From: Cyanobacterium sp. uoEpiScrs1
GTDB lineage: Bacteria; Cyanobacteriota; Cyanobacteriia; Cyanobacteriales; Microcystaceae
DNA: 64,000 nt
Direction of reading: 5' to 3'
Assembly (NCBI RefSeq): GCF_947331815.1
Contig: NZ_OX373462.1
Coordinates: 1,599,376-1,663,375 of the forward strand
Part shown: piece after piece, positions 1 to 64,000 of the stretch
How the letters are laid out: each line of letters opens with the position of its first letter
Position numbering within the stretch: the stretch's first letter is position 1
The notes under the pieces: generated by a model
What the model was told of the DNA's origin: nothing
Database searches by the model: none
The model's input: only the letters and a program-made list of their open reading frames with translations
Made by a program: the position numbers and the translations under genes

Positions 1-1164
1 TAAAATTCTTTTTAAATTCTGTTGAAAATTTTGATTAACTGCCTGTTTAATAGTTAATTTAACTATTAAAATTTTTACGTTGTCTACAATTTCTCCATCT
101 TCAATGATAAGTTGAACCTTATCATCTCGACGATCAACTTTACCCCAAATAATCAGCTGATTATCTTCAACTAATAGTTCTTTAATACGTTTGTAAACTT
201 CAGAAAAAACTACCCCTTCTGATTGTCCTGAAACATCTTCTAATGTTAGAAATGCCATTTCTTTTCCAGTTTTTGTTACTATTTTTTTTACCTCATTAAC
301 GATAACAACAGCACTGATTTTAGATTTAGATTTTTTATTTTCTAGCTCACTTAAATTGATCGGAGATAAAATCTTAGCTGCTTCTTTCACTGACTTTAAC
401 GGATGTTCAGAAATATAAAAACCTAAATATTCTTTTTCTAGCTTAAGTCGTTGGGGTTGCGGGAAATCAGCTACAGGGGAAGAGCTTGGTTCCTGATTAA
501 ATTCAGACTGATTATTATTATTATTTTGAATACCATTTCCTAGCATATCAAAAATATTTAATTGACCAGTTTCTTTCTCCTTAGCTCGTTTTTGTGCCCA
601 AGAAATAACTAAATCAATATCATTTATCAGTTGATTTCGGTTTGCTTTAACTTTATCAAATGCTCCACAGTAGATTAAAGTTTCTAAGGATCGCCTATTG
701 ACTACTCGTAAGTCAACACGACAACAAAAATCAGCTAAAGATTTAAAAGATCCTTCTTTATTCCTAGCTTTTAATATATTATCAATAGTTCCTTCTCCCA
801 AGTTTTTTACTGCTGACAGACCAAATAAGATGTTATCTCCAATGGGAACAAAATCTTTTTGAGAACGGTTAACATCAGGAGAAATAATATGAATTCCCAT
901 CTTTTGGCAATTCTCTCGGTACTTTTCTATCTTATCTTGATTGTCGCTACTAGCTGTCAATAAGGCAGTCATGTATTCGACCGGATAATTTGCTTTTAAA
1001 TAAGCAGTTTGATACGTAATATAAGCATAAGCAGTTGAGTGAGATTTATTAAAACAGTTAGATGCGACCGTGCCGTTAGCGAGCAGAAAATTATGATCTT
1101 GAGCAACTCCAATATCATAAACTGGTCTTTTTCCTAAAGACTTACAACTAATGATTTTAGCCAT
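1..1164 (-). CDS. dnaE: DNA polymerase III alpha subunit, C-terminal half of split DnaE (partial, runs off left edge)
   Basis: This is the C-terminal part of the replicative polymerase alpha subunit, made as a separate polypeptide. The reading frame is open from the ATG at 1164 to base 1, so the 3' end lies outside the window. Residues 1-36 are an intein C-fragment ending ANGTVASN; residue 37 is the +1 Cys, followed by [11 protein letters not shown], the conserved DnaE sequence at the cyanobacterial split site. The extein then shows the PVEYM segment, a helix-hairpin-helix-like part ([16 protein letters not shown]) and an OB-fold-like region ([17 protein letters not shown]). A low-complexity Asn run sits near residue 205. 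In cyanobacteria the other half, with the N-intein, is encoded elsewhere and the two are joined by protein trans-splicing. No strong Shine-Dalgarno is visible. The family call is certain; the partner gene is not in the window. Confidence 0.95.
1057..1164 (-). other. Split DnaE intein C-fragment (Int-C), 36 codons
   Basis: The first 36 codons of the dnaE-C gene form the intein C-half. Recognisable parts are VYDIGV, the block F-like DHNFLLANG and the terminal block G Ser-Asn, followed by Cys+1 (codon at 1054-1056). The penultimate residue is Ser and the final one Asn, as in the Nostoc Int-C. Asn cyclisation at this residue releases the intein in trans-splicing. All residues expected for activity appear intact, so the element is probably functional. 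Confidence 0.95.
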
Positions 1165-1680
1165 GTTATTTCAACTAATAATATTCCTGATGAATACCAT
1201 AACTTCTCCAAATAAATATGCCTGTCAATAGTCTTTGGAATAAATCACGATTAACAGTGAGACTGAGTAAACTCAATAAATTTGCTTTCCCAATTTAGAT
1301 AGGATAACTTAGAGAAAGATGCAAGTCAAATAACACTTTAAAAAAAAATCTAAGTTGATTAGACTGTAGTCTTCTGTTAATACTCAATTCAATTTAATTA
1401 TCAATTTATTCTGTTATTTTTTAGAAGACTTGATTGTAAAAATAAATTACAACGCCATGAATCTGTTTACTTATTATCTGAATAACTCTTAATAAAATGT
1501 TAATAAATAGTTTTTTGCTATAAGTTTTTTAAATTTTTGTTACTTGTTATTCAAGTTTTATAGATATATTTTATTTGTAAACCGAAACTAAAAACAATTT
1601 CTTTATTTATTTTAGTTTTCTTTTTTTATTAAAGCTACAGGCTATTTCATAGAAATAGATACACAAATTTATTCTCATTT

Positions 1681-1755
1681 AAAATAAATTATTTCATCTA
1701 AAATAAATTATTTCATCTAAAATAAATTATTTCATCTAAAATAAATTATTTCATC
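1681..1755. repeat. Tandem repeat, four copies of a 19-base unit
   Basis: Four head-to-tail copies of AAAATAAATTATTTCATCT. The first three are identical and the fourth diverges only at its last base. It is the clearest tandem repeat of the window and lies in non-coding DNA. Confidence 0.95.
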
Positions 1756-2182
1756 AAGTCTTAGTTTTCTATTTGCTAAAGTTTCCTACAAAAAATATAC
1801 ATTATTTATAATATAAATTATATTGTTCTATTTATTTTAGAGGATAACTATAGTTTTAATGCTCTAATACATCTAAAAATATATTTTAAATGTATTAAAA
1901 ATAATCTATAATTGTCATCAATAATATACAATAATTATTCAGTCAATAAAAGAATTTAATAGATTAACATCACATATATTATGATACTTATCATACTGTA
2001 ATGCTGGTTAAATAAGTTAAGCTCTCTAAGATTTTTACCAATATAGTTAGTATACACATACCCATAAATTACTGTTCTATATAGCAAACAAGTAAAATAA
2101 GGTCTTTTACTTTAACTATATTTATAGGTACTAAAATACTTATCTTCATTCAAAAAAGTTGATTAATATTTGACACTCATGG

Positions 2183-2228
2183 AGAGGACTTAACAGTCTT
2201 TAATACTAGTATTAAAAGGTAGTCCTCT
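2183..2228 (-). terminator. Palindromic 3' structure, probable terminator
   Basis: Outer arms AGAGGACT and AGTCCTCT enclose an 18-base perfect palindrome centred on ACTAGT. It begins 8 bases past the stop of the minus-strand 112-residue gene, so it probably ends that transcript. It lacks a long T-run. Confidence 0.5.
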
Positions 2229-2235
2229 GTCAATA

Positions 2236-2574
2236 TCAATCTTCATCGAGTGCCGGAAAAGCTTCCTCAATCTTCCACAAATTGTCTTTGTTTTCAATAA
2301 CCCAACTGCGAGTTTCTGGAGTTAATTGTTCCCAAACAACATCGACAGCAATATGGGGAGATGCATACTGGTATTTTTGTCCAAATTTCTTTAAATTGTC
2401 AGCAACATTTTCAGAGATACCAAAATATGACCAGTCGACTTCGAGTTTCATTCCAGAGACCCCACCTGTTGGATCAAAAATTAATTGTGCCGTTCTAACT
2501 AAATCAGCAAAGTGTCTAGCTTTTAGTCCTGTAATTTCCTGAATTTTTTTTGCTCGGCTATTAGTTTGTTCCAT
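2236..2574 (-). CDS. Conserved hypothetical protein, 112 residues
   Basis: A small soluble protein with no signal peptide or membrane segment. It begins MEQTNSRAKKIQEITGLKARH and has a Trp-rich acidic C-terminal part (VVWEQLTPETRSWVIENK). The text is complex and gene-like and looks like a cyanobacterial conserved family, but I cannot assign a name or function. The ATG at 2574 is the only good start. It stands alone, with long empty DNA on both sides and a palindrome just after its stop. Retention as an isolated intact gene in a decaying region suggests it is needed. Confidence 0.8.
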   Translation of the reverse strand: MEQTNSRAKKIQEITGLKARHFADLVRTAQLIFDPTGGVSGMKLEVDWSYFGISENVADNLKKFGQKYQYASPHIAVDVVWEQLTPETRSWVIENKDNLWKIEEAFPALDED

Positions 2575-4431
2575 AGTATTTTATTCCTATACAGTTATAT
2601 ATCTATTTAACCCTACTAAGGGGCAAAAATCAACCCCTCTTACTCAATAATTTTTAACTATAATTTTTTTGAATTGATTAAAAAAATTGTCATTGAAATT
2701 AAATCTATAGTTTCTATAATCTCGTAATATAGGAAGCCTTATTAAATTAAGTTGGGTAATTTATTATAATTTCTTTATCATAAACGTTGCTATCTTAATT
2801 TCATCCTCGGATTAAAATACTTACTATTCCTGTCGACCAAACTAAAATATGACACACAATAAAATATAATTTTAACAATAGATATTTTATGATAATAATC
2901 AACACTTAATCCATCTTTACTTAATTCCAAGTTCTGGAGTAATATTACCAGCATTAGCATCAAATTTACTAGCGTTAGCAATATACATAGATATTAATAG
3001 CTTTAAAGTTACTTATTTATAAATAAAAATTAATTAATTAAGCAAGTAAATCAAATCATGTGTCATTGTACTAACAATCTCAAAGAAGTTTTTAATTCAC
3101 TAATAATTAAAAATTATTTTCTGTAGAATACGACATAAATTAGATATGATTAAAATTATATAGTCACTATTTAAATTAATTGCCAGATATATTTAAAGCA
3201 TTTATACTATTCTGCCAAGAACAATACATAGTATTTATAATTTTTACATGTAGCCTAAAATGCTACAAAAAAAAATTACTGTTAAACAGAATAATAAAAG
3301 TAGAGCTAAAAGTTAAAATATTTGTATTTTCTATGTTTATATTGCTTTACTCTTTTCATCTATAATATTAGTTTTAGCCAATACTGTGACTGCTATTCAA
3401 TAGCCTAGAAATTAATATTATTAAGTAATCAGTTTTTTAATCTAACTTGTTAGGTATCTTTTTTTTTAATATATTTGCTTTTTTTGTTAACTTAGTTTAT
3501 TAAAAAATAACTACCATACTAACTAGTATTAAATAGACCAATTTAACTGTTAATAATGAGTTAATAATCAATAATATATTGTGTAATCATATAACTTATG
3601 GCAGTACTAAATATAAATATTTTAAGCATTTTATAATTATCTTGATATCTCCATTGAAATAAATAATTTTTAAATTAATACTATTCTTATGGACTGCATT
3701 GTATACAAAAATTTTAAAAAATAAATGTCCTATTTCTTCTTTTTTAAAAATTATATTTTTAAGTAATCAATTATGCTAGCTAACTGCCTCATTTATAGTT
3801 ACTTATTTAGATAAAATAGTTTTTTATAAAATTATGCAAAACTAATTAAATGAATTTATTCATATTCTTCCAAAGATAAATTACCAGGACTAAGATTTAG
3901 ATGTAGGGCCGGAAGATACAGTCTAGAAAGGCTTACAAATATTTTAATAATTTTAATTACAACAAATTGAACTTTCTGTTCTAAAGATATTGAGCTTATT
4001 ATAAAATTTTTTTTAAAGAGAGCTCTGATATATAGTCTTGTACTAAGTCTATAATAAATAACATGACCATTTTTTCTAGAAATTTAAGAATAGTTTTGAT
4101 AATAAGGAATACAAGATATGAATCATCCTTGTATTCCCTGTTACTCCCTCTTAGTTATTACATTGATCTAACTGCATGTAATAACTAAAAGTTAAAAGCC
4201 TAAATCTTACTCTTTTATAAGATTAAAAATGGCAACACGGAAAGTTAAACAAACAGAATATTTCAGCCCTAATAAATTTGACTAACTTGTCGAAATATTT
4301 TTGATTGGCAGTTTTAAATCATCAGCTAATTAAGTTTAATGTACAACAGTAATTTGTCTCAACTGGATTTGTAGTTAGTAAAGAAAACAACTCTCTATGA
4401 AATTACTTACGAAAGAAAGTTAAGGTAAGAT
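2575..4431. other. Gene-free gap of about 1.9 kb
   Basis: The longest gap in the window, strongly AT-rich. Short open frames occur (for example near 2.8-3.0 kb on the minus strand and 3.2-3.4 kb on the plus strand), but their composition is low complexity and I do not accept them as genes. No RNA gene or clear remnant is recognised. Confidence 0.5.
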
Positions 4432-5754
4432 CTATTCTTCTTTTAAGGAAAAGTGCTTATCTTGTGTTGAAACCAGATCATTCCAAGTGTCTGCTGCATC
4501 TTGGACTGCTTGTTTAACAGTCTTTTCTTTAAGCATAGCAGCCTGTAAATTCTCATAGATAATCTGTTGCAGCTTATTAATATTTTGAATTGACGGAATT
4601 AACACTTCAGCATCTTTAAGCTGTGTCACACTAACTTGACGAGCTTGAGCAACTAGAGTGGCAGGCTCAGACTGTTGTTTCAACTCTTCTATATACAATT
4701 TGATCCCCTCTACTGTCGAGGGAAGAACATTCGCTTGTTTAGCAAACTTCAGTTGATTTTCCGTATTTGTAACAAAAAGAGCAAACTTTACCCCATCATC
4801 TGTTTTTTTAGCATCACGAGGAATAATTAAATTCATCACCGCTACATTTTTTTTACCTGTTTTTCCGGTAATTTGGGGAGCAGCTGTTGAAATTTTTGCA
4901 ATAGTAGGAGCATTATTTTCGATACTGATTATCGATTCAGCCCCAGAGGAAAGTAAGGCTGTTTGTCCTGACTGATATAAATCAATTGCATGGCGATGCC
5001 CTTGGGTTAAAACTTCAGGAGGCAATAAATCATTTTGATACATATCAACCCAATAGTTAAACGCAGCAATACCTTCAGGCGTATTAAAAGCAGCTTTTTT
5101 CTGTTTGTCTACTAACTGAACTCCCATTTGTACTAAAGATTCTAAAACCTCTCCAGAATCTCCAGGAACAAAACTAATAAACATAGCATATTTGCCCGTT
5201 TTATTATGGAATATTGTTGCAAATTCGGCTAATTCGGTAAAGTTTTTTGGAGGCGTTGTACTATTAATTTGAGAGAGTAATTTTTCGTTATAAAGGGTAA
5301 TACGGGTAGTTAAGTACCAAGGAATGCCAAAACTAATACCATCAAGCGTACTTGCTTGCCAAATTTTTGGTAAATATTGCTGTTGAATCTCCGAAGGAAT
5401 ATAGGGCTTCAAATTCAACCAAGCATTACGACTGGCTAATTGAGAAGCAAAATTAGGGTTGAGATTAACTACATCAGGAGGGTTTTTGGCCGATACTGTT
5501 GTTAAAATTTTACTTTCCATCGCTTCCCAAGGTATATCTATCCAACGGACACTTACCTCTGGATTTTTTTCTTCAAAGAAAGTGATAATATCCTTGAAAT
5601 AAGGAGTAAATTTAGGTTGAAGCTGCATCGTCCAAAATTCTAATTTTTGATCAGATTCTGTCGGAATTTCAGGGGTACAACTAACAAGCCAACTTAGTAC
5701 CAACCCTAATAAACACAAAAGTACAAATGATCTACGTTTTACAAATCTATGCAT
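4432..5754 (-). CDS. ABC transporter sugar-binding lipoprotein (family 1 extracellular solute-binding protein)
   Basis: A 440-residue periplasmic solute-binding protein of the sugar ABC importer class. The N-terminus has basic residues (KRR), a hydrophobic segment and a lipobox LVSC with Cys26, so it should be a lipoprotein anchored to the membrane. The mature part has the typical two-lobe pattern: LEFWTMQLQP near the start, NPPDVVNLN, a GIPWYLTTRITLYNEKLL segment and PEGIAAFNYWVDMYQ. Sugar or glucosylglycerol-type substrates are likely from the family, but the ligand cannot be read from sequence. No permease or ATPase gene is adjacent, so it must pair with parts encoded elsewhere. In a host-dependent cell it could import host sugar; that is inference. 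Confidence 0.85.
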   Translation of the reverse strand: MHRFVKRRSFVLLCLLGLVLSWLVSCTPEIPTESDQKLEFWTMQLQPKFTPYFKDIITFFEEKNPEVSVRWIDIPWEAMESKILTTVSAKNPPDVVNLNPNFASQLASRNAWLNLKPYIPSEIQQQYLPKIWQASTLDGISFGIPWYLTTRITLYNEKLLSQINSTTPPKNFTELAEFATIFHNKTGKYAMFISFVPGDSGEVLESLVQMGVQLVDKQKKAAFNTPEGIAAFNYWVDMYQNDLLPPEVLTQGHRHAIDLYQSGQTALLSSGAESIISIENNAPTIAKISTAAPQITGKTGKKNVAVMNLIIPRDAKKTDDGVKFALFVTNTENQLKFAKQANVLPSTVEGIKLYIEELKQQSEPATLVAQARQVSVTQLKDAEVLIPSIQNINKLQQIIYENLQAAMLKEKTVKQAVQDAADTWNDLVSTQDKHFSLKEE

Positions 5755-7194
5755 TATTTGCCAAGATGAAATAAAATAAATATTCTTAAGTTTAAGATTA
5801 ATGGATAGATCTTTAATGTCAATTTACGATTTTTTTTTAAAAAACTGGGCTACTTAGAAAACCTAAGTTAAACTAAATTACATGACCAGGAAGTCTGCTT
5901 TAAGTATTTACCGACTAATTCTACAGAAATTTAGATATGATAGTCAGGTGTAGCAACTCTGGGAAAAAAATTTATGCTATTTGGTTTACATCCTTATTTA
6001 AAAGACTTTCAGGACTTTAATTTAGTAAATATCTCTAAATAGTTTGATTTGTTCCAATTGTTCAAAAACAAGTATACTTATTAATTGGATAGCATAAGAG
6101 CTACTAAAAACGTTTTTGAAGCGAACAAAATCTCCAATTATGTTTTATGAGAGCTTTTCAATAAATTTTATATATTCCTCCTTCTAGATTATTTTTTTTA
6201 TACTTATTGAAGAGCACTATGATCCTTATTTCATTTATTATCTTAATGTATATTTAAAAATAAATAACTTTAATAACAGTCAAAAACTAAGTCATTATTA
6301 TAATCTTATTTTTTATTTATTTTTATTAAAATTATTATATTTTATTCTATAAAGCTATTAATCTTTATGAAGAAGATACAAGAAGTTACTCTAGCCTTGA
6401 CTTCTAATTTTATCATCAAAAAGACTGTTGACAATAAAAATTTAAATTTCATTTGAGTAGTATCAGTTATTAAAATGTAACACTTAAGATTTTAATATAA
6501 TTAATGCTCACAAAATATTTGCTATTTTATTAAAATTAAAAATCACTAACTCAATGAATAAGTTAATATAAATAAATTAGAATCGATTAACTTCACTGAT
6601 GCAAGTTTTTATTTATATTAACTTTAAATCAGTATAATAACATTATTGTATAGATAATTAATTTGCACTAGAAATTTATTAAGATTAAAATTTTGGACTC
6701 ATCACCCTAATATAGTTAGATAAATAGTTAAAGCAGGATTGTTTTATGACTCTCTTTTCTGTGCTAACAAACTTTAATCATAATTTCTACTAGTTTAGAT
6801 ATCAAAATCAAAAAATAGCAATTTTTCAAAAAATGTAACATGACTTAATTCAATTTTTCAAAAATCTATACAGTTTGCAAAGCCTAAATTAAAATATTGA
6901 TGAGAATCTTAGAGAGATTCTCATCAATCATATCAAGCAATCTCAACAGTTTTTTTATTTTATTTTGGTTAAGAAATGAGTTTGATAATATTTTAAGATA
7001 AATACTCTATATACTATTTAATAGTTGTATCACTAGTAGTGTAAAGTCATTTTATATTAAAAACTTAACAGCATATCTCAAATAAGAAGATAAAATAAAC
7101 TATCTATTCTAGATTTCCTTGATTTTATTTAGTATCTATGTCTAAGATCCGAAGTGATTTATGAGTTTTATCGATAAGTATGGTTTAAACTTCA
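5755..7194. other. Gene-free gap of about 1.4 kb with a hairpin
   Basis: AT-rich DNA upstream of both flanking genes' divergent 5' ends. It contains a 14-base-pair perfect hairpin at 6896-6928. No RNA gene or coding remnant is convincing. Confidence 0.5.
6896..6928. terminator. Orphan perfect hairpin (14 bp stem, 5 nt loop)
   Basis: Arms ATTGATGAGAATCT and AGATTCTCATCAAT close a TAGAG loop. No gene ends nearby on either strand and a T-rich tract follows only about 25 bases later. It could be the terminator of a lost gene. Confidence 0.4.
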
Positions 7195-7761
7195 ATGATA
7201 ATGTTACTTGCACGTCTACAGTCTTTAATTACTATTACTTTGGTTCCCGTGAGTTTATTGATTCCAAACATCTCTTCTCTACCCGTCATTGCAGGAAGTA
7301 CAGATTGGAATCAATTCGATGTCTGTATTACAGAAATTGCCCACTATGGAGTCAAAAAAGATAAAGCTGCATTTGCTTGTTCCGATGCACTGATTCCTAA
7401 AGAGTTGTCCCAATGTGTTGCTATGATTTATAAAGCTACTCCTATCGAAGGAGATGATGCTCTTAATGCTTGTTATCAGGTGAGGAGACCTATTGACTTA
7501 GGTCATTGTGTGGCTGATATTTATCATGCAATTCCTAAACTTTCTTTGAAAGCCACTGAAAACGGGCTAACTACTGAGGAAAAATCTTCCCTGTTAACTC
7601 TTTTAACTTCCTGTAGAGCCAGTTTACGTCCAGGACATTATTCAGAATGCGTTATTGCAGTCAACCGAAATCTTCCTAATATGACTCCAGTTAAAGCATT
7701 AAACAAATGTCTTGCAGCTGAAGATTTTCCTCGTGCTTTATTTCCTGTTTACGAGCCATAG
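7195..7761 (+). CDS. Secreted Cys-patterned hypothetical protein
   Basis: A 188-residue protein with an N-terminal hydrophobic stretch (about residues 3-32) that reads as a signal peptide or anchor, ending near PVIAGS. The rest carries eight Cys in a repeating pattern: CITEIA, FACSDAL, SQCVAMIY, NACYQVR, GHCVADIY, TSCRAS, SECVIAV, NKCLAA. The ELSQCVAMIY and DLGHCVADIY lines are visibly related, so the protein is built from tandem two-Cys units of about 35-40 residues, plausibly disulfide-linked in the periplasm. I do not recognise the family. Two ATGs (7195 and 7201) compete; neither has a clear Shine-Dalgarno. The stop is clean and long gaps flank the gene. Confidence 0.75.
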   Translation: MIMLLARLQSLITITLVPVSLLIPNISSLPVIAGSTDWNQFDVCITEIAHYGVKKDKAAFACSDALIPKELSQCVAMIYKATPIEGDDALNACYQVRRPIDLGHCVADIYHAIPKLSLKATENGLTTEEKSSLLTLLTSCRASLRPGHYSECVIAVNRNLPNMTPVKALNKCLAAEDFPRALFPVYEP

Positions 7762-8367
7762 AAAAAATAATCTATTGATATTCCTCCGTCCTTAACTACT
7801 ATCGTGATTGAGCGGGGGATTCTAATATAATCTCATCAGCAATAAGACAAAACTATATATAGTTTATACTAACATTAAATACCTACATATTTAGTTCAAG
7901 AATTATGTTGATAATAGCATTATTTGTTGATACTCATTGAGTAATCATTAGTGGTCTAGTGTTTCAATTATAAAGAAGTAGAAAATAACAACTTATGTAA
8001 GTTTATATATTAAGAGATAGAAACAACATAATTTACTCAAAAACACAATCTGACTAACTATACGAACTCAAGATATTTCTACATAAAAACTTAAAGATAT
8101 ATCTAAGTAAATTAACCATTTGTAACTAATTCAAAACAACTAATTTTATAAACTTTAAAATGTAGCTGTATTTTAATCAAAATATTGATATTTACTAAAA
8201 TATTTATTCTGACTTTTTTATTGGTAGTTAAGCAGAAAGATAGACAGTAATAACTTTGTTTATTTTACTAAAAAATATATACAATCATAAATAATGATTG
8301 TATTATTAATACTAATTTTTGTATTATTGAACTTACTATGATGAGAAAAATATCTAATTCTAGACTT
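7762..8367. other. Gene-free gap of about 600 bases
   Basis: Lies between convergent genes. I see nothing in it beyond AT-rich sequence. Confidence 0.5.
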
Positions 8368-9708
8368 CTACAGTTTTTTTTGTAAACGATAAATGAGAGT
8401 ACGAGAATCAACATCATTAATAATATTCTGGATAATAGTACTTGGACCTACTGGACTCCAACTACAGCCTTTCTCTAAATATTCTTGAGCTGCTTTACCG
8501 ACAATGTAAGCATAATATCCAGCAATTAGCCCCTGCATCGTAGCTGTACTGCCGTAAGTCATTAATGCAGCTGGACTTTCAAAAAAACTTACCGCAGCAA
8601 ATATACTTTTTCCAATCCCTAAAATAAGTAATGTGCTTAATTCCCCCAATAATAATCCTCCCGAACTAATAAGAATCTTTTCCCAGAGTTTTCCTGCTTC
8701 ATAACTGGTAATAGGTAATCCATACAATCGAGCTAACGCTCGAATTAAAGCCAAGTCAGTTATCATTCCTCCAATGATATCTAAAAAGGCAATAGGATTA
8801 ATCGCAACAGCTATAGCTTTAGATTTAGTAAAATTCCAAATAATAGTCTCTGCTTCTTTATGGCGAATTTTCAAAGTTTTTTTTGCAATATTTTCCTCTG
8901 CTTCTTTTGCTTGCATTAGAACATTTAAAGATAATAATGAACGTCCTTCTTGATTTAAAACAGTCAATATTTTTTTGCGTAACTCTTCTATCTGAGGAGA
9001 TGGCTTTTCCCATTCTTCTGTCACTTTACCATCGGGATATTTAATCTTTACAAGAATAGGCTGTGGTTCAGCTGCTACCATAACAATTTCTTCTGGAGAA
9101 AAAATAGGATTCTGATTGTCTGTTTTTGTTGCTCGTAATTGTTGATAAATTTCTTGATAATCCTGGTCAGGATAAAGGTCAATTTTATTGAACACTAAAA
9201 TTAAAGGTTTTTGACTATGTTGCAGTTTCTCTAACGCTTCATATTCGGTACGGGTAATATCTCCCGCTACTACAAATAGAATTAAGTCAGCTTGGTAGGC
9301 TACTTCTTTAGCAATATTTGCCCTAGTTTCGCCTTCAATTTCGTTTAGTCCAGGAGTATCAATAAATTCCACTTGAACCTTACCTCCAGGTGGTACCCAA
9401 CGAACAGATTTTGGCCACTGAGTCACACCATGTAAGGGCCCTGTGTCAAGGAGTTTTTGCCCAATTAAAGCATTAATAACAGCGGACTTACCGCGACTGA
9501 CTAAACCAAAAGCTGCGATTCTAATAATATTTTGTTCAAGCTTCTCTAAAGCCCCTTTGAGTGCTTGTAAATCTTTACGGACAGCAGCTTGTAGTTCAGG
9601 ATCAGAGGGATGATTCCAATGGCGACGAAAACCATCATACCAAGACAACGCCTGCTGAAGGCTAGCATAAGCTTGTTGAATATGAATTTCCTGTTGAGAA
9701 GAAAGCAT
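8368..9708 (-). CDS. Membrane-associated GTPase with C-terminal DUF697-like domain
   Basis: A 446-residue P-loop GTPase. The G1 loop is GLVSRGKS (residues 68-75), G3 is DTPG (117-120) and G4 is NKID (174-177). The N-terminal 60 residues look helical. The C-terminal third is hydrophobic, with segments such as AVAINPIAFLDIIGGMITDLALI and an Ala/Gly-rich stretch, matching the DUF697 (YcjF-like) membrane domain that cyanobacteria fuse to Era/dynamin-like GTPases. Its cellular job is not established; such proteins are proposed to act on membranes or stress responses. The ATG at 9708 gives an N-terminus typical for the family. Stand-alone gene. Confidence 0.85.
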   Translation of the reverse strand: MLSSQQEIHIQQAYASLQQALSWYDGFRRHWNHPSDPELQAAVRKDLQALKGALEKLEQNIIRIAAFGLVSRGKSAVINALIGQKLLDTGPLHGVTQWPKSVRWVPPGGKVQVEFIDTPGLNEIEGETRANIAKEVAYQADLILFVVAGDITRTEYEALEKLQHSQKPLILVFNKIDLYPDQDYQEIYQQLRATKTDNQNPIFSPEEIVMVAAEPQPILVKIKYPDGKVTEEWEKPSPQIEELRKKILTVLNQEGRSLLSLNVLMQAKEAEENIAKKTLKIRHKEAETIIWNFTKSKAIAVAINPIAFLDIIGGMITDLALIRALARLYGLPITSYEAGKLWEKILISSGGLLLGELSTLLILGIGKSIFAAVSFFESPAALMTYGSTATMQGLIAGYYAYIVGKAAQEYLEKGCSWSPVGPSTIIQNIINDVDSRTLIYRLQKKL

Positions 9709-10576
9709 ACAATTTATACTACCTACTGATGGTAAAAATTTAGTTAAGTCATAACAAACATTAATAATTTTTAAAAATTAATGACTCTAGGCTAGAAATT
9801 AGATATATCTAGTTTCTAGCCTAGAGCAAGCAACAACTCGGTATTATGATAACTCAAAACTATTTAACAATAACTGAATAATATTAATAAACCAAAGGTC
9901 ATAAAGGAATAAATAAGTTGGATAAGGTCATATCATATTTAATAAATACATACTTATATACTGCGTATTATTACTTTATAAACAGACAATACGATCCATA
10001 AATAAATAGTTAGTTTGCACTTTTAAGTCTTAAACAAGATAAAACTATTTATAGAAAAAAATTGGCTATTAACTAGTATTTATAATACTATCTTTTATAA
10101 ATGAAAATTACATAGTATTTATATTAGTATCCAGCAATAATATTAAGTATATAGCTACATATTAGGTTTAATTTTTAATATTCTTTAGACAGAATATAAT
10201 ATACGTTTACAGTTTCTTTATTTTATCAATCACCTTGTATTTTACAATTAATTAATTTGAGTTATTTTGAACACATATCTCTTAGATAAATATTGTTTAT
10301 GTTTACTAGGCAAAATTAAATATTATCGCCATATCTTATGGAAAATCAAAATTGACTAACAATGAATTGATTCGACTTTGTTTCTTCCTCACTTAATTCA
10401 AAAATACTATAATAACTAAGTAATAAATTTTAAAATTTAACTATTTTTTAATAAAAGGCTATCAACTGAAGTTGTATTTACTCATATAAATTATTGTTTA
10501 TACCGACTTCAAATATAAAGAGTAAACTACTAAATATTCTATACTGATTTATGCAATAACTTTCTATCTTCCACTA

Positions 10577-10613
10577 TATAAACATTAATAATCATTGATT
10601 ATTAATGTTTATA
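10577..10613. repeat. Perfect palindrome, 18 bp arms
   Basis: Arms TATAAACATTAATAATCA and its reverse complement are separated by one base. It is AT-rich and without a neighbouring gene end on the plus strand. It may be a terminator relic. Confidence 0.5.
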
Positions 10614-10752
10614 GATAACTATACACCTTTATTCAAACACTAAGGTTCTATAAATTAAGTTTCAAACGAATGTCCTAACCTCAAAATAAAGAAGCTAAAA
10701 TTTTAATACTATCTATTATCTTTCCAGTTACTATTGCTTTTCTGGACATCAG

Positions 10753-10815
10753 AAAGAGAGCCAACGACTTTCCGTGTTTCGTCTTGGCTCTCTTTTTGGT
10801 TCGCTCCTCACACTA
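10753..10815 (+). ncRNA. Candidate small RNA: stable hairpin plus Yfr1-like CTCCTCACAC motif
   Basis: A 12-base-pair stem (AAAGAGAGCCAA with TTGGCTCTCTTT, then T5 in total) stands out from the AT-rich surroundings. It is followed 7 bases later by CTCCTCACACTA. The core CTCCTCACAC is the ultraconserved unpaired motif of the cyanobacterial small RNA Yfr1, which lies after a 5' stem-loop. Against Yfr1: no clear terminator hairpin follows the motif, and the base before it is G, not A. The hairpin with its T-run could instead be a plain plus-strand terminator, yet no plus-strand gene precedes it for about 3 kb. The motif is exactly antisense to the hpnJ ribosome-binding site. Confidence 0.35.
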
Positions 10816-10886
10816 GTAGTAGTATATATAACTCATGTAAATTTGTCACTATACTTAAGGAAAATTTTCAATTTGTGCATTACATA

Positions 10887-11780
10887 TCACAATCGGGATC
10901 TCGGAAAATTTCCCAAATTACTGTACCATAGCCATTTTAATACACGTTGACTTATAGAAATTAAGCCTAATCGAGCTTGCGACAATTTGGGATTATTTTG
11001 AGCTAAATCCCCAAAAATTCGACAATGACGTTCAAAATTTAAGATGGATTTACTTAAGTTGGTTCCAAGTTTATACCAACTTTGTGAAGAATTACTAACT
11101 GACTTATCTACTGTGATAAGTAATTGATTAATAAGAGCTAGAGCAGCTCGATCAGTAAGCCGTAATTGATCAGTATTCTTTAGCAATGGAATGGGGTCGG
11201 GAGTTTTCCAAGGCAATGTTAAGTGGCCTAATTTTTTTTGTTGAGGAATAAATACCCCCTCCGTCTCTCCTAAACGTAATAAAGAACAACACCGTGCATA
11301 AGTATATTCTATGAAAAATAGATTGTCAGTTTTTCCAAAAATTTTAGGTGAGTTAGATTGGAAAAGTATTTTTTCTCCCAACGATTGTAACCAACAAGCA
11401 AGAGTGTGCTCTCTCACCTCAAAATCTAGCCACCCTGGGAGAATAAGTTTCATTGTCAATGTTAATTGAGAACATTCTTGGTCGTCAGGATTAGATTGAG
11501 TCTTCAAAAAATAAAATATTTGTTGTGCAATTTCAATGGGAGATAGAGACAGCTGATTTGATAGTTGCATAGCCACCGTATAACGATAAGTAATAGAAGT
11601 AGGGTAATATAAGCGAGAAATGGTTGTAGTTGTCGGATATGAAGTGGATAAAAAACCTTTAAAAAGTCGTGAATTTGTTAATAAATATAATAGTTGTTCT
11701 TGTAATTGTTGTTGAATAGATAAATTTTTTAAAAAAAAATTAAAGGCAGTATGATTATACTGAATAATATTATTTCCCAT
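10887..11780 (-). CDS. DALR anticodon-binding-domain protein (arginyl-tRNA synthetase C-domain-like)
   Basis: A 297-residue protein. Its C-terminal ~110 residues read like the DALR helical bundle at the C-terminus of arginyl-tRNA synthetases: RAALALINQL, then NFERHCRIFGDLAQNNPKLS, then ARLGLISISQRVLKWLWY. No HIGH or KMSKS catalytic motifs are present, so it is not a synthetase. The first 130 residues contain QLSLSPIEIAQQI, reminiscent of the synthetase N-terminal region. Cyanobacteria carry such stand-alone proteins of unknown role; tRNA binding is inferred. The ATG at 11780 is followed by an Asn/Gln-rich start. No operon partners. Confidence 0.6.
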   Translation of the reverse strand: MGNNIIQYNHTAFNFFLKNLSIQQQLQEQLLYLLTNSRLFKGFLSTSYPTTTTISRLYYPTSITYRYTVAMQLSNQLSLSPIEIAQQIFYFLKTQSNPDDQECSQLTLTMKLILPGWLDFEVREHTLACWLQSLGEKILFQSNSPKIFGKTDNLFFIEYTYARCCSLLRLGETEGVFIPQQKKLGHLTLPWKTPDPIPLLKNTDQLRLTDRAALALINQLLITVDKSVSNSSQSWYKLGTNLSKSILNFERHCRIFGDLAQNNPKLSQARLGLISISQRVLKWLWYSNLGNFPRSRL

Positions 11781-13261
11781 AATAAATACCTGAATATATA
11801 AAAAAATATTTTCGGTGTCTTTGGAATTAGTTAATAGGAAGTCGGTTGCTCGACATATATTTTAAATATAATCTTGTAATTTAGAAGTAATTAAGGATGA
11901 CGAATGTATTTTAATGTCGCTACTAAAAATTATAGCTTAGTAGCTTATGGACTAATTTTTATTCATAAATTGTAATCACTGAGCTTTCTGTATATTGGCA
12001 AGTCTTATTTGTTGAAAACTTTTTAAAATTACTGCTATTATTTACTTTGCTATTTAGTATTTTTATACTACTAAAGTTTATTACTATACAATCATTTGGT
12101 TATGATTTTTCGTATATAAAGGAGGAAGCTTATTAATAAATATTTGCTTATTAGCTTTAACTGCGATTGCATTTATATCTATTTAATAAGAGATAAATTA
12201 TATTAATTGCTCAAGCTAATTTGCCATCATCATTGTGTATTTATTGGACATAAAGGTAAATGCTTAATTAAGATACTTACGATGCTATATTTTTGAATTC
12301 ACTAATATAATTTATTTTTTACTACTATCTTTTAGTAGAGTTAAATTTAATAATAATGTCATATAAAGATTCCTGATCTTTTACTAAGATAAGCTTAATT
12401 CTTATTAATATTTGCATAAACTTGTTCTCCTAAAAGCTATTTGCTTTAACAAAAAAATAATTATTTTTTTATTAAAGTACTGTTATCTAACGAATGGTTT
12501 TGTAAAAATCGTTTACTATATATCAGTATAATTAACTATCAATAAATTTAATAACTAACGTAATATTCTTATAATTTAATTATCTCAGTGTGTATATACA
12601 ATCTAATAAGATAGACTTTCATTGTGTCAATAAAAATTTATAGTATATCTATGTCAAGTTTAAAAGTATAAAGTCTTTTTTTGTCAGGTTAATAAAGTAA
12701 ACCAAGTGATATATGGTAAAAATATTTGATATAGAATAATTCAATTATCGACAATTCAATTTTATCGTTAATTTCTTTTTTATATAAAGAGTATAGTATA
12801 ATCAAATTATTATTTGATATATTGGTTAAATACACTAGGATAGTTTATCCCTTTTAGTTCTATTAAACTCTTTAATTGAGAATAGCAAAATAATTCAAGT
12901 AAAAATAATTAATTAAAATTCAGATAAAGATAAAACTTATTTTAGACATTGATTACGATGAAAATAAAATATTTTTTATCAAAATGAATCAATTAAAAGT
13001 TTTCTTGTATTTTTGATTTAATAAAACTAAAGATATAACTTTAAATATTATTAATAGATAAGAATAGCAAATTTAGAAGAATACTGAACTTTTGTTGTTT
13101 ATGCATAAATTACTATTGTTATCGATCTTGTTATTTTTTTTATGTAAAAATATTACACAAAAACAACCAAGAAATCTTTTCTGTCCAATTCAAAAATTTT
13201 AAAAAAAATAGCATTTTTTTAGATTTTCGTGTGCTTGCAATCCTCATAAGGTTCTGGGCTA
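11781..13261. other. Gene-free gap of about 1.5 kb
   Basis: AT-rich. It holds an intact-looking Shine-Dalgarno AAAGGAGG at 12118-12125, followed by a short hydrophobic frame (INICLLALTAIAFISI then stop) that has no ATG. It could be the relic of a small membrane protein. Otherwise nothing is seen. Confidence 0.4.
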
Positions 13262-14422
13262 TTATCTTTTATATCTTAAAATTTCTGTTGCCACGCGATT
13301 GCAGACTCCTGATTCTCCTAACATGGTACTCATTTGAGCATAATCTGCTAAAGTTCTTTGACGACGTTCGGCATTAAAGAGCAACTCTAAAGACTCTTGG
13401 ACAATACGCTCTGTAGTGGCTTCTTCTTGCAATAACTCGGGAACAATTTCCTTCATCATTACTAAATTTGGAGGAGACATAAAGGGAATAGAAAATTTTA
13501 AAATATTGCGAGCAATCCACATTGTTAAAGGATTGACTAAGCATAAGACTAATTGAGGGATTTTAAGTAAAGCTAATTCTAAATTAACAGTCCCCGATTT
13601 AGCAATAGCAAAATCTGCTGCCGCCATTACTTCTAAAGATCTTTTTCCTTCAAGTAAAGTGATCGGAAGTTGATAGGAACTTACTGTTGTTTGAATAGTC
13701 TCTTGATATTCACTTAGAGAAATAGGCAGTAAAAAATGAATATTAGAGACTTTCTTCTGAAGTTTTTGAGCTGCCTTGCACATTAGAGGAAGATGATACT
13801 TTAATTCTTGATAACGAGAAGCAGGAAATAAAGCAACTATCGTTTGGTCTAAATTAATATTTAATTTAATACGGGCTTCCTCACGGCTAGGGGCTTTAGT
13901 TATGCGATCTAGTAGTGGATGTCCAACCCATTTGACGTTAACACCTTTTTCAGCAAAAAATCGAGCTTCCTCAGGAAAAATTGCCAGTAGAAGATCAGTA
14001 ATCTTAGCAAACTGTTGAATAGTTTTACTATTAGGGGACCAGACCCAAGACTGAGGGGCGATGTAATATATGATTGGAACTCCAGGAAGATGTTTTCGAG
14101 CATATTGACCAAAAGCAGAATTAGGTCCCATATAATCGACAAGAATAAGAATATCGGGGGGATTTTTTCTTAAATATTGTTTAACTCGACGTTGCATTAA
14201 CCAAGTAGGAATAATGAACGGAAGAGACTCAACAATACCAATAGATCCAATGGCGGCGGTATTCCCTAACAATTTTGCTCCAGCTTGCGCCATCAGATCG
14301 CCGCCCAAGGCTAGAATTTCTAAAGGAATACTTTGACTTCGAGCCTGTTGATAAAGAGCTTCAACCAACATTGAACCCTGTAAGTCTCCAGATACTTCCC
14401 CTGTACTGATAAAAATTCGCAT
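13262..14422 (-). CDS. lpxB: Lipid-A-disaccharide synthase
   Basis: Joins UDP-2,3-diacylglucosamine to lipid X to form the lipid A disaccharide at the inner membrane surface. The 386-residue length is normal. Family motifs are visible: the N-terminal GEVSGD (residues 8-13), YYIAPQSWVW near 120, FPEEARFF, VGHPLLD, and the C-terminal KSGTVNLELAL donor-site segment. It lies 48 bases downstream of lpxA on the same strand, so the two are very likely one operon. The downstream side is a T-rich stretch with no clear hairpin. Confident by motif and context. Confidence 0.95.
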   Translation of the reverse strand: MRIFISTGEVSGDLQGSMLVEALYQQARSQSIPLEILALGGDLMAQAGAKLLGNTAAIGSIGIVESLPFIIPTWLMQRRVKQYLRKNPPDILILVDYMGPNSAFGQYARKHLPGVPIIYYIAPQSWVWSPNSKTIQQFAKITDLLLAIFPEEARFFAEKGVNVKWVGHPLLDRITKAPSREEARIKLNINLDQTIVALFPASRYQELKYHLPLMCKAAQKLQKKVSNIHFLLPISLSEYQETIQTTVSSYQLPITLLEGKRSLEVMAAADFAIAKSGTVNLELALLKIPQLVLCLVNPLTMWIARNILKFSIPFMSPPNLVMMKEIVPELLQEEATTERIVQESLELLFNAERRQRTLADYAQMSTMLGESGVCNRVATEILRYKR

Positions 14423-14470
14423 AAATTCCCTAAAAAATATAAATAGAACCCATGTTCGTGATATTTGTTT

Positions 14471-15301
14471 TTAAGCCTTTGCTGGAATAGGTCCACGTCG
14501 TTTTTTTCCTGTAGTGGAGTCCATTAAAAAATGGCATAGATACTTAACATATTCGTTGTCGGAAACTTCTGACAATTGCTCTAGAGCTTCTTTAAACGTA
14601 AAATCTGAACGATAAAGAAAACGAAAGGCTTCTTTTAGAAGTCCCATATCCTGAGTAGTGAGTCCAGCTCTTTTAAGTCCGACCAAATTAAGTGATCGTA
14701 CTCGTGATGGATTCCCTTCAATCATCATGAATGGAGGAGCATCCCGATCAATACGACTCATTCCCCCTAGCATGGCATTACGTCCAATACGAACAAATTG
14801 ATGAACTCCTAATACTCCGCCAATAACTGCCCGTGATTCGATATAAACATGGCCTGCTAAAGCGACAGCATTGGCAATAATGACATTGTCTTCAATTACA
14901 CAATTGTGTGCAACATGCACATAAGCCATCAATAAGTTATGATTGCCAATTCGAGTCACCTCATCGGCGTGGGTTGCTCGATTAATAGTGACAAATTCTC
15001 TAATGGTATTGTGGTTACCAATTTTCGCCCAACTGGCAGTTCCTTTATATTTTAAGTCTTGGGGATCTGAACCAATAACAGCACTGGGAAAAATACGATT
15101 ACCGATTCCAATTTCTATTGGTCCTTCGATAATGGCATGAGCCCCAACAACAGTTTGAGCGTCGATTTTAACGTTTTCTCCAATCACCGCATAAGGGCCT
15201 ACTTCTACGGTGGGGTGGAGTTCTGCTTTCGGATGAATAATGGCAGTAGGGTGGATTGGGGTACTCAAAGAGGTATCTCCCTTAGTTTGATAGGTCAGCA
15301 T
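14471..15301 (-). CDS. lpxA: Acyl-ACP--UDP-N-acetylglucosamine O-acyltransferase
   Basis: First step of lipid A synthesis in the cytoplasm. The 276-residue protein is a left-handed beta-helix with hexapeptide repeats over about residues 15-190 (for example IHPTAIIHPKAEL, VVGAHAIIEG). The catalytic His sits in YVHVAHNCVI, and the C-terminal helical part contains GLKRAGLT. It leads the lpxA-lpxB pair. lpxC and fabZ, which precede it in some cyanobacteria, are not in the window; a 1.5 kb empty gap lies upstream. The ATG gives about 11 residues before the usual start region, and a TTG at codon 12 is an alternative. Confidence 0.95.
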   Translation of the reverse strand: MLTYQTKGDTSLSTPIHPTAIIHPKAELHPTVEVGPYAVIGENVKIDAQTVVGAHAIIEGPIEIGIGNRIFPSAVIGSDPQDLKYKGTASWAKIGNHNTIREFVTINRATHADEVTRIGNHNLLMAYVHVAHNCVIEDNVIIANAVALAGHVYIESRAVIGGVLGVHQFVRIGRNAMLGGMSRIDRDAPPFMMIEGNPSRVRSLNLVGLKRAGLTTQDMGLLKEAFRFLYRSDFTFKEALEQLSEVSDNEYVKYLCHFLMDSTTGKKRRGPIPAKA

Positions 15302-16799
15302 TAAATTTTTGTTCTAGCTTACAGGGTATTTAAGTAAAAAAGACATAAAGCCGCATTCGTTTTATTTTACGTAAATATAATTCTTGTGGCTAAAGGAGTC
15401 AAACTTTAAGAGATTTGACTGACTTTTAACAAGGAAGGTATCTCTGTACGTAATTAAGTCACATAATACAAAATACCATTACTATTTATTTTTTTCTGGC
15501 AATTTTAAATTTAGTGACTTGTAGTAATAGTGGTAAGTAAATTAGCTAATTAACTATTTATAGGATATTAAACCAACTTTTTTATTAATTAAAACTTCTA
15601 TTATTTTAGATTTTTTGAGTGCGTAACTAGTCTTATCTTTTCAAGACAATCAAAATCAGGACAATCAAAATCAGGACAATCAAAATCAGGACAATAATTA
15701 AGATAAAAATACAACTTATGTTCTTATGATTTTCATTATTTCTCTAAGTTTTATAAGTTAACAAAAATTTTATAGTTAGTTTATGCTTTAGATTTTTTAA
15801 TAAAAGCTAGGTTTTAAAGTTAAGTATCTTAGATTTATATTAAGTTATTTGGTTCAAAAATTTAGCCTCGTTTTTGTGGATTTTCAAATTATAGAACATT
15901 CTTTTTTGTAGTTAACCAATATTTTATATAAAACTAAATATAATAACAAGGCTAACAATAAATAGGTATTTTTTATTGTAAAGTAATATTTTTATTCTGT
16001 TCTACAAATTACTTAAAAACATTAGGTTATTCTATTTTGATTAAAAGAACATTTTTGTAAATTGTAATAAAATAACAAGGTACTTTTGGTACTCAGGAAA
16101 TTATCGGTAATATTACTATTTGGTTGGTAAAATTCTTACGTATTATTCAATTTATTGATGAGTTTTCTTGTTAGTTAATATACCCTTATTTAAAAAATAT
16201 ATAAAATATGGCTTTATCATCTTATCTTATAGTGTTTAAATAAAAATTACTATTACAAATACAGTAGTTGAGTCTATCTAAAATAAGTTATGGTATTTAT
16301 TGATAAACTGTATTATAAAAAATTTGTACGTTGTTAAAACATATTTTTTTATCCCTCAATGTCTTTATTAGAAAAACATTATGTGCATCAAACAGCATTT
16401 ACTTGACTTACATAATCTACAATTAGAGTTTTATATATCTATAATCAGACAAAGAAAATAATTTTTATAGTATATATATATATATACTATTTTTTAATGA
16501 ATATGCCTATTAAGTAATAGAATATATATCATTGTTACTTGGTCCTACTTAATACAGAAAATTACATAAATTTATATCTTTTGTTTAAAAGGTTTTCATG
16601 GCTCTAATATATATCAGCTCTAAGTTACTTAGATATATTACATCTAATATACATGACTATTAATTTTACTAATAAATCCCATTTAGATGTTGTTTAAACT
16701 TTTAATAGTATATTAACTATAGAACTTTATTACAAAATTTAGACTATGTTGGGTTTTAGCACATTTATACCATCCTAAGTTCGATATAGCTAGATACTA
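15302..16799. other. Gene-free gap of about 1.5 kb upstream of lpxA
   Basis: Contains a 15-base tandem repeat (15645-15696) and an AT-dinucleotide palindrome at 16467-16490 (ATAG, then alternating TA, then CTAT). No coding remnant is convincing. Confidence 0.5.
15645..15696. repeat. Tandem repeat, about 3.4 copies of a 15-base unit
   Basis: The unit GACAATCAAAATCAG is repeated three times exactly and then partly. It lies in the non-coding region upstream of lpxA. Confidence 0.9.
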
Positions 16800-17522
16800 T
16801 CACTGTCGATAAGCAGCACCTAAATATAGCCTACCAATTTTAGGATCATTTAAAAGAGATTCTCCTGATCCTTCAAAACGGTCACGTCCATTTTCTAAAA
16901 CGTAGCCTCGATCAGCAATCAACAGAGCTTTTTTAGCATTTTGTTCTACTAAAACAATAGCTTTCCCCATTCGATTAATAGCTTTGATTTGTTCAAAAAT
17001 ATTGTTAACTAATATAGGGGATAAAGCAGCCGAAGGTTCATCTAATAGTAGTAAATCAGGATCAAGCATTAACGCCCGTCCCATCGCTAATATTTGGCGT
17101 TCTCCCCCAGATAGTTTTCCAGCTCGTTGACGATGACGTTCTCCTAAACGAGGAAACATAGTGTAAATTCGATCCTTATCCTCTTTTAAAGAACCTTTTT
17201 TAGTAAATGCTCCCATTTCTAAGTTTTCATCGATAGTTAAGGCAGCAAAAACATTAGATATCTGAGGAACGTAGCACATTCCACGACGAACAATTTTATC
17301 TGATGATACTCGAGCAATATTTTTTCCCTTAAAGATGATTTTACCATGGTTAGGTGTTAATAAACCAAAAATAGTTTTGGCTAACGTGGATTTCCCCGCT
17401 CCATTAGGACCAATTACAGCTACTAATTCTCCTGGAGTAACACGAAAGTTAATCCCTTGCAATACATTAAAGTCTTCAACGTATCCTGCATAAACACTTT
17501 CTACTTCTAATATATTTTTCAT
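16800..17522 (-). CDS. ABC transporter ATP-binding protein, LivF/NatE-like (branched-chain or neutral amino acid type)
   Basis: An ATPase subunit of the hydrophobic amino-acid ABC importer family. Walker A GPNGAGKST, signature LSGGERQ, Walker B LLLLDEPSAALSP and the switch region VLVEQNAKKAL are all intact. The VEQN and LYLG-type ending fit LivF-class proteins rather than sugar or export ATPases. The permeases, LivG partner and binding protein are not in the window. An in-frame ATG lies 18 bases further upstream (17540), but MKNILEVESVYAGY fits the family start better. It follows the ferredoxin gene by about 110 bases on the same strand; co-transcription is possible but functionally unexplained. 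Confidence 0.85.
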   Translation of the reverse strand: MKNILEVESVYAGYVEDFNVLQGINFRVTPGELVAVIGPNGAGKSTLAKTIFGLLTPNHGKIIFKGKNIARVSSDKIVRRGMCYVPQISNVFAALTIDENLEMGAFTKKGSLKEDKDRIYTMFPRLGERHRQRAGKLSGGERQILAMGRALMLDPDLLLLDEPSAALSPILVNNIFEQIKAINRMGKAIVLVEQNAKKALLIADRGYVLENGRDRFEGSGESLLNDPKIGRLYLGAAYRQ

Positions 17523-17632
17523 AAATTTTAAAATCATCAATAGTTAAGATAAAAAACGATTAGGCTAAAAAATAGTTTACACTTTTTCAGGCTTTTCTCC
17601 ATGAGTCTTTAATAACCCCTAATTCATTTTAT

Positions 17633-17860
17633 TTAGGATGATGTTTTCTGCAATTCAGGACGTTCTTCTGGAATAATTGCACCTTCAACTGGACAGACTG
17701 TTATACAGATTCCACAGTCAATACAGGTTTGAAAGTCTATCCAATACCAATCAGTTCCATGGATATTTTTGCCAAGCCCTTTATGGATACAAGCGACAGG
17801 ACAAACATCGATACAATCAGCAATCCCTTTACAGGTTTCAGTAGTGATGGTATGTGGCAA
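17633..17860 (-). CDS. Bacterial-type 2[4Fe-4S] ferredoxin
   Basis: A 75-residue soluble electron carrier. Cys10, Cys16, Cys20 and Cys24, then Cys46, Cys49, Cys52 and Cys56, give two [4Fe-4S] sites. The intervening GTDWYWIDF segment is characteristic of a cyanobacterial ferredoxin that I recall as Fed8-type in Synechocystis. It is not PsaC, whose length and Cys spacing differ, and not the nif-linked FdxN type. The start ATG is preceded by GGAGGAAA, a good Shine-Dalgarno. Which enzyme it serves cannot be told here. Confidence 0.9.
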   Translation of the reverse strand: MPHTITTETCKGIADCIDVCPVACIHKGLGKNIHGTDWYWIDFQTCIDCGICITVCPVEGAIIPEERPELQKTSS

Positions 17861-19099
17861 TGTATTTCCTCCAAATCTTAATATTTAGATTTTATAACTT
17901 TTTTATCCTTACAGGCTTTCTTCTCTAGTTTAAATGAAATTTTCTCACCGTTATAGAGATAAAGAGACTAAATATATTCTTACCTCTTGAATTACTTGTC
18001 TAATTGAAGATAATCTTATCAAGATTTTATGAACTTGTTTTCTGTAAAAATTTTCTTATCCCTGAGCAAATCGATAGCAAATTTGCTAAATATTGTCACT
18101 TACGATATGAATTAATAGTAGTAATTGCTCCCGAGTTTTCTGACTATTATAAAGACACTGACTATGAGTGTAGAGAGTCTGTTGTACAAGATTTGAAATT
18201 CCTGGTGTGTTTTAATATTTTAAACTTCCATGATCTATCTAGAATGTCTACAATGCCTAATTATAGCAACCAATCTGATGTATCGTGATAGATATAACCT
18301 TCATTGTAAATATTTTTACGGTCCTTTGAGTAGCTTCTAACTAAAGATAGATAATAACTCTTTTTTAATGTAAAGACCAGTCTAGCTTTTAATAGTTTTT
18401 TTATTTATAGTCAATAATCAATAAATTTTTAATCTTAAATATTTTTTAAAAGTCTTGATATATAGTGTTATTTTAGCTTTTATTTGTTTTCTATCCCGTC
18501 TAGTTTTCGATAAAAATATTATATCTGTATGACAATTTATATTTTGAATAGTACTTGAATACAATATAATACTAACTAGTATTTTAAATTATTTTAACTG
18601 CGTCTATCTAGTTTAAAATATTAGTAATAGACGCTGATATATTTTTATGTAATTATATTTTTTATACCAGGCTAAAGTTGGTAGTTACTATTTTTATCAG
18701 TTACTATATAAACACTAAACTTATTTAAATCCAATTTAGATGTTCAGTATTTTGTTGTATTGTTTGTATAATAATTATATCTTTTAATAAAACTATTAAT
18801 GCCAATTAAATAACCTAATATACAATTTAATTCTACTTGCAGTCTGCTGTGTTTTTTGTTAATCCTAAAGTTAGGTTATTTAATTTTAAATATTTTTTGC
18901 AACCTAATTACCCAATAAATATTTAAGTTACTCATAAAACTAACATATTTACTAATCTGTAGTTATATTTTATGGTAGCAAACTGATATTAATCATCTGC
19001 CATGCTCTTATTAGGAAGACTTGACGAGAAGAGTGTCAGATAAGTTAAAATACGACAAAATATGCGATTTACAGACTCAATTATTCAGGATAATTATCA
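17861..19099. other. Gap of about 1.2 kb with one doubtful ORF
   Basis: Between divergent genes (ferredoxin and dapB). The part nearest the ferredoxin holds a 94-codon doubtful frame described separately. The remaining 800 bases are AT-rich with nothing recognised. Confidence 0.5.
18004..18288 (+). pseudogene. Doubtful 94-codon ORF or gene fragment
   Basis: The frame starts only at a TTG without Shine-Dalgarno. The middle part (residues about 18-75: LIPEQIDSKFAKYC, RYELIVVIAPEFSDYYKDTDYE, CRESVVQDLKFLVCF) has gene-like complexity; the two ends are less convincing. I do not recognise a family. It may be the surviving piece of a decayed protein gene or a small protein with a poor start. Confidence 0.35.
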
Positions 19100-19927
19100 A
19101 TGACAACTGAATCTTTAATTCCAGTAGTTGTGAATGGAGCAGCAGGCAAAATGGGACGTGAAGTCATTAAGGCTGTCTCCCAAGCTCAAGATATGATGTT
19201 AATCGGAGCAGTAGACCATAGCCTTGAGTATCATGGACAAGATGTTGGGGAAGTGGCTGGTTGTGGAGCGTTAGAAGTACCGATTGTCAATGATTTACAA
19301 AGTGTTTTAGTATTAGCTACCCAAAACAAGATACAAGGGGTTATGGTAGATTTCACCCACCCGGATGGGGTATATGAAAATGTGCGAAGTGCTATAGCCT
19401 ATGGGATACGTCCAGTAGTAGGAACAACAGGATTAAGTGAAGATCAAATTGAAGAATTAGGAAAATTTGCTGAAAAAGCTAGTACTGGATGTTTGATTAT
19501 CCCTAATTTTTCTGTTGGAATGGTGTTATTACAACAAGCAGCGGCTCAAGCGGCTCAACACTTTGAACATGTAGAAATTATTGAACTTCACCATAATCAA
19601 AAAGCAGATGCGCCTAGTGGAACTGCTCTTAAAACGGCTCAAATGTTATCAGAGTTGGGTAAGATGTATAATCCACCTTCTGTAAAAGAAACAGAAACTA
19701 TTCAAGGAGCAAGAGGTGGATTAGTAAATAATAATACAAGAATTCATAGTGTACGTTTGCCTGGATTAATCGCCCACCAAGAGGTTATTTTTGGAGCAAA
19801 GGGAGAACTTTATACTCTGCGCCATGATACTAGTGATCGATCCTGCTATATGAAAGGAGTTTTATTAGCTATCCGTAAAATCATTCAACTACAATCTCTC
19901 ATTTATGGACTAGAAAAGATTCTTTAA
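19100..19927 (+). CDS. dapB: 4-hydroxy-tetrahydrodipicolinate reductase
   Basis: Reduces hydroxy-tetrahydrodipicolinate with NAD(P)H in the lysine/diaminopimelate pathway, so it serves both protein and peptidoglycan synthesis. The 275-residue protein has the N-terminal nucleotide-binding NGAAGKMG, the VGTTG loop, and the catalytic segment [17 protein letters not shown] with the His pair, Lys and SGT phosphate-binding motif. The C-terminal LRHDTSDR is also typical. ATG start. A 22-base-pair hairpin follows about 40 bases past the stop. Confidence 0.96.
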
Positions 19928-19968
19928 TCTTGAATTGACAAACTATGAGTTAAACTTGAATGTATTTT

Positions 19969-20019
19969 TATCGATACTTGGTGAGTCTTCTATCTAAGAA
20001 GACTCACCAAGTATCGATA
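19969..20019. terminator. Long perfect hairpin (22 bp stem, 7 nt loop) between convergent genes
   Basis: Arms TATCGATACTTGGTGAGTCTTC and the exact reverse complement flank TATCTAA. It separates dapB from the convergent DUF2288 gene, a position expected for a two-way terminator or 3' stabiliser. There is no T-run directly after the stem on either strand. Confidence 0.65.
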
Positions 20020-20069
20020 GAATTCATATGGATCCTATGAGATTTCACATCGTTAAATTTATTTTCATT

Positions 20070-20357
20070 TTATATTACTTGGATTAATACAAAGGGTTGG
20101 ACGATCAACGTATTAAATGAAATAGAAGAATCGGTATTCCAAGTTGTTAATTGTGCAGTAGAAGGTTTATGGATCAAGGTTTTATCAATCCAATGTTGTA
20201 CAGAATTAATATCATCTTGAGCAATAGCAACCCCAACTTCTATTATGTCCAGATGTTTAGTTACAAAAATGATGGCATCTCTCTGAGCATGGGATATTAA
20301 ATATTGCCATTCAACAGTTGTTACATCTTCTCTAAAGCGAGTTTCAAGGTTTTTCAT
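20070..20357 (-). CDS. DUF2288 family protein
   Basis: A 95-residue soluble protein. The pattern TVEWQYLISHAQRDAIIFV, LDIIEVGVAIAQDD, VQHWID, and the end FNTLIVQPFVLIQ matches my memory of DUF2288: a short family with an AxD central motif and a VxPWVLVQ-like tail. Function unknown. It is transcribed divergently from queC, 71 bases from queC's start, and converges on dapB with the long hairpin between. Confidence 0.7.
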   Translation of the reverse strand: MKNLETRFREDVTTVEWQYLISHAQRDAIIFVTKHLDIIEVGVAIAQDDINSVQHWIDKTLIHKPSTAQLTTWNTDSSISFNTLIVQPFVLIQVI

Positions 20358-20428
20358 TTATTTATTTTGTAGAAAAAAGTAGAATATAGATTATTATTGA
20401 TAAAAAGTGTACAAGATAGGAAAAATTG

Positions 20429-21112
20429 ATGGATCAATCTCAAGCTGTTGTCCTGCTATCTGGAGGTTTGGATTCGGCTACTTCAGCCGCTATAGCTATT
20501 TTCGAAGGTTACAATTTAATCGCCCTTTCCTTACGCTATGGACAACGTAACGAAAAAGAATTAGGAGCAGCCAAGAAGATTTCTCAGTATTTAGGTATCA
20601 TTGAACACTACATTATTGATGTTAACATTGCCCAATGGGGAGGATCATCCCTAACAGATAAGTCTTTGACTCTTCCTCAAAAGGGAATTGAAAATGATAT
20701 TATTCCCTCCACCTACGTTCCGGGAAGAAATACCATTTTTATCGCTCTTGCCCTTTCTCTAGCAGAAACTAAAGGAGCTAAAGCAATTTTTACCGGAATT
20801 AATGCTGTTGACTATTTAGGATATCCTGATTGTCGTCCAGACTATCTTGAAGCCTATCAAAAGTTAGCTAATTTGTCTTCAAAGGCAGGAATTGAAGGCA
20901 AAGCCCCTCAATTAATTGCTCCTTTACTTAACAAGTCTAAGGTAGATATTGTGCATCGCGCAATTTCTTTAGGAGTTCCTATTGAGGATACTTGGTCTTG
21001 TTATTTGGGAGAAGAAACACCTTGTGGTCTTTGTGATTCTTGTCGTGTACGTGATTCTGCTTTAATTAATGCAGGATATCCTGAATTGGCGACTTCTAAA
21101 GGGAAGAGATGA
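20429..21112 (+). CDS. queC: 7-cyano-7-deazaguanine synthase
   Basis: ATP-dependent conversion of 7-carboxy-7-deazaguanine to preQ0, the precursor of queuosine in tRNA. The 227-residue protein has the PP-loop SGGLDSAT near the N-terminus, [15 protein letters not shown] and the C-terminal zinc site C-x8-C-x2-C-x2-C ([15 protein letters not shown]). A TTG lies one codon upstream, but the ATG at 20429 preceded by AGGAAAAA is the likelier start. No other que genes are near. Confidence 0.95.
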
Positions 21113-21741
21113 TTAACAAGTTCTAAAAGTTGGAACTATAAAAGTTTTTTCTTGGTTTCATCTACGTTAACTTAATATTGAGATTCGATAAGTCTATAAA
21201 AATAGATATCCTCATAAATTATAGAAATAATATAAAAAATTAATAGAATGTATATATAATAAAAACTTATTTCTTAAATTAAGATTGACTCAAATAAATC
21301 ATTCCCGTCCTTGGGGTATAAATTAGCACATTAGATATAAATTACAGATCACAAACTCAAGTATTTAAACTCTGGCAAAAATAAATATTTTTTAGATATT
21401 ATTGTTAGATATTATTGTCAGATATTTAAATGCCAACAAATTCAACTAACATAAGAGGATAATTTATATGTGGCGTAAAATATGATTTCAAGAATGATTA
21501 TCCGACATTAATTAAATATAAATAATATACAAAATCAATGTCCTCTTGATTAATGTATTTGTGCTGTCTATGGTAAAGTTATCGAACCATGAATTCAAAC
21601 AAGATAAAGATTAATCTATATGATTTGGGACTATTTTGATAATTTTAATTATTAGTTTATAAAAACAACTTTCTTTTAAAAGAAGAGGACTTTGGTGTAC
21701 CTTGACTTATTAACTTTTCTAGTTTCAAATTATGAGTTTTG
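21113..21741. other. Gene-free gap of about 630 bases
   Basis: Between convergent queC and the TPR gene. Just after queC a weak hairpin (AGTTC/GAACT) followed by GTTTTTTC could terminate it. An AAGAGGATAATTTATATG near 21.45 kb looks like a start site but stops after five codons. No gene seen. Confidence 0.5.
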
Positions 21742-22179
21742 TCAATTACTATCCTCGTCTTCTATTAAAAGTTGTTCTGAGTCATTCTTCGGTAATCCTA
21801 GAGAGGATGGATTTTTTTGGATTTCTAACTCTTGTTTCATGGTTTTCAAGATGGTTGCGAGTTTTTCTTCCTCTGGGAATAGTTGAACTAATTTCTCCAT
21901 TGGTACAATAGCTCCTTCTAAGTCTTTAAGTTGCAGTTTTGCTTCTATTAATCCCTGTAAAGCAGTAGGATTTTTCGGTTCACGTTTTAATACTTCTTCA
22001 TAACCATCTGCGATCGCTTGTAGTTTTTCTTTCTGAGCAATATTAGTGCTAGAGGTCGCTAATGGGTACGGAGGTTGATCTATTGAACGCAACAAGGGAA
22101 GTACCATAACGCCTAGTAAAGCCAAACCTGAGATTATAATAACAATTCTTTGAAAGGGCTTTTGACGGTTATCAGACAT
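21742..22179 (-). CDS. Membrane-anchored TPR protein
   Basis: A 145-residue protein with a short cytoplasmic N-terminus (MSDNRQKPFQR), one transmembrane helix (about 12-32: IVIIISGLALLGVMVLPLL) and a helical tetratricopeptide region (YEEVLKREPKNPTALQGLIEAKLQLKDLEGAIVPMEKL). The C-terminus is acidic and probably disordered. TPR proteins act as scaffolds; the partner is unknown. A nearly identical 39-base sequence occurs twice just upstream of its start. The gene heads away from the 165-residue membrane protein gene on the same strand, about 175 bases apart. Confidence 0.75.
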   Translation of the reverse strand: MSDNRQKPFQRIVIIISGLALLGVMVLPLLRSIDQPPYPLATSSTNIAQKEKLQAIADGYEEVLKREPKNPTALQGLIEAKLQLKDLEGAIVPMEKLVQLFPEEEKLATILKTMKQELEIQKNPSSLGLPKNDSEQLLIEDEDSN

Positions 22180-22197
22180 AATCCTAAAATACTAAAT

Positions 22198-22300
22198 TAG
22201 AAATTATTGGTTTAGTTAGTGAAACAAAATTTATATGACACAGTATACAGTAATGTTAGAGTAGAAATTATTGGTTTAGTTAGTGAAATAAAATTTATAT
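22198..22300. repeat. Direct repeat, two 39-base copies 64 bases apart
   Basis: Copies at 22198-22236 and 22262-22300 share TAGAAATTATTGGTTTAGTT and the rest, with one mismatch (C/T). They lie between the TPR gene and the upstream membrane-protein gene, in the TPR gene's promoter region. Confidence 0.9.
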
Positions 22301-22354
22301 AGCTTAGTGTCCGGTGTCATATATATAGTTTATTTATCTCCCCAAAAATATTTC

Positions 22355-22852
22355 CTAAGTGTATCCATGAAAAACAGCTAACCCGAACCCAAAACTCCCA
22401 AGACAAATTATCATCAAAATCAATAAAACTTTCCATTGTGGATACCCTTGATCTTGTAATTCTAGCTTTCCTAGAGTAGCTGCACACAATAATAAAAGTA
22501 GCCTAATAAAATACTCTAGCCAACAAACCATCAAAACAACGGCAAAAGTCCACCATAGTACTGAAACCATAGCGCGATTATCGGACTTAAACCCACTTCC
22601 AAAAACAATAGTAATCAACGCAACTGGTGCAGCGACTAGACTAGTAGTAATTATTAGTACAAGAACCCCAGCCAAGACATGTAATATCAAAAACACTGTG
22701 TCACTCTCAAAAAGCCACCCCCAAGTTTTTCCTTGTTGAATTAAGGAATGAGTTAAGGATGAAACAGAAAGACCCACATTCCAACCAAACAGACAATAGG
22801 TGGAAAAAACAACACTCAACGACAGGAAAGGAGATTTAGTTGACCACGACAT
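22355..22852 (-). CDS. Integral membrane protein, unknown function
   Basis: A 165-residue protein with about four hydrophobic helices: near residues 9-30, 52-85 (LILHVLAGVLVLIITTSLVAAPVALITIVFG), 97-122 and 140-162. It has no recognisable catalytic motif. It lies 47 bases downstream of lipA on the same strand, so it may be its operon partner. I cannot name a family. Confidence 0.7.
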   Translation of the reverse strand: MSWSTKSPFLSLSVVFSTYCLFGWNVGLSVSSLTHSLIQQGKTWGWLFESDTVFLILHVLAGVLVLIITTSLVAAPVALITIVFGSGFKSDNRAMVSVLWWTFAVVLMVCWLEYFIRLLLLLCAATLGKLELQDQGYPQWKVLLILMIICLGSFGFGLAVFHGYT

Positions 22853-22899
22853 CTTAGAAATTTAAGCGAAAATCACTCGATTATATTAAAAATACATTT

Positions 22900-23829
22900 T
22901 TAAGCTTTGACAAGAGAATTCAAACAGTCTTGCCCTGCATAGTAAGAACTTCGAACTAAAGGGCCTGAACGAACATTATAAAAGCCTAGAGATCGCCCAA
23001 TTTCCCCTAACTTTTTAAATTCTTCAGGAGTCCAGTATTTACGCACAGGTAGATGATTTAAGGACGGACGCATATACTGTCCTAAGGTAAGATTGTCGCA
23101 TCCCACTTTTCTTAAATCCTTGAAAGTTTCGATGATCTCCGTTTCTGTTTCTCCATGTCCCAACATTAATCCAGATTTGGTTATAACGGACTTATCGAGT
23201 TCTTTGACCCACTTTAGAACACTCAGGGAACGCTCGTATTTAGCCCCTCTTCTAACAATATTCTGCAAGCGCCGAACAGTTTCAATATTGTGATTATAAC
23301 AAACAGGTTGGGCAGCTACAACAGTAGCAATTCGCTGTCTCTGCATGATTTCTCCTTCTCTCCCCCCCCAAAAGTCAGGAGTTAATACTTCAATCTCAGT
23401 ATGGGGGTTGCTCTGACGAATAGTCTCCATCACCTTAACAAACCAATTAGCACCCCCGTCAGATAAGTCATCCCGTGCTACAGAGGTTAAAACAACATAA
23501 AGTAATCCTAACAACTTTACTGACTCTGCTACTTTCTGCGGTTCTAAGACATCTAATGCCGTAGGTGAATGGCCTTTATCTACTTGACAAAAACTACACG
23601 AACGAGTGCAAGTTGGACCCATTAAGAGGAAAGTCGCTGTTTTTCGAGCATAACATTCTCCTCTGTTTGGGCAACGACCTTCTTCACATATTGTCTGTAT
23701 ATTTCGTTGTTTGATAATACGCTGAACAGCAGAAATCTCACTAGCTCTACCAACAGAGCGTCTAAGCCAAAGAGGGAGAGGTATCAAGTTTGTTTGGGAG
23801 TGCTTAGTAGCTGATATTCTTTTTTTCAT
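22900..23829 (-). CDS. lipA: Lipoyl synthase
   Basis: A radical-SAM enzyme that inserts two sulfurs into protein-bound octanoate. Cys48, Cys53 and Cys59 ([12 protein letters not shown]) bind the auxiliary cluster and Cys74, Cys78 and Cys81 (CTRSCSFC) the SAM cluster; the closing RSSY is present. The segment [37 protein letters not shown] is the cyanobacterial variant of the family, which often exists next to a second lipA copy elsewhere. Length 309 is normal. ATG start. Substrates would be pyruvate dehydrogenase or glycine cleavage proteins, not in this window. Confidence 0.95.
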
Positions 23830-24123
23830 GGTTAATCTAGTATAAAAAGTTATACTTTTCTAGTAATCTAAAACTATAAAGTCTATTCTTAAACTCAACT
23901 CTTTTAAGTTAACCATGTTCAATTAACAAAGACAAAGAGTTACTTGAGCTGTGGGAAGAATAGTTAAAGTCAGTATGTAATTAGCAATACTTAAAGGAGC
24001 ATAATGATAAAAGATGTTGCAGGAAGGAACTATAGAAAGACAATTCTAAACTAGAAATTAAAAATATATAAGCTTAGTTTTTACCAATTATTTGATTAGA
24101 CAAAAATGATAAGTGAAGTTAAC

Positions 24124-25317
24124 TTAATTAGTATCTTTTTTAATGTCAAAAACTGGCAAAGTAAACCAAAATTTAGCTCCAGCATCTGGGTTAGTAATTA
24201 CCCCGATCTCTCCCCCATGAGCTTCAATAATTTGACGACAAAGGTAGAGTCCTAAACCTAACCCCAATGTTTTTTTTGCTCCATCTCCTCGATGATATCT
24301 TTCGAATAAGTTCTCTGCTTGTTCTGAATTCATTCCTACTCCATTATCAGCTAAGGTACAAATAACCATTCTTGTATCTTGAGAAGATTTTTTGATATTT
24401 TTCTTAGTATACAAAGCTAATTTTTGGGGGGTTAAGACTTCAGCAGTTATAGTTAATTTTAAGCCAGGAGGATTATGTTTAAGAGCATTAGCTAACAAAT
24501 TCTCAAACACCCGCCATAGACGATCACTATCTGCCTTAACTACCGGTAATTCAGAAGAGACTAGGACATCTAATATACCTTTATGTTCTTTTAATATAGG
24601 TTGCCATTCTGCAGACAATTTCTGACTTAATGAGAATAAATTTAAGGGGGTGCAGTTAAGGTGAACTCCTCCCATTTCAAATTGTTGGGTTTCTACTAAA
24701 GAGTTAATCAAATTAAGTTGGCGGTCACAACTAGCAACTATCTGTTCTAAGACTACATTAGATATCTCTATAGTTTGTTTATTTTCTTTTTTTCCTTTTT
24801 TAAGTAAATTTTTCAAAACCATGGCCATTCCTAACACAGGGTTACGTAAATCATGAGACACTGCATGAAGGTAAACTCGTAGAGTTTGTTCCGTTTTTTT
24901 TCGTTCTTTTATTTCTTGTTGTAGTTGTTTTTTTTGTCGTTGTATAGTCAATTGGTTTTCTACTCTGGCAATAACCTCCTCTTCTTGAAATGGTTTACAA
25001 ATATAGTCCACCCCTCCTACTTCAAAAGCTTTTACTTTGTCTAAAATATCATCAAGTGCACTAATAAATATAACAGGAATCTCTTTTGTTTTTTGGTTAT
25101 CTTTTAGGGTTCGGCAAACTTCATAGCCATTAATTCCTGTCATATTGATATCTAACAGGATGACATCAGGGGGAACTTGGGATATAGTTTTCAGGGCCAT
25201 TTTGCCATCAAGAGCTTTACGGACCTTATAGCCTTGTTCTGATAACATGGCTGAGAGTAAACGCAGGTTATCAAGAGTGTCATCAACGACAAGAAGATTG
25301 CCTTTTTCTAAGATCAT
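24124..25317 (-). CDS. Response regulator-histidine kinase hybrid (REC-HisKA-HATPase)
   Basis: A 397-residue soluble signalling protein. The N-terminal receiver has the DD pair (12-13), phospho-acceptor Asp56 and Lys109 in CKPF. A coiled-coil linker of Gln/Lys/Glu residues follows. The kinase H-box is SHDLRNP with His155, the N-box ENLLANALKH, and the G-box motifs DNGVGM and GLGLGLYL. It starts 6 bases after the stop of the upstream 1073-residue kinase, so they are translationally linked. A phosphorelay from that kinase to this REC is plausible; signal and output are unknown. Confidence 0.92.
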   Translation of the reverse strand: MILEKGNLLVVDDTLDNLRLLSAMLSEQGYKVRKALDGKMALKTISQVPPDVILLDINMTGINGYEVCRTLKDNQKTKEIPVIFISALDDILDKVKAFEVGGVDYICKPFQEEEVIARVENQLTIQRQKKQLQQEIKERKKTEQTLRVYLHAVSHDLRNPVLGMAMVLKNLLKKGKKENKQTIEISNVVLEQIVASCDRQLNLINSLVETQQFEMGGVHLNCTPLNLFSLSQKLSAEWQPILKEHKGILDVLVSSELPVVKADSDRLWRVFENLLANALKHNPPGLKLTITAEVLTPQKLALYTKKNIKKSSQDTRMVICTLADNGVGMNSEQAENLFERYHRGDGAKKTLGLGLGLYLCRQIIEAHGGEIGVITNPDAGAKFWFTLPVFDIKKDTN

Positions 25318-25323
25318 AATCTG

Positions 25324-28300
25324 CTAATCATCTAAATTACAATTAACTATTACCTTATTTGTTAATTCAATAATCTGATTAAAAAGAAAGTCATTAGCCC
25401 AATTTTTTAGGGTAACAGCTAAAAGCTCATTTGCTGGAGTAATTTGAGTAATTAAATCTAGTATGGCATCATCGCTACATTCTATGGCAGCTTGGTGAAC
25501 TTGAGTGATCCACTCACGAGACATCACAGATAATACTTGCAATAGATCGTCGGAGGTATTTTCTTGAACTTCAATATCTGTTTCTTCTGTTCGATTATCT
25601 TCCCTTCTCATAGACTCGTAAACATAGCAAATACCGAGGTGATCAGCAATTTTATCCCACAAAACTTCTTCTCGAAATGGTTTTCGCATAAAGTCATCAC
25701 ATCCAGCTGATAGAATAACATTACGTTCCTCTTCAAAGGCACTAGCAGTCAAGGCAATAATTACGGTGGCTTGCCCTTTAGTGGTAGCTTTGATTCGTTG
25801 AGTAGCCTCATAGCCATCGATAACAGGCATTCTCATGTCCATTAACACTAGATGGGGCTCCCACCTTTCCCAAAGATTAATTGCTTCTTTTCCATTGCTA
25901 GCCTGACGGACTTCAAACCCCATTGACGAGAGTAATTTGACTAATAAAATACGACTTTCTAGGCGATCATCTACCGCTAGAATACGATATCGGGGTTGCC
26001 CAGGAGCTAATCCAATAACCTTGCGAATTGGTTTTTTCGTTTTAATGGCATTTGCAGATGCTATCCGTCCCTTAATAGTAAAAGTAAATAAACTACCTTT
26101 ACCTAGCACGCTATTTACCTGAATATCACCACCCATTAACTGCACGAACTTTTGACTAATGGGTAATCCTAATCCAGTTCCCTCTTGGGCGTTACGTCCG
26201 GTTTCTGTTTGTCCAAAAGCGGCAAATAGTTGGTCTATCTCTTCGGTAGCAATCCCTAGTCCAGTATCCTCTACCTCAAAGGTAATCATAACTTTTTCTG
26301 ATTCCCTATTCCCCTTCACCCGTAAGGTGACACCCCCTTCATCAGTGAATTTAATGGCATTACCTAATAAATTGATTAAAACTTGCCGCAATTTCCCTTC
26401 ATCAGTAGTTAGGTATTGGGGAACTTCTGGAGTATACTCAAAAATTAGTTGTAATCCTTTAGCTTCAGCTTTTAACTTCAGCATAGCTTCTATGTTGGAA
26501 AGCAAGCGGTATAAATCAAAACTATTTTGGCTTAAACTTGTACGACCTGCTTCAATTTTAGACATTTCTAGGATGTCATTAAGTAATGTTAGTAAATGCT
26601 CGCCACTGCGTGAGATAATGGACAAATTTTGTTGCTGTTCTTCATTCAAAGTGTGGTCACGTTGCATTACTTGAGTAAACCCTAAAATAGCATTGAGGGG
26701 AGTTCGTAATTCATGACTCATACTGGCCAAAAATTCGCTTTTAGCACGGTTGGCAGCATCTGCAGCTTCTTTAGCTTTTTTTAAGGCTATTTCGGCCTGT
26801 TTACGTTGGGTTATATCTCGCACTATGGCAGTAAATACTTTTCGTCCCTTAAGTTTAATTTTAGAAATGGAAACTTCGGCTAAAAATTCGCTCCCGTCTT
26901 GACGACGACCGAAAACAGGACGACGACCCCCCATCTGTCGAGCAATTTCAGACGCAATACTAAAGTCTTTAATATGTCGTTGATGATTTTCATTAAACCT
27001 TTGAGGAATTAAAATATCAAATGGGCATCCTAACACTTCTGATGCCTGGTAACCAAAGATTTTTTCAGCAGCGTGATTAAATAAGGTGATACATTGATTT
27101 TCATCGATAGAAATAATCGCCTCATTTGCATTATCCAAAATGCCAGCAAATCTAGCTTTAGACTCGGTGCGTTCCTCTTCTGCTTGAGATCGTGCTTGGG
27201 CAATAGCGAGAAATTCTCCTACTAATTTTAATATATTTACGTCTTCTTGAGTCCAATGTTTGTCAATGTTTCCGTCAAGCCCCAGATACCCCAACGTTTG
27301 TCCAGTAGCCACCATAGGAACTACCACTAAAGTAGGGCTAAGACTATTTTTAAATATCTCTCTTTCGTTTATCGCTTGCCTAGGTAGATCTTCCAAGGAA
27401 TTTACACGAATAGGATGGCCTTTCAGGAGTTGTTCCGAAAACCAGGGAAGATCTTGTAAAGGAATATTTGGGGACTGTTTTTTAGTGGAGGAAGTATTTG
27501 GTTTACACCATTCATAGGTCATATTCCAAAGGCATTGTTGAGGGGAATAACGTATAATGTAGCCACGATCACCATTGGTAAATTCTCCTAGAGATGCTAG
27601 AGTAAACCCGACGGCAGTATTGAAATCTTGATCAATTAATTGTCGAGCAATACTACTGAGCAAACTATCACGTTGAGCTTGCTTTTTTAAGGTTTCTTCT
27701 CGTCGTTGGCGATCAGTAATATCTCTACTAATCCCAATCGACCCCATTAAATTACCATCAGGACAACAAAAGGGGGTTTTTAATGTGTCGAGAAGAAGAC
27801 GACTCCCGTCAGGATAAGTGATCCATTCTTCATTACGATAGGCTTGTTTTTTGTGAATCATAATACGATCTTGTTCCCGAAAAAATAGGGCTTCCTCGGG
27901 ACTAAAAAGATCGAAGTCAGTTTTCCCAATAATATCCTTTCTGTCGCGTCCAACAAAAGTTTCGAAGGCATTATTACAAACTTTATAAAAGCCTTGAGGA
28001 TCTTTACAAAATACAAAGTCAGGAATGCAATTAATTAGCGAACTTAATAGAATTTGCTCCTGTTTGCGATCACTAATATCACTGTGGGTTCCTACCATCC
28101 TAATTGGATTTCCTTGTTGATCCCAAAGAGCTTGTCCTCGTGACAAAATCCACTTATAAGTTTTGTCTTTACATTTGAGTCTAAATTCAACAGTATAATG
28201 GTTAGTTTTTCTTTCTAGATGAGCATATACCGCGTCCATTACCCCCTTTCTGTCTTGGGGATGCAGCAACATTTTCCAGGTGTCAAAATGATGGGATAAA

Positions 28301-28545
28301 TCTTCGTCTTGATACCCTAACATTTCTTTCCAACGATGAGAAAAGAAAAGCTCATCAGTTTTAAGATTCCAATCCCAAATTCCCTCATTTGTCCCCTGTA
28401 GTACTAACTGCCATCGTTGTTCACTCTCACGTAATTCTTGTTGGATTTTCAAGGTAGCTATTTGTGCTGCTTGTAATGTCGCAATCTCCCTTTGCAGACT
28501 TTGGATGATTTGGATAGAGTTTGGTTTTTTTTTTTGAACTGACAT
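25324..28545 (-). CDS. Hybrid sensory histidine kinase, PAS-PAS-GAF-PAS-HisKA-HATPase-REC
   Basis: A 1073-residue cytoplasmic sensor. The order is a short coiled coil (1-40), PAS/PAC (about 45-160), PAS (165-280), GAF (290-450), PAS (465-585), HisKA with His611 in SMSHELRTPLN, HATPase with N-box NLLGNAIKF and G-boxes DTGLGI and GTGLGLPI, then REC with Asp903 (LMDMRMP) and KPF. The tail (about 1000-1073) has the helical pattern seen after REC in many cyanobacterial hybrid kinases but no clear Hpt His. No membrane segment is seen, so it senses internal cues. It is first gene of a two-gene operon. Full domain integrity in a shrinking genome implies use. Confidence 0.93.
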   Translation of the reverse strand: MSVQKKKPNSIQIIQSLQREIATLQAAQIATLKIQQELRESEQRWQLVLQGTNEGIWDWNLKTDELFFSHRWKEMLGYQDEDLSHHFDTWKMLLHPQDRKGVMDAVYAHLERKTNHYTVEFRLKCKDKTYKWILSRGQALWDQQGNPIRMVGTHSDISDRKQEQILLSSLINCIPDFVFCKDPQGFYKVCNNAFETFVGRDRKDIIGKTDFDLFSPEEALFFREQDRIMIHKKQAYRNEEWITYPDGSRLLLDTLKTPFCCPDGNLMGSIGISRDITDRQRREETLKKQAQRDSLLSSIARQLIDQDFNTAVGFTLASLGEFTNGDRGYIIRYSPQQCLWNMTYEWCKPNTSSTKKQSPNIPLQDLPWFSEQLLKGHPIRVNSLEDLPRQAINEREIFKNSLSPTLVVVPMVATGQTLGYLGLDGNIDKHWTQEDVNILKLVGEFLAIAQARSQAEEERTESKARFAGILDNANEAIISIDENQCITLFNHAAEKIFGYQASEVLGCPFDILIPQRFNENHQRHIKDFSIASEIARQMGGRRPVFGRRQDGSEFLAEVSISKIKLKGRKVFTAIVRDITQRKQAEIALKKAKEAADAANRAKSEFLASMSHELRTPLNAILGFTQVMQRDHTLNEEQQQNLSIISRSGEHLLTLLNDILEMSKIEAGRTSLSQNSFDLYRLLSNIEAMLKLKAEAKGLQLIFEYTPEVPQYLTTDEGKLRQVLINLLGNAIKFTDEGGVTLRVKGNRESEKVMITFEVEDTGLGIATEEIDQLFAAFGQTETGRNAQEGTGLGLPISQKFVQLMGGDIQVNSVLGKGSLFTFTIKGRIASANAIKTKKPIRKVIGLAPGQPRYRILAVDDRLESRILLVKLLSSMGFEVRQASNGKEAINLWERWEPHLVLMDMRMPVIDGYEATQRIKATTKGQATVIIALTASAFEEERNVILSAGCDDFMRKPFREEVLWDKIADHLGICYVYESMRREDNRTEETDIEVQENTSDDLLQVLSVMSREWITQVHQAAIECSDDAILDLITQITPANELLAVTLKNWANDFLFNQIIELTNKVIVNCNLDD

Positions 28546-28843
28546 ATATCTAAAAAAAGTTAACTATTTTATGTAAAATTTAGACAACAAAATCATCTTG
28601 GATAGGAACGAGCCAATCAATTATTTGATTTTATTTTATATCAAAAGTTTTTTGAACTAGCTCTAAATATTAATAATTACTCCTTGACTATCTTATTTAG
28701 CTGCTTTGTGACCCTATTTAGGATAGTTAGAATAAAAAAAATTAATTAAAAATATACTTAATACCTTGTTAATAAACAATAGTACTATAAACTTTACCTG
28801 TTTTGGTCAAACTCAATAGTCTTGAATTCTATTCTTTAGAACA

Positions 28844-29452
28844 TCATGGATACTTTAATATTTTTTGTAAAAATAACCGTCGAGGCGTTTTAAACAACCA
28901 ACCCTTCCAAGTAGATTCAGTTTTTTGGAGTTTATAACCATAATTAAGGTAAAGTTGTTTTGCTGGATAATTATTTTCTAATACGTGTAAACCAAGGGAG
29001 TTATATCCCCATTCTAAAGCAACTTGCTCACATTTCTGGAGTAAATATTTAGCTACTCCCTGTCTCCGATAGGAATGACTAACTGCTAAATTACTAATGT
29101 ACAAAGATTGAGAGTGTAACCTGGAACCCAGAGTAATTTCTACTGTACCGATAACTAATTCTTGGAAATCGTTAGATGTCCCATTAGAAATCATAGCCAC
29201 TAGACAACAATAATATGGAGAATGTGCTCGAAAACGAATACGTAAATCTTCATTGATTTCTAGCCTAAACAAGGGGTATAGCCAAGAAGACCATTGCTGG
29301 GGAGGATGAAAACTTCTGATTAGAACCTCAGTCAGGTCCTTAATATCACTTATTTGAGCTATTCTCACCATTACGGGAAGTCTTCCCAAGTTAATCTGTC
29401 CCAGCTCTTGAGAAGAGTAAGGAAAAATGTTATAAAATTGACATAAATTCAC
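28844..29452 (-). CDS. GNAT family N-acetyltransferase
   Basis: A 202-residue protein with the GNAT fold. The acetyl-CoA loop is RRQGVAKYLL, preceded by the strand LYISNLAVSHSY and followed by LHVLENNYPAKQLYLNYGY, a RimI-like motif B region. The first 27 residues form an extra N-terminus; a later ATG (29371, MVRIAQISD) would give the minimal domain. Substrate is unknown; RimI-like protein N-acetylation is one option. Stand-alone gene about 300 bases upstream-side of the kinase operon. Confidence 0.85.
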   Translation of the reverse strand: MNLCQFYNIFPYSSQELGQINLGRLPVMVRIAQISDIKDLTEVLIRSFHPPQQWSSWLYPLFRLEINEDLRIRFRAHSPYYCCLVAMISNGTSNDFQELVIGTVEITLGSRLHSQSLYISNLAVSHSYRRQGVAKYLLQKCEQVALEWGYNSLGLHVLENNYPAKQLYLNYGYKLQKTESTWKGWLFKTPRRLFLQKILKYP

Positions 29453-29597
29453 AAAACCTCCGCTTTTAAGACAAAAAATAATATTTTAGTTCTTATATTC
29501 TTATTGTTTTTGGAAATAGTCTTATTTTATATTAAACTATCTTATTGTGATTAATTAGCCTCCTGGCATCTTAACGTTTACCTCGATAGGTGGATAT

Positions 29598-29644
29598 AAA
29601 TATATTAAAATCTAGTATTCTTTATACTAGATTTTAATATATTT
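29598..29644. terminator. Long perfect hairpin (21 bp stem)
   Basis: Arms around TCTTT, core AAAATCTAGTAT/ATACTAGATTTT. It lies in the divergent gap upstream of the GNAT gene, so it is not an obvious terminator of any present gene. Confidence 0.5.
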
Positions 29645-30297
29645 TATAGTCTAGTTTTATTATGTGTCCTTAAAAAAATAGTCATATAAAATATATTTTT
29701 GCTACTTTATTATCAAAATAGAAACCTAATTATTTTTCTTGTCTTTTGGGTTTAGTTTTACTTTATATTTTACGCAAATTAAAATATTTACAACTAGTTT
29801 CTTGTGTCTTTTAAGCAGAAAACAAGAATATTATACAAACTTTTACTACTATATAGTATACGATAGTAATAAGAATTTTTCTTTTAGCATCATATCTTTT
29901 ATTGTTGTTGGTTTTTATTTTTTCACATAAAAACGTATCGACATATAATACTTTATATTTCATTCCTTTTGAGATATTTTAATCAGATTTTCGTTTTTTA
30001 AAAATGTATATTCAAAGTGTTTTTATGCAAAGTAAAGGCCGAGATTTATTTTTAGATTTTATATTTAAATATTTATTATTTTATTGCCAAATTTTCAGTT
30101 TACAATTTAACTTGTAAGAAATTAAATATTATGATAATGTAGGTTATGCTTGTATATAAATTTATATTCTGTACTCTATTACTGGATTTTACTATTTAGA
30201 GTTAGCACATAAAGATATTTTATAAAAAAAATAAATATATACTCTCTTATGTGTAACACTTAAATAGTCATCGTTTACTATAAAATATAAACAATTT

Positions 30298-30347
30298 TAA
30301 CAATCACAAATATTTTTTAAGGACATAAAAAATATTTGTGATTGTTA
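30298..30347. terminator. Long perfect hairpin (21 bp stem, 8 nt loop)
   Basis: Arms AACAATCACAAATATTTTTT and its reverse complement around AAGGACAT. No gene ends nearby; it could mark the end of a lost gene. Confidence 0.5.
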
Positions 30348-30909
30348 CTTAAATATTAAATTCAACAAAGATATTTTTTATTTAAAAATAAAACTCTAGT
30401 GCAATACTATATATAATTATTTATAACAAGCAATTTATTTCTAAACTAGTTTTAGTAACTTCTAAAACAGTCACAAGTATATTCTTAAAATAAGATTTTA
30501 GTCTAGTGTATTTAAATAGGTACATAGAGATCAAAAATATTGTTATCTATAACTCTACAATTAATTTTAACTAATGTATAGCGAATTATATTATTTAGAG
30601 TATATTTAAGTATTATTAACAGAATAAGATAATTTATGATAATGCATAAATATATAATCAAAATCATTTAATTTAAATAGATTTAATTATTTTATTACGC
30701 TATTTTATTTGCATAAATTATACAAGATTTTAATACTTTAATGGTTGTTTATCTGTTTAATAATTGCTGTTTTGATTAAGAAAAATAAACACATTTTATT
30801 CATAAACTTATAAGTTATATTTTTAATTTTTTGTTAAAAGTATAACTTGATTAGTGCATAATAGTAGGATATATAATATATATCAATTATTTTTACTAGC
30901 TAATACGTG

Positions 30910-32037
30910 ATGAGCGAGACTTATTTTGCTACTGTTGCGAGAGGATTAGAAGAAATCGCGGCTAAAGAATTAGGATTATTAGGAGCAACAGAAGTTAAAC
31001 CTACTTTTACAGGGGTTTATTTTCAAGGGAATCAAGAATTATTTTATCGAGTTAATTTATGGTCGAGAATTATTTTTCGAATTTTAGTGCCTATCCAAAA
31101 AATTGAAAGCCATAACGAAATTCAACTATATAAGAACGTTTATAAGATAGATTGGTCTAGGTATTTACAAACCCATCAAACATTTCTTGTTAATTGTACT
31201 GGAAGTAATCAAAATTTAAATCACACCCACTTTACAGCATTAAAAATTAAAAATGCTATTGTTAACCAACAAACAGAAAGGTTTAATACTCGTTCTAATA
31301 TTAATGTTAAAAGTCCTGATATTATTATCAACGCTCACATTAATAATAATCATTGTATTCTAAGTTTAGATAGTTCGGGTAGAAGTTTACATCGGAGAGG
31401 ATACCGATCAGCTATGGGAATAGCACCTTTAAAAGAAACCCTGGCAGCCGCCTTATTAGATATAGCCGATTGGGATGGGAGTATTCCTTTTTTAGATCCC
31501 ATGTGTGGTTCAGGAGTTTTACCTGTTGAAGCTGCCTTAAAAGGACTAAATATTGCCCCAGGTTTATATCAAAACAAATTTAGTTTTCAGAATTGGCTTG
31601 ACTTTGATTCAACTACTTATTCTAAAATAGTTGAAGAGGCTAAAAACGAACAACTAAGTCAGTTGAAAGCTCCTATTTTTGGAAGCGATCAAGATATAGA
31701 TGTCCTTAAGCAAGCGTTTACCAATATAGCTGCTTGTGGTCTCGATAAAGACATTAAATTAAATCAAATTCGGTTAGAAGAGATTGAACCCCCAGCTGAT
31801 AAGGGTATTATCATTTGTAATCCTCCTTATGGTAAGCGCATCGGCAACTCCCGACAATTGACAGCGTTGTATAAATCATTGGGCAATGTTTTAAAGCAAC
31901 GTTTTAAGGGCTGGAATGCTTATATTCTAACAGCAAATAAAGAATTAAGTAAACAAATAGGATTAAGAACTTCCCGTCGTATTCCTATCTACAATGGTTC
32001 CCTTCCCTGCACATTACTTAAGTATGAATTATATTGA
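30910..32037 (+). CDS. 23S rRNA guanine-N2 methyltransferase-like (RlmL N-domain type, THUMP + UPF0020)
   Basis: A 375-residue SAM-dependent RNA methyltransferase. The N-terminal part (ATVARGLEEIAAKEL to about residue 165) is the ferredoxin-like/THUMP RNA-binding region. The catalytic domain has motif I DPMCGSGVLPVEAA and the N6/N2-methylase motif NPPYGKRIG. In E. coli this corresponds to the RlmL part that makes m2G2445; the RlmK half is absent, as usual outside enterics. A GTG one codon upstream is possible, but ATG 30910 is preferred. Stand-alone. Confidence 0.88.
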   Translation: MSETYFATVARGLEEIAAKELGLLGATEVKPTFTGVYFQGNQELFYRVNLWSRIIFRILVPIQKIESHNEIQLYKNVYKIDWSRYLQTHQTFLVNCTGSNQNLNHTHFTALKIKNAIVNQQTERFNTRSNINVKSPDIIINAHINNNHCILSLDSSGRSLHRRGYRSAMGIAPLKETLAAALLDIADWDGSIPFLDPMCGSGVLPVEAALKGLNIAPGLYQNKFSFQNWLDFDSTTYSKIVEEAKNEQLSQLKAPIFGSDQDIDVLKQAFTNIAACGLDKDIKLNQIRLEEIEPPADKGIIICNPPYGKRIGNSRQLTALYKSLGNVLKQRFKGWNAYILTANKELSKQIGLRTSRRIPIYNGSLPCTLLKYELY

Positions 32038-32171
32038 TTTGATTAATAAACAGTTTTAATAATTTAATAGAGAAGTTGCTCTAAAACTTTAACTTTAATT
32101 ATAGTAATTTTTAAAAGGTAAGATTAGAATACTTTCTTAATTTATATTCCTATTGGAATAAGGATTTGGAA

Positions 32172-32203
32172 TGTTCTGAACAACTCCTCAGTTACTCAGA
32201 ACA
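32172..32203 (-). terminator. Hairpin downstream of nrdB
   Basis: Arms TGTTCTGA and TCAGAACA with an inner AACT/AGTT pair, 6 bases past the nrdB stop on the minus strand. There is no T-run. Likely transcript end. Confidence 0.5.
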
Positions 32204-32208
32204 GATAA

Positions 32209-33276
32209 TTATATTTCATCCCATCCAGTTACCCCTGAGGACATTACATAACTAGTGACTGTTGATTCAAAAAAGTTCGCCTTAGTATGTGCTTCTTTTT
32301 TAGTATCAGAAAAACGCTCTAAATGAGTATAGGGACTTTTGTTATATTTAGTTTCTGGATAGAGGGGTTCCAATCCAATCGAACGCAACCGAATATTGGC
32401 CAGGTATTTAGTATATTGTTCAGTGCTAGACTCAGTAATTCCTAAGATATTATTCCCAATAATATGATTAGTCCAACGACATTCATGTTCTACAGCTCTA
32501 GCAAACATATCATAAATTTGATCTACAGAGTGAGTAAATATTTTTCTTGCTTCTGGAATTAGCTTCTGATATAGACGAACATGACTTAATTCATCTCGGT
32601 TAATCATTTTAAAAATGTCGGCTGATCCAGACATTAACATTCTTGATGCTAGATTATAAAAGTAAATAAACCCATTGTAAAAATATAATCCTTCTAATAA
32701 AAAGTCTCCCATTAGCGCCACAAAGTAATTCTCTGAAGTTGGATTATCAATATATTTTTGATACAAACTTGCAATAAACTCGCAACGTTTTTTCAAAATT
32801 TTGTCAGTGCGCCAAAACTCATAAACATGATTGCGTCTTTCCGGGGGAATAATAGTTTCAATAATATACTGATAACTTTGATTATGCATTCCTTCTTGAG
32901 AAATCTGTTCTGCCATACATAGACTAACTTCTGGTGCTGTTACACTACTTTTTAGATGTGGAATATTACAAGTTTGTATTGAATCCAAAAAAGTAAGATA
33001 AGCTAAAATTCCTTCATAAGCATAACGTTCATCATTAGTTAAATTGGCGTAGTCTACTACATCTTGTGTGATATCTATCCGTTGAGGAATCCAAAAGTTT
33101 TCTCTCATCTGCTGATATAAATTTACCGTCCAAGGGAATCTAACATCATTAAGTTGCATTAAATTTGTTGTGTTACCAAACCAGATAGAACGATTTTCTA
33201 TGGCATCATCCCCATTTGGATTAAAAATAGGGTTAATAGGCATTTGTTTCGGTATTTTAGTCTTATTTACTACCAT
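32209..33276 (-). CDS. nrdB: Ribonucleoside-diphosphate reductase, beta subunit (class I)
   Basis: The small subunit that holds the diiron-tyrosyl radical cofactor. The 355-residue protein has QEGMHNQSYQYI (E-x2-H with the radical Tyr four residues after His) and the later RDELSHVRL (E-x2-H). The central helices FLDSIQ and FLLEGLYFYNGF supply the other ligands. The Tyr points to an oxygen-activated class Ia-like enzyme. It lies downstream of nrdA on the same strand, but 485 bases away with a long hairpin between, so the pair may not be a tight operon. Confidence 0.95.
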   Translation of the reverse strand: MVVNKTKIPKQMPINPIFNPNGDDAIENRSIWFGNTTNLMQLNDVRFPWTVNLYQQMRENFWIPQRIDITQDVVDYANLTNDERYAYEGILAYLTFLDSIQTCNIPHLKSSVTAPEVSLCMAEQISQEGMHNQSYQYIIETIIPPERRNHVYEFWRTDKILKKRCEFIASLYQKYIDNPTSENYFVALMGDFLLEGLYFYNGFIYFYNLASRMLMSGSADIFKMINRDELSHVRLYQKLIPEARKIFTHSVDQIYDMFARAVEHECRWTNHIIGNNILGITESSTEQYTKYLANIRLRSIGLEPLYPETKYNKSPYTHLERFSDTKKEAHTKANFFESTVTSYVMSSGVTGWDEI

Positions 33277-33761
33277 AGTATGATTGAGTTTATATACAAT
33301 TATAGATACAATTAAGTCTCTATTATTTTAACATTACATACAAATCAGTCAATTAATTTTTTGATTTGAAATATATTCTATACATTGTATTCTTTTTTTT
33401 GTTTAATTATATTAATTAAACAAAAAAATATGCTGACTTTATTGTAATAATATAAATCTTTTAAATGAATTACTAAAACACTTAAATACTATAAATTTTA
33501 GTATTATGATTTATAAATACTTTTGATACATTTTAATGAGTGTTACTTTTCTTATTTTTATTGAAAAAAATTACTATAAATTACATCTTTCCAACAAGAT
33601 ATATAAAGCATTATAAAAAAATAAAAAAACAAATACACTTTTTAATAACTTTATATATTATTTATAATATATAAAGTTATTAAAAATAAAAAACATTTTT
33701 TATTCACCCTTAACTACCTTTTAGTTTTTCACACTATTTAGTATCTATTAGACTAAATCAG
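33277..33761. other. Gap of about 485 bases between nrdA and nrdB with a long hairpin
   Basis: AT-rich intergenic region of the nrd pair. It contains a 22-base-pair hairpin about 75 bases past the nrdA stop and must hold the nrdB leader. No other feature is seen. Confidence 0.6.
33639..33686 (-). terminator. Long perfect hairpin (22 bp stem, 4 nt loop) after nrdA
   Basis: Arms TTTTTAATAACTTTATATATTA and the exact reverse complement flank TTTA. On the minus strand the stem closes the nrdA transcript and could end it or cut down read-through into nrdB. Confidence 0.6.
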
Positions 33762-36074
33762 TTAATTTGCACAGGCAGAACAACTATTATTAGATTCTTT
33801 AAAATCATCTTTTTGAACGGTTCTAATGTAATAAACAGCCTTACAACCTTCTTGCCAAGCTAATACTAAAGTATCAAAAATATCTTTGGCATTAATAGAG
33901 CGTTCTGGTTCATGGGGGAAATAGATACCTTTATTCAAATTAAATAACAATTCCATAGAAATACCTGTATCAATCCACTGCTGTATTTGTCCTACAGCTT
34001 TTACCACTTTTTGTTGATCCAAAGTTTTGTTTTCAGGATAAAACCAAAAAGCTTCCTCAATAAAAGGTGGAGCAATAGGAACAGTCCCTTTCGCCCATTT
34101 ATCATAAAAAAAGCGACTATAAACTGGAAGAATACTAGCTGTGCATCCTTGAACTAAGGAAGAGGAGGTGTTAGGGGCGATTGCGGTAATATGAGAGTTA
34201 CGAATGCCGTAAGCTTGAATGTCTTCTGATAACTTTTTCCAGCGTTCTTTATGAGTAGCATTTTCTAAAAACCATTCTACTGGTTTTGCCCCGATTAACT
34301 TACCTTGATGCCATTCACTTCCCACAAAAGCCTGATAGGGCTGCCTTTCTTTGGCTAACTCCATAGAAGCGTAAGTACACCAATAACTAAATTCTTCAAA
34401 TAACTGATTAATTTCTGTCAATTTTTCATAGGATAAATGTCTTTTGGCTAGCCAATCTGCTAAGCCCATACATCCTATTCCAATCGTACGATATTTATCA
34501 TTATGAGCTTTAGCATCATCAAAAGGACTATTCGTAATATCAATAGTGTTATCTAAAATTCTAACAGCAACATTACAAATATACTTTAAATCATCAGTGT
34601 CAAGATTTGCTAAATTTAGGGAAACAAGATTACAAGAATGTGCCTCTCTACCAGAAGAAACATTGCTAAAAGATTCGGTGCATAAATTTACTCCAGGAAT
34701 ATATCCCTGATGTTTATTAGGATTAGCACGGTTCATAGTATCTTTGAAAGCCAAATAGGGCATTCCCGTTTCTACCTGTGACCGCATAATTGTTTTGAAT
34801 AAGTCACGGGCTTGAACACGCTTATAAAGAGTGATTTCCTTGCCTAATGTTTGCTCAATCACTCGATAGGCTTCCTCAAACTTTTCTCCCCATAAGTTAG
34901 CCAATTCTATACCTAATTTACTACGAACTTCATAGGGATCTACTAACGTCCATTCGTGTTTATTTACAACCCGACGCATAAACTCATCAGTTAAAATTAG
35001 CTGAGGGAAGACATCATAAGCTTTACGTCTTTGATCTCCATTTTCTGTCTGCATTTCCAAAAATTCGGGAACGTCTAAATGCCAAATATCTACCCCAACA
35101 GTCACAGCCCCCGCCCGTCTACCTCCTTGGTTGACAGCGATCGCAGTATCATTAAGTAATTTTATCCAGGGAATAATTCCCCCAGAAGCGTTGGCTTTTC
35201 CCATAACCCAACTCCCAGTAGCCCGAATTCGGCTGACATTGACGCCAACTCCCCCTCCATTTTTAGAAATTCTAGCAGCGTTAGTTATTTCTTTAAAAAT
35301 ACTCTCTAAATCATCATCAATAGATACAATAAAACAACTCGTCAACGAACCGCCAGGAATTCTAAGATTAGCTAAAATTGGGGTAGCTAGAGAAATTGTG
35401 CGAGTGGCAATTGCCTCATAAAACCGTCGGGCCCAAACTAGTCTGTTTTCGGGAGCTTCTATCGTCGCTAACAAGAGCGAACAAGTTAGTAAAGCTTCTT
35501 GAGGAAGTTCATCAAACAATAGATAACGTCCTGTCAAAAGTACTGCTCCGGCATAATCATAGTCTGTATCCCAATCAGGATTAATCCAACTGCCCGCCTC
35601 TTTTAATTCCTCATTGGAATACGTAAGTATTCTTGGATCATAAGCTTTAGATTCAACTTTCGTTTTGACAGTTTTATGGTAGTCACCATATTGATAGCCT
35701 CGACTGACTAGGGTATCTTTCCATAAGCTCCAGATATGAAGTCTTCCTGCTACATAACGCCAGTCTGGTTCATCTGGTCCACACATTTCTAAAGCGCAGT
35801 TGATCAGATTATCCTGAATTTCTCTAGTAGTAATACCGTGGCGTAAACGAGTTTTTAATCCGGCTTCCAAGGCGATGGAATTAACGTTATAACCTTGGCA
35901 AGCCCAATCTACAACTTCCCGAATTTTTCCAATATTCAGAGGAGTCCAAGAATTATCTCGGCGAATAACTTGAATTTTACTAGTTCCCGAATTAATCTGG
36001 TTTTCTGGAGCAGAAGAAGGTTGATAGTTAGTTACTTGAGAAGAATTAAAGGAAGTTAAGACAGTTGGCTGCAT
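33762..36074 (-). CDS. nrdA: Ribonucleoside-diphosphate reductase, alpha subunit (class I)
   Basis: The catalytic subunit that reduces NDPs to dNDPs. The N-terminus (about residues 30-120) is an ATP-cone that senses ATP/dATP. Active-site Cys residues lie in LTSCFIVS, NLCTES and HSCNLVSLNLANL; the radical-relay Tyr pair is in AVYYIRT; the C-terminal CSACAN supplies the redox shuttle. An ATG 42 bases further upstream exists, but MQPTVLTSF is the more likely start (770 residues). It is followed by a long hairpin and then nrdB. All catalytic residues appear intact. Confidence 0.95.
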   Translation of the reverse strand: MQPTVLTSFNSSQVTNYQPSSAPENQINSGTSKIQVIRRDNSWTPLNIGKIREVVDWACQGYNVNSIALEAGLKTRLRHGITTREIQDNLINCALEMCGPDEPDWRYVAGRLHIWSLWKDTLVSRGYQYGDYHKTVKTKVESKAYDPRILTYSNEELKEAGSWINPDWDTDYDYAGAVLLTGRYLLFDELPQEALLTCSLLLATIEAPENRLVWARRFYEAIATRTISLATPILANLRIPGGSLTSCFIVSIDDDLESIFKEITNAARISKNGGGVGVNVSRIRATGSWVMGKANASGGIIPWIKLLNDTAIAVNQGGRRAGAVTVGVDIWHLDVPEFLEMQTENGDQRRKAYDVFPQLILTDEFMRRVVNKHEWTLVDPYEVRSKLGIELANLWGEKFEEAYRVIEQTLGKEITLYKRVQARDLFKTIMRSQVETGMPYLAFKDTMNRANPNKHQGYIPGVNLCTESFSNVSSGREAHSCNLVSLNLANLDTDDLKYICNVAVRILDNTIDITNSPFDDAKAHNDKYRTIGIGCMGLADWLAKRHLSYEKLTEINQLFEEFSYWCTYASMELAKERQPYQAFVGSEWHQGKLIGAKPVEWFLENATHKERWKKLSEDIQAYGIRNSHITAIAPNTSSSLVQGCTASILPVYSRFFYDKWAKGTVPIAPPFIEEAFWFYPENKTLDQQKVVKAVGQIQQWIDTGISMELLFNLNKGIYFPHEPERSINAKDIFDTLVLAWQEGCKAVYYIRTVQKDDFKESNNSCSACAN

Positions 36075-36116
36075 CGTTAGTTTAAACTTTTTAAAAACAA
36101 ACGTAAACTGAATCAA

Positions 36117-37706
36117 TGAAACTGACAGCTTTGTACTATTTTTTGTACTTGATTTCAGTCTAATAATTGAAGCTACATTCTTGGTTATACCACATATATG
36201 GTGTAAGTGCTAGGGGCTTTACTCTATATATGGACATATAATGCAACAATACATCATTTAGATTAATGGTTTACAATTGACTGTCTAAACTTAGTTACAC
36301 AAATAAATCCGTTACAATTTATATATTTAGCTGTGATGACCTCAACTAATTTCACCTATTTAGTTGAATTGACAAAATACCAAAATAAGTTTTTTTAGTA
36401 AATTTTGCTTAATAAACCAAGTATTCAGTGATTATATTGAGTAAATGAACATAAGTAATATCAAATCCGTCACTTAAATTCTAACATCCTAATGAAATAT
36501 GACTGGCAAATCCAGTCATATCAGGAATTAGTAGTCTTTCGTCATAAATAAGACAAATAATGACTATTTTAACGACTCTTATTCTTATAGTTGATGATAT
36601 GCGTAATATACAAAAAAATTTAAAGTTGACAAAAATAATTAATTTCTTTATTTTACGTTATTTAACTTTATTATCTACAACAATAGACAGTTAATGAATG
36701 TAGAGTAGATTGTTCGTATAACTACAATAAATTTATAAATGAAAGTCCTTATTTTTGTAAACAAAATTGCGATATAAATAATCAACAATAATTCCTATTG
36801 TAATCACTTTAATAATTTATGTATGATAAAAATGTATATAATTTAGTCATTTGTTTAATCCATAATTTTACTTAATAAAACACACTATATTTTACACTCA
36901 ACTTAAACTTAGTAGAACATGATAAAAAATCAGGTATATTCTAAACATATCATTGGTAACAATAATACATAACATAAATAAGGTTTATTTTGCAGTTTCA
37001 GTATTAATATAACAGAAAAAATAAGCCCAAAACTAAATATTATACTGAGCTTTAATGACTGCTATTGATTTATTTCTGTTTTTTACTTACTAAGATATTT
37101 ATGTTTAAAACAATTACTATTCTTATGAAGTACAATCAATTTATCTTAGCTTAAATTAGTATTTAATTATTAAAAAATTTTATTGTAAATGGCAATATAT
37201 TGAAGATCTAGTTATTAAGATACTTAATTGCTTGTTTGGAGAATGTAGCAAGTATTACTTTTAATGAAAAGACATGAGAAATTTTTAGTATAAATATTTA
37301 CTCTAAAAACCTTTAAGTTCTCCCTCGTTTAATCTGATAATATATATATTATTTATAGTGAATTTATATTGTCGTCAGAGCTAAACAAAAAATATTAAAA
37401 GTACATTTAAACTTATTACTAAAAATTATTTTTCAATATCTATGTTGCTAAAAAACGGGTTAGAATAGTAAGAAGATACTTAAATTATATTCAACATCTT
37501 TATAGTTAATCCTTCTGAACAAGTCTAAGCATAAATAGTTTCAGAATTTGACTAGGTACTTTTAGGTTAAAACTTTAGACTAATGTTACACCATAGGTGT
37601 TAGACCATGAGCTATTATCTATTAATTGAGGGTTAATCCTTAACCCTCAAACCAAATAAAACTTTATTATATTCTGGTTATCCTCCGGGAGCCAAAATTC
37701 CAACTT
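36117..37706. other. Gene-free gap of about 1.6 kb
   Basis: Between divergent nrdA and the PRC-barrel gene. AT-rich; the only structure seen is an 11-base-pair hairpin shortly before the PRC-barrel gene. No coding remnant is convincing. Confidence 0.5.
37626..37650 (+). promoter_or_regulatory. Leader hairpin upstream of the PRC-barrel gene
   Basis: TTGAGGGTTAA and TTAACCCTCAA close a three-base loop about 57 bases before the ATG. It may be a leader structure or the terminator of a lost upstream gene. Confidence 0.4.
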
Positions 37707-38666
37707 ATGGACACAATGACTAGCGATAAAATCCGATTACGTAACGAATTTATTAATACACAAGTCATCACTCGCAATACAGGTAAAAAGTTAGGTGTTG
37801 TCAAGGAAGTCTTAGTAGATATAGACCGACGAGAAGTAGTTTCCCTAGGATTACGAGACAATATGCTCTCATTGTCGGGAATACCCCGATATATGTATCT
37901 TTCGAGTAGTCATCAAATTGGGGATGTAGTCCTAGTTGAAGATGAAGACGTAGTTACAACCGTCGATATCGATACTTATTCTTCTGTTGTTAACTGTGAA
38001 GTAATAACTGAGACAGGAGAGTCGTTAGGGCGAGTCCGAGACTTTGAGTTTAATATTGAGACGGGAAAAGTATCCTCCATTATCATAGCTTCTCTGGGCT
38101 TGCCCCAAATTCCTGATCGGTTAATTAGTACTTACGAACTATCTATTGAACAAGTGATCAGTAGTGGTCCTAATCGCTTAATTGTTTTTGAAGGAGCAGA
38201 AGAGCAGTTAGTTCAAATAACGGTGGGGGTTTTAGAACGGTTAGGTATTGGCCGTCCTCCCTGGGAAAAAGAAGAAGAAGATATTTACTATCCTCCAACC
38301 ACACGACCTGATAACCAGCTTGGGACAGGCATACCTGTGCGTACTCATACTCCTTTCCAAGAACGACAGTCAGTGATAGAAGAACAGTGGGATGAGGATA
38401 CTTGGGAGCAGCCCATTGCTGCCTCCCCCCCAAAAAAACAAACTGAATCTATCCGTTACGAAGAACTAGAAGAGGATAACTGGGGAGAAGTCAAAGTAAA
38501 ACGTAAGACTCATTACGAACCACCTCGGCAAGAAAGAGAGTATAAGTACGACGAAGTTCGAGGGGATGTTTGGGATGATGATGTTGAACTCGAATCTTAT
38601 AATCCTCCTCGAGTTGACATTCCTCAAAAACAGAAACAACCTGAATACTATGAAGAAGAGGCTTAA
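37707..38666 (+). CDS. Tandem PRC-barrel domain protein with acidic tail
   Basis: A 319-residue soluble protein. Two PRC-barrel domains occupy about residues 10-85 (FINTQVITRNTGKKLGVVKEV) and 93-170 (VVNCEVITETGESLGRVRDFEF). A low-complexity C-terminal region rich in Glu, Asp, Pro and Tyr follows and is probably disordered. PRC-barrels mediate protein or RNA contacts (as in RimM and photosynthetic reaction centre H subunit); the role of this cyanobacterial form is unknown. Two ATGs (codons 1 and 4) compete. The next gene is on the same strand 167 bases on, with its own promoter-like sequence. Confidence 0.82.
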   Translation: MDTMTSDKIRLRNEFINTQVITRNTGKKLGVVKEVLVDIDRREVVSLGLRDNMLSLSGIPRYMYLSSSHQIGDVVLVEDEDVVTTVDIDTYSSVVNCEVITETGESLGRVRDFEFNIETGKVSSIIIASLGLPQIPDRLISTYELSIEQVISSGPNRLIVFEGAEEQLVQITVGVLERLGIGRPPWEKEEEDIYYPPTTRPDNQLGTGIPVRTHTPFQERQSVIEEQWDEDTWEQPIAASPPKKQTESIRYEELEEDNWGEVKVKRKTHYEPPRQEREYKYDEVRGDVWDDDVELESYNPPRVDIPQKQKQPEYYEEEA

Positions 38667-38722
38667 GAAAAGTCGGAAGTAAGTAGAGGATCGCCAAACT
38701 TAATCTATCACTGTTGAAATTC

Positions 38723-38750
38723 TTTACATTTTGACAAACTGTGCTAGTAT
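38723..38750 (+). promoter_or_regulatory. Candidate sigma-70 promoter for the Gfo/Idh gene
   Basis: TTTACA and TAGTAT are separated by 16 bases, about 85 bases before the gene. A TTGACA overlaps the spacer but is too close to the -10. Confidence 0.5.
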
Positions 38751-38833
38751 CTTTGGTGATCGACTAAAGAATTAAAATTTTTTATTCTGAAATCTATTTT
38801 AAGTTAAAACTTGGTGTAGGAGTGTCCAGGAGA

Positions 38834-39904
38834 ATGTCAGACGCACAATTGACCCGAAAAAAACCACGAAATCCCTTTGATCCCATTCGCATTGGTGTGA
38901 TTGGGGTAGGCAACATGGGTCAACACCATACTCGTGTTTTCAGTTTGCTCAAAGATGTAGAATTTGTTGGTGTCTCCGATGTCAACGTTGAACGAGGTTT
39001 AGATACTGCTAGTAAGTATCGAGTTCGTTTTTTTGAGAATTATCATGACTTACTGCCCCATGTTGATGCTGTCTGTATTGCTGTGCCTACACGCTTGCAT
39101 CACTCAGTGGGGATGGATTGTCTCAAAGCTGGAGTTCATACTCTTATTGAAAAACCTATTGCAGCAAGTATTGCTGAAGCTGAATCGTTAGTCAACGCAG
39201 CAGCTGGCTCTAATGGGATTCTGCAAGTGGGACATATAGAACGATTCAATCCCGCCTTCCAAGAGTTAAGTAAAGTTCTCAAGACCGAGGAATTGCTAGC
39301 CTTAGAGGCTCATCGTATGAGTCCTTATTCTCAACGAGCAAACGATGTTTCTGTAGTTTTGGATCTAATGATTCACGACATTGATTTACTGCTTGAGTTA
39401 GTAGGCGATCGTGTGGTCAAGTTGAACGCTAGTGGCAGCCGTGCTGCAGATTCGGGATATTTAGATTATGTAACTGCTACCTTAGGATTTGCTAATGGTA
39501 TTGTTGCTACCTTAACTGCTAGTAAAGTAACTCACCGCAAGATTCGCCGTCTAGCAGCACATTGTGAAAACAGCCTAACAGAGGCAGATTTTTTAAACAA
39601 TGAAATTCTGATCCATCGTCAAACCACTGCCAATTATACTAGTGATTACGGTCAGGTTCTCTATCGTCAAGATGGACTAATTGAAAAAGTCTATACTAGC
39701 AACATCGAGCCTCTTCATGCCGAGCTAGAACACTTTGTTCACTGCGTTAGAGGCGGTGATCAACCCTCAGTAGGAGGAGAACAAGCTCTCAAGGCGTTGC
39801 GCCTAGCCAGTTTAATCGAACAAATTGCCCTTGACGGACAAGTGTGGCAACAGTCTGACCAAGTCTACCAAGAGTTAAGCCATTTGGGGATTAGTGTTTC
39901 TTAA
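38834..39904 (+). CDS. Gfo/Idh/MocA family oxidoreductase
   Basis: A NAD(P)-dependent sugar-type dehydrogenase family member, about 356 residues. The Rossmann motif GVIGVGNMGQHH is near residue 25, followed by AVPTRLHH and the EKPIA motif with the catalytic Lys; the second domain has HIERFNPAF and MIHDIDLLLEL. The substrate cannot be inferred; it is a well-kept cyanobacterial family with no pathway that I can name. A GTG lies four codons upstream; I prefer the ATG. A stem with arms GTAGGGG/CCCCTAC follows the stop and probably ends transcription. Confidence 0.88.
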   Translation: MSDAQLTRKKPRNPFDPIRIGVIGVGNMGQHHTRVFSLLKDVEFVGVSDVNVERGLDTASKYRVRFFENYHDLLPHVDAVCIAVPTRLHHSVGMDCLKAGVHTLIEKPIAASIAEAESLVNAAAGSNGILQVGHIERFNPAFQELSKVLKTEELLALEAHRMSPYSQRANDVSVVLDLMIHDIDLLLELVGDRVVKLNASGSRAADSGYLDYVTATLGFANGIVATLTASKVTHRKIRRLAAHCENSLTEADFLNNEILIHRQTTANYTSDYGQVLYRQDGLIEKVYTSNIEPLHAELEHFVHCVRGGDQPSVGGEQALKALRLASLIEQIALDGQVWQQSDQVYQELSHLGISVS

Positions 39905-39923
39905 ATTAGCATCGAGCTACTCA

Positions 39924-39950
39924 GTAGGGGCAAAAATGGTCAACCCCTAC
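39924..39950 (+). terminator. Terminator-like hairpin after the Gfo/Idh gene
   Basis: Arms GTAGGGG and CCCCTAC lie 20 bases past the stop, followed by GTCGATTTTA. The GC-rich stem stands out in this AT-rich DNA. Confidence 0.6.
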
Positions 39951-40157
39951 GTCGATTTTAACCTTTATATTAGTTCTCCTCTAGTACTCTTTCCTTAAGA
40001 TTCCCTACGGGAAACGCAGTTATTAAATTAAACTGTCGGTTGAATCTTAATACAATTCGAAACAAATACACGACAAGTATGCTGTTGGCTTACAGCATAC
40101 ATAAATGATCGCCCCAAAAGTAAATTGACAATGTAAAAAGTAAAAAGATATGCTACC

Positions 40158-40358
40158 ATGAAAACGATAAGAATATAACTGGCTTAAGCCGGATTACCTT
40201 ATGCATGAGCTATGGGTGCTGCACTAGTCTAAATCATAAGCGTTTCGAAAGCACTATGGCAGAGTGTTGACCGTGAGGATTAATTTTTCGAGAATGGTCC
40301 AGTGACCAAGTCAGACACACCCGATTGGAAATATATAAATACAAAGAAAGAATATTAA
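40158..40358 (+). pseudogene. Decayed protein gene with five internal stops
   Basis: One frame of 67 codons from ATG reads as protein but for stops at codons 7, 10, 17, 25 and 42, and then a final TAA. Between them are long gene-like stretches: AGLPYA, AMGAALV, IISVSKALWQSVDRED, FFENGPVTKSDTPDWKYINT. Four of the five internal stops are TAA, one transition from CAA (Gln). Base composition is also richer in G+C than the gaps. I do not recognise the parent family; the short fragment suggests that the 5' part is already gone or that the gene was small. Confidence 0.6.
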
Positions 40359-40577
40359 CTAAAATTAATGTAACAGAGGTTGAGTACAGAACAATAATAC
40401 TAGTTTATTAATTCGCAAATTTATCATGGTTTTGCTAAATTAACACATCCTGTTATCCAACCGTTTTGGGGATATCTTTGTCACAATTTCTTAGCCTATT
40501 CTAGTTAAATCTTCGCTAACCTATTATCTAGAGTTATTTTTCTAACCTGTTCATTTTTAAGCTAGGAGCCAAGCTCA

Positions 40578-40715
40578 ATGTCAGATCTTAATCGCGGCAT
40601 TATGAAATTCGACGGAGCCGATAAGCCCGTTCTCATTGCTATTTCTGCTTTCTTGATTTTTGGAACAATTATAGGATTGATTCTGTGGGCGTTTAAAGTA
40701 GCCTATGTTGCTTGA
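40578..40715 (+). CDS. 45-residue single-pass membrane protein
   Basis: A short gene with a strong Shine-Dalgarno (AGGAG, 9 bases before ATG). The protein starts MSDLNRGIMKFDGADKP and ends with one transmembrane helix of about 23 residues (LIAISAFLIFGTIIGLILWAF). Codon structure is clean, in contrast with the decayed gene just upstream. It resembles the small subunits of thylakoid complexes in size and layout, but I cannot match it to a named psb, psa, pet or ndh subunit. Confidence 0.75.
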   Translation: MSDLNRGIMKFDGADKPVLIAISAFLIFGTIIGLILWAFKVAYVA

Positions 40716-40806
40716 ATTAATCTAAATTAATGATTGGGTTGTCCATCATTTTTTGAATTGGTCCAAACGACTTTTAAGGTTCTTAGAGTATATAAACTGT
40801 CTCTGA

Positions 40807-41961
<1,155 letters not shown>

Positions 41962-41981
41962 ATAAATTGTCTGATAAAAAA

Positions 41982-42010
41982 TTGCATATCCAAAACATCT
42001 GTGTTAGTAT
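41982..42010 (+). promoter_or_regulatory. Candidate promoter of the tRNA-Tyr/tRNA-Thr unit
   Basis: TTGCAT and TAGTAT at 17-base spacing, starting 21 bases after the CNNM stop and ending about 20 bases before the tRNA. A good sigma-70 match. Confidence 0.6.
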
Positions 42011-42029
42011 AGATAGTCGTGGCACAAAT

Positions 42030-42114
42030 GGGTCGATGCCCGAGTGGTTAATGGGGGCGGACTGTAAATCCGCTGGCTATGCCTACGCTGGTTCAAATCC
42101 AGCTCGGCCCACCA
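42030..42114 (+). tRNA. trnY: tRNA-Tyr (anticodon GTA), CCA encoded
   Basis: Acceptor arms GGGTCGA and TCGGCCC pair with one G-T wobble. The anticodon arm is GCGGACT-GTA-AATCCGC, a long variable arm follows (class II tRNA), and the T-loop is GGTTCAAATCC. ACCA follows the acceptor stem, so the CCA tail is in the gene. Confidence 0.97.
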
Positions 42115-42186
42115 CAATACTTTTCAAGATTCTCTGTTCTGAATAGAGCAAAGAGTAAAAATCTTTGGGTAGTTTGTCCCAATATT

Positions 42187-42258
42187 GCCTTTGTAGCTCA
42201 GTGGTAGAGCACACCCTTGGTAAGGGTGAGGTCACGAGTTCAATCCTCGTCAAAGGCT
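42187..42258 (+). tRNA. trnT: tRNA-Thr (anticodon GGT)
   Basis: Acceptor arms GCCTTTG and CAAAGGC, D-arm GCTCAGTGGTAGAGC, anticodon stem CACCC/GGGTG around TTGGTAA, and T-loop GTTCAATCC. CCA is not encoded. It lies 72 bases after tRNA-Tyr and is probably co-transcribed. Confidence 0.97.
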
Positions 42259-43330
42259 CTCGGATTGTTTTAGATTATGGAGTCTGGAAAACCTTGGACT
42301 TGGTAAGTTTGAAAATTTTTACGAGAAGTTCCGGGGTGATTGTTTCTTAAATATCAACAAGATAGTAATGTAGACATAAAATTTTAAAGCAAAGGATAAT
42401 GATAAAAATACGACAATGTTCTCGTTATTTTATTTATTGATAGACTTAAAAACTTTTTAAGCCCACCTAACTAGCAAAGGTGAATTGTCTATGATTATTT
42501 CTGCTAGTTGGTCTGGTCCATCGAGGATTGAGATATAAAGTATTGTCTGTTCACCATAATTAATCTTAAAATTTCATAAGTAAAAAAACCATGTACATTA
42601 ATTAACTTCTACAATGTCTAATCTTCTGTAATTAGCTGTAGAAATAAAAACTTTTTTGATGATATAAATAAATTTATTTATATCATCAAAATCTTAAATA
42701 AAAAAATCAAATAAAGTTTAATCCGTATAAAAATGTATTGTTTTTACTATTTAGTTTAAATTTGTAATTAGTATACAGCAATACAAAATCTAAAAGATTA
42801 GTAAATGAAACACTATTAATTGATTACAAAGATATTTAAAAAAATAATGACAATTAAAATATTGTGTAATTAATTTTAAGTTAGGATAAATTCTAATTAT
42901 TCTATATTTACATTCAAACAAGCTCTAAAAAGTTTACATTATTATCAACGACAAAATCATCTTAATGAGAAATAATTTATCGGGTATATAATAACTAACT
43001 ATAGTACCAAAATTCACCAATTAATGTAATATCGTATCCAATTTAATTTGGCATTTTTATAGATTAGTAATTATTGTAGTTAACAAACCGTATTGATAAT
43101 AATCTAAATTAGATATATGTACAGTTAAAATTATAAAAAAATACTTTTTTATAATGCCAATAAATTTATAATCATCACAAAATAATAGTTCTTTAAATCT
43201 ATATAGAAAAAGTTTTATATTTAAAAGACTTGTAACAGTATAAAAATATATTACTGTTTTTGATAGTTATGGGATTAAGATAAATATTATCCACTATGTT
43301 CAAGCGTTAAGATTGAGCGACAATAAAAAT
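42259..43330. other. Gene-free gap of about 1.1 kb with a perfect palindrome
   Basis: AT-rich DNA after the tRNAs. The 38-base perfect palindrome at 42654-42691 is the only structure seen. Confidence 0.5.
42654..42691. repeat. Perfect 38-base palindrome
   Basis: TTTTGATGATATAAATAAA is followed directly by its reverse complement. It lies about 400 bases after tRNA-Thr with no gene end close by. Confidence 0.7.
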
Positions 43331-43555
43331 CTATTGTTCTTGATTGAGTCCTTGTTGTTTAAATAAATTAGGAATAAACACTAAGAAGTAAAACCACCAT
43401 ATAAGGACAAAAGATGAGGTTACGGCTATCAGCCAAATTTTATGAAATAAAAGCCAATTTCCAAGAATTACTCCTGTTCCTGTTAAAAGGATTGTCCAGG
43501 GTTGACACCACCAAGGTTTGTATTTCCAAATATCGATTGTAGGAGGAACTGACAT
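43331..43555 (-). CDS. Small two-helix membrane protein (DUF6737-like)
   Basis: A 74-residue protein with WKYKPWWCQPW at the N-terminus and two transmembrane helices (about 20-36 and 42-62: LIAVTSSFVLIWWFYFLVFI). The Trp-rich KPWWCQPW motif recalls a small cyanobacterial family that I remember as DUF6737; that name is from memory. Function unknown. The upstream TAGGAGG gives a good Shine-Dalgarno for the ATG. Confidence 0.7.
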   Translation of the reverse strand: MSVPPTIDIWKYKPWWCQPWTILLTGTGVILGNWLLFHKIWLIAVTSSFVLIWWFYFLVFIPNLFKQQGLNQEQ

Positions 43556-44116
43556 AAACTAAATCTATACACAACTTTTGTCTAGATTTAATTTTAAGTC
43601 ATAATGTCAAGTAATATAATTAAACTTAATCTTTCTTTATGTGATTACCATATGATCATATCATTTTGTTATCTTTGATTACTTTATCTATCATAGATAC
43701 CATCATTTTATTTACCTAATGATAACAGTAAGACGATAACATCCAAAGTTAACTGGCATAAATTTGCAGCGATTATGGAATCTAATAGGTAAACGACAAT
43801 AAATATTAAGATAATAGCTACTACTAGTCGAAAAAATAATTAGTCTTAATTAAGATATATAAAATAACCACAAATTAACCTTAAAGAAACATTAGCTTTT
43901 TTAAAACTAATGAAGGGAACGTCGCTTTAGGACTGAGCACAGCAAACTAAACATGAATTCTTTCATATAGTATAAAGAGGCAACATACTTCATATTATAT
44001 TAAGATTTTTTAGCAACATTAGACGATAATTTAACTCTATCTAACATAGACAGTTCTCAAATAATTGTTGTATATTGACAACTATTTGAAGTAGCTATTT
44101 TTAATAGTTGAATTTA
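43556..44116. other. Gene-free gap of about 560 bases
   Basis: Between divergent small genes. AT-rich; nothing recognised. Confidence 0.5.
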
Positions 44117-44629
44117 ATGTTATCAAATAAACCAATTATTAGTTATCAACAAGCAACTAAATTTTTCATTGAGATTTATATTCAACCACCGACCAAGTTT
44201 ATTATTGATAACTACTCAATATTATTACCAGATTGTAAATTTTATCCTCAAACAATAGCTATTATTTTATTGGAGGCAAGAATGTCTCTAGAAAAAAACA
44301 ACAAACAAGTTCAACAAGAAAAACAGCGATTGAAGAAAGAATTCTTAAAATTAGGAAATAAAATTCAATCGATTGCTAAAAAAGAAAAATGGTTAGTTGA
44401 GATTATAGACCCTCAGAATGGAAAACCAATTAATTCTACTTCAAGTCAGATAAATTTTGATATTGTCTCTATTGTGCATGAGTTACTAGGCTTCACATTT
44501 AACAATACTAATAGTGGCTGTAAACTTTTAAATCATCCACTCAAAGCCACAGCAATTTACCCCAATATTATATTGTCTAATATTGATCATAAACAGATGG
44601 ACTTTCTCATAAAAAAGACTCTAATTTAA
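44117..44629 (+). CDS. Hypothetical protein, possibly MMADHC-like family of cyanobacteria
   Basis: A 170-residue soluble protein. The middle part (about 55-90) is a Lys/Gln-rich helix, and the C-terminal part reads FDIVSIVHELLGFTFNN then HPLKATAIYPNIILSNID. The closing pattern recalls cyanobacterial proteins annotated as methylmalonic aciduria and homocystinuria type D-like; I hold that only loosely and would not assign a cobalamin role. ATG 44117 is chosen over a TTG three codons upstream. The gene converges on hpnJ with a hairpin between. Confidence 0.6.
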   Translation: MLSNKPIISYQQATKFFIEIYIQPPTKFIIDNYSILLPDCKFYPQTIAIILLEARMSLEKNNKQVQQEKQRLKKEFLKLGNKIQSIAKKEKWLVEIIDPQNGKPINSTSSQINFDIVSIVHELLGFTFNNTNSGCKLLNHPLKATAIYPNIILSNIDHKQMDFLIKKTLI

Positions 44630-44714
44630 CTCAAATAAAATATTTATTTATCTCCTATTTTTTGTCAATATTTGTGTTATTAATTATAACAACTAATTTT
44701 TATATAGTTAAAAT

Positions 44715-44743
44715 AAGGACATGCTTTCAGTAAGCACGTCCTT
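44715..44743. terminator. Terminator hairpin between convergent genes
   Basis: Arms AAGGACATGCTT and AAGCACGTCCTT (one mismatch) around TCAGT, between the 170-residue gene and hpnJ. It is GC-richer than its surroundings and suits termination from both sides. Confidence 0.7.
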
Positions 44744-44787
44744 TGCAATCAATTGATCGTCATTTTAATTAAAAACATTAAAATAAA

Positions 44788-46227
44788 TTAAGAGGCATTA
44801 ACTAAAGTTCGGTTACGACGTTCATTCAAATAAGCCATGAATTCTCGTCCTTCTCGTAAACGACGTACCAACATTTGGGGATCAACTAACATTTCTTTAA
44901 CGATGGGAATAATTGCTCCAGGACGAAAATAAAAGCGACGATACATCTGTTCAACTGCATCTTCGATTTCTGCTGCCGATAAATTGGGATATTGTAATGT
45001 AGACATTTGAATACCAGAAGTTGCTACCAAATCTCGATTAGTAAACCAATCATTGTCTAAAGCTTGTTGATATAACTCTGTTCCAGGGTAGGGCGAAGCA
45101 ATAGATACTTGAATAGTGTGTGGACTAACCTCACAAGCAAAACGAATGGTATCTTCAATAGTTTCCTTGCTTTCATTTGGTAAACCGATAATAAATGCCC
45201 CATGAACCTTAATTCCAAGTTTATTACAGTTAGCCATAAACTTGCGGGCTACTTCAAGTTTAATCCCTTTTTTAACTCCATCGAGAACTTTTTGGTTTCC
45301 TGATTCAAAGCCTACCAAAAGAAGTCTTAAGCCATTGTCTCGAAGAGTTTTTAAAGTATCATAGTCTAAGTTTGCACGGGCATTACAACTCCAAGTTAAT
45401 TTTAGTTTTTTGAGATGTTCACTAATAGCAATAACACGTTTTTTATCAATAGTAAAAGTATCATCATCAAAGAAATATTCTCGAATAGAATTTCCCCAAA
45501 GTGATTTTGCTAACGCCATTTCCTGTCCTACTGCCTCAGGACTTTTAGCACGATACTGATGTCCTCCGATAGTTTGAGGCCACAGACAAAATGTACATTT
45601 TGCAGGACAACCGCGACCTGTGTACAAAGAAATATAGGGGTTAAGTAAATAACCAATGAAATAGTTTTTAATATCAAGATTATTTGCATAAACAGGGAAA
45701 ACACTCGGCATTGAGTCCCAATCGTGGATTAATTCCCGTTCTTCCGTGTGTTTGATATTTCCCTGTTGATCACGGTAACTAAGTCCCTTAATCTGATCGT
45801 AAGGCCTTCCTTCAGCTAATTCCTGACAAGAGTAATCAAATTCATTGCGACAAACAAAATCGAGAATAGGATTTTCTTTAAGAGTTCTGGTCGGTAAAAC
45901 TGCTGCGTGTGCTCCCAATAAACCAATTTGAGTTTCAGGATTTTGAGCTTTAATAGCCTGAGCGCATTTTACATCATTAGAAAGAGTGGGGGTGCTGGTA
46001 TACATAATAACCAGTTCATAGTCTTTAGAAATTTTGAGAACATCCTCCACTGTTTGATAATGAGCAGGAGCATCCACCAGTTTACTCCCAGAAACTAACG
46101 CTGCTGGTTGTGCTAACCAAGTAGGATACCAAAAAGAGGTAATTTCACGTTTTGCTTGATATCTTGCTCCTGCACCTCCATCAAAACCATCAAAGGAAGG
46201 GGGACTCAGAAAGAGTGTCTTTTTCAT
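44788..46227 (-). CDS. hpnJ: Hopanoid biosynthesis radical SAM protein HpnJ
   Basis: A B12-binding radical-SAM enzyme of hopanoid tailoring. The 479-residue protein starts with LFLSPPSFDGFDGGAGARYQ, the HpnJ signature, has a cobalamin-binding-like N-terminal domain (about 45-130) and the cluster motif CPAKCTFC in GRGCPAKCTFCLWP. In Burkholderia, HpnJ is proposed to contract the sugar ring of bacteriohopanetetrol glucosamine to the cyclitol ether. Squalene-hopene cyclase and other hpn genes are not in the window. The start ATG has a fine Shine-Dalgarno, GAGGAG at 5 bases, which lies in a 12-base stretch complementary to the candidate RNA at 10.8 kb. Confidence 0.92.
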   Translation of the reverse strand: MKKTLFLSPPSFDGFDGGAGARYQAKREITSFWYPTWLAQPAALVSGSKLVDAPAHYQTVEDVLKISKDYELVIMYTSTPTLSNDVKCAQAIKAQNPETQIGLLGAHAAVLPTRTLKENPILDFVCRNEFDYSCQELAEGRPYDQIKGLSYRDQQGNIKHTEERELIHDWDSMPSVFPVYANNLDIKNYFIGYLLNPYISLYTGRGCPAKCTFCLWPQTIGGHQYRAKSPEAVGQEMALAKSLWGNSIREYFFDDDTFTIDKKRVIAISEHLKKLKLTWSCNARANLDYDTLKTLRDNGLRLLLVGFESGNQKVLDGVKKGIKLEVARKFMANCNKLGIKVHGAFIIGLPNESKETIEDTIRFACEVSPHTIQVSIASPYPGTELYQQALDNDWFTNRDLVATSGIQMSTLQYPNLSAAEIEDAVEQMYRRFYFRPGAIIPIVKEMLVDPQMLVRRLREGREFMAYLNERRNRTLVNAS

Positions 46228-46232
46228 GCTGT

Positions 46233-46244
46233 CTCCTCACACTA
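46233..46244 (-). promoter_or_regulatory. hpnJ ribosome-binding site, complementary to the Yfr1-like motif
   Basis: The hpnJ leader reads TAGTGTGAGGAG, then ACAGC and ATG. The GAGGAG is the ribosome-binding site. The whole 12 bases are the exact reverse complement of 10804-10815 on the plus strand. Confidence 0.7.
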
Positions 46245-47560
46245 TTACCGATTAACTATCAATATAACCTAACAACTTTAGTCAAGATTAACGACAAAAG
46301 GTTTCTTAAACCGAAGACATATTTCCCTTGGGACACCAAGATCAGTGGTTAAAGACAAATAAACAACATTATAGTCAATGTACATTACAGCTTTTCAGAA
46401 AAATAATAAACAGAGCTAAAAGTGCCTCCAAGGAGTTAGTAATAAAAACTATGATTAATTGATGTTGTTTTCTCTCTTAAGAGTGTTTATAAAGTTAGAG
46501 ATTAAGAAATATATTCAAAGTAAAAAAATTGAAGATTGTCTTGAAAAATAAAAGATAGAATCAGTCTAGTTTGTATTGTTAGTATTGATACAAAAAGTAA
46601 AAAGATATTATATTTTTAATGGATCTTTCAGTAGTATGTATGTTAATTAATCTATTCAGATTGATTGACAATTAGAATAAAAATTTTGTTAAATAAGTCC
46701 TCCATTTCTTTGACACTTAGTTTGAATTATTAGGTAATTAAATTGATTAACAATTCTAATGTTATAGAGGCTATCATTTATTATATCTTTAGTTTAGTTC
46801 CTCATTTATTTATAACGTATAAGATGTATTTTGGGCAAAAAATATATGGACTTCTAAAATATATATATTTTGTATTGATATAACTAAATTTTTTGTTGTA
46901 TTTGTATTTTGATATTATATTGAATTTATTTTACTTTGTTATATAATAAAATTCTTTTAGAGCATGTATGTACATAAGTTATTTTATGATAAAAAGTTAT
47001 TTTAGATTAAGAGAATTGCCTTGGATTTTAATTCTTTTAGAACATAGGTTAAAAAAGTATATTTTTTTAGAGAAATTAACTTTAATTCTGATACTTACAA
47101 ATGTTTATACATATTATGAACAAATATATTATAGATTTTTATAGAAGTAAATTTTATTTTTTATTTTGTTTAAAAATTAAAGTGATCGCTGTATATCACA
47201 AGCTTGTATTTTTTCAATATACAACTATTCTATTTATTTTACATTATATCAATTCAAGTTTTTTACTTATTGAATAGTACAATAATCTTTTTATGCTTTA
47301 TAAAGTGTCAAAGTATGTTTTTTATGTTTTTTATAGCAGATACTTTGCATGCAATATTTTTAATATATATATCTAAATTAAAATAGAATTGATATATATT
47401 TTATATTCCTATTTAAGAGTTAGCTGTTTAAATCAAGAGTTAATCCCCACAGGTTATAGTTTTATAACTATGTCAGCTAAATTTTTATGCCAAATAGTAC
47501 TTATTAGGTAATTTGTCTTTAAAATATTTATTCTGTTCTCTACTTTAATGAAAAATGGCT

Positions 47561-47655
47561 AAGTTAGAGTCAATCGTCAAAAGTCTTAATTTTCATAAGG
47601 TATTATGGAGAATAGTAAAGTTAGACTTAACCACCAAGAGTCTTAATTTTCATAA
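47561..47655. repeat. Imperfect direct repeat upstream of ado
   Basis: Two 38-base copies at 57-base spacing (47561-47598 and 47618-47655) share AAGTTAGA at one end and an exact AGTCTTAATTTTCATAA at the other. It sits 57 bases before the ado start, in its promoter/leader zone. Confidence 0.8.
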
Positions 47656-47711
47656 AGACACCACTTTAACCCGTAAATTTAGTTGATAATCCACAGGAGA
47701 TAAATCATCTT

Positions 47712-48407
47712 ATGCAAGAGCTTGCCACACGCTCAGAGATTGAGTTCAACAGCGAAATCTACAAGGATGCCTACAGCCGCATTAATGCCATCGTTATTAA
47801 GGGCGAGGAAGAAGCATATCAAAATTATATAGATATGGCTCAAATGCTACCTGATTATAAAGATGAGTTAATCCGTCTTTCTAAGATGGAGCACCGTCAT
47901 AAGAAAGGTTTCCAGTCTTGTGGTAAGAATTTGAACGTTATTCCTGACATGGAGTACGCTCACGAATTTTTTGCCCAACTTAACAGAAACTTTCAAGAAG
48001 CCAAAGCTCAAGGAAAAATTGTTACTTGTTTGTTAATTCAATCCTTGATTATCGAAGCTTTTGCTATTGCTGCTTATAATATCTACATTCCTGTTGCCGA
48101 CACCTTTGCCCGAAAAATTACTGAGGGAGTAGTTAAAGATGAATATGCTCATCTAAATTTTGGTGAGGTCTGGCTTCAAGAAAATTTTGAAACATCAAAA
48201 GCAGAATTATATGAAGCTAACAAAGATAATTTGCCTATCGTTTGGACAATGCTTAACCAAGTTCAAGACGATGCAAAAATTTTGGGAATGGAAAAGGAAG
48301 CTTTAGTTGAAGACTTCATGATTAGTTATGGAGAAGCTTTAAGCAATATTGGCTTTAGTACCCGTGATATTATGCAAATGTCTTCTTATGGTTTAAGAGC
48401 AGCGTAG
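47712..48407 (+). CDS. ado: Aldehyde-deformylating oxygenase (alkane synthase)
   Basis: Converts fatty aldehydes to alkanes (mostly C15-C17) plus formate, using O2 and ferredoxin electrons. The 231-residue length is exact for the family. All six diiron ligands are present at canonical positions: Glu32, Glu60, His63, Glu115, Glu144 and His147. A Shine-Dalgarno AGGAG lies about 12 bases before ATG. The partner acyl-ACP reductase (aar) is not adjacent and I find no remnant after it; in some Cyanothece-type genomes, as I recall, the two are unlinked. A GC-rich terminator follows. Alkanes are thylakoid and membrane components in cyanobacteria. Confidence 0.96.
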
Positions 48408-49841
48408 AACAATTTGTTTGATTACGTATCTTAAAAAGATTCCTAATCAAATCATTGGGTTCAAATTATCGCCCTTCTAGGGCGAATTTCTTTGGTTATC
48501 TTTGTAACTATCGATAGTAATAAGAGTCCTACGCCAGTTATCAATCAAACTCTATAAACCTAACACTGTCAGTATATCAATCCCTTAAAAAGGGACTGTT
48601 TACACAAATTGTTTTTTGAACTTTCATTAAGTCAGTTTATTTTACTAAACGTATGAGTAATCTTCTTAGTTCCGTCCAGAGAACCCACAGCTTCTGAATC
48701 CATCAAGGTTGAACTATGCTACTATTAATCCTTGAGCTATTCAAATATCGAGGCTTACAAATATAAATCGTTTTATTTATTAGCCATATACATGACTAAA
48801 CTATACTTGTGGCATATTCAGACTTTTAAAGATTTTGATTGATGAAGTCAAACCCCAGCAATAACCAAATTTGTCGAAATCCATGACAGCATTATATTTT
48901 AGCAAATGACTGATCCTGAAAAAGCTGTCACTGTAATACTTATAAGGTAGTTAATAAAATTATGTCAGTAACCTTAAATTAGCCTGTAACCAAACTGTAT
49001 GAGAACACGCACCTAGGCTTGTAATTTACGACAAATTCTCTGACGTTTGTTCTATGGCGTAAGCACAACTATTCCTCTTATCAGAAGACTTTTCTACAAA
49101 GCATAATTTAACACTTAGAAAGAACAATAGTTCGAGGAAAAGTAATTGCTTATCTATGCGCTAGTCAGACCATAGTTAACGTTAATCTACTCGATCACTG
49201 TGAGTGTCAATCTAGGAAACAATTCTGTATAAATATATGCAACATTTAGCTGATTTTTGAGTAATTTTAAATTCAGTTATAAGTTTTTATATAAAAATAT
49301 TGATATATTAATGTATTTTTAACTTAAATCAAAGACAGCTTAATAAAGGATAATTACAGTCTGAGTAAGGCTGATTGATGTAGAGTCATTTATAATTTGT
49401 TCTATATCGTGTATTTCTACTTATTGTTCATAAAACACTTACATATTGAAATTATTGCTAATTAATTTTTGTTTAGTTACATTAAGACTAACGACAAAAT
49501 TTTTTATATTTACTAAAATAATACATAGTACTATCTATTGATGAGCTTAAAAGACTTGCATAAAAGAGTTTGTTGTGAATATTTTTTTCTTAAAGACAAT
49601 TATAGTAGATACAATATTATTAATTTATAACGACTCGTATAATTTACCTGTAAAAAGATAAAATAAATACTTTTTACGGTAAGTCAATTTATGCCAGTGT
49701 CTTGACATCTTTGTTTATAAAACATTTATATTTCAAATGCTAGCTTGTTATTAACATAACCGATAAATAAAATTTTATAGGGATTCAGCAAATATTTACT
49801 ACCCTAAATTTAGTAGAGTCTTATTATTTAACTTAAGTCAT
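48408..49841. other. Gap of about 1.4 kb after ado
   Basis: Begins with the ado terminator. Short stretches at 48.6-49.2 kb read as coding-like in changing frames (MTDPEKAVTVIL on the plus strand, MDSEAVGSLDGTKKI on the minus strand), each cut by stops, and base composition is slightly raised. They may be remnants of one or two lost genes, but no parent is recognised. The rest is empty. Confidence 0.4.
48469..48485 (+). terminator. Terminator of ado
   Basis: Arms TCGCCCT and AGGGCGA around TCT, followed by ATTTCTTTGG, about 60 bases past the stop. A short GC-rich stem typical of a rho-independent terminator. Confidence 0.65.
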
Positions 49842-52703
49842 TTATCCCGGGTAGTTTTTTAAAGTTTGTTTCAAGTATTTCCCTGTATAAGAATTAGGAT
49901 TACTAGCAACTTGCTCTGGAGTCCCTACAGCAATTATTTTTCCCCCTTTATTCCCCCCTTCTGGACCTAAGTCAATAACCCAATCCGCACAACGTATAAC
50001 ATCTAAATTATGCTCAATTACTAACATGGAATGTCCTTTATCTACTAAACGTTGCAACACATTTAATAGATGGTGCACATCGTAAAATGACAATCCTGTC
50101 GTGGGTTCGTCAATCAAATAGATAGTTTTTCCAGTCGCCCTTTTAGATAATTCTGAGGCTAATTTAATCCGTTGGGCTTCTCCTCCAGATAGAGTTGGTG
50201 CAGACTGTCCTAGTTTAATATAACCTAACCCAACGTCTACTAAAGTTTGTAACCTTTTCTTGACTTTAGGAATATTTTGGAACACATCTAAAGCTTCTTC
50301 GATTGTCATGTTTAAAACATCAGCAATGGAATAATCTTTGTACTTAACTTGTAGGGTCTCTCGGTTGTACCTTGAGCCCTTGCAAACCTCGCATTTTACA
50401 TAAACGTCAGGGAGAAAATTCATTTCAATAATATTTACCCCCTGGCCGCTACATGTTTCACATCTTCCCCCTTTTACATTAAAAGAGAACTGACCTTGTT
50501 TATACCCTCTGGCTTTCGCTTCAATAGTTTCGGAAAAAAGCGCTCTAATACTATCAAAAATTCCAGTATAAGTAGCAGGATTAGATCGGGGAGTTCTGCC
50601 AATGGGAGACTGATCAATAACAATTACTTTATCTATGGATTCTAACCCCTTTATTTTGCCTAATTTTTTAGGAAAAGGAACATAGTGATTTAAATGATGT
50701 TGTAGAGCCGGATATAACAATTCGTTGACCAACGTAGATTTTCCTGATCCTGAAACTCCTGTAATACAAACTAATTTACCTAAAGGAATGTCAATATCAA
50801 TATTTTTTAGATTATTTTCCTGACAACTAATTAACTTTAAGTGAGCTCCATTTCCAGGGCGACGTCTAGCCGGAGTTTTTATGACTTTTCTTCCGGATAT
50901 ATAATCCGCTGTTAAAGATTCATCGGCTTGGATTAATGTTTCTAAAGTACCCTGACATACAACATATCCGCCATTAATTCCTGCAAGAGGTCCAATATCG
51001 ACTATATGGTCTGCACTGCGAATTGTATCTTCATCATGTTCAACGACTATCAAAGTATTACCCAAATCTCGTAACTTTTTGAGAGTTTTTAATAAACGTC
51101 CATTATCCCGCTGGTGTAAGCCAATACTAGGTTCATCCAGTACATATAATACTCCTGTCAATCCTGAGCCGATTTGGGTGGCTAAACGGATACGTTGTGC
51201 TTCCCCTCCTGATAAAGTTTTAGTTCCCCGATCTAAGGTGAGATAATCTAAGCCAACATCAAGAAGAAATTGCAAGCGATTTTTGATTTCTTTTAAGGCT
51301 AATTGTCCAATTAACTGTTGTCTTTGAGTTAATTTTAAATTATTAATTTTTTCTAAACATTGATCAATAGAAACGCTGGTTAATTCATTGATTGTATATT
51401 GACCCAACCTAACAGATAAAGATTCAGGTTTCAATCGTCTCCCTTTACAAACTTCACAGGTTCTATCAATTAGATATTTTTCTAATTTTTGCTTAACAAT
51501 ATCTGAATTAGATTCTTTATAATTTCGTTCTAAAATTGTAAGGATACCACTAAAAGTACGATAATAATCCTGACTTTTATTAGTCCGATGATTTTTCTCA
51601 ATAAGAATAGGTTCCTTAGTACCATGGAGTAAAATTTCCTGCTGATATTTAGTTAATTTATTCCAAGGAGTTTGAATATCAAAACCGTAAGCTTGACCTA
51701 TACTATACAAAAAAGAAAGATAGTAAGAATTATTTTTGTCTGACCACGGAGCGATAGCAGAATATAAAGGAAGAGAAGGGTCAGGAATTACTAAATCAGG
51801 AGAAAATTGACGTAAACTTCCTAAACCATGACAGTTTGGACAGGCGCCGTAGGGAGAATTAAAAGAAAATAAACGAGGAGATAATTCTTCGATAACGGCT
51901 CCATGTTCAGGACAAGCAAAATTTTCCGAGAACATAATTTCTGAAATATTTTTGTTATCCTGATTATCATCGTTATCTGAATCTAGAATATCAACAATCG
52001 CTAGTCCGTTTGATTGATGCAAACAAGTACTTAAAGAATCTGTTAAACGCTCTTCAATTCCTTCCTTTTTTATTAAACGATCTATAATAATTTCAATATT
52101 ATGATAGTTATTTTTATTTAATTTAAAAGTATCAGAGAGTTCTCGAACTTCCCCATCAATTCTGACTCGAACAAATCCTTGAGAAGCTAAATTGGACAAT
52201 AACTTTTGATGAGTTCCTTTTTTTCTTCTTATTACAGGGGATAAAAGTTGAAATTTGGTACGATCTTTAAGTGCCATGACACTATCACACATTTGATCAA
52301 CAGTTTGTGGCGTGATACTACGATCACAGACTGGACAATGGGGTTCTCCAGCTCTCCCAAATAATAACCGTAGATAATCATAAATTTCTGTGACTGTCCC
52401 TACCGTAGATCGGGGGTTATGAGAAGTTGACTTTTGATCAATAGAAATAGCCGGACTCAACCCCTCAATTGCATCTACATCTGGTTTATCTAATTGTCCT
52501 AAAAACTGTCTCGCATAGGCACTCAAGGATTCCACATAACGCCTCTGCCCCTCTGCAAAGATGGTATCAAAAGCCAAAGATGATTTACCAGAACCTGAAA
52601 CCCCTGTAAAGACAATAAGATGCTCGCGAGGAAGATCTAGGTCAATGTTTTTTAAGTTATGCTGTCTTGCACCACGAATGCGGATATTATTAGAATCAGA
52701 CAT
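49842..52703 (-). CDS. uvrA: Excinuclease ABC subunit A
   Basis: The DNA-damage recognition ATPase of nucleotide excision repair. Two ABC ATPase halves are present: Walker A GVSGSGKSS near the N-terminus and GVSGSGKST in the second half, each with a signature (LSGGEAQRI twice) and Walker B (LYVLDEPSIGL, IYLIDEPTTGL). Zinc-finger pairs include CPVC, CPNCHGLG, CETCSGQG and CEVCKGSR. The length of about 953 residues from MSDSNNIRIRG is normal. An ATG six codons upstream gives an unlikely extra MLVGYY. Intact repair is notable in a decaying genome. uvrB and uvrC are not here. Confidence 0.97.
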   Translation of the reverse strand: MSDSNNIRIRGARQHNLKNIDLDLPREHLIVFTGVSGSGKSSLAFDTIFAEGQRRYVESLSAYARQFLGQLDKPDVDAIEGLSPAISIDQKSTSHNPRSTVGTVTEIYDYLRLLFGRAGEPHCPVCDRSITPQTVDQMCDSVMALKDRTKFQLLSPVIRRKKGTHQKLLSNLASQGFVRVRIDGEVRELSDTFKLNKNNYHNIEIIIDRLIKKEGIEERLTDSLSTCLHQSNGLAIVDILDSDNDDNQDNKNISEIMFSENFACPEHGAVIEELSPRLFSFNSPYGACPNCHGLGSLRQFSPDLVIPDPSLPLYSAIAPWSDKNNSYYLSFLYSIGQAYGFDIQTPWNKLTKYQQEILLHGTKEPILIEKNHRTNKSQDYYRTFSGILTILERNYKESNSDIVKQKLEKYLIDRTCEVCKGRRLKPESLSVRLGQYTINELTSVSIDQCLEKINNLKLTQRQQLIGQLALKEIKNRLQFLLDVGLDYLTLDRGTKTLSGGEAQRIRLATQIGSGLTGVLYVLDEPSIGLHQRDNGRLLKTLKKLRDLGNTLIVVEHDEDTIRSADHIVDIGPLAGINGGYVVCQGTLETLIQADESLTADYISGRKVIKTPARRRPGNGAHLKLISCQENNLKNIDIDIPLGKLVCITGVSGSGKSTLVNELLYPALQHHLNHYVPFPKKLGKIKGLESIDKVIVIDQSPIGRTPRSNPATYTGIFDSIRALFSETIEAKARGYKQGQFSFNVKGGRCETCSGQGVNIIEMNFLPDVYVKCEVCKGSRYNRETLQVKYKDYSIADVLNMTIEEALDVFQNIPKVKKRLQTLVDVGLGYIKLGQSAPTLSGGEAQRIKLASELSKRATGKTIYLIDEPTTGLSFYDVHHLLNVLQRLVDKGHSMLVIEHNLDVIRCADWVIDLGPEGGNKGGKIIAVGTPEQVASNPNSYTGKYLKQTLKNYPG

Positions 52704-52721
52704 GTAGTAACCCACTAACAA

Positions 52722-53804
52722 TCCTTAATAATAATAGCGTCTATCTCAGTTAGTTGTTCTGTGCTTATTAGAAAACATAAATTAGAATGGCTTAAATATC
52801 TTGGGGTTAGGGCGTCCGTTATATGTAGAGATATTATGTTTCATAGAAACTAATTTCTAGATATCCTTTTTTTTAAAAACCGAATTAGTTGCTTTTTTAA
52901 AAATATTTTATATGTCCATTATCTTTTAAGAAGATAGCATTAAGTAACTATCTTGAGTCATATTATATGTTACTTGTTTAATTGAATCATATTCATCAGC
53001 GTAAAAATTTTCATGCTCTTGTCAGTTTTGATTTAAAACTAGTCTTAGTTTATGTTAAACTTTTATAAAAGTAAGCTTATTTTTATGCTCTATAGCTAAT
53101 TTTTATTCTTTTATATATTGTATAGTAAACTAACTAATTTTTAGTACATAGAATTTAGTATATTCACAATTACAGTCTCGAAACATTATTTTTTGTAGAT
53201 GGTGATATTATGTAGTTAACATATTTTACTATTTCCAGAAAAATCAATAGATTTCTGTTTCTTTTGTAGGACTAAAATAAGTGATCAAATAATATTGAAT
53301 AGCATGATTTATTTTAAATTTGATACAAAAGTAAAAAGTAAGTAAATAAATAAATCCTGAAAAAGATTTTTTGTAGTAATAAAAAAGAGTATTACTCCAT
53401 TTCTCCATCTAGCTAAATATATATATTATGACAAAATAGAGTAGGCTTAATCATTTAATTCAGTAATTAATAGATAAAATCAGTGTATTAATTACCAATA
53501 AAATTTAGTAAAAATAGCAAAGAGGGGCTAGTGATTAGTTTTAAAAATTTTTCTATAAAAAAATGATTATCCTAAATAGAGATTTCATTGACGATTTAAA
53601 TTAACATATTCGCTATAGAAAATATTAATAGATATATAACTTGTACTAAAAGTTTTAATAGTCACATCCACCATAATCTTTTTACCTATTAATTGGTAAA
53701 TAAATAGCTAACAATTAACATTAACTCTATTCATTTAGAAAAAATTAATAGATTAAACAGGTTTACTATTAGCAGATGAGTAATTATATTTTGGAATTAA
53801 GTGA
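52722..53804. other. Gene-free gap of about 1.1 kb
   Basis: Between uvrA's 5' end and the 3' end of aat, both on the minus strand. AT-rich, with no remnant or structure that I would name. Confidence 0.5.
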
Positions 53805-54395
53805 TTATCTAGTATTCCCAAAAACACAGTTCTTTGCTAAAGCTTGTCGCAACAAAATTTTATACTTTATATCACTAACTTTATAAGCCCCAAACCTTTC
53901 GAGATGAGGATTTTGTAATTGAGCGTCAAACAACACAAAATCTCTTTTTTTAAGATATTCTACTAACTTGACCATTGCTACTTTAGAAGCATCGGAAACT
54001 TTGTAGAACATCGATTCTCCAATAAATGCTCCCCGAACAGCAATTCCTAAAATTCCTCCAGCTAACTCATTTCCTTGCCAGGTTTCAAAACTATAAGCCC
54101 ATCCCTGTTTATAGAGATTGTAGTAAATATTAATAAGTTGGGGTGAAATCCAAGTTGTTTCTCGCTCAGCACACCCTCGACAAACTCCTAAAAAATCACG
54201 ATTAATCTCTACTGAAAACCGCCTTTGATTCAAAATACGTTGTAAGGATTTCGGATAATGAAAATTTTCATCAAGAGGAATCAAGGCTCGTTGACAACTC
54301 GAATACCAACCTAGAACACCCGTCTCATTGGCCATTATAAAATAACCTTGAGCATATCTTTGTATAATACAGTCCGTATCTTCAGTAAACTCCAT
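53805..54395 (-). CDS. aat: Leucyl/phenylalanyl-tRNA--protein transferase
   Basis: Adds Leu or Phe to N-terminal Arg/Lys of proteins, marking them for ClpS-ClpAP/ClpCP degradation (N-degron pathway). The 196-residue protein shows the family line: YAQGYFIM, GWYSSCQRALIPL, FLGVCRGCAERETTWI, GWAYSFETWQGNELAGGILGI, FIGESMF, ASKVAMVKLVEYL and HLERFGAYKVSDIKYKILL. The length is typical of cyanobacterial forms. It lies 360 bases downstream of rpsN on the same strand and ends in empty DNA. Confidence 0.95.
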   Translation of the reverse strand: MEFTEDTDCIIQRYAQGYFIMANETGVLGWYSSCQRALIPLDENFHYPKSLQRILNQRRFSVEINRDFLGVCRGCAERETTWISPQLINIYYNLYKQGWAYSFETWQGNELAGGILGIAVRGAFIGESMFYKVSDASKVAMVKLVEYLKKRDFVLFDAQLQNPHLERFGAYKVSDIKYKILLRQALAKNCVFGNTR

Positions 54396-54755
54396 GGCGG
54401 CTTTTTGCTATCGATAAACTTTTATGGACGCCGAACTTATTTCTTTAACTGACCAGCCTAGCTGCGACATAGTCTAACAAGTTAATAGAAGCAGTTTTTA
54501 TTGTTATTTATTCTACTTAATTTGTGGTCACTATTTTAATAAATCGTTGCTATCGACACTATTGACTAATAATAATGTGTAGAAAATCGATGAAATGCTC
54601 GACCTATAATCAAACATTTCAAAATACCAAAATTATTAATTAAGAGTTTTAGAAGACATTTTGTTAAAAGAATTACAAAAATAGATAAGCAATGACCAAT
54701 CATCAACTTACTCAATAACTGGTCATTTACTTTCATCGATTGTCCACTGATATCA
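54396..54755. other. Gap of 360 bases between rpsN and aat with the rpsN terminator
   Basis: Starts, in minus-strand direction, with a hairpin about 28 bases past rpsN. A minus-strand frame of about 80 codons overlaps rpsN here but is low in quality and is rejected. The rest is the aat leader. Confidence 0.5.
54691..54727 (-). terminator. Hairpin after rpsN
   Basis: Arms AATGACCA and TGGTCATT, with a T-rich tract (CTATTTTTG) ten bases on in the minus-strand direction. A weak rho-independent terminator for rpsN. Confidence 0.5.
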
Positions 54756-55058
54756 TTACCAACTAGACTTAACAACACCAGGCAATAAACCTTCATGAGC
54801 CCATTCCCGTAGGACATTACGAGACAAACCGAAATCTCTATAGTAAGCCCTCGGACGACCTGTTACCATACAACGGTTTCGACGGCGACTAGGCGCACTG
54901 TTACGGGGTAGACGTTGAAGTTTGCGATGAAGATCCATCTTTTCTTCGTAAGTTTCAGCGACACGGAATTCTTCCTTGAGAGTTTCCCGTTTTTCAGCAT
55001 ATTTTCCCGCCAGACGAGCGCGCTTTTTCTCTCGCTCAATCATCGATTTTTTAGCCAT
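54756..55058 (-). CDS. rpsN: 30S ribosomal protein S14
   Basis: A 100-residue basic protein of the small subunit head. It is the long, zinc-free form: [16 protein letters not shown] at the start and the conserved [40 protein letters not shown] region, with only one Cys. The length is exact for cyanobacteria and plastids. Monocistronic, as is usual for cyanobacterial rpsN. Its upstream region is the gap that holds the 55.2-55.6 kb remnants. Confidence 0.98.
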
Positions 55059-55224
55059 AGATTTTTTTGTTTAGGATTATTGATAAAAGTATCATCTCCT
55101 ATAGTATCGTATTATTCTGGAGATAGAATATATTTTTTCATATAAGGTAATAATTATTTTGAGAAATATTCATGTACTGACGTTAAAGTAGCAATATATC
55201 TCCATATAAAGATTAGATTTGTAA

Positions 55225-55380
55225 ATGAATTGAGAGCATCCATGGAATCTGGATGAAATTATACGGATATTAGAAATAGGTGAGTTAGAAGAAACTCAAC
55301 GAGGTTATTCAATCAGTGCAAACAAAACAAATCTCATAACATCTGTAGGATATAGAAAAATTGGTGTTCACTATTACTAA
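55225..55380 (+). pseudogene. Probable gene remnant with a stop at codon 3
   Basis: Reading from ATG 55225 gives Met-Asn-stop, then 48 unbroken codons with gene-like content (HPWNLDEIIRILEIGELEETQ, RGYSISANKTNLITSVGY, RKIGVHYY). Removal of the single TGA would give a 51-residue protein. Parent family not recognised. The last codons form one arm of the hairpin that follows. Confidence 0.4.
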
Positions 55381-55411
55381 ATATCTCAATAATAGTGAAC
55401 ACCAATTTTTT
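55356..55411. terminator. Two-way terminator (21 bp stem, T-runs both sides)
   Basis: AAAAATTGGTGTTCACTATT and its reverse complement flank a 13-base loop, with TTTTTT on the plus side and TTTTT on the minus side. It is the best rho-independent terminator in the window, yet no intact plus-strand gene precedes it, which supports a lost gene. Confidence 0.75.
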
Positions 55412-55502
55412 GTAAATGTCACCATAATAAAATTATGGATTTTGGTAAATTGGTTAAGATGAACTCAAATAATTAATTTGGTGTTCGAACAGTATATTAA
55501 TA

Positions 55503-55607
55503 GTTAAAGATTATGTTGTATTAATTGCTGAAGACATTAAAAATCGAGGAAAAACATACAGTACCAAAATACTATCAATTGTTCAAAAAGAAGGAACTTT
55601 TAACTAG
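55503..55607 (+). pseudogene. Possible C-terminal gene fragment
   Basis: A 34-residue coding-like end (VKDYVVLIAEDIKNRGKTYS, then TKILSIVQKEGTFN) stops just before the LCP gene. No start codon or Shine-Dalgarno supports it as a gene. Family not recognised. Confidence 0.3.
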
Positions 55608-55691
55608 AAATTAACATCCATGATACTGACGATAGACAATTGTTTTACAAGCTTAATGTCATCAAAGGGTGTTTATGGTGATGAGGTAAAC

Positions 55692-57197
55692 ATGGCCAAT
55701 AGTTTTGAAAGAATACCTACAGAAACTAGTCTTCAACAAACACCAGTTACTCGAAAGTTTTCTAGATCTGGTAAATATTTCTATAAGAGAAGAAATACCT
55801 CTACAATCAAGATTCCTCGCAAAAATATTCCTTCAAAAGGACTTATTCCTTTTTACCGTGGACTGTTATGGGGAATTACATTTAGTTGTGCGGCTGTACT
55901 GTCCGCTACCGTTGGGGCAACCATTACCCTCTTCAGTCCTCTATCAAGACAGTTAATCCCTTTTGTTGAGCAGATACAACTTCCTTGGGAAGAAAAAAAC
56001 CTAAAAGCTGACACTTTATCTGCAGCAACACCTCGACCCCAAAAAAAGCAAGAAGGAACAATTTTACAATATCGATTGTCTCGTCCTGTTAATGTTTTAG
56101 TGTTAGGGATTGATCGAGTTCCTGATGCTCCACCAGGAAGTTTGGATATTTTTGGAGGGCGTAGTGACACAATCTTAGTATTACGCTTTGATCCCAGTGA
56201 TCACTCAGTAAAAATATTATCCATTCCTCGGGATAGTCGAGTTAATATCCCGGGGATAGGATATACCAAAATTAATGATGCCAACATTTATAGCGGTCCA
56301 GCCTTGACTGCTAAGGTTTTAAGTAAAACATTAAACAATGTCTCTATCGACCGCTATGTTCGAGTCACCACTGATGTTTTTGTCAAATTAGTTAACTTAG
56401 TAGGGGGGGTAGACATCTTTGTTTCTCATCCCATGAAATATGAAGACAAAACTCAGAATTTGAAAATTGACCTTGAAGTAGGACAGCAAATCCTTAGTGG
56501 AGAACAGGCAGAACATTTTGCTCGTTTTCGCAAAGATAGTTATGGAGATATTGGACGGGTACAACGACAGCAAATTTTGCTAAAGTCCTTGTTAAAACGG
56601 TTATACAATCCCTCTGTTTTGCCTCATATTCCCAAAGTTATTAATCTCCTAGAACAAAGTATTGATACTAATCTAACTTGGGAAGAGATGTTAACATTAG
56701 CTAATTTTGGACGGCAAGTAAAACGGGAAAACGTTCAAATGGTGATGTTACCTGGACGGTTTAGTCAAAATAACGAATTTGACTCTCGCAGTTATTGGGT
56801 TCTTTCCTCGAGGGGGATCGATAAAATTATGCAAGAATACTTCGATATTACCTCTGAATGGAAGCCCACGTCATATCGTTCCTCAAATCAAATCAGAATT
56901 GCTGTACAAAATGCAGCCGGTGATCCAGAATCAGGAAAACGGATGATGGAATATTTGGCAAGTCATGACTTTCACAACGTCTATATTATTAAAGATTCAC
57001 CTCGACTTCTGGGTAAAACAGAAATTGTCGTACAGAAAGGAGATTTAAGAGCTGCCAAATACTTGCAAACTCTTCTGGGGCTAGGTAGAGTAGAGGCATC
57101 TTCTACGGGGGATTTAGACTCCCAAATTACCTTACGAATCGGTCTTGATACCAAGGACTTATTGTCAGAAGATAAATTTATTAAAATCAGCGAGTAG
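55692..57197 (+). CDS. LytR-CpsA-Psr (LCP) family protein
   Basis: A membrane-bound phosphotransferase that in other bacteria attaches anionic or capsular polymers to peptidoglycan. After a basic cytoplasmic N-terminus there is one transmembrane helix (LLWGITFSCAAVLSATVGA), then the LCP domain with LVLGIDR, GRSDTILVLR, SIPRDSRV, KINDANIY and FARFRKDSYGDIGRVQRQQ, carrying the usual Arg/Asp residues. The C-terminal part (IRIAVQNAAGDPESG onward) is a LytR_C domain. Start chosen at MANSF because GAGG lies 5 bases before it; ATGs 12 and 24 codons further upstream lack this. About 500 residues. Confidence 0.9.
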   Translation: MANSFERIPTETSLQQTPVTRKFSRSGKYFYKRRNTSTIKIPRKNIPSKGLIPFYRGLLWGITFSCAAVLSATVGATITLFSPLSRQLIPFVEQIQLPWEEKNLKADTLSAATPRPQKKQEGTILQYRLSRPVNVLVLGIDRVPDAPPGSLDIFGGRSDTILVLRFDPSDHSVKILSIPRDSRVNIPGIGYTKINDANIYSGPALTAKVLSKTLNNVSIDRYVRVTTDVFVKLVNLVGGVDIFVSHPMKYEDKTQNLKIDLEVGQQILSGEQAEHFARFRKDSYGDIGRVQRQQILLKSLLKRLYNPSVLPHIPKVINLLEQSIDTNLTWEEMLTLANFGRQVKRENVQMVMLPGRFSQNNEFDSRSYWVLSSRGIDKIMQEYFDITSEWKPTSYRSSNQIRIAVQNAAGDPESGKRMMEYLASHDFHNVYIIKDSPRLLGKTEIVVQKGDLRAAKYLQTLLGLGRVEASSTGDLDSQITLRIGLDTKDLLSEDKFIKISE

Positions 57198-57782
57198 TTC
57201 AATTCAATTAAGAGTATATGATGAAATTAATTACAGGTTTACTGTGGACTAAATATTAGAGTAGGTTAGGATATTGTAATTAATTAGTTCATAAATTCCG
57301 TTGGATATCTGTCTGTCCATAAATCTAGAAGTATCATCAAACCATGAGCTCTCCAAAATCATAAAAGATTTAGAAAAGGTGTATTTGCGTGCATATACGA
57401 CAAGTTTTTTTGAAATGTCAAATTTATATCTATGGGACTTTGATTTAAGGACTAATTAATGTGCAAAGTAAATTTATGAGGATTAAATCTGACGAGTTTA
57501 CTTCTAGTCCGCGTAAACTCCTATTTCGCTGATTTAACTAAGGCTATCGTGGTTGATACTATCACCACCCCTATCTGCTTCATCGACAAGGATCAGTTTC
57601 ACAAATCTAACGATTAGTAGCTATTAAGTTTTCCTAACATAGGAGATGACTGATAGGGTGAGTTTTGTTTCTGGAGTAAGTGCACGACATAGTTTAGACT
57701 GTCGTTAATACACAACCTTAGGTAAAACTTATCACTTTTAGGTAGTGACTTATCCCGATATCTTTGTTTATCCTTAAACATC
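57198..57782. other. Gap of about 585 bases with a probable gene remnant
   Basis: Between the LCP gene and dxr. The middle holds the 57459-57617 remnant. The 150 bases before dxr contain its leader and no recognised element. Confidence 0.5.
57459..57617 (+). pseudogene. Probable gene remnant, 52 codons with one internal stop
   Basis: From ATG 57459 the frame has one TGA at codon 7, then 45 codons of gene-like text (GLNLTSLLLVRVNSYFADL, TKAIVVDTITTPICFIDKDQ, FHKSND) ended by TAG. Hydrophobic and charged residues are mixed as in a real protein, and base composition is above the gap average. Family not recognised. Confidence 0.4.
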
Positions 57783-58973
57783 GTGAAGAAAATTTCTATC
57801 CTTGGTTCTACTGGCTCGATCGGTACACAAACTCTAAATATTGTTAGTAAATATTCTGAACAATTTCAAGTTGTGGGATTAGCTGCTAACAATAATGGTC
57901 AACTGTTAGCTCAACAAATTAAGAAATTCAGACCGGAAATTGTCGCTATTTGTAATGAAAGTCAATTAGAGATCCTTAAAGAAGCTGTTGCTTCTCTCAA
58001 CTATTCCCCTATCCTCCTTACTGGAGAGGTTGGAGTTGCGGAAGTTGCCCGTTACGGAGATTCAGAAAGTGTCGTAACTGGAATTGTAGGCTGTGCAGGG
58101 TTATTACCCACAATAGCAGCCATTGAAGCCGGGAAAGATATAGCTTTAGCTAACAAAGAGACGTTAATTGCCGGAGGACCAGTAGTCCTTCCTCTGGTAG
58201 AAAAACATGGAGTGAAATTACTTCCTGCTGACTCAGAACATTCTGCTATTTTCCAGTGTTTACAAGGGGTTCCTGGGAAAGGACTACGCCGCATTATTCT
58301 AACGGCTTCTGGGGGGGCTTTTCTAGACTGGCCAGTAGAACAATTACACTCTGTCACCGTTGATGATGCAATTAAACATCCAAATTGGTCGATGGGACGC
58401 AAAATTACAGTAGACTCAGCTACCTTAATGAATAAAGGATTAGAAGTCATTGAAGCTCATTATTTATTTGGGTTAGATTACGAAAAAATAGACATTGTGA
58501 TCCACCCTCAAAGTGTTATACATTCCTTGGTTGAGTTACAAGACACCTCAGTGTTAGCTCAATTGGGATGGCCTAATATGTGTCTTCCTCTGTTGTATAG
58601 TTTGTCCTGGCCTGAACGGATTTATACTGACTGGGAACAACTTGATTTAGTTAAAGTTAGTAGTTTAACCTTCTGGGAACCAGATCATACAAAATATCCC
58701 TGCATGCAGTTAGCCTATGCAGCAGGAAAGGTAGGGGGGGTAATGCCAGCAGTATTGAATGCAGCCAACGAGCAGGCAGTGGCTTTCTTTTTAGAAGAAA
58801 AAATAACCTTCCTTGATATTCCTAAATTAATTGAAATTGTTTGTGAGCGCTTCACGAACCAAAATATTTTAACTCCGACTTTAGAAGATATTTTAGAAAC
58901 TGATCGCTGGGCTAGACAAGAAGTAGTTCGAGCTTTTCAAGAAATATCTAAAGGCAATAAAATTATGTTATAG
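57783..58973 (+). CDS. dxr: 1-deoxy-D-xylulose 5-phosphate reductoisomerase
   Basis: First committed step of the MEP isoprenoid pathway, NADPH-dependent conversion of DXP to MEP in the cytoplasm. The 396-residue protein has the N-terminal [11 protein letters not shown], the metal and substrate residues in [45 protein letters not shown] and [11 protein letters not shown], and the C-terminal helical domain. The start is a GTG directly before AAGAAAATT. It would feed carotenoids, quinones and the hopanoids modified by HpnJ. A 24-base-pair hairpin lies about 280 bases downstream. Confidence 0.97.
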
Positions 58974-59404
58974 AAATAATTTTTATAACATTAAGTATCA
59001 CAGAAAAAGTGAAGATTATGTAGAAGGCAACAAATAATACCAATATTGCTTATTATCGATTTGACTATCATTTACTCAAAACTATTACAAGTAATAAACT
59101 TTGAATCTAAGTATCCTATCTTAATAAACAAATTGCTTGTAAAAACTGACATGTATAGTCCATAAAAGCCATTTTTGAATAATTAGTTAATTTTACTTGC
59201 GGTTATTTTGGTACGATTAGATACTATCAATATGATTTATTCAAATACGTAGCACATAAGGTTTACTGTTAATTATTGATTAACAGTAAACCTTATGTGC
59301 TATATCAGATCATAAGTTTAAAATTAAATTTATGGTTAAAAATTATATTTTTTTTATCAAAGTACTAGAATTGAACGTAGTATTTGTCGTCATCAGTTTT
59401 TTGT
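58974..59404. other. Gap of about 430 bases between convergent dxr and mutT
   Basis: Contains the 24-base-pair hairpin at 59250-59302. No gene remnant seen. Confidence 0.6.
59250..59302. terminator. Longest perfect hairpin of the window (24 bp stem, 5 nt loop)
   Basis: The arm TAGCACATAAGGTTTACTGT plus TAAT and its exact reverse complement flank TATTG. It lies between convergent dxr and mutT, nearer mutT. There is no T-run beside the stem. Confidence 0.65.
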
Positions 59405-59818
59405 TCACTGTTTGTTTTGCAACACTTTAATAATTTTATCATTAGCTTTGAGAAAAGGAAAATTATTAATTGTATCTAAAGTTACCCAACGAATTTCTTC
59501 ACACCCAATAGGTTTAGGTTTCCCTCTTAAATGACGACAGTGGTGAACAATTAAAGTAACTTTATAATGAGCATAAGTATAATCCAAAGTAATAAGATGT
59601 TCGCCGACTTCTATTTCAATGTCGATTTCTTCTAAAATTTCTCGTCTGATACAATCTTCAACAGTTTCATTGGGTTCAAATTTTCCTCCTGGAAATTCCC
59701 ATAAACTGCCGTGTATATTTTTTTTTGGGCGACGATCAATTAAAATGTGCCCAGATTCATCATAGATGACCGCAACGCCTATTGTTTCGTGAGGCAAAGG
59801 ACTAGATTTCTCAAACAT
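59405..59818 (-). CDS. mutT: NUDIX hydrolase, MutT-like (8-oxo-dGTP diphosphatase)
   Basis: A 137-residue NUDIX protein that would clear oxidised nucleotides. The Nudix box is G45-x5-E51-x7-R59-E60-I-L-E63-E64-I-D66-I, with all metal-binding Glu residues present. The usual Gly near the end of the box is Asp66. The surroundings (LWEFPGGKFEPNE at the start of the box, RWVTLDTINNFPF near the C-terminus) fit the MutT branch best. A decayed reading frame runs into its start from upstream, so it may once have been second in an operon. Confidence 0.85.
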   Translation of the reverse strand: MFEKSSPLPHETIGVAVIYDESGHILIDRRPKKNIHGSLWEFPGGKFEPNETVEDCIRREILEEIDIEIEVGEHLITLDYTYAHYKVTLIVHHCRHLRGKPKPIGCEEIRWVTLDTINNFPFLKANDKIIKVLQNKQ

Positions 59819-59819
59819 G

Positions 59820-60166
59820 GGGAGTTAATTTTTAATTCTTTGATCACAAGCTCGGCAATATAATCGTCAGGAACATGGTGAATATTTTTTGTCAGTTGTC
59901 TAGTACATTACTTGAATAGTCGCAACAAAAAACGTGTCACTTTTACACAAAAATCCCATAAAGTAGTTACTATTTCTATACTTGCTGGAAGTTTTTATTA
60001 AGCATAGAAATAGGTCAACCAGAAGACTAAACTTAGACTGACTCCAGCAACTTGTTTAGTTTTTAGTAATTCAATACTATCTTAAAATTTTATTAAAAAC
60101 TCTAAAATATTCTTGTAATTACAACTATTTAATACAGTTTGCTGATGCTTGTAATTTATCGTTCAT
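59820..60166 (-). pseudogene. Decayed gene upstream of mutT
   Basis: In the mutT direction, a frame over about 110 codons reads as protein with stops at four sites: NILEFLIKF-stop, SIELLKTKQVAGVSLSLVFW (a membrane-helix-like part) to LTYFYA-stop-stop, KLPASIEIVTTLWDFCVKV to LLRLFK-stop, and LTKNIHHVPDDYIAELVIKE to the mutT start. An ATG at 60166 opens MNDKLQASANCIK in another frame, implying a frameshift. It looks like a small membrane protein gene that is breaking up. Family not recognised. Confidence 0.5.
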
Positions 60167-60462
60167 AGTAGGAAAGAATACTTGCATTCTCTCTGGTCTG
60201 TAAAATTGTAGTCTTTAAAAACCAGACAAGATAGAACTGCCAAAGATTTTGTCAATGCAAGTCTTGACACTCATATTGACACCAAAACAATAAAGGCTAC
60301 CCTAGATCAAAAGAGAGTTAACCTGTACTCATTAACAATAAATTCTTTTAGTAAGAATAACAAAGATTTAATCAATTAAATTGTTTTCATAAGAGTCTTC
60401 TCAAAATCTATTGCGGAGGAATAACTAAGGGACACTCAAGCAACTTTGTCATATACAAGTTC
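60167..60462. other. Rest of the mutT-DUF760 gap
   Basis: About 300 bases between the decayed gene and the DUF760 gene's 3' end, including TTGCGGAGGAATAAC near 60.42 kb, which is not followed by a start codon. Nothing else is recognised. Confidence 0.4.
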
Positions 60463-60801
60463 TTATAGTTTCGTTGTTTCACTTATAGATCTCAAAGATT
60501 CTTCAAAACCCATCCGTTGTTCTACATTCCGTAGAAAATAACCACTCATCATTGCAGAAGCTAATAAGCGGCCCAAATCTTCCCGACTGGTATTCACTGT
60601 AATATCAAAGTGCTCAGATGGCAAATTCCCTAACAGACCCATGATATTATGTTCCATAAATTGGAACACTTCAGAAGAGTTCGGTTTTGACAATTGAGCA
60701 ATAATTTCTGGGCTTAGAGATTGAATATATTTCCATAAGCTTTCCCCATTTTCACTTTCGTCGTTAAAGAAACGTTGAGAATATTTAAAGTTATTAGTCA
60801 C
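60463..60801 (-). CDS. DUF760 family protein
   Basis: A 112-residue soluble protein. The pattern SLWKYIQSLSPEIIAQLSKP, NIMGLLGNLPSEHFDITVNTSREDLGRLLASAMMSGYFLRNVEQRM is the DUF760 signature shared by cyanobacteria and plastids. The family is of unknown biochemical role; plant members have been tied to chloroplast protein turnover in some work. The upstream TAGGAGATAAGT gives a good Shine-Dalgarno. It lies 167 bases downstream of the sigma factor gene on the same strand. Confidence 0.88.
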   Translation of the reverse strand: MTNNFKYSQRFFNDESENGESLWKYIQSLSPEIIAQLSKPNSSEVFQFMEHNIMGLLGNLPSEHFDITVNTSREDLGRLLASAMMSGYFLRNVEQRMGFEESLRSISETTKL

Positions 60802-60968
60802 TACTTATCTCCTATAAACTATATCTAAAACTAGGGCTATTAATCATAATCTAAAGTATGAGATCAATAACCTTCGTATTTCACTGTAACAAGTTTAATC
60901 ATTATGTCGAGGTCAGTAAAACCGAACTACTGTTACGTATTCTCCAACCTCTTAACCTTAGAATTCAC

Positions 60969-61925
60969 TTAGCTAGCTAGGTATTCCCTAATATTAGCCT
61001 TAAGTTTTCGGAGTTTTGCTAGTGCTTCTCGTTCAATCTGTCTAACTCGTTCACGACTAATATTAAGAATAGTACCAATCTTAGCTAAGGTTAGAGGCTT
61101 GCCATCAGCAAGTCCAAACCTTAAAGCTAATACTTCCTTTTGTTGAGGGGTGAGATCTTCCATTAGTTTGTCGAGATCCAATTGCAAAGAGGAATAGGTG
61201 GCATAGTCTTCAGGAGACGGTCCAGTATCCTCTAATAAATCTCCTAATTCTGTGTCTTGGTTATCTCCTACTCGCAAATCTAAAGAGAGAGGTTGACGAG
61301 CCCGTTCCAGGTATTCCCGAACTTGTTTGGGAGTTAACTCTAATTCTTCAGCTAGCTCTTGAACAGTTGCAGCACGGCCTTTTTCCTGAGCAAGTTGCCG
61401 TTGTGCTTTCTTAATTTTATTGAGTTTTTCAGTAATATGAATTGGTAAACGAATGGTACGGCTCTTTTCAGCGATTGCACGGGTAATAGCTTGACGAATC
61501 CACCAATAAGCATAGGTTGAAAAACGATACCCTTTAGTGGGGTCAAATTTTTCTACCCCACGTTGCATTCCAATAGTTCCTTCCTGAATCAGGTCTAAGA
61601 GATCCAAATTGCGCTTAAGATATTTTTTCGCTACTGATACGACCAGGCGAAGATTAGCTTCAACCATTTTGCGCTTAGCCGCCTCTCCAGCAGCAATAAC
61701 TGAGCGAAGTTCTTTCTGAGTAATTCTAGCAGCTTTTGCCCATTGAGCAATAGTGGGTTCTTGTCCTAGTTCTTCAATTAAAGATTCCTGAATACTTTCG
61801 AGGTTAACCAATCGCTGTACCCGTTTGGCATAAAGGATTTCTTCCTCATGAGTCAGTAAAGGAACACGACCAATTTCTCTTAGGTAAGCACGAACAGGAT
61901 CTGGAGAAGTTGTAGAAATTTTCAT
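60969..61925 (-). CDS. Group 2 sigma-70 factor (SigD-like)
   Basis: A primary-like, dispensable sigma factor. The 318-residue protein has region 1.2 ([21 protein letters not shown]), region 2 ([54 protein letters not shown]), region 3 and region 4 with the -35 helix-turn-helix ([20 protein letters not shown]). It lacks the long N-terminal region of principal SigA. The length equals what I recall for SigD of Synechocystis; assignment to SigB, C, D or E is uncertain. It is probably first in a unit with the DUF760 gene. Confidence 0.9.
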
Positions 61926-62320
61926 GATATGTAGTCCAGTAGCAGTTTCAGGGTAATTGAAAGGTCATACAAAATATTTGCTGATTTTATACGAGTAACT
62001 GAGGAAATCTTATTGAAGTAGATTATTGGGCTTCTGTTTTATTCATGGCCTTCGCCATTGCTTTTAGAGTTAGAACTGACTACCATTTGGGGTGATGTCT
62101 TGACAGGTTAGGCGGTTATGGGTTGAGAATCAATACTTACACTTTTTGTTCCTCGATAAGGTTACATCGCTTTATTGACTTTTGTAAAGCTCATGGCGTG
62201 TTTAGTCGATCTGGCCTCTTTATAAGAAAATATAATTATTGGGATAGATTACCTAAATTAGCAAAAAACAAATGCAACCTATGAAACAAAATGTTAAGAA
62301 CTATTAAAGTAGGAGCATTC
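61926..62320. other. Divergent gap upstream of the sigma factor gene
   Basis: About 400 bases holding the sigma factor promoter region, slightly GC-richer near 62.0-62.2 kb than other gaps. I see no gene or clear element in it. Confidence 0.5.
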
Positions 62321-62428
62321 ATGACTAAAAATACTGATATTGGACTATGGTCCAATGTCAGTATTCTGGATATTTTGCCTTCTCCTCTTTTTAATGGCTG
62401 TAACGACAGAGTAAATAGAGAAAAGTGA
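62321..62428 (+). CDS. Possible 35-residue ORF or leader peptide upstream of trpD
   Basis: ATG with a strong Shine-Dalgarno (AGGAG, 5 bases before) opens 35 codons: MTKNTDIGLWSNVSILDILP, then SPLFNGCNDRVNREK and stop, 42 bases before trpD's GTG. A 16-base-pair hairpin lies in its codons 4-15. It contains a single Trp, so a classical Trp attenuator is doubtful. It may be the start of a broken gene, a small protein, or a translated leader. Confidence 0.4.
   Translation: MTKNTDIGLWSNVSILDILPSPLFNGCNDRVNREK
62330..62365 (+). promoter_or_regulatory. Stem-loop in the trpD leader
   Basis: AATACTGATATTGGAC and GTCCAATGTCAGTATT pair with one G-T over 16 positions around TATG. It lies inside the 35-codon ORF. 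A T-rich tract (TCTTTTT) follows 20 bases on, so a terminator/antiterminator role is possible. Confidence 0.5.
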
Positions 62429-62469
62429 AATATATTATGGTAGTCTAGACTCCTATTAAAACAAAAAAA

Positions 62470-63519
62470 GTGACTCAAGATTTTTCTAACCTCTGGATTG
62501 AACTTCTGCAACAACTTCTAGATAAAAAGTCTTTATCTAAACCTCAGGCTTCCAAACTGATGCAAGGATGGATATCAGAAACTATCCCTCCTATAGTTTC
62601 CGGAGCAATTTTGGCAGCAATTCAATCTAAAGGAGTTTCTGGAAGCGAGTTGGCAGGAATGGCGCAAGTGTTACAGTCCCAATCGTTATACCGAACAAGT
62701 ATCAATCACGGTGAGCCAGTGATTGATACTTGTGGAACTGGAGGTGACGGAGCTTCCACTTTTAATATTTCCACTGCAGTAGCATTTGTAGCCGCAACAG
62801 CTGGAGTAAAAGTAGCTAAACACGGTAACCGTTCAGCATCGAGCAAGGTAGGTTCTGCTGATGTTTTAGAGTATTTGGGAATTAAACTTTCCACTCCTTT
62901 AGAGAAAGTGGAAGAGGCTTTGAGTGAGGTAGGAATTACATTTTTATTTGCTCCAGGATGGCATCCTGCAATGAAACATGTCGCGTCTTTCCGTAAAGCC
63001 CTGAAAGTTCGTACTATTTTTAATTTATTAGGTCCATTAGTTAATCCATTACGTCCCACAGGGCAGATTATTGGGGTCTATTCCTCTGAATTTATTAGAC
63101 CAATGGCAGAGGCATTAAATCAACTAGGAACATCTAAAGCAATCATTGTACACGGACGAGACAAACTCGATGAAGCAGGATTACAAGATCCTACTGATTT
63201 AGTTTTATTAAACAAGAAAACCTTTAAAGATAGTTATATAATTCCCTCAAAGTTAGGGTTGAATTCTGCTCCTTTATCAGCATTAAAAGGAGGAAATATA
63301 GAAAAAAACGCTACTATTATCAAAGATATCTTACAAGGTAAAGGGACTATTGCTCAAGAAGAAGTGGTAGCGTTGAATGCTTCTTTAGCTTTACAAGTGG
63401 GTGAAATTACTCCTTGGGAATCGCATACTCAAGGAATTGCAAAGGCAAAAGATATTTTAAAAAGTGGAGCTGCTTGGGAAAAATTAGAGGCTTTAGCTAA
63501 ATTTTTGGGACAATTTTAA
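62470..63519 (+). CDS. trpD: Anthranilate phosphoribosyltransferase
   Basis: Transfers phosphoribose from PRPP to anthranilate in tryptophan synthesis. The 349-residue protein has [16 protein letters not shown] (PRPP-binding loop), [18 protein letters not shown] and [12 protein letters not shown], then [10 protein letters not shown], all typical. The start is GTG followed by ACTCAAGAT. As is usual in cyanobacteria, trp genes are scattered: no other trp gene is near. An AT-rich hairpin (63559-63590) follows the stop. Confidence 0.96.
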
Positions 63520-64000
63520 TTGTCTTAGTTATAGAAGACTATATTAGTAATAATAGTAAAAACACATTTTAAATAATTAAAATATGTTTTATGTTTTTAA
63601 TGTTTGTTGAAATAAATTATATATACGTCAATGCTAACAATAATAAATATGTTTAAAGGAGAGTATTAGCTATTATAGATACATATTAGCTATATAGTAT
63701 TTTTATATATATGGAGTAGTAGTATTAAGTAATCAGTACTTACCTGAGAGATGTTAACTTTATAAAAATAATTTTTCAAAAAATAAACTTATAAACATAT
63801 AAGATGTTTTATTTAAAATTCAATGCTTGTTTAATTAACGTACACTTTATAATGTAAATAAATTACAATATAAAAGTTAAGTAATTGCAATAGTTAAAAG
63901 TTTATATAAATCTAAAATAAATTTCTGTATAAACAAAAAACTTAATTATAACTAACACCACTAGACTAAATTTTACTTTTCTCTGATAGTTAGTTTAGAC
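63520..64000. other. AT-rich right edge of the window
   Basis: About 480 bases after trpD. A stem AAAACACATTTTAA/TTAAAATATGTTTT (one mismatch) followed by ATGTTTTT may end trpD. The rest shows nothing. Confidence 0.5.

Follow-up and report, generated by a model that had tools for sequence, protein, structure and literature searches.

The question raised by this locus is whether the ribosome-binding site of hpnJ is the target of a small RNA and, if so, of which one. In the window, as we call the whole 64-kb stretch of DNA that was analysed, the 12-mer CTCCTCACACTA occurs exactly twice, at 10804-10815 and at 46233-46244, both on the plus strand, and it has no further copies with up to one mismatch (0.15 expected at that tolerance). 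The 12-base match that the first-pass annotation had reported is therefore real; its reading of one copy as antisense to the other hinges on the strand from which the 10.8-kb element is transcribed. Our analysis points to another arrangement, to which we give a probability of about 0.7: the hpnJ leader would be a target of the genuine Yfr1, whose gene lies outside the window; control would extend likewise to squalene synthase, hpnH and hpnI; and the element at 10.8 kb would be a Yfr2 copy that titrates Yfr1. On this evidence, the synthesis of hopanoids (sterol-like membrane lipids) may be under Yfr1 control.

The gene and its leader site are the following.

44788..46227, minus strand: hpnJ coding sequence, 479 aa, hopanoid radical SAM/B12-binding protein (TIGR03471 and Pfam)
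46233..46242, minus strand: Yfr1-complementary site GTGTGAGGAG with the hpnJ Shine-Dalgarno inside, 5 nt before the ATG (sequence, complement of Yfr1, relatives)

A profile search gave the hpnJ ORF 791.3 bits against TIGR03471 (cut-off 577.6), and the protein has the Pfam domains Radical_SAM and B12-binding. The gene assignment made earlier is thus confirmed, and so is the statement that the matched leader bases contain the Shine-Dalgarno, since the minus-strand reading upstream of the gene is TAGTGTGAGGAG-ACAGC-ATG. In addition, hpnJ is 93-95% identical to the hpnJ of Epithemia and Rhopalodia endosymbionts, so that the genome probably belongs to another, obligate, diatom endosymbiont.

According to Rfam, Yfr1 (RF01116) has no match anywhere in the 64-kb window. 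The RNA is encoded at a distant locus:

C1:241255-241318 (L001/L141): Yfr1 gene, 64 nt (RF01116, 62.5 bits against 38)

This gene is present as a single copy in the 2,483,960-base genome, about 1.36 Mb away from the window. A thioredoxin-like ORF (WCGPC, trxA; L141:988-1311) lies directly downstream, and this Yfr1-trxA order is the published synteny (PMC6778093). Both the covariance model and the predicted fold give two hairpins with ACUCCUCACAC unpaired between them; all 30 of 30 relatives carry the motif ACUCCUCACACC unchanged, and it is predicted to be unpaired, with an opening cost of 0.1 kcal/mol. The hpnJ site is the exact complement of Yfr1 CUCCUCACAC over 10 bp, and the predicted duplex has an energy of -16.8 kcal/mol, or a net -12.9 kcal/mol after opening both sides.

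Targets were sought by whole-genome motif searches together with sampled stretches, and the background leaders came from a 152-gene sample of the genome with start codons called mechanically. Counts of contiguous pairs were preferred to duplex energies with the full 19-nt Yfr1 linker, because the latter discriminate poorly, spurious long pairings scoring well. The 10-mer GTGTGAGGAG occurs six times in the 2.48-Mb genome, where about one copy is expected: at Yfr1 (in the reverse reading), in the three Yfr2 genes, in the hpnJ leader and before an ORF that we take to be Ycf66-like. This last copy, at C1:1261304-1261313 (minus strand; L003:1501-1510), is the only exact one besides those of the sRNA genes and hpnJ; it lies 102 nt upstream of that ORF and inside the divergent gap before a large second one, presumably TamB-like, and may mark an additional Yfr1 site within a long 5' UTR. 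Leaders within one mismatch of the 10-mer were found for two of the 152 sampled genes (hpnJ and a porin), with a mean of 0.16 for scrambled motifs, a null that ignores Shine-Dalgarno content. By duplex energy hpnJ was among the best of the 152 sampled leaders, in line with the high rank predicted for it by the first-pass annotation, but several other leaders pair about equally well. This is expected of a regulon, since these are mostly envelope genes, three of them from the hopanoid pathway. Taken alone, the match in the hpnJ leader exceeds chance only moderately; it is the comparative evidence that takes it well beyond.

When one mismatch is allowed, the 10-mer has 63 sites in the whole genome, compared with 39 for the reversed pattern; about 20 of the 63 sit 4-25 nt before a start codon, although three of these 20 or so seem internal to longer ORFs. 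Sites within one mismatch are found directly upstream of squalene synthase, hpnH and hpnI. The family models give hpnH 545 bits and hpnI 303 bits, the latter a little below its cut-off of 310, and the squalene synthase-like gene matches PF00494, with a TIGR01559 match only under cut-off; no hpnG match above the family cut-off was found in the genus. In this genome the contiguous pairs with Yfr1 number 10 for hpnJ, 9 each for squalene synthase and hpnI, and 7 for hpnH, where more pairs follow past a mismatch. Besides hpnJ, four hopanoid genes were considered (squalene synthase, shc, hpnH and hpnI); the probability that three or more of them would carry sites by chance is P = 7.9e-6. This value is rough, since attention turned to the pathway only once the search had been made, and it assumes about 1430 genes, an extrapolated number. 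As a sequence prediction, the placing of hpnJ among several hopanoid genes that carry Yfr1 sites has good support. Furthermore, the whole-genome search placed one-mismatch sites before the following genes.

C1:681858, 38687, 1228662, 2152318, 661852, 1473293, 2381176 and 1316065: sites before glmM, murC, a SpoIID protein, an LCP glycopolymer transferase, an M23 peptidase, an ECF sigma factor and two porins

From these predicted sites, an envelope regulon of Yfr1 has apparently been retained in the reduced genome. Elsewhere, at C1:437445-437473, TTGTGAGGAGgtag stands on both strands 19 bases apart, forming an inverted pair without an obvious ORF start.

Conservation across relatives differs from gene to gene. 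For squalene synthase, runs of at least 8 contiguous Yfr1-complementary nt are present in 37 of 40 family leaders (0.4 expected). Its site, TGG[T/C]GTGAGGAGT, hardly varies across 13 genera, most flanking columns being variable; the aligned site matches 11.8 of 13 positions, perfect 13-mers occur in 3 of 15 representatives, and none of 300 scrambled motifs equalled this conservation. Apart from one T/C position, conservation is about as strong in the segment 5' of the Shine-Dalgarno as in the Shine-Dalgarno itself. hpnH has such runs in 24 of 40 family leaders (0.1 expected), and in genus g10, probably Microcystis, its leader reads TGGTGTGAGCAA-ATG and keeps the Yfr1-complementary TGGTGTGAG without a Shine-Dalgarno, which takes this site beyond an explanation by ribosome binding. 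In hpnI the runs occur in 16 of 24 family leaders, UCYN-A and one other genus lacking them. We also considered that the hpnI copies of sister endosymbionts were pseudogenes and rejected this, because their stops fall at the natural C-terminus. shc, the committed step, has a Yfr1 site in 0 of 17 leaders. In the wider class, runs of at least 8 nt were found in 9 of 20 squalene synthase leaders and 8 of 20 hpnH leaders.

The hpnJ site has a narrower distribution. A run of at least 8 nt is present in 7 of 8 leaders from its own genus plus UCYN-A (0.04 expected), part of this conservation needing no sRNA because the site contains the Shine-Dalgarno, and in several sister genomes the site is reduced to 8-9 bp. 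It is therefore kept in close relatives, as the earlier proposal would have it, but it is lost in Crocosphaera (0 of 6 leaders) and in nearly all Nostocales (of 64 more distant leaders, mostly from this order, 62 lack it). Judging from the breadth of conservation, squalene synthase and hpnH appear to be the oldest parts of the Yfr1-hopanoid connection, and the hpnJ and hpnI sites look like lineage-specific additions. Two further observations concern genes at or beside hpnJ. In the hpnJ leader of genus g14 (G049:C1, L104), TTGGTGTGAGC lies some 20-30 nt before the start, possibly an independently placed Yfr1 site. In Cyanobacteria bacterium QS_4_48_99, the gene at L080:747-2396, upstream of hpnJ, encodes a B12-binding radical SAM protein and carries the 9-nt site CTGTGAGGAG before its start; it resembles HpnP, but no family model supported this identity.

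These distributions bear directly on the alternative that survives best, namely that an ordinary Shine-Dalgarno (GAGGAG) has by chance been extended into the hpnJ match, with Yfr1 perhaps regulating squalene synthase and hpnH but not hpnJ itself. We regard it as unlikely: the loss of the site in Crocosphaera and Nostocales, the preference of Shine-Dalgarno sequences for GAGGAG and the one or so exact 10-mers expected per genome all speak for it, but the half of the site outside the Shine-Dalgarno, GTGTG, is kept in EtSB, RgSB, EcSB and UCYN-A, a distant Xenococcus MAG has an exact copy, the site recurs on other genes of the pathway, and runs of at least 8 are limited to 3 of 66 leaders in a Shine-Dalgarno-matched control, a porin leader among the three. 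Considerably less probable is that the motif is a conserved element of translation or mRNA stability (an RBS-presenting hairpin or a protein site), common to Yfr2 and the hopanoid leaders for another reason. A short stem around the hpnJ Shine-Dalgarno is possible in some sister genomes (e.g. GTGT-GAGGAA-ACAC), but it is weak and not kept across relatives, so that an RBS hairpin was rejected as the explanation of the hpnJ site; in addition, the common segment exactly complements the invariant Yfr1 motif, and pairing of Yfr1 with Yfr2 and with leaders has been experimentally demonstrated in other cyanobacteria (PMC6778093, PMC6974561).

With Yfr1 as the proposed partner of the hpnJ leader, the element at 10.8 kb has to be accounted for. 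It comprises the following features.

10748..10817, minus strand: Cyano-1/Yfr2 sRNA gene, one of three copies in the genome (Rfam RF01701, syntenic copies)
10804..10813, minus strand: predicted Yfr1-binding motif GUGUGAGGAG at the Yfr2 5' end (sequence, Rfam, energy, synteny)
10821..10849, minus strand: promoter-like GTGACA-17-TATACT directly upstream of the Yfr2 5' end (sequence; kept by most syntenic relatives)

We take Cyano-1 (RF01701) to be the Yfr2 family. Yfr2 has been described as complementary to Yfr1 (PMC6778093), which agrees with this assignment. The Rfam covariance model matches at 10817-10748 on the minus strand with 41.6 bits (cut-off 41), and the syntenic relatives score slightly under the cut-off (39.9-40.8 bits). 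Across the endosymbionts of Epithemia turgida, Rhopalodia gibberula and Epithemia clementina, the syntenic copies all preserve the promoter region along with the 5' GTGTGAGGAG and the hairpin, and the minus-strand family loop (GAAACA..GGAAA) is conserved in the syntenic copies. The promoter-like element is weak alone, because 1.2 sites of its type are expected in shuffles, and is not significant by itself. Together, the minus-strand Cyano-1 call, the promoter-like element and the conserved 5' end indicate that the RNA carries the hpnJ-leader sequence: the Yfr2 5' end and the hpnJ leader bear the identical sense sequence UAGUGUGAGGAG. Since the RNA starts with the same sequence as the leader, pairing between the 10.8-kb RNA and the hpnJ mRNA through this motif is ruled out; both are complementary to Yfr1 and would pair with it, the Yfr2 motif with a predicted net energy of -14.6 kcal/mol. 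The segment at 10804-10815 is therefore not the Yfr1-like motif it had been taken for, and the antisense relationship claimed for the hpnJ ribosome-binding site holds for the real Yfr1 but not for this element. That a Yfr1-like RNA transcribed from the plus strand at 10.75-10.85 kb acts on hpnJ, as in the first-pass annotation, is scarcely credible: the plus strand does fold into a strong hairpin beside CTCCTCACAC (-29.7 kcal/mol), but this is the Yfr2 hairpin in reverse reading, Rfam finds no Yfr1 at the locus, the promoter-like element and the conserved family loop are on the minus strand, and the genuine Yfr1 is located elsewhere.

In the model that we favour, Yfr1 would use ACUCCUCACACC, kept unpaired between its two hairpins, to base-pair with the Shine-Dalgarno region of the hpnJ mRNA, so that ribosome binding would be blocked and translation repressed. 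The same control would apply to the mRNAs of squalene synthase, hpnH and hpnI, alongside those of porins and peptidoglycan genes, and the Yfr2 copy at 10.8 kb, which has the same site, would titrate Yfr1 and relieve the repression. In this regard, Yfr1 represses other targets in reporter assays (PMC6974561), and porins and murC are validated target classes in Prochlorococcus and Nostoc (PMC6974561, PMC6778093). An E. coli reporter assay with the Prochlorococcus RNAs shows that Yfr2 counteracts Yfr1 (PMC6778093), and gel shifts show that it binds Yfr1 in Nostoc (PMC6974561). From this work on other cyanobacteria we infer repression by occlusion of the ribosome-binding site and antagonism by Yfr2. 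Starting from the gene and sRNA identities, the complementarity and its conservation, which the sequences establish, we further infer that Yfr1 control would act on hopanoid genes and in this endosymbiont.

To our knowledge, little is understood of hopanoid regulation in bacteria. A literature search, made mostly without subscription journals, found no paper that brings Yfr1 together with hopan* or squalene, and hopanoids are absent from the main texts of two Yfr1 target studies (PMC6974561, PMC6778093), whose supplements may hold sqs or hpn genes. Yfr2 has been reported to increase under nitrogen limitation in Prochlorococcus and Nostoc (PMC6778093, PMC6974561), which makes a link from nitrogen status to hopanoid supply possible. 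Additionally, hopanoids have been proposed to limit O2 entry in nitrogen-fixing cyanobacteria, and shc expression tracks nifH in UCYN-A (PMC12502677). More tentatively, and at slightly less than even odds, the Yfr1/Yfr2 switch could set hopanoid output across the pathway (squalene synthase, hpnH, hpnI, hpnJ), be tied to N2 fixation through the nitrogen-responsive Yfr2, and have been retained in the N2-fixing endosymbionts of diatoms and haptophytes. If true, an ancient, near-universal cyanobacterial sRNA would give a direct and testable handle on hopanoid control, envelope composition would be linked to the nitrogen-responsive Yfr2, and an sRNA circuit would have survived endosymbiotic genome reduction.

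Lastly, both RNAs resemble known systems closely. As in other members of the Yfr2/Cyano-1 family, which has several copies at scattered loci, the copy at 10748-10817 has a GGAAA-type loop and a 5' motif complementary to Yfr1; nothing in it is unusual, and its score is marginal (41.6 vs 41). With the Yfr1 regulons of Nostoc sp. PCC 7120 and Prochlorococcus MED4 our system shares the sRNA, the motif, the location of sites mostly directly before start codons, porins and murC, published targets that also have predicted sites here, and a largely envelope-related set of functions (PMC6974561, PMC6778093). It differs in that squalene synthase, hpnH, hpnI and hpnJ do not appear in the main texts of those studies (PMC6974561, PMC6778093), and in its host, probably an obligate diatom endosymbiont. 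Compared with these systems, what we describe adds new predicted targets to a known sRNA and does not amount to a new kind of system.
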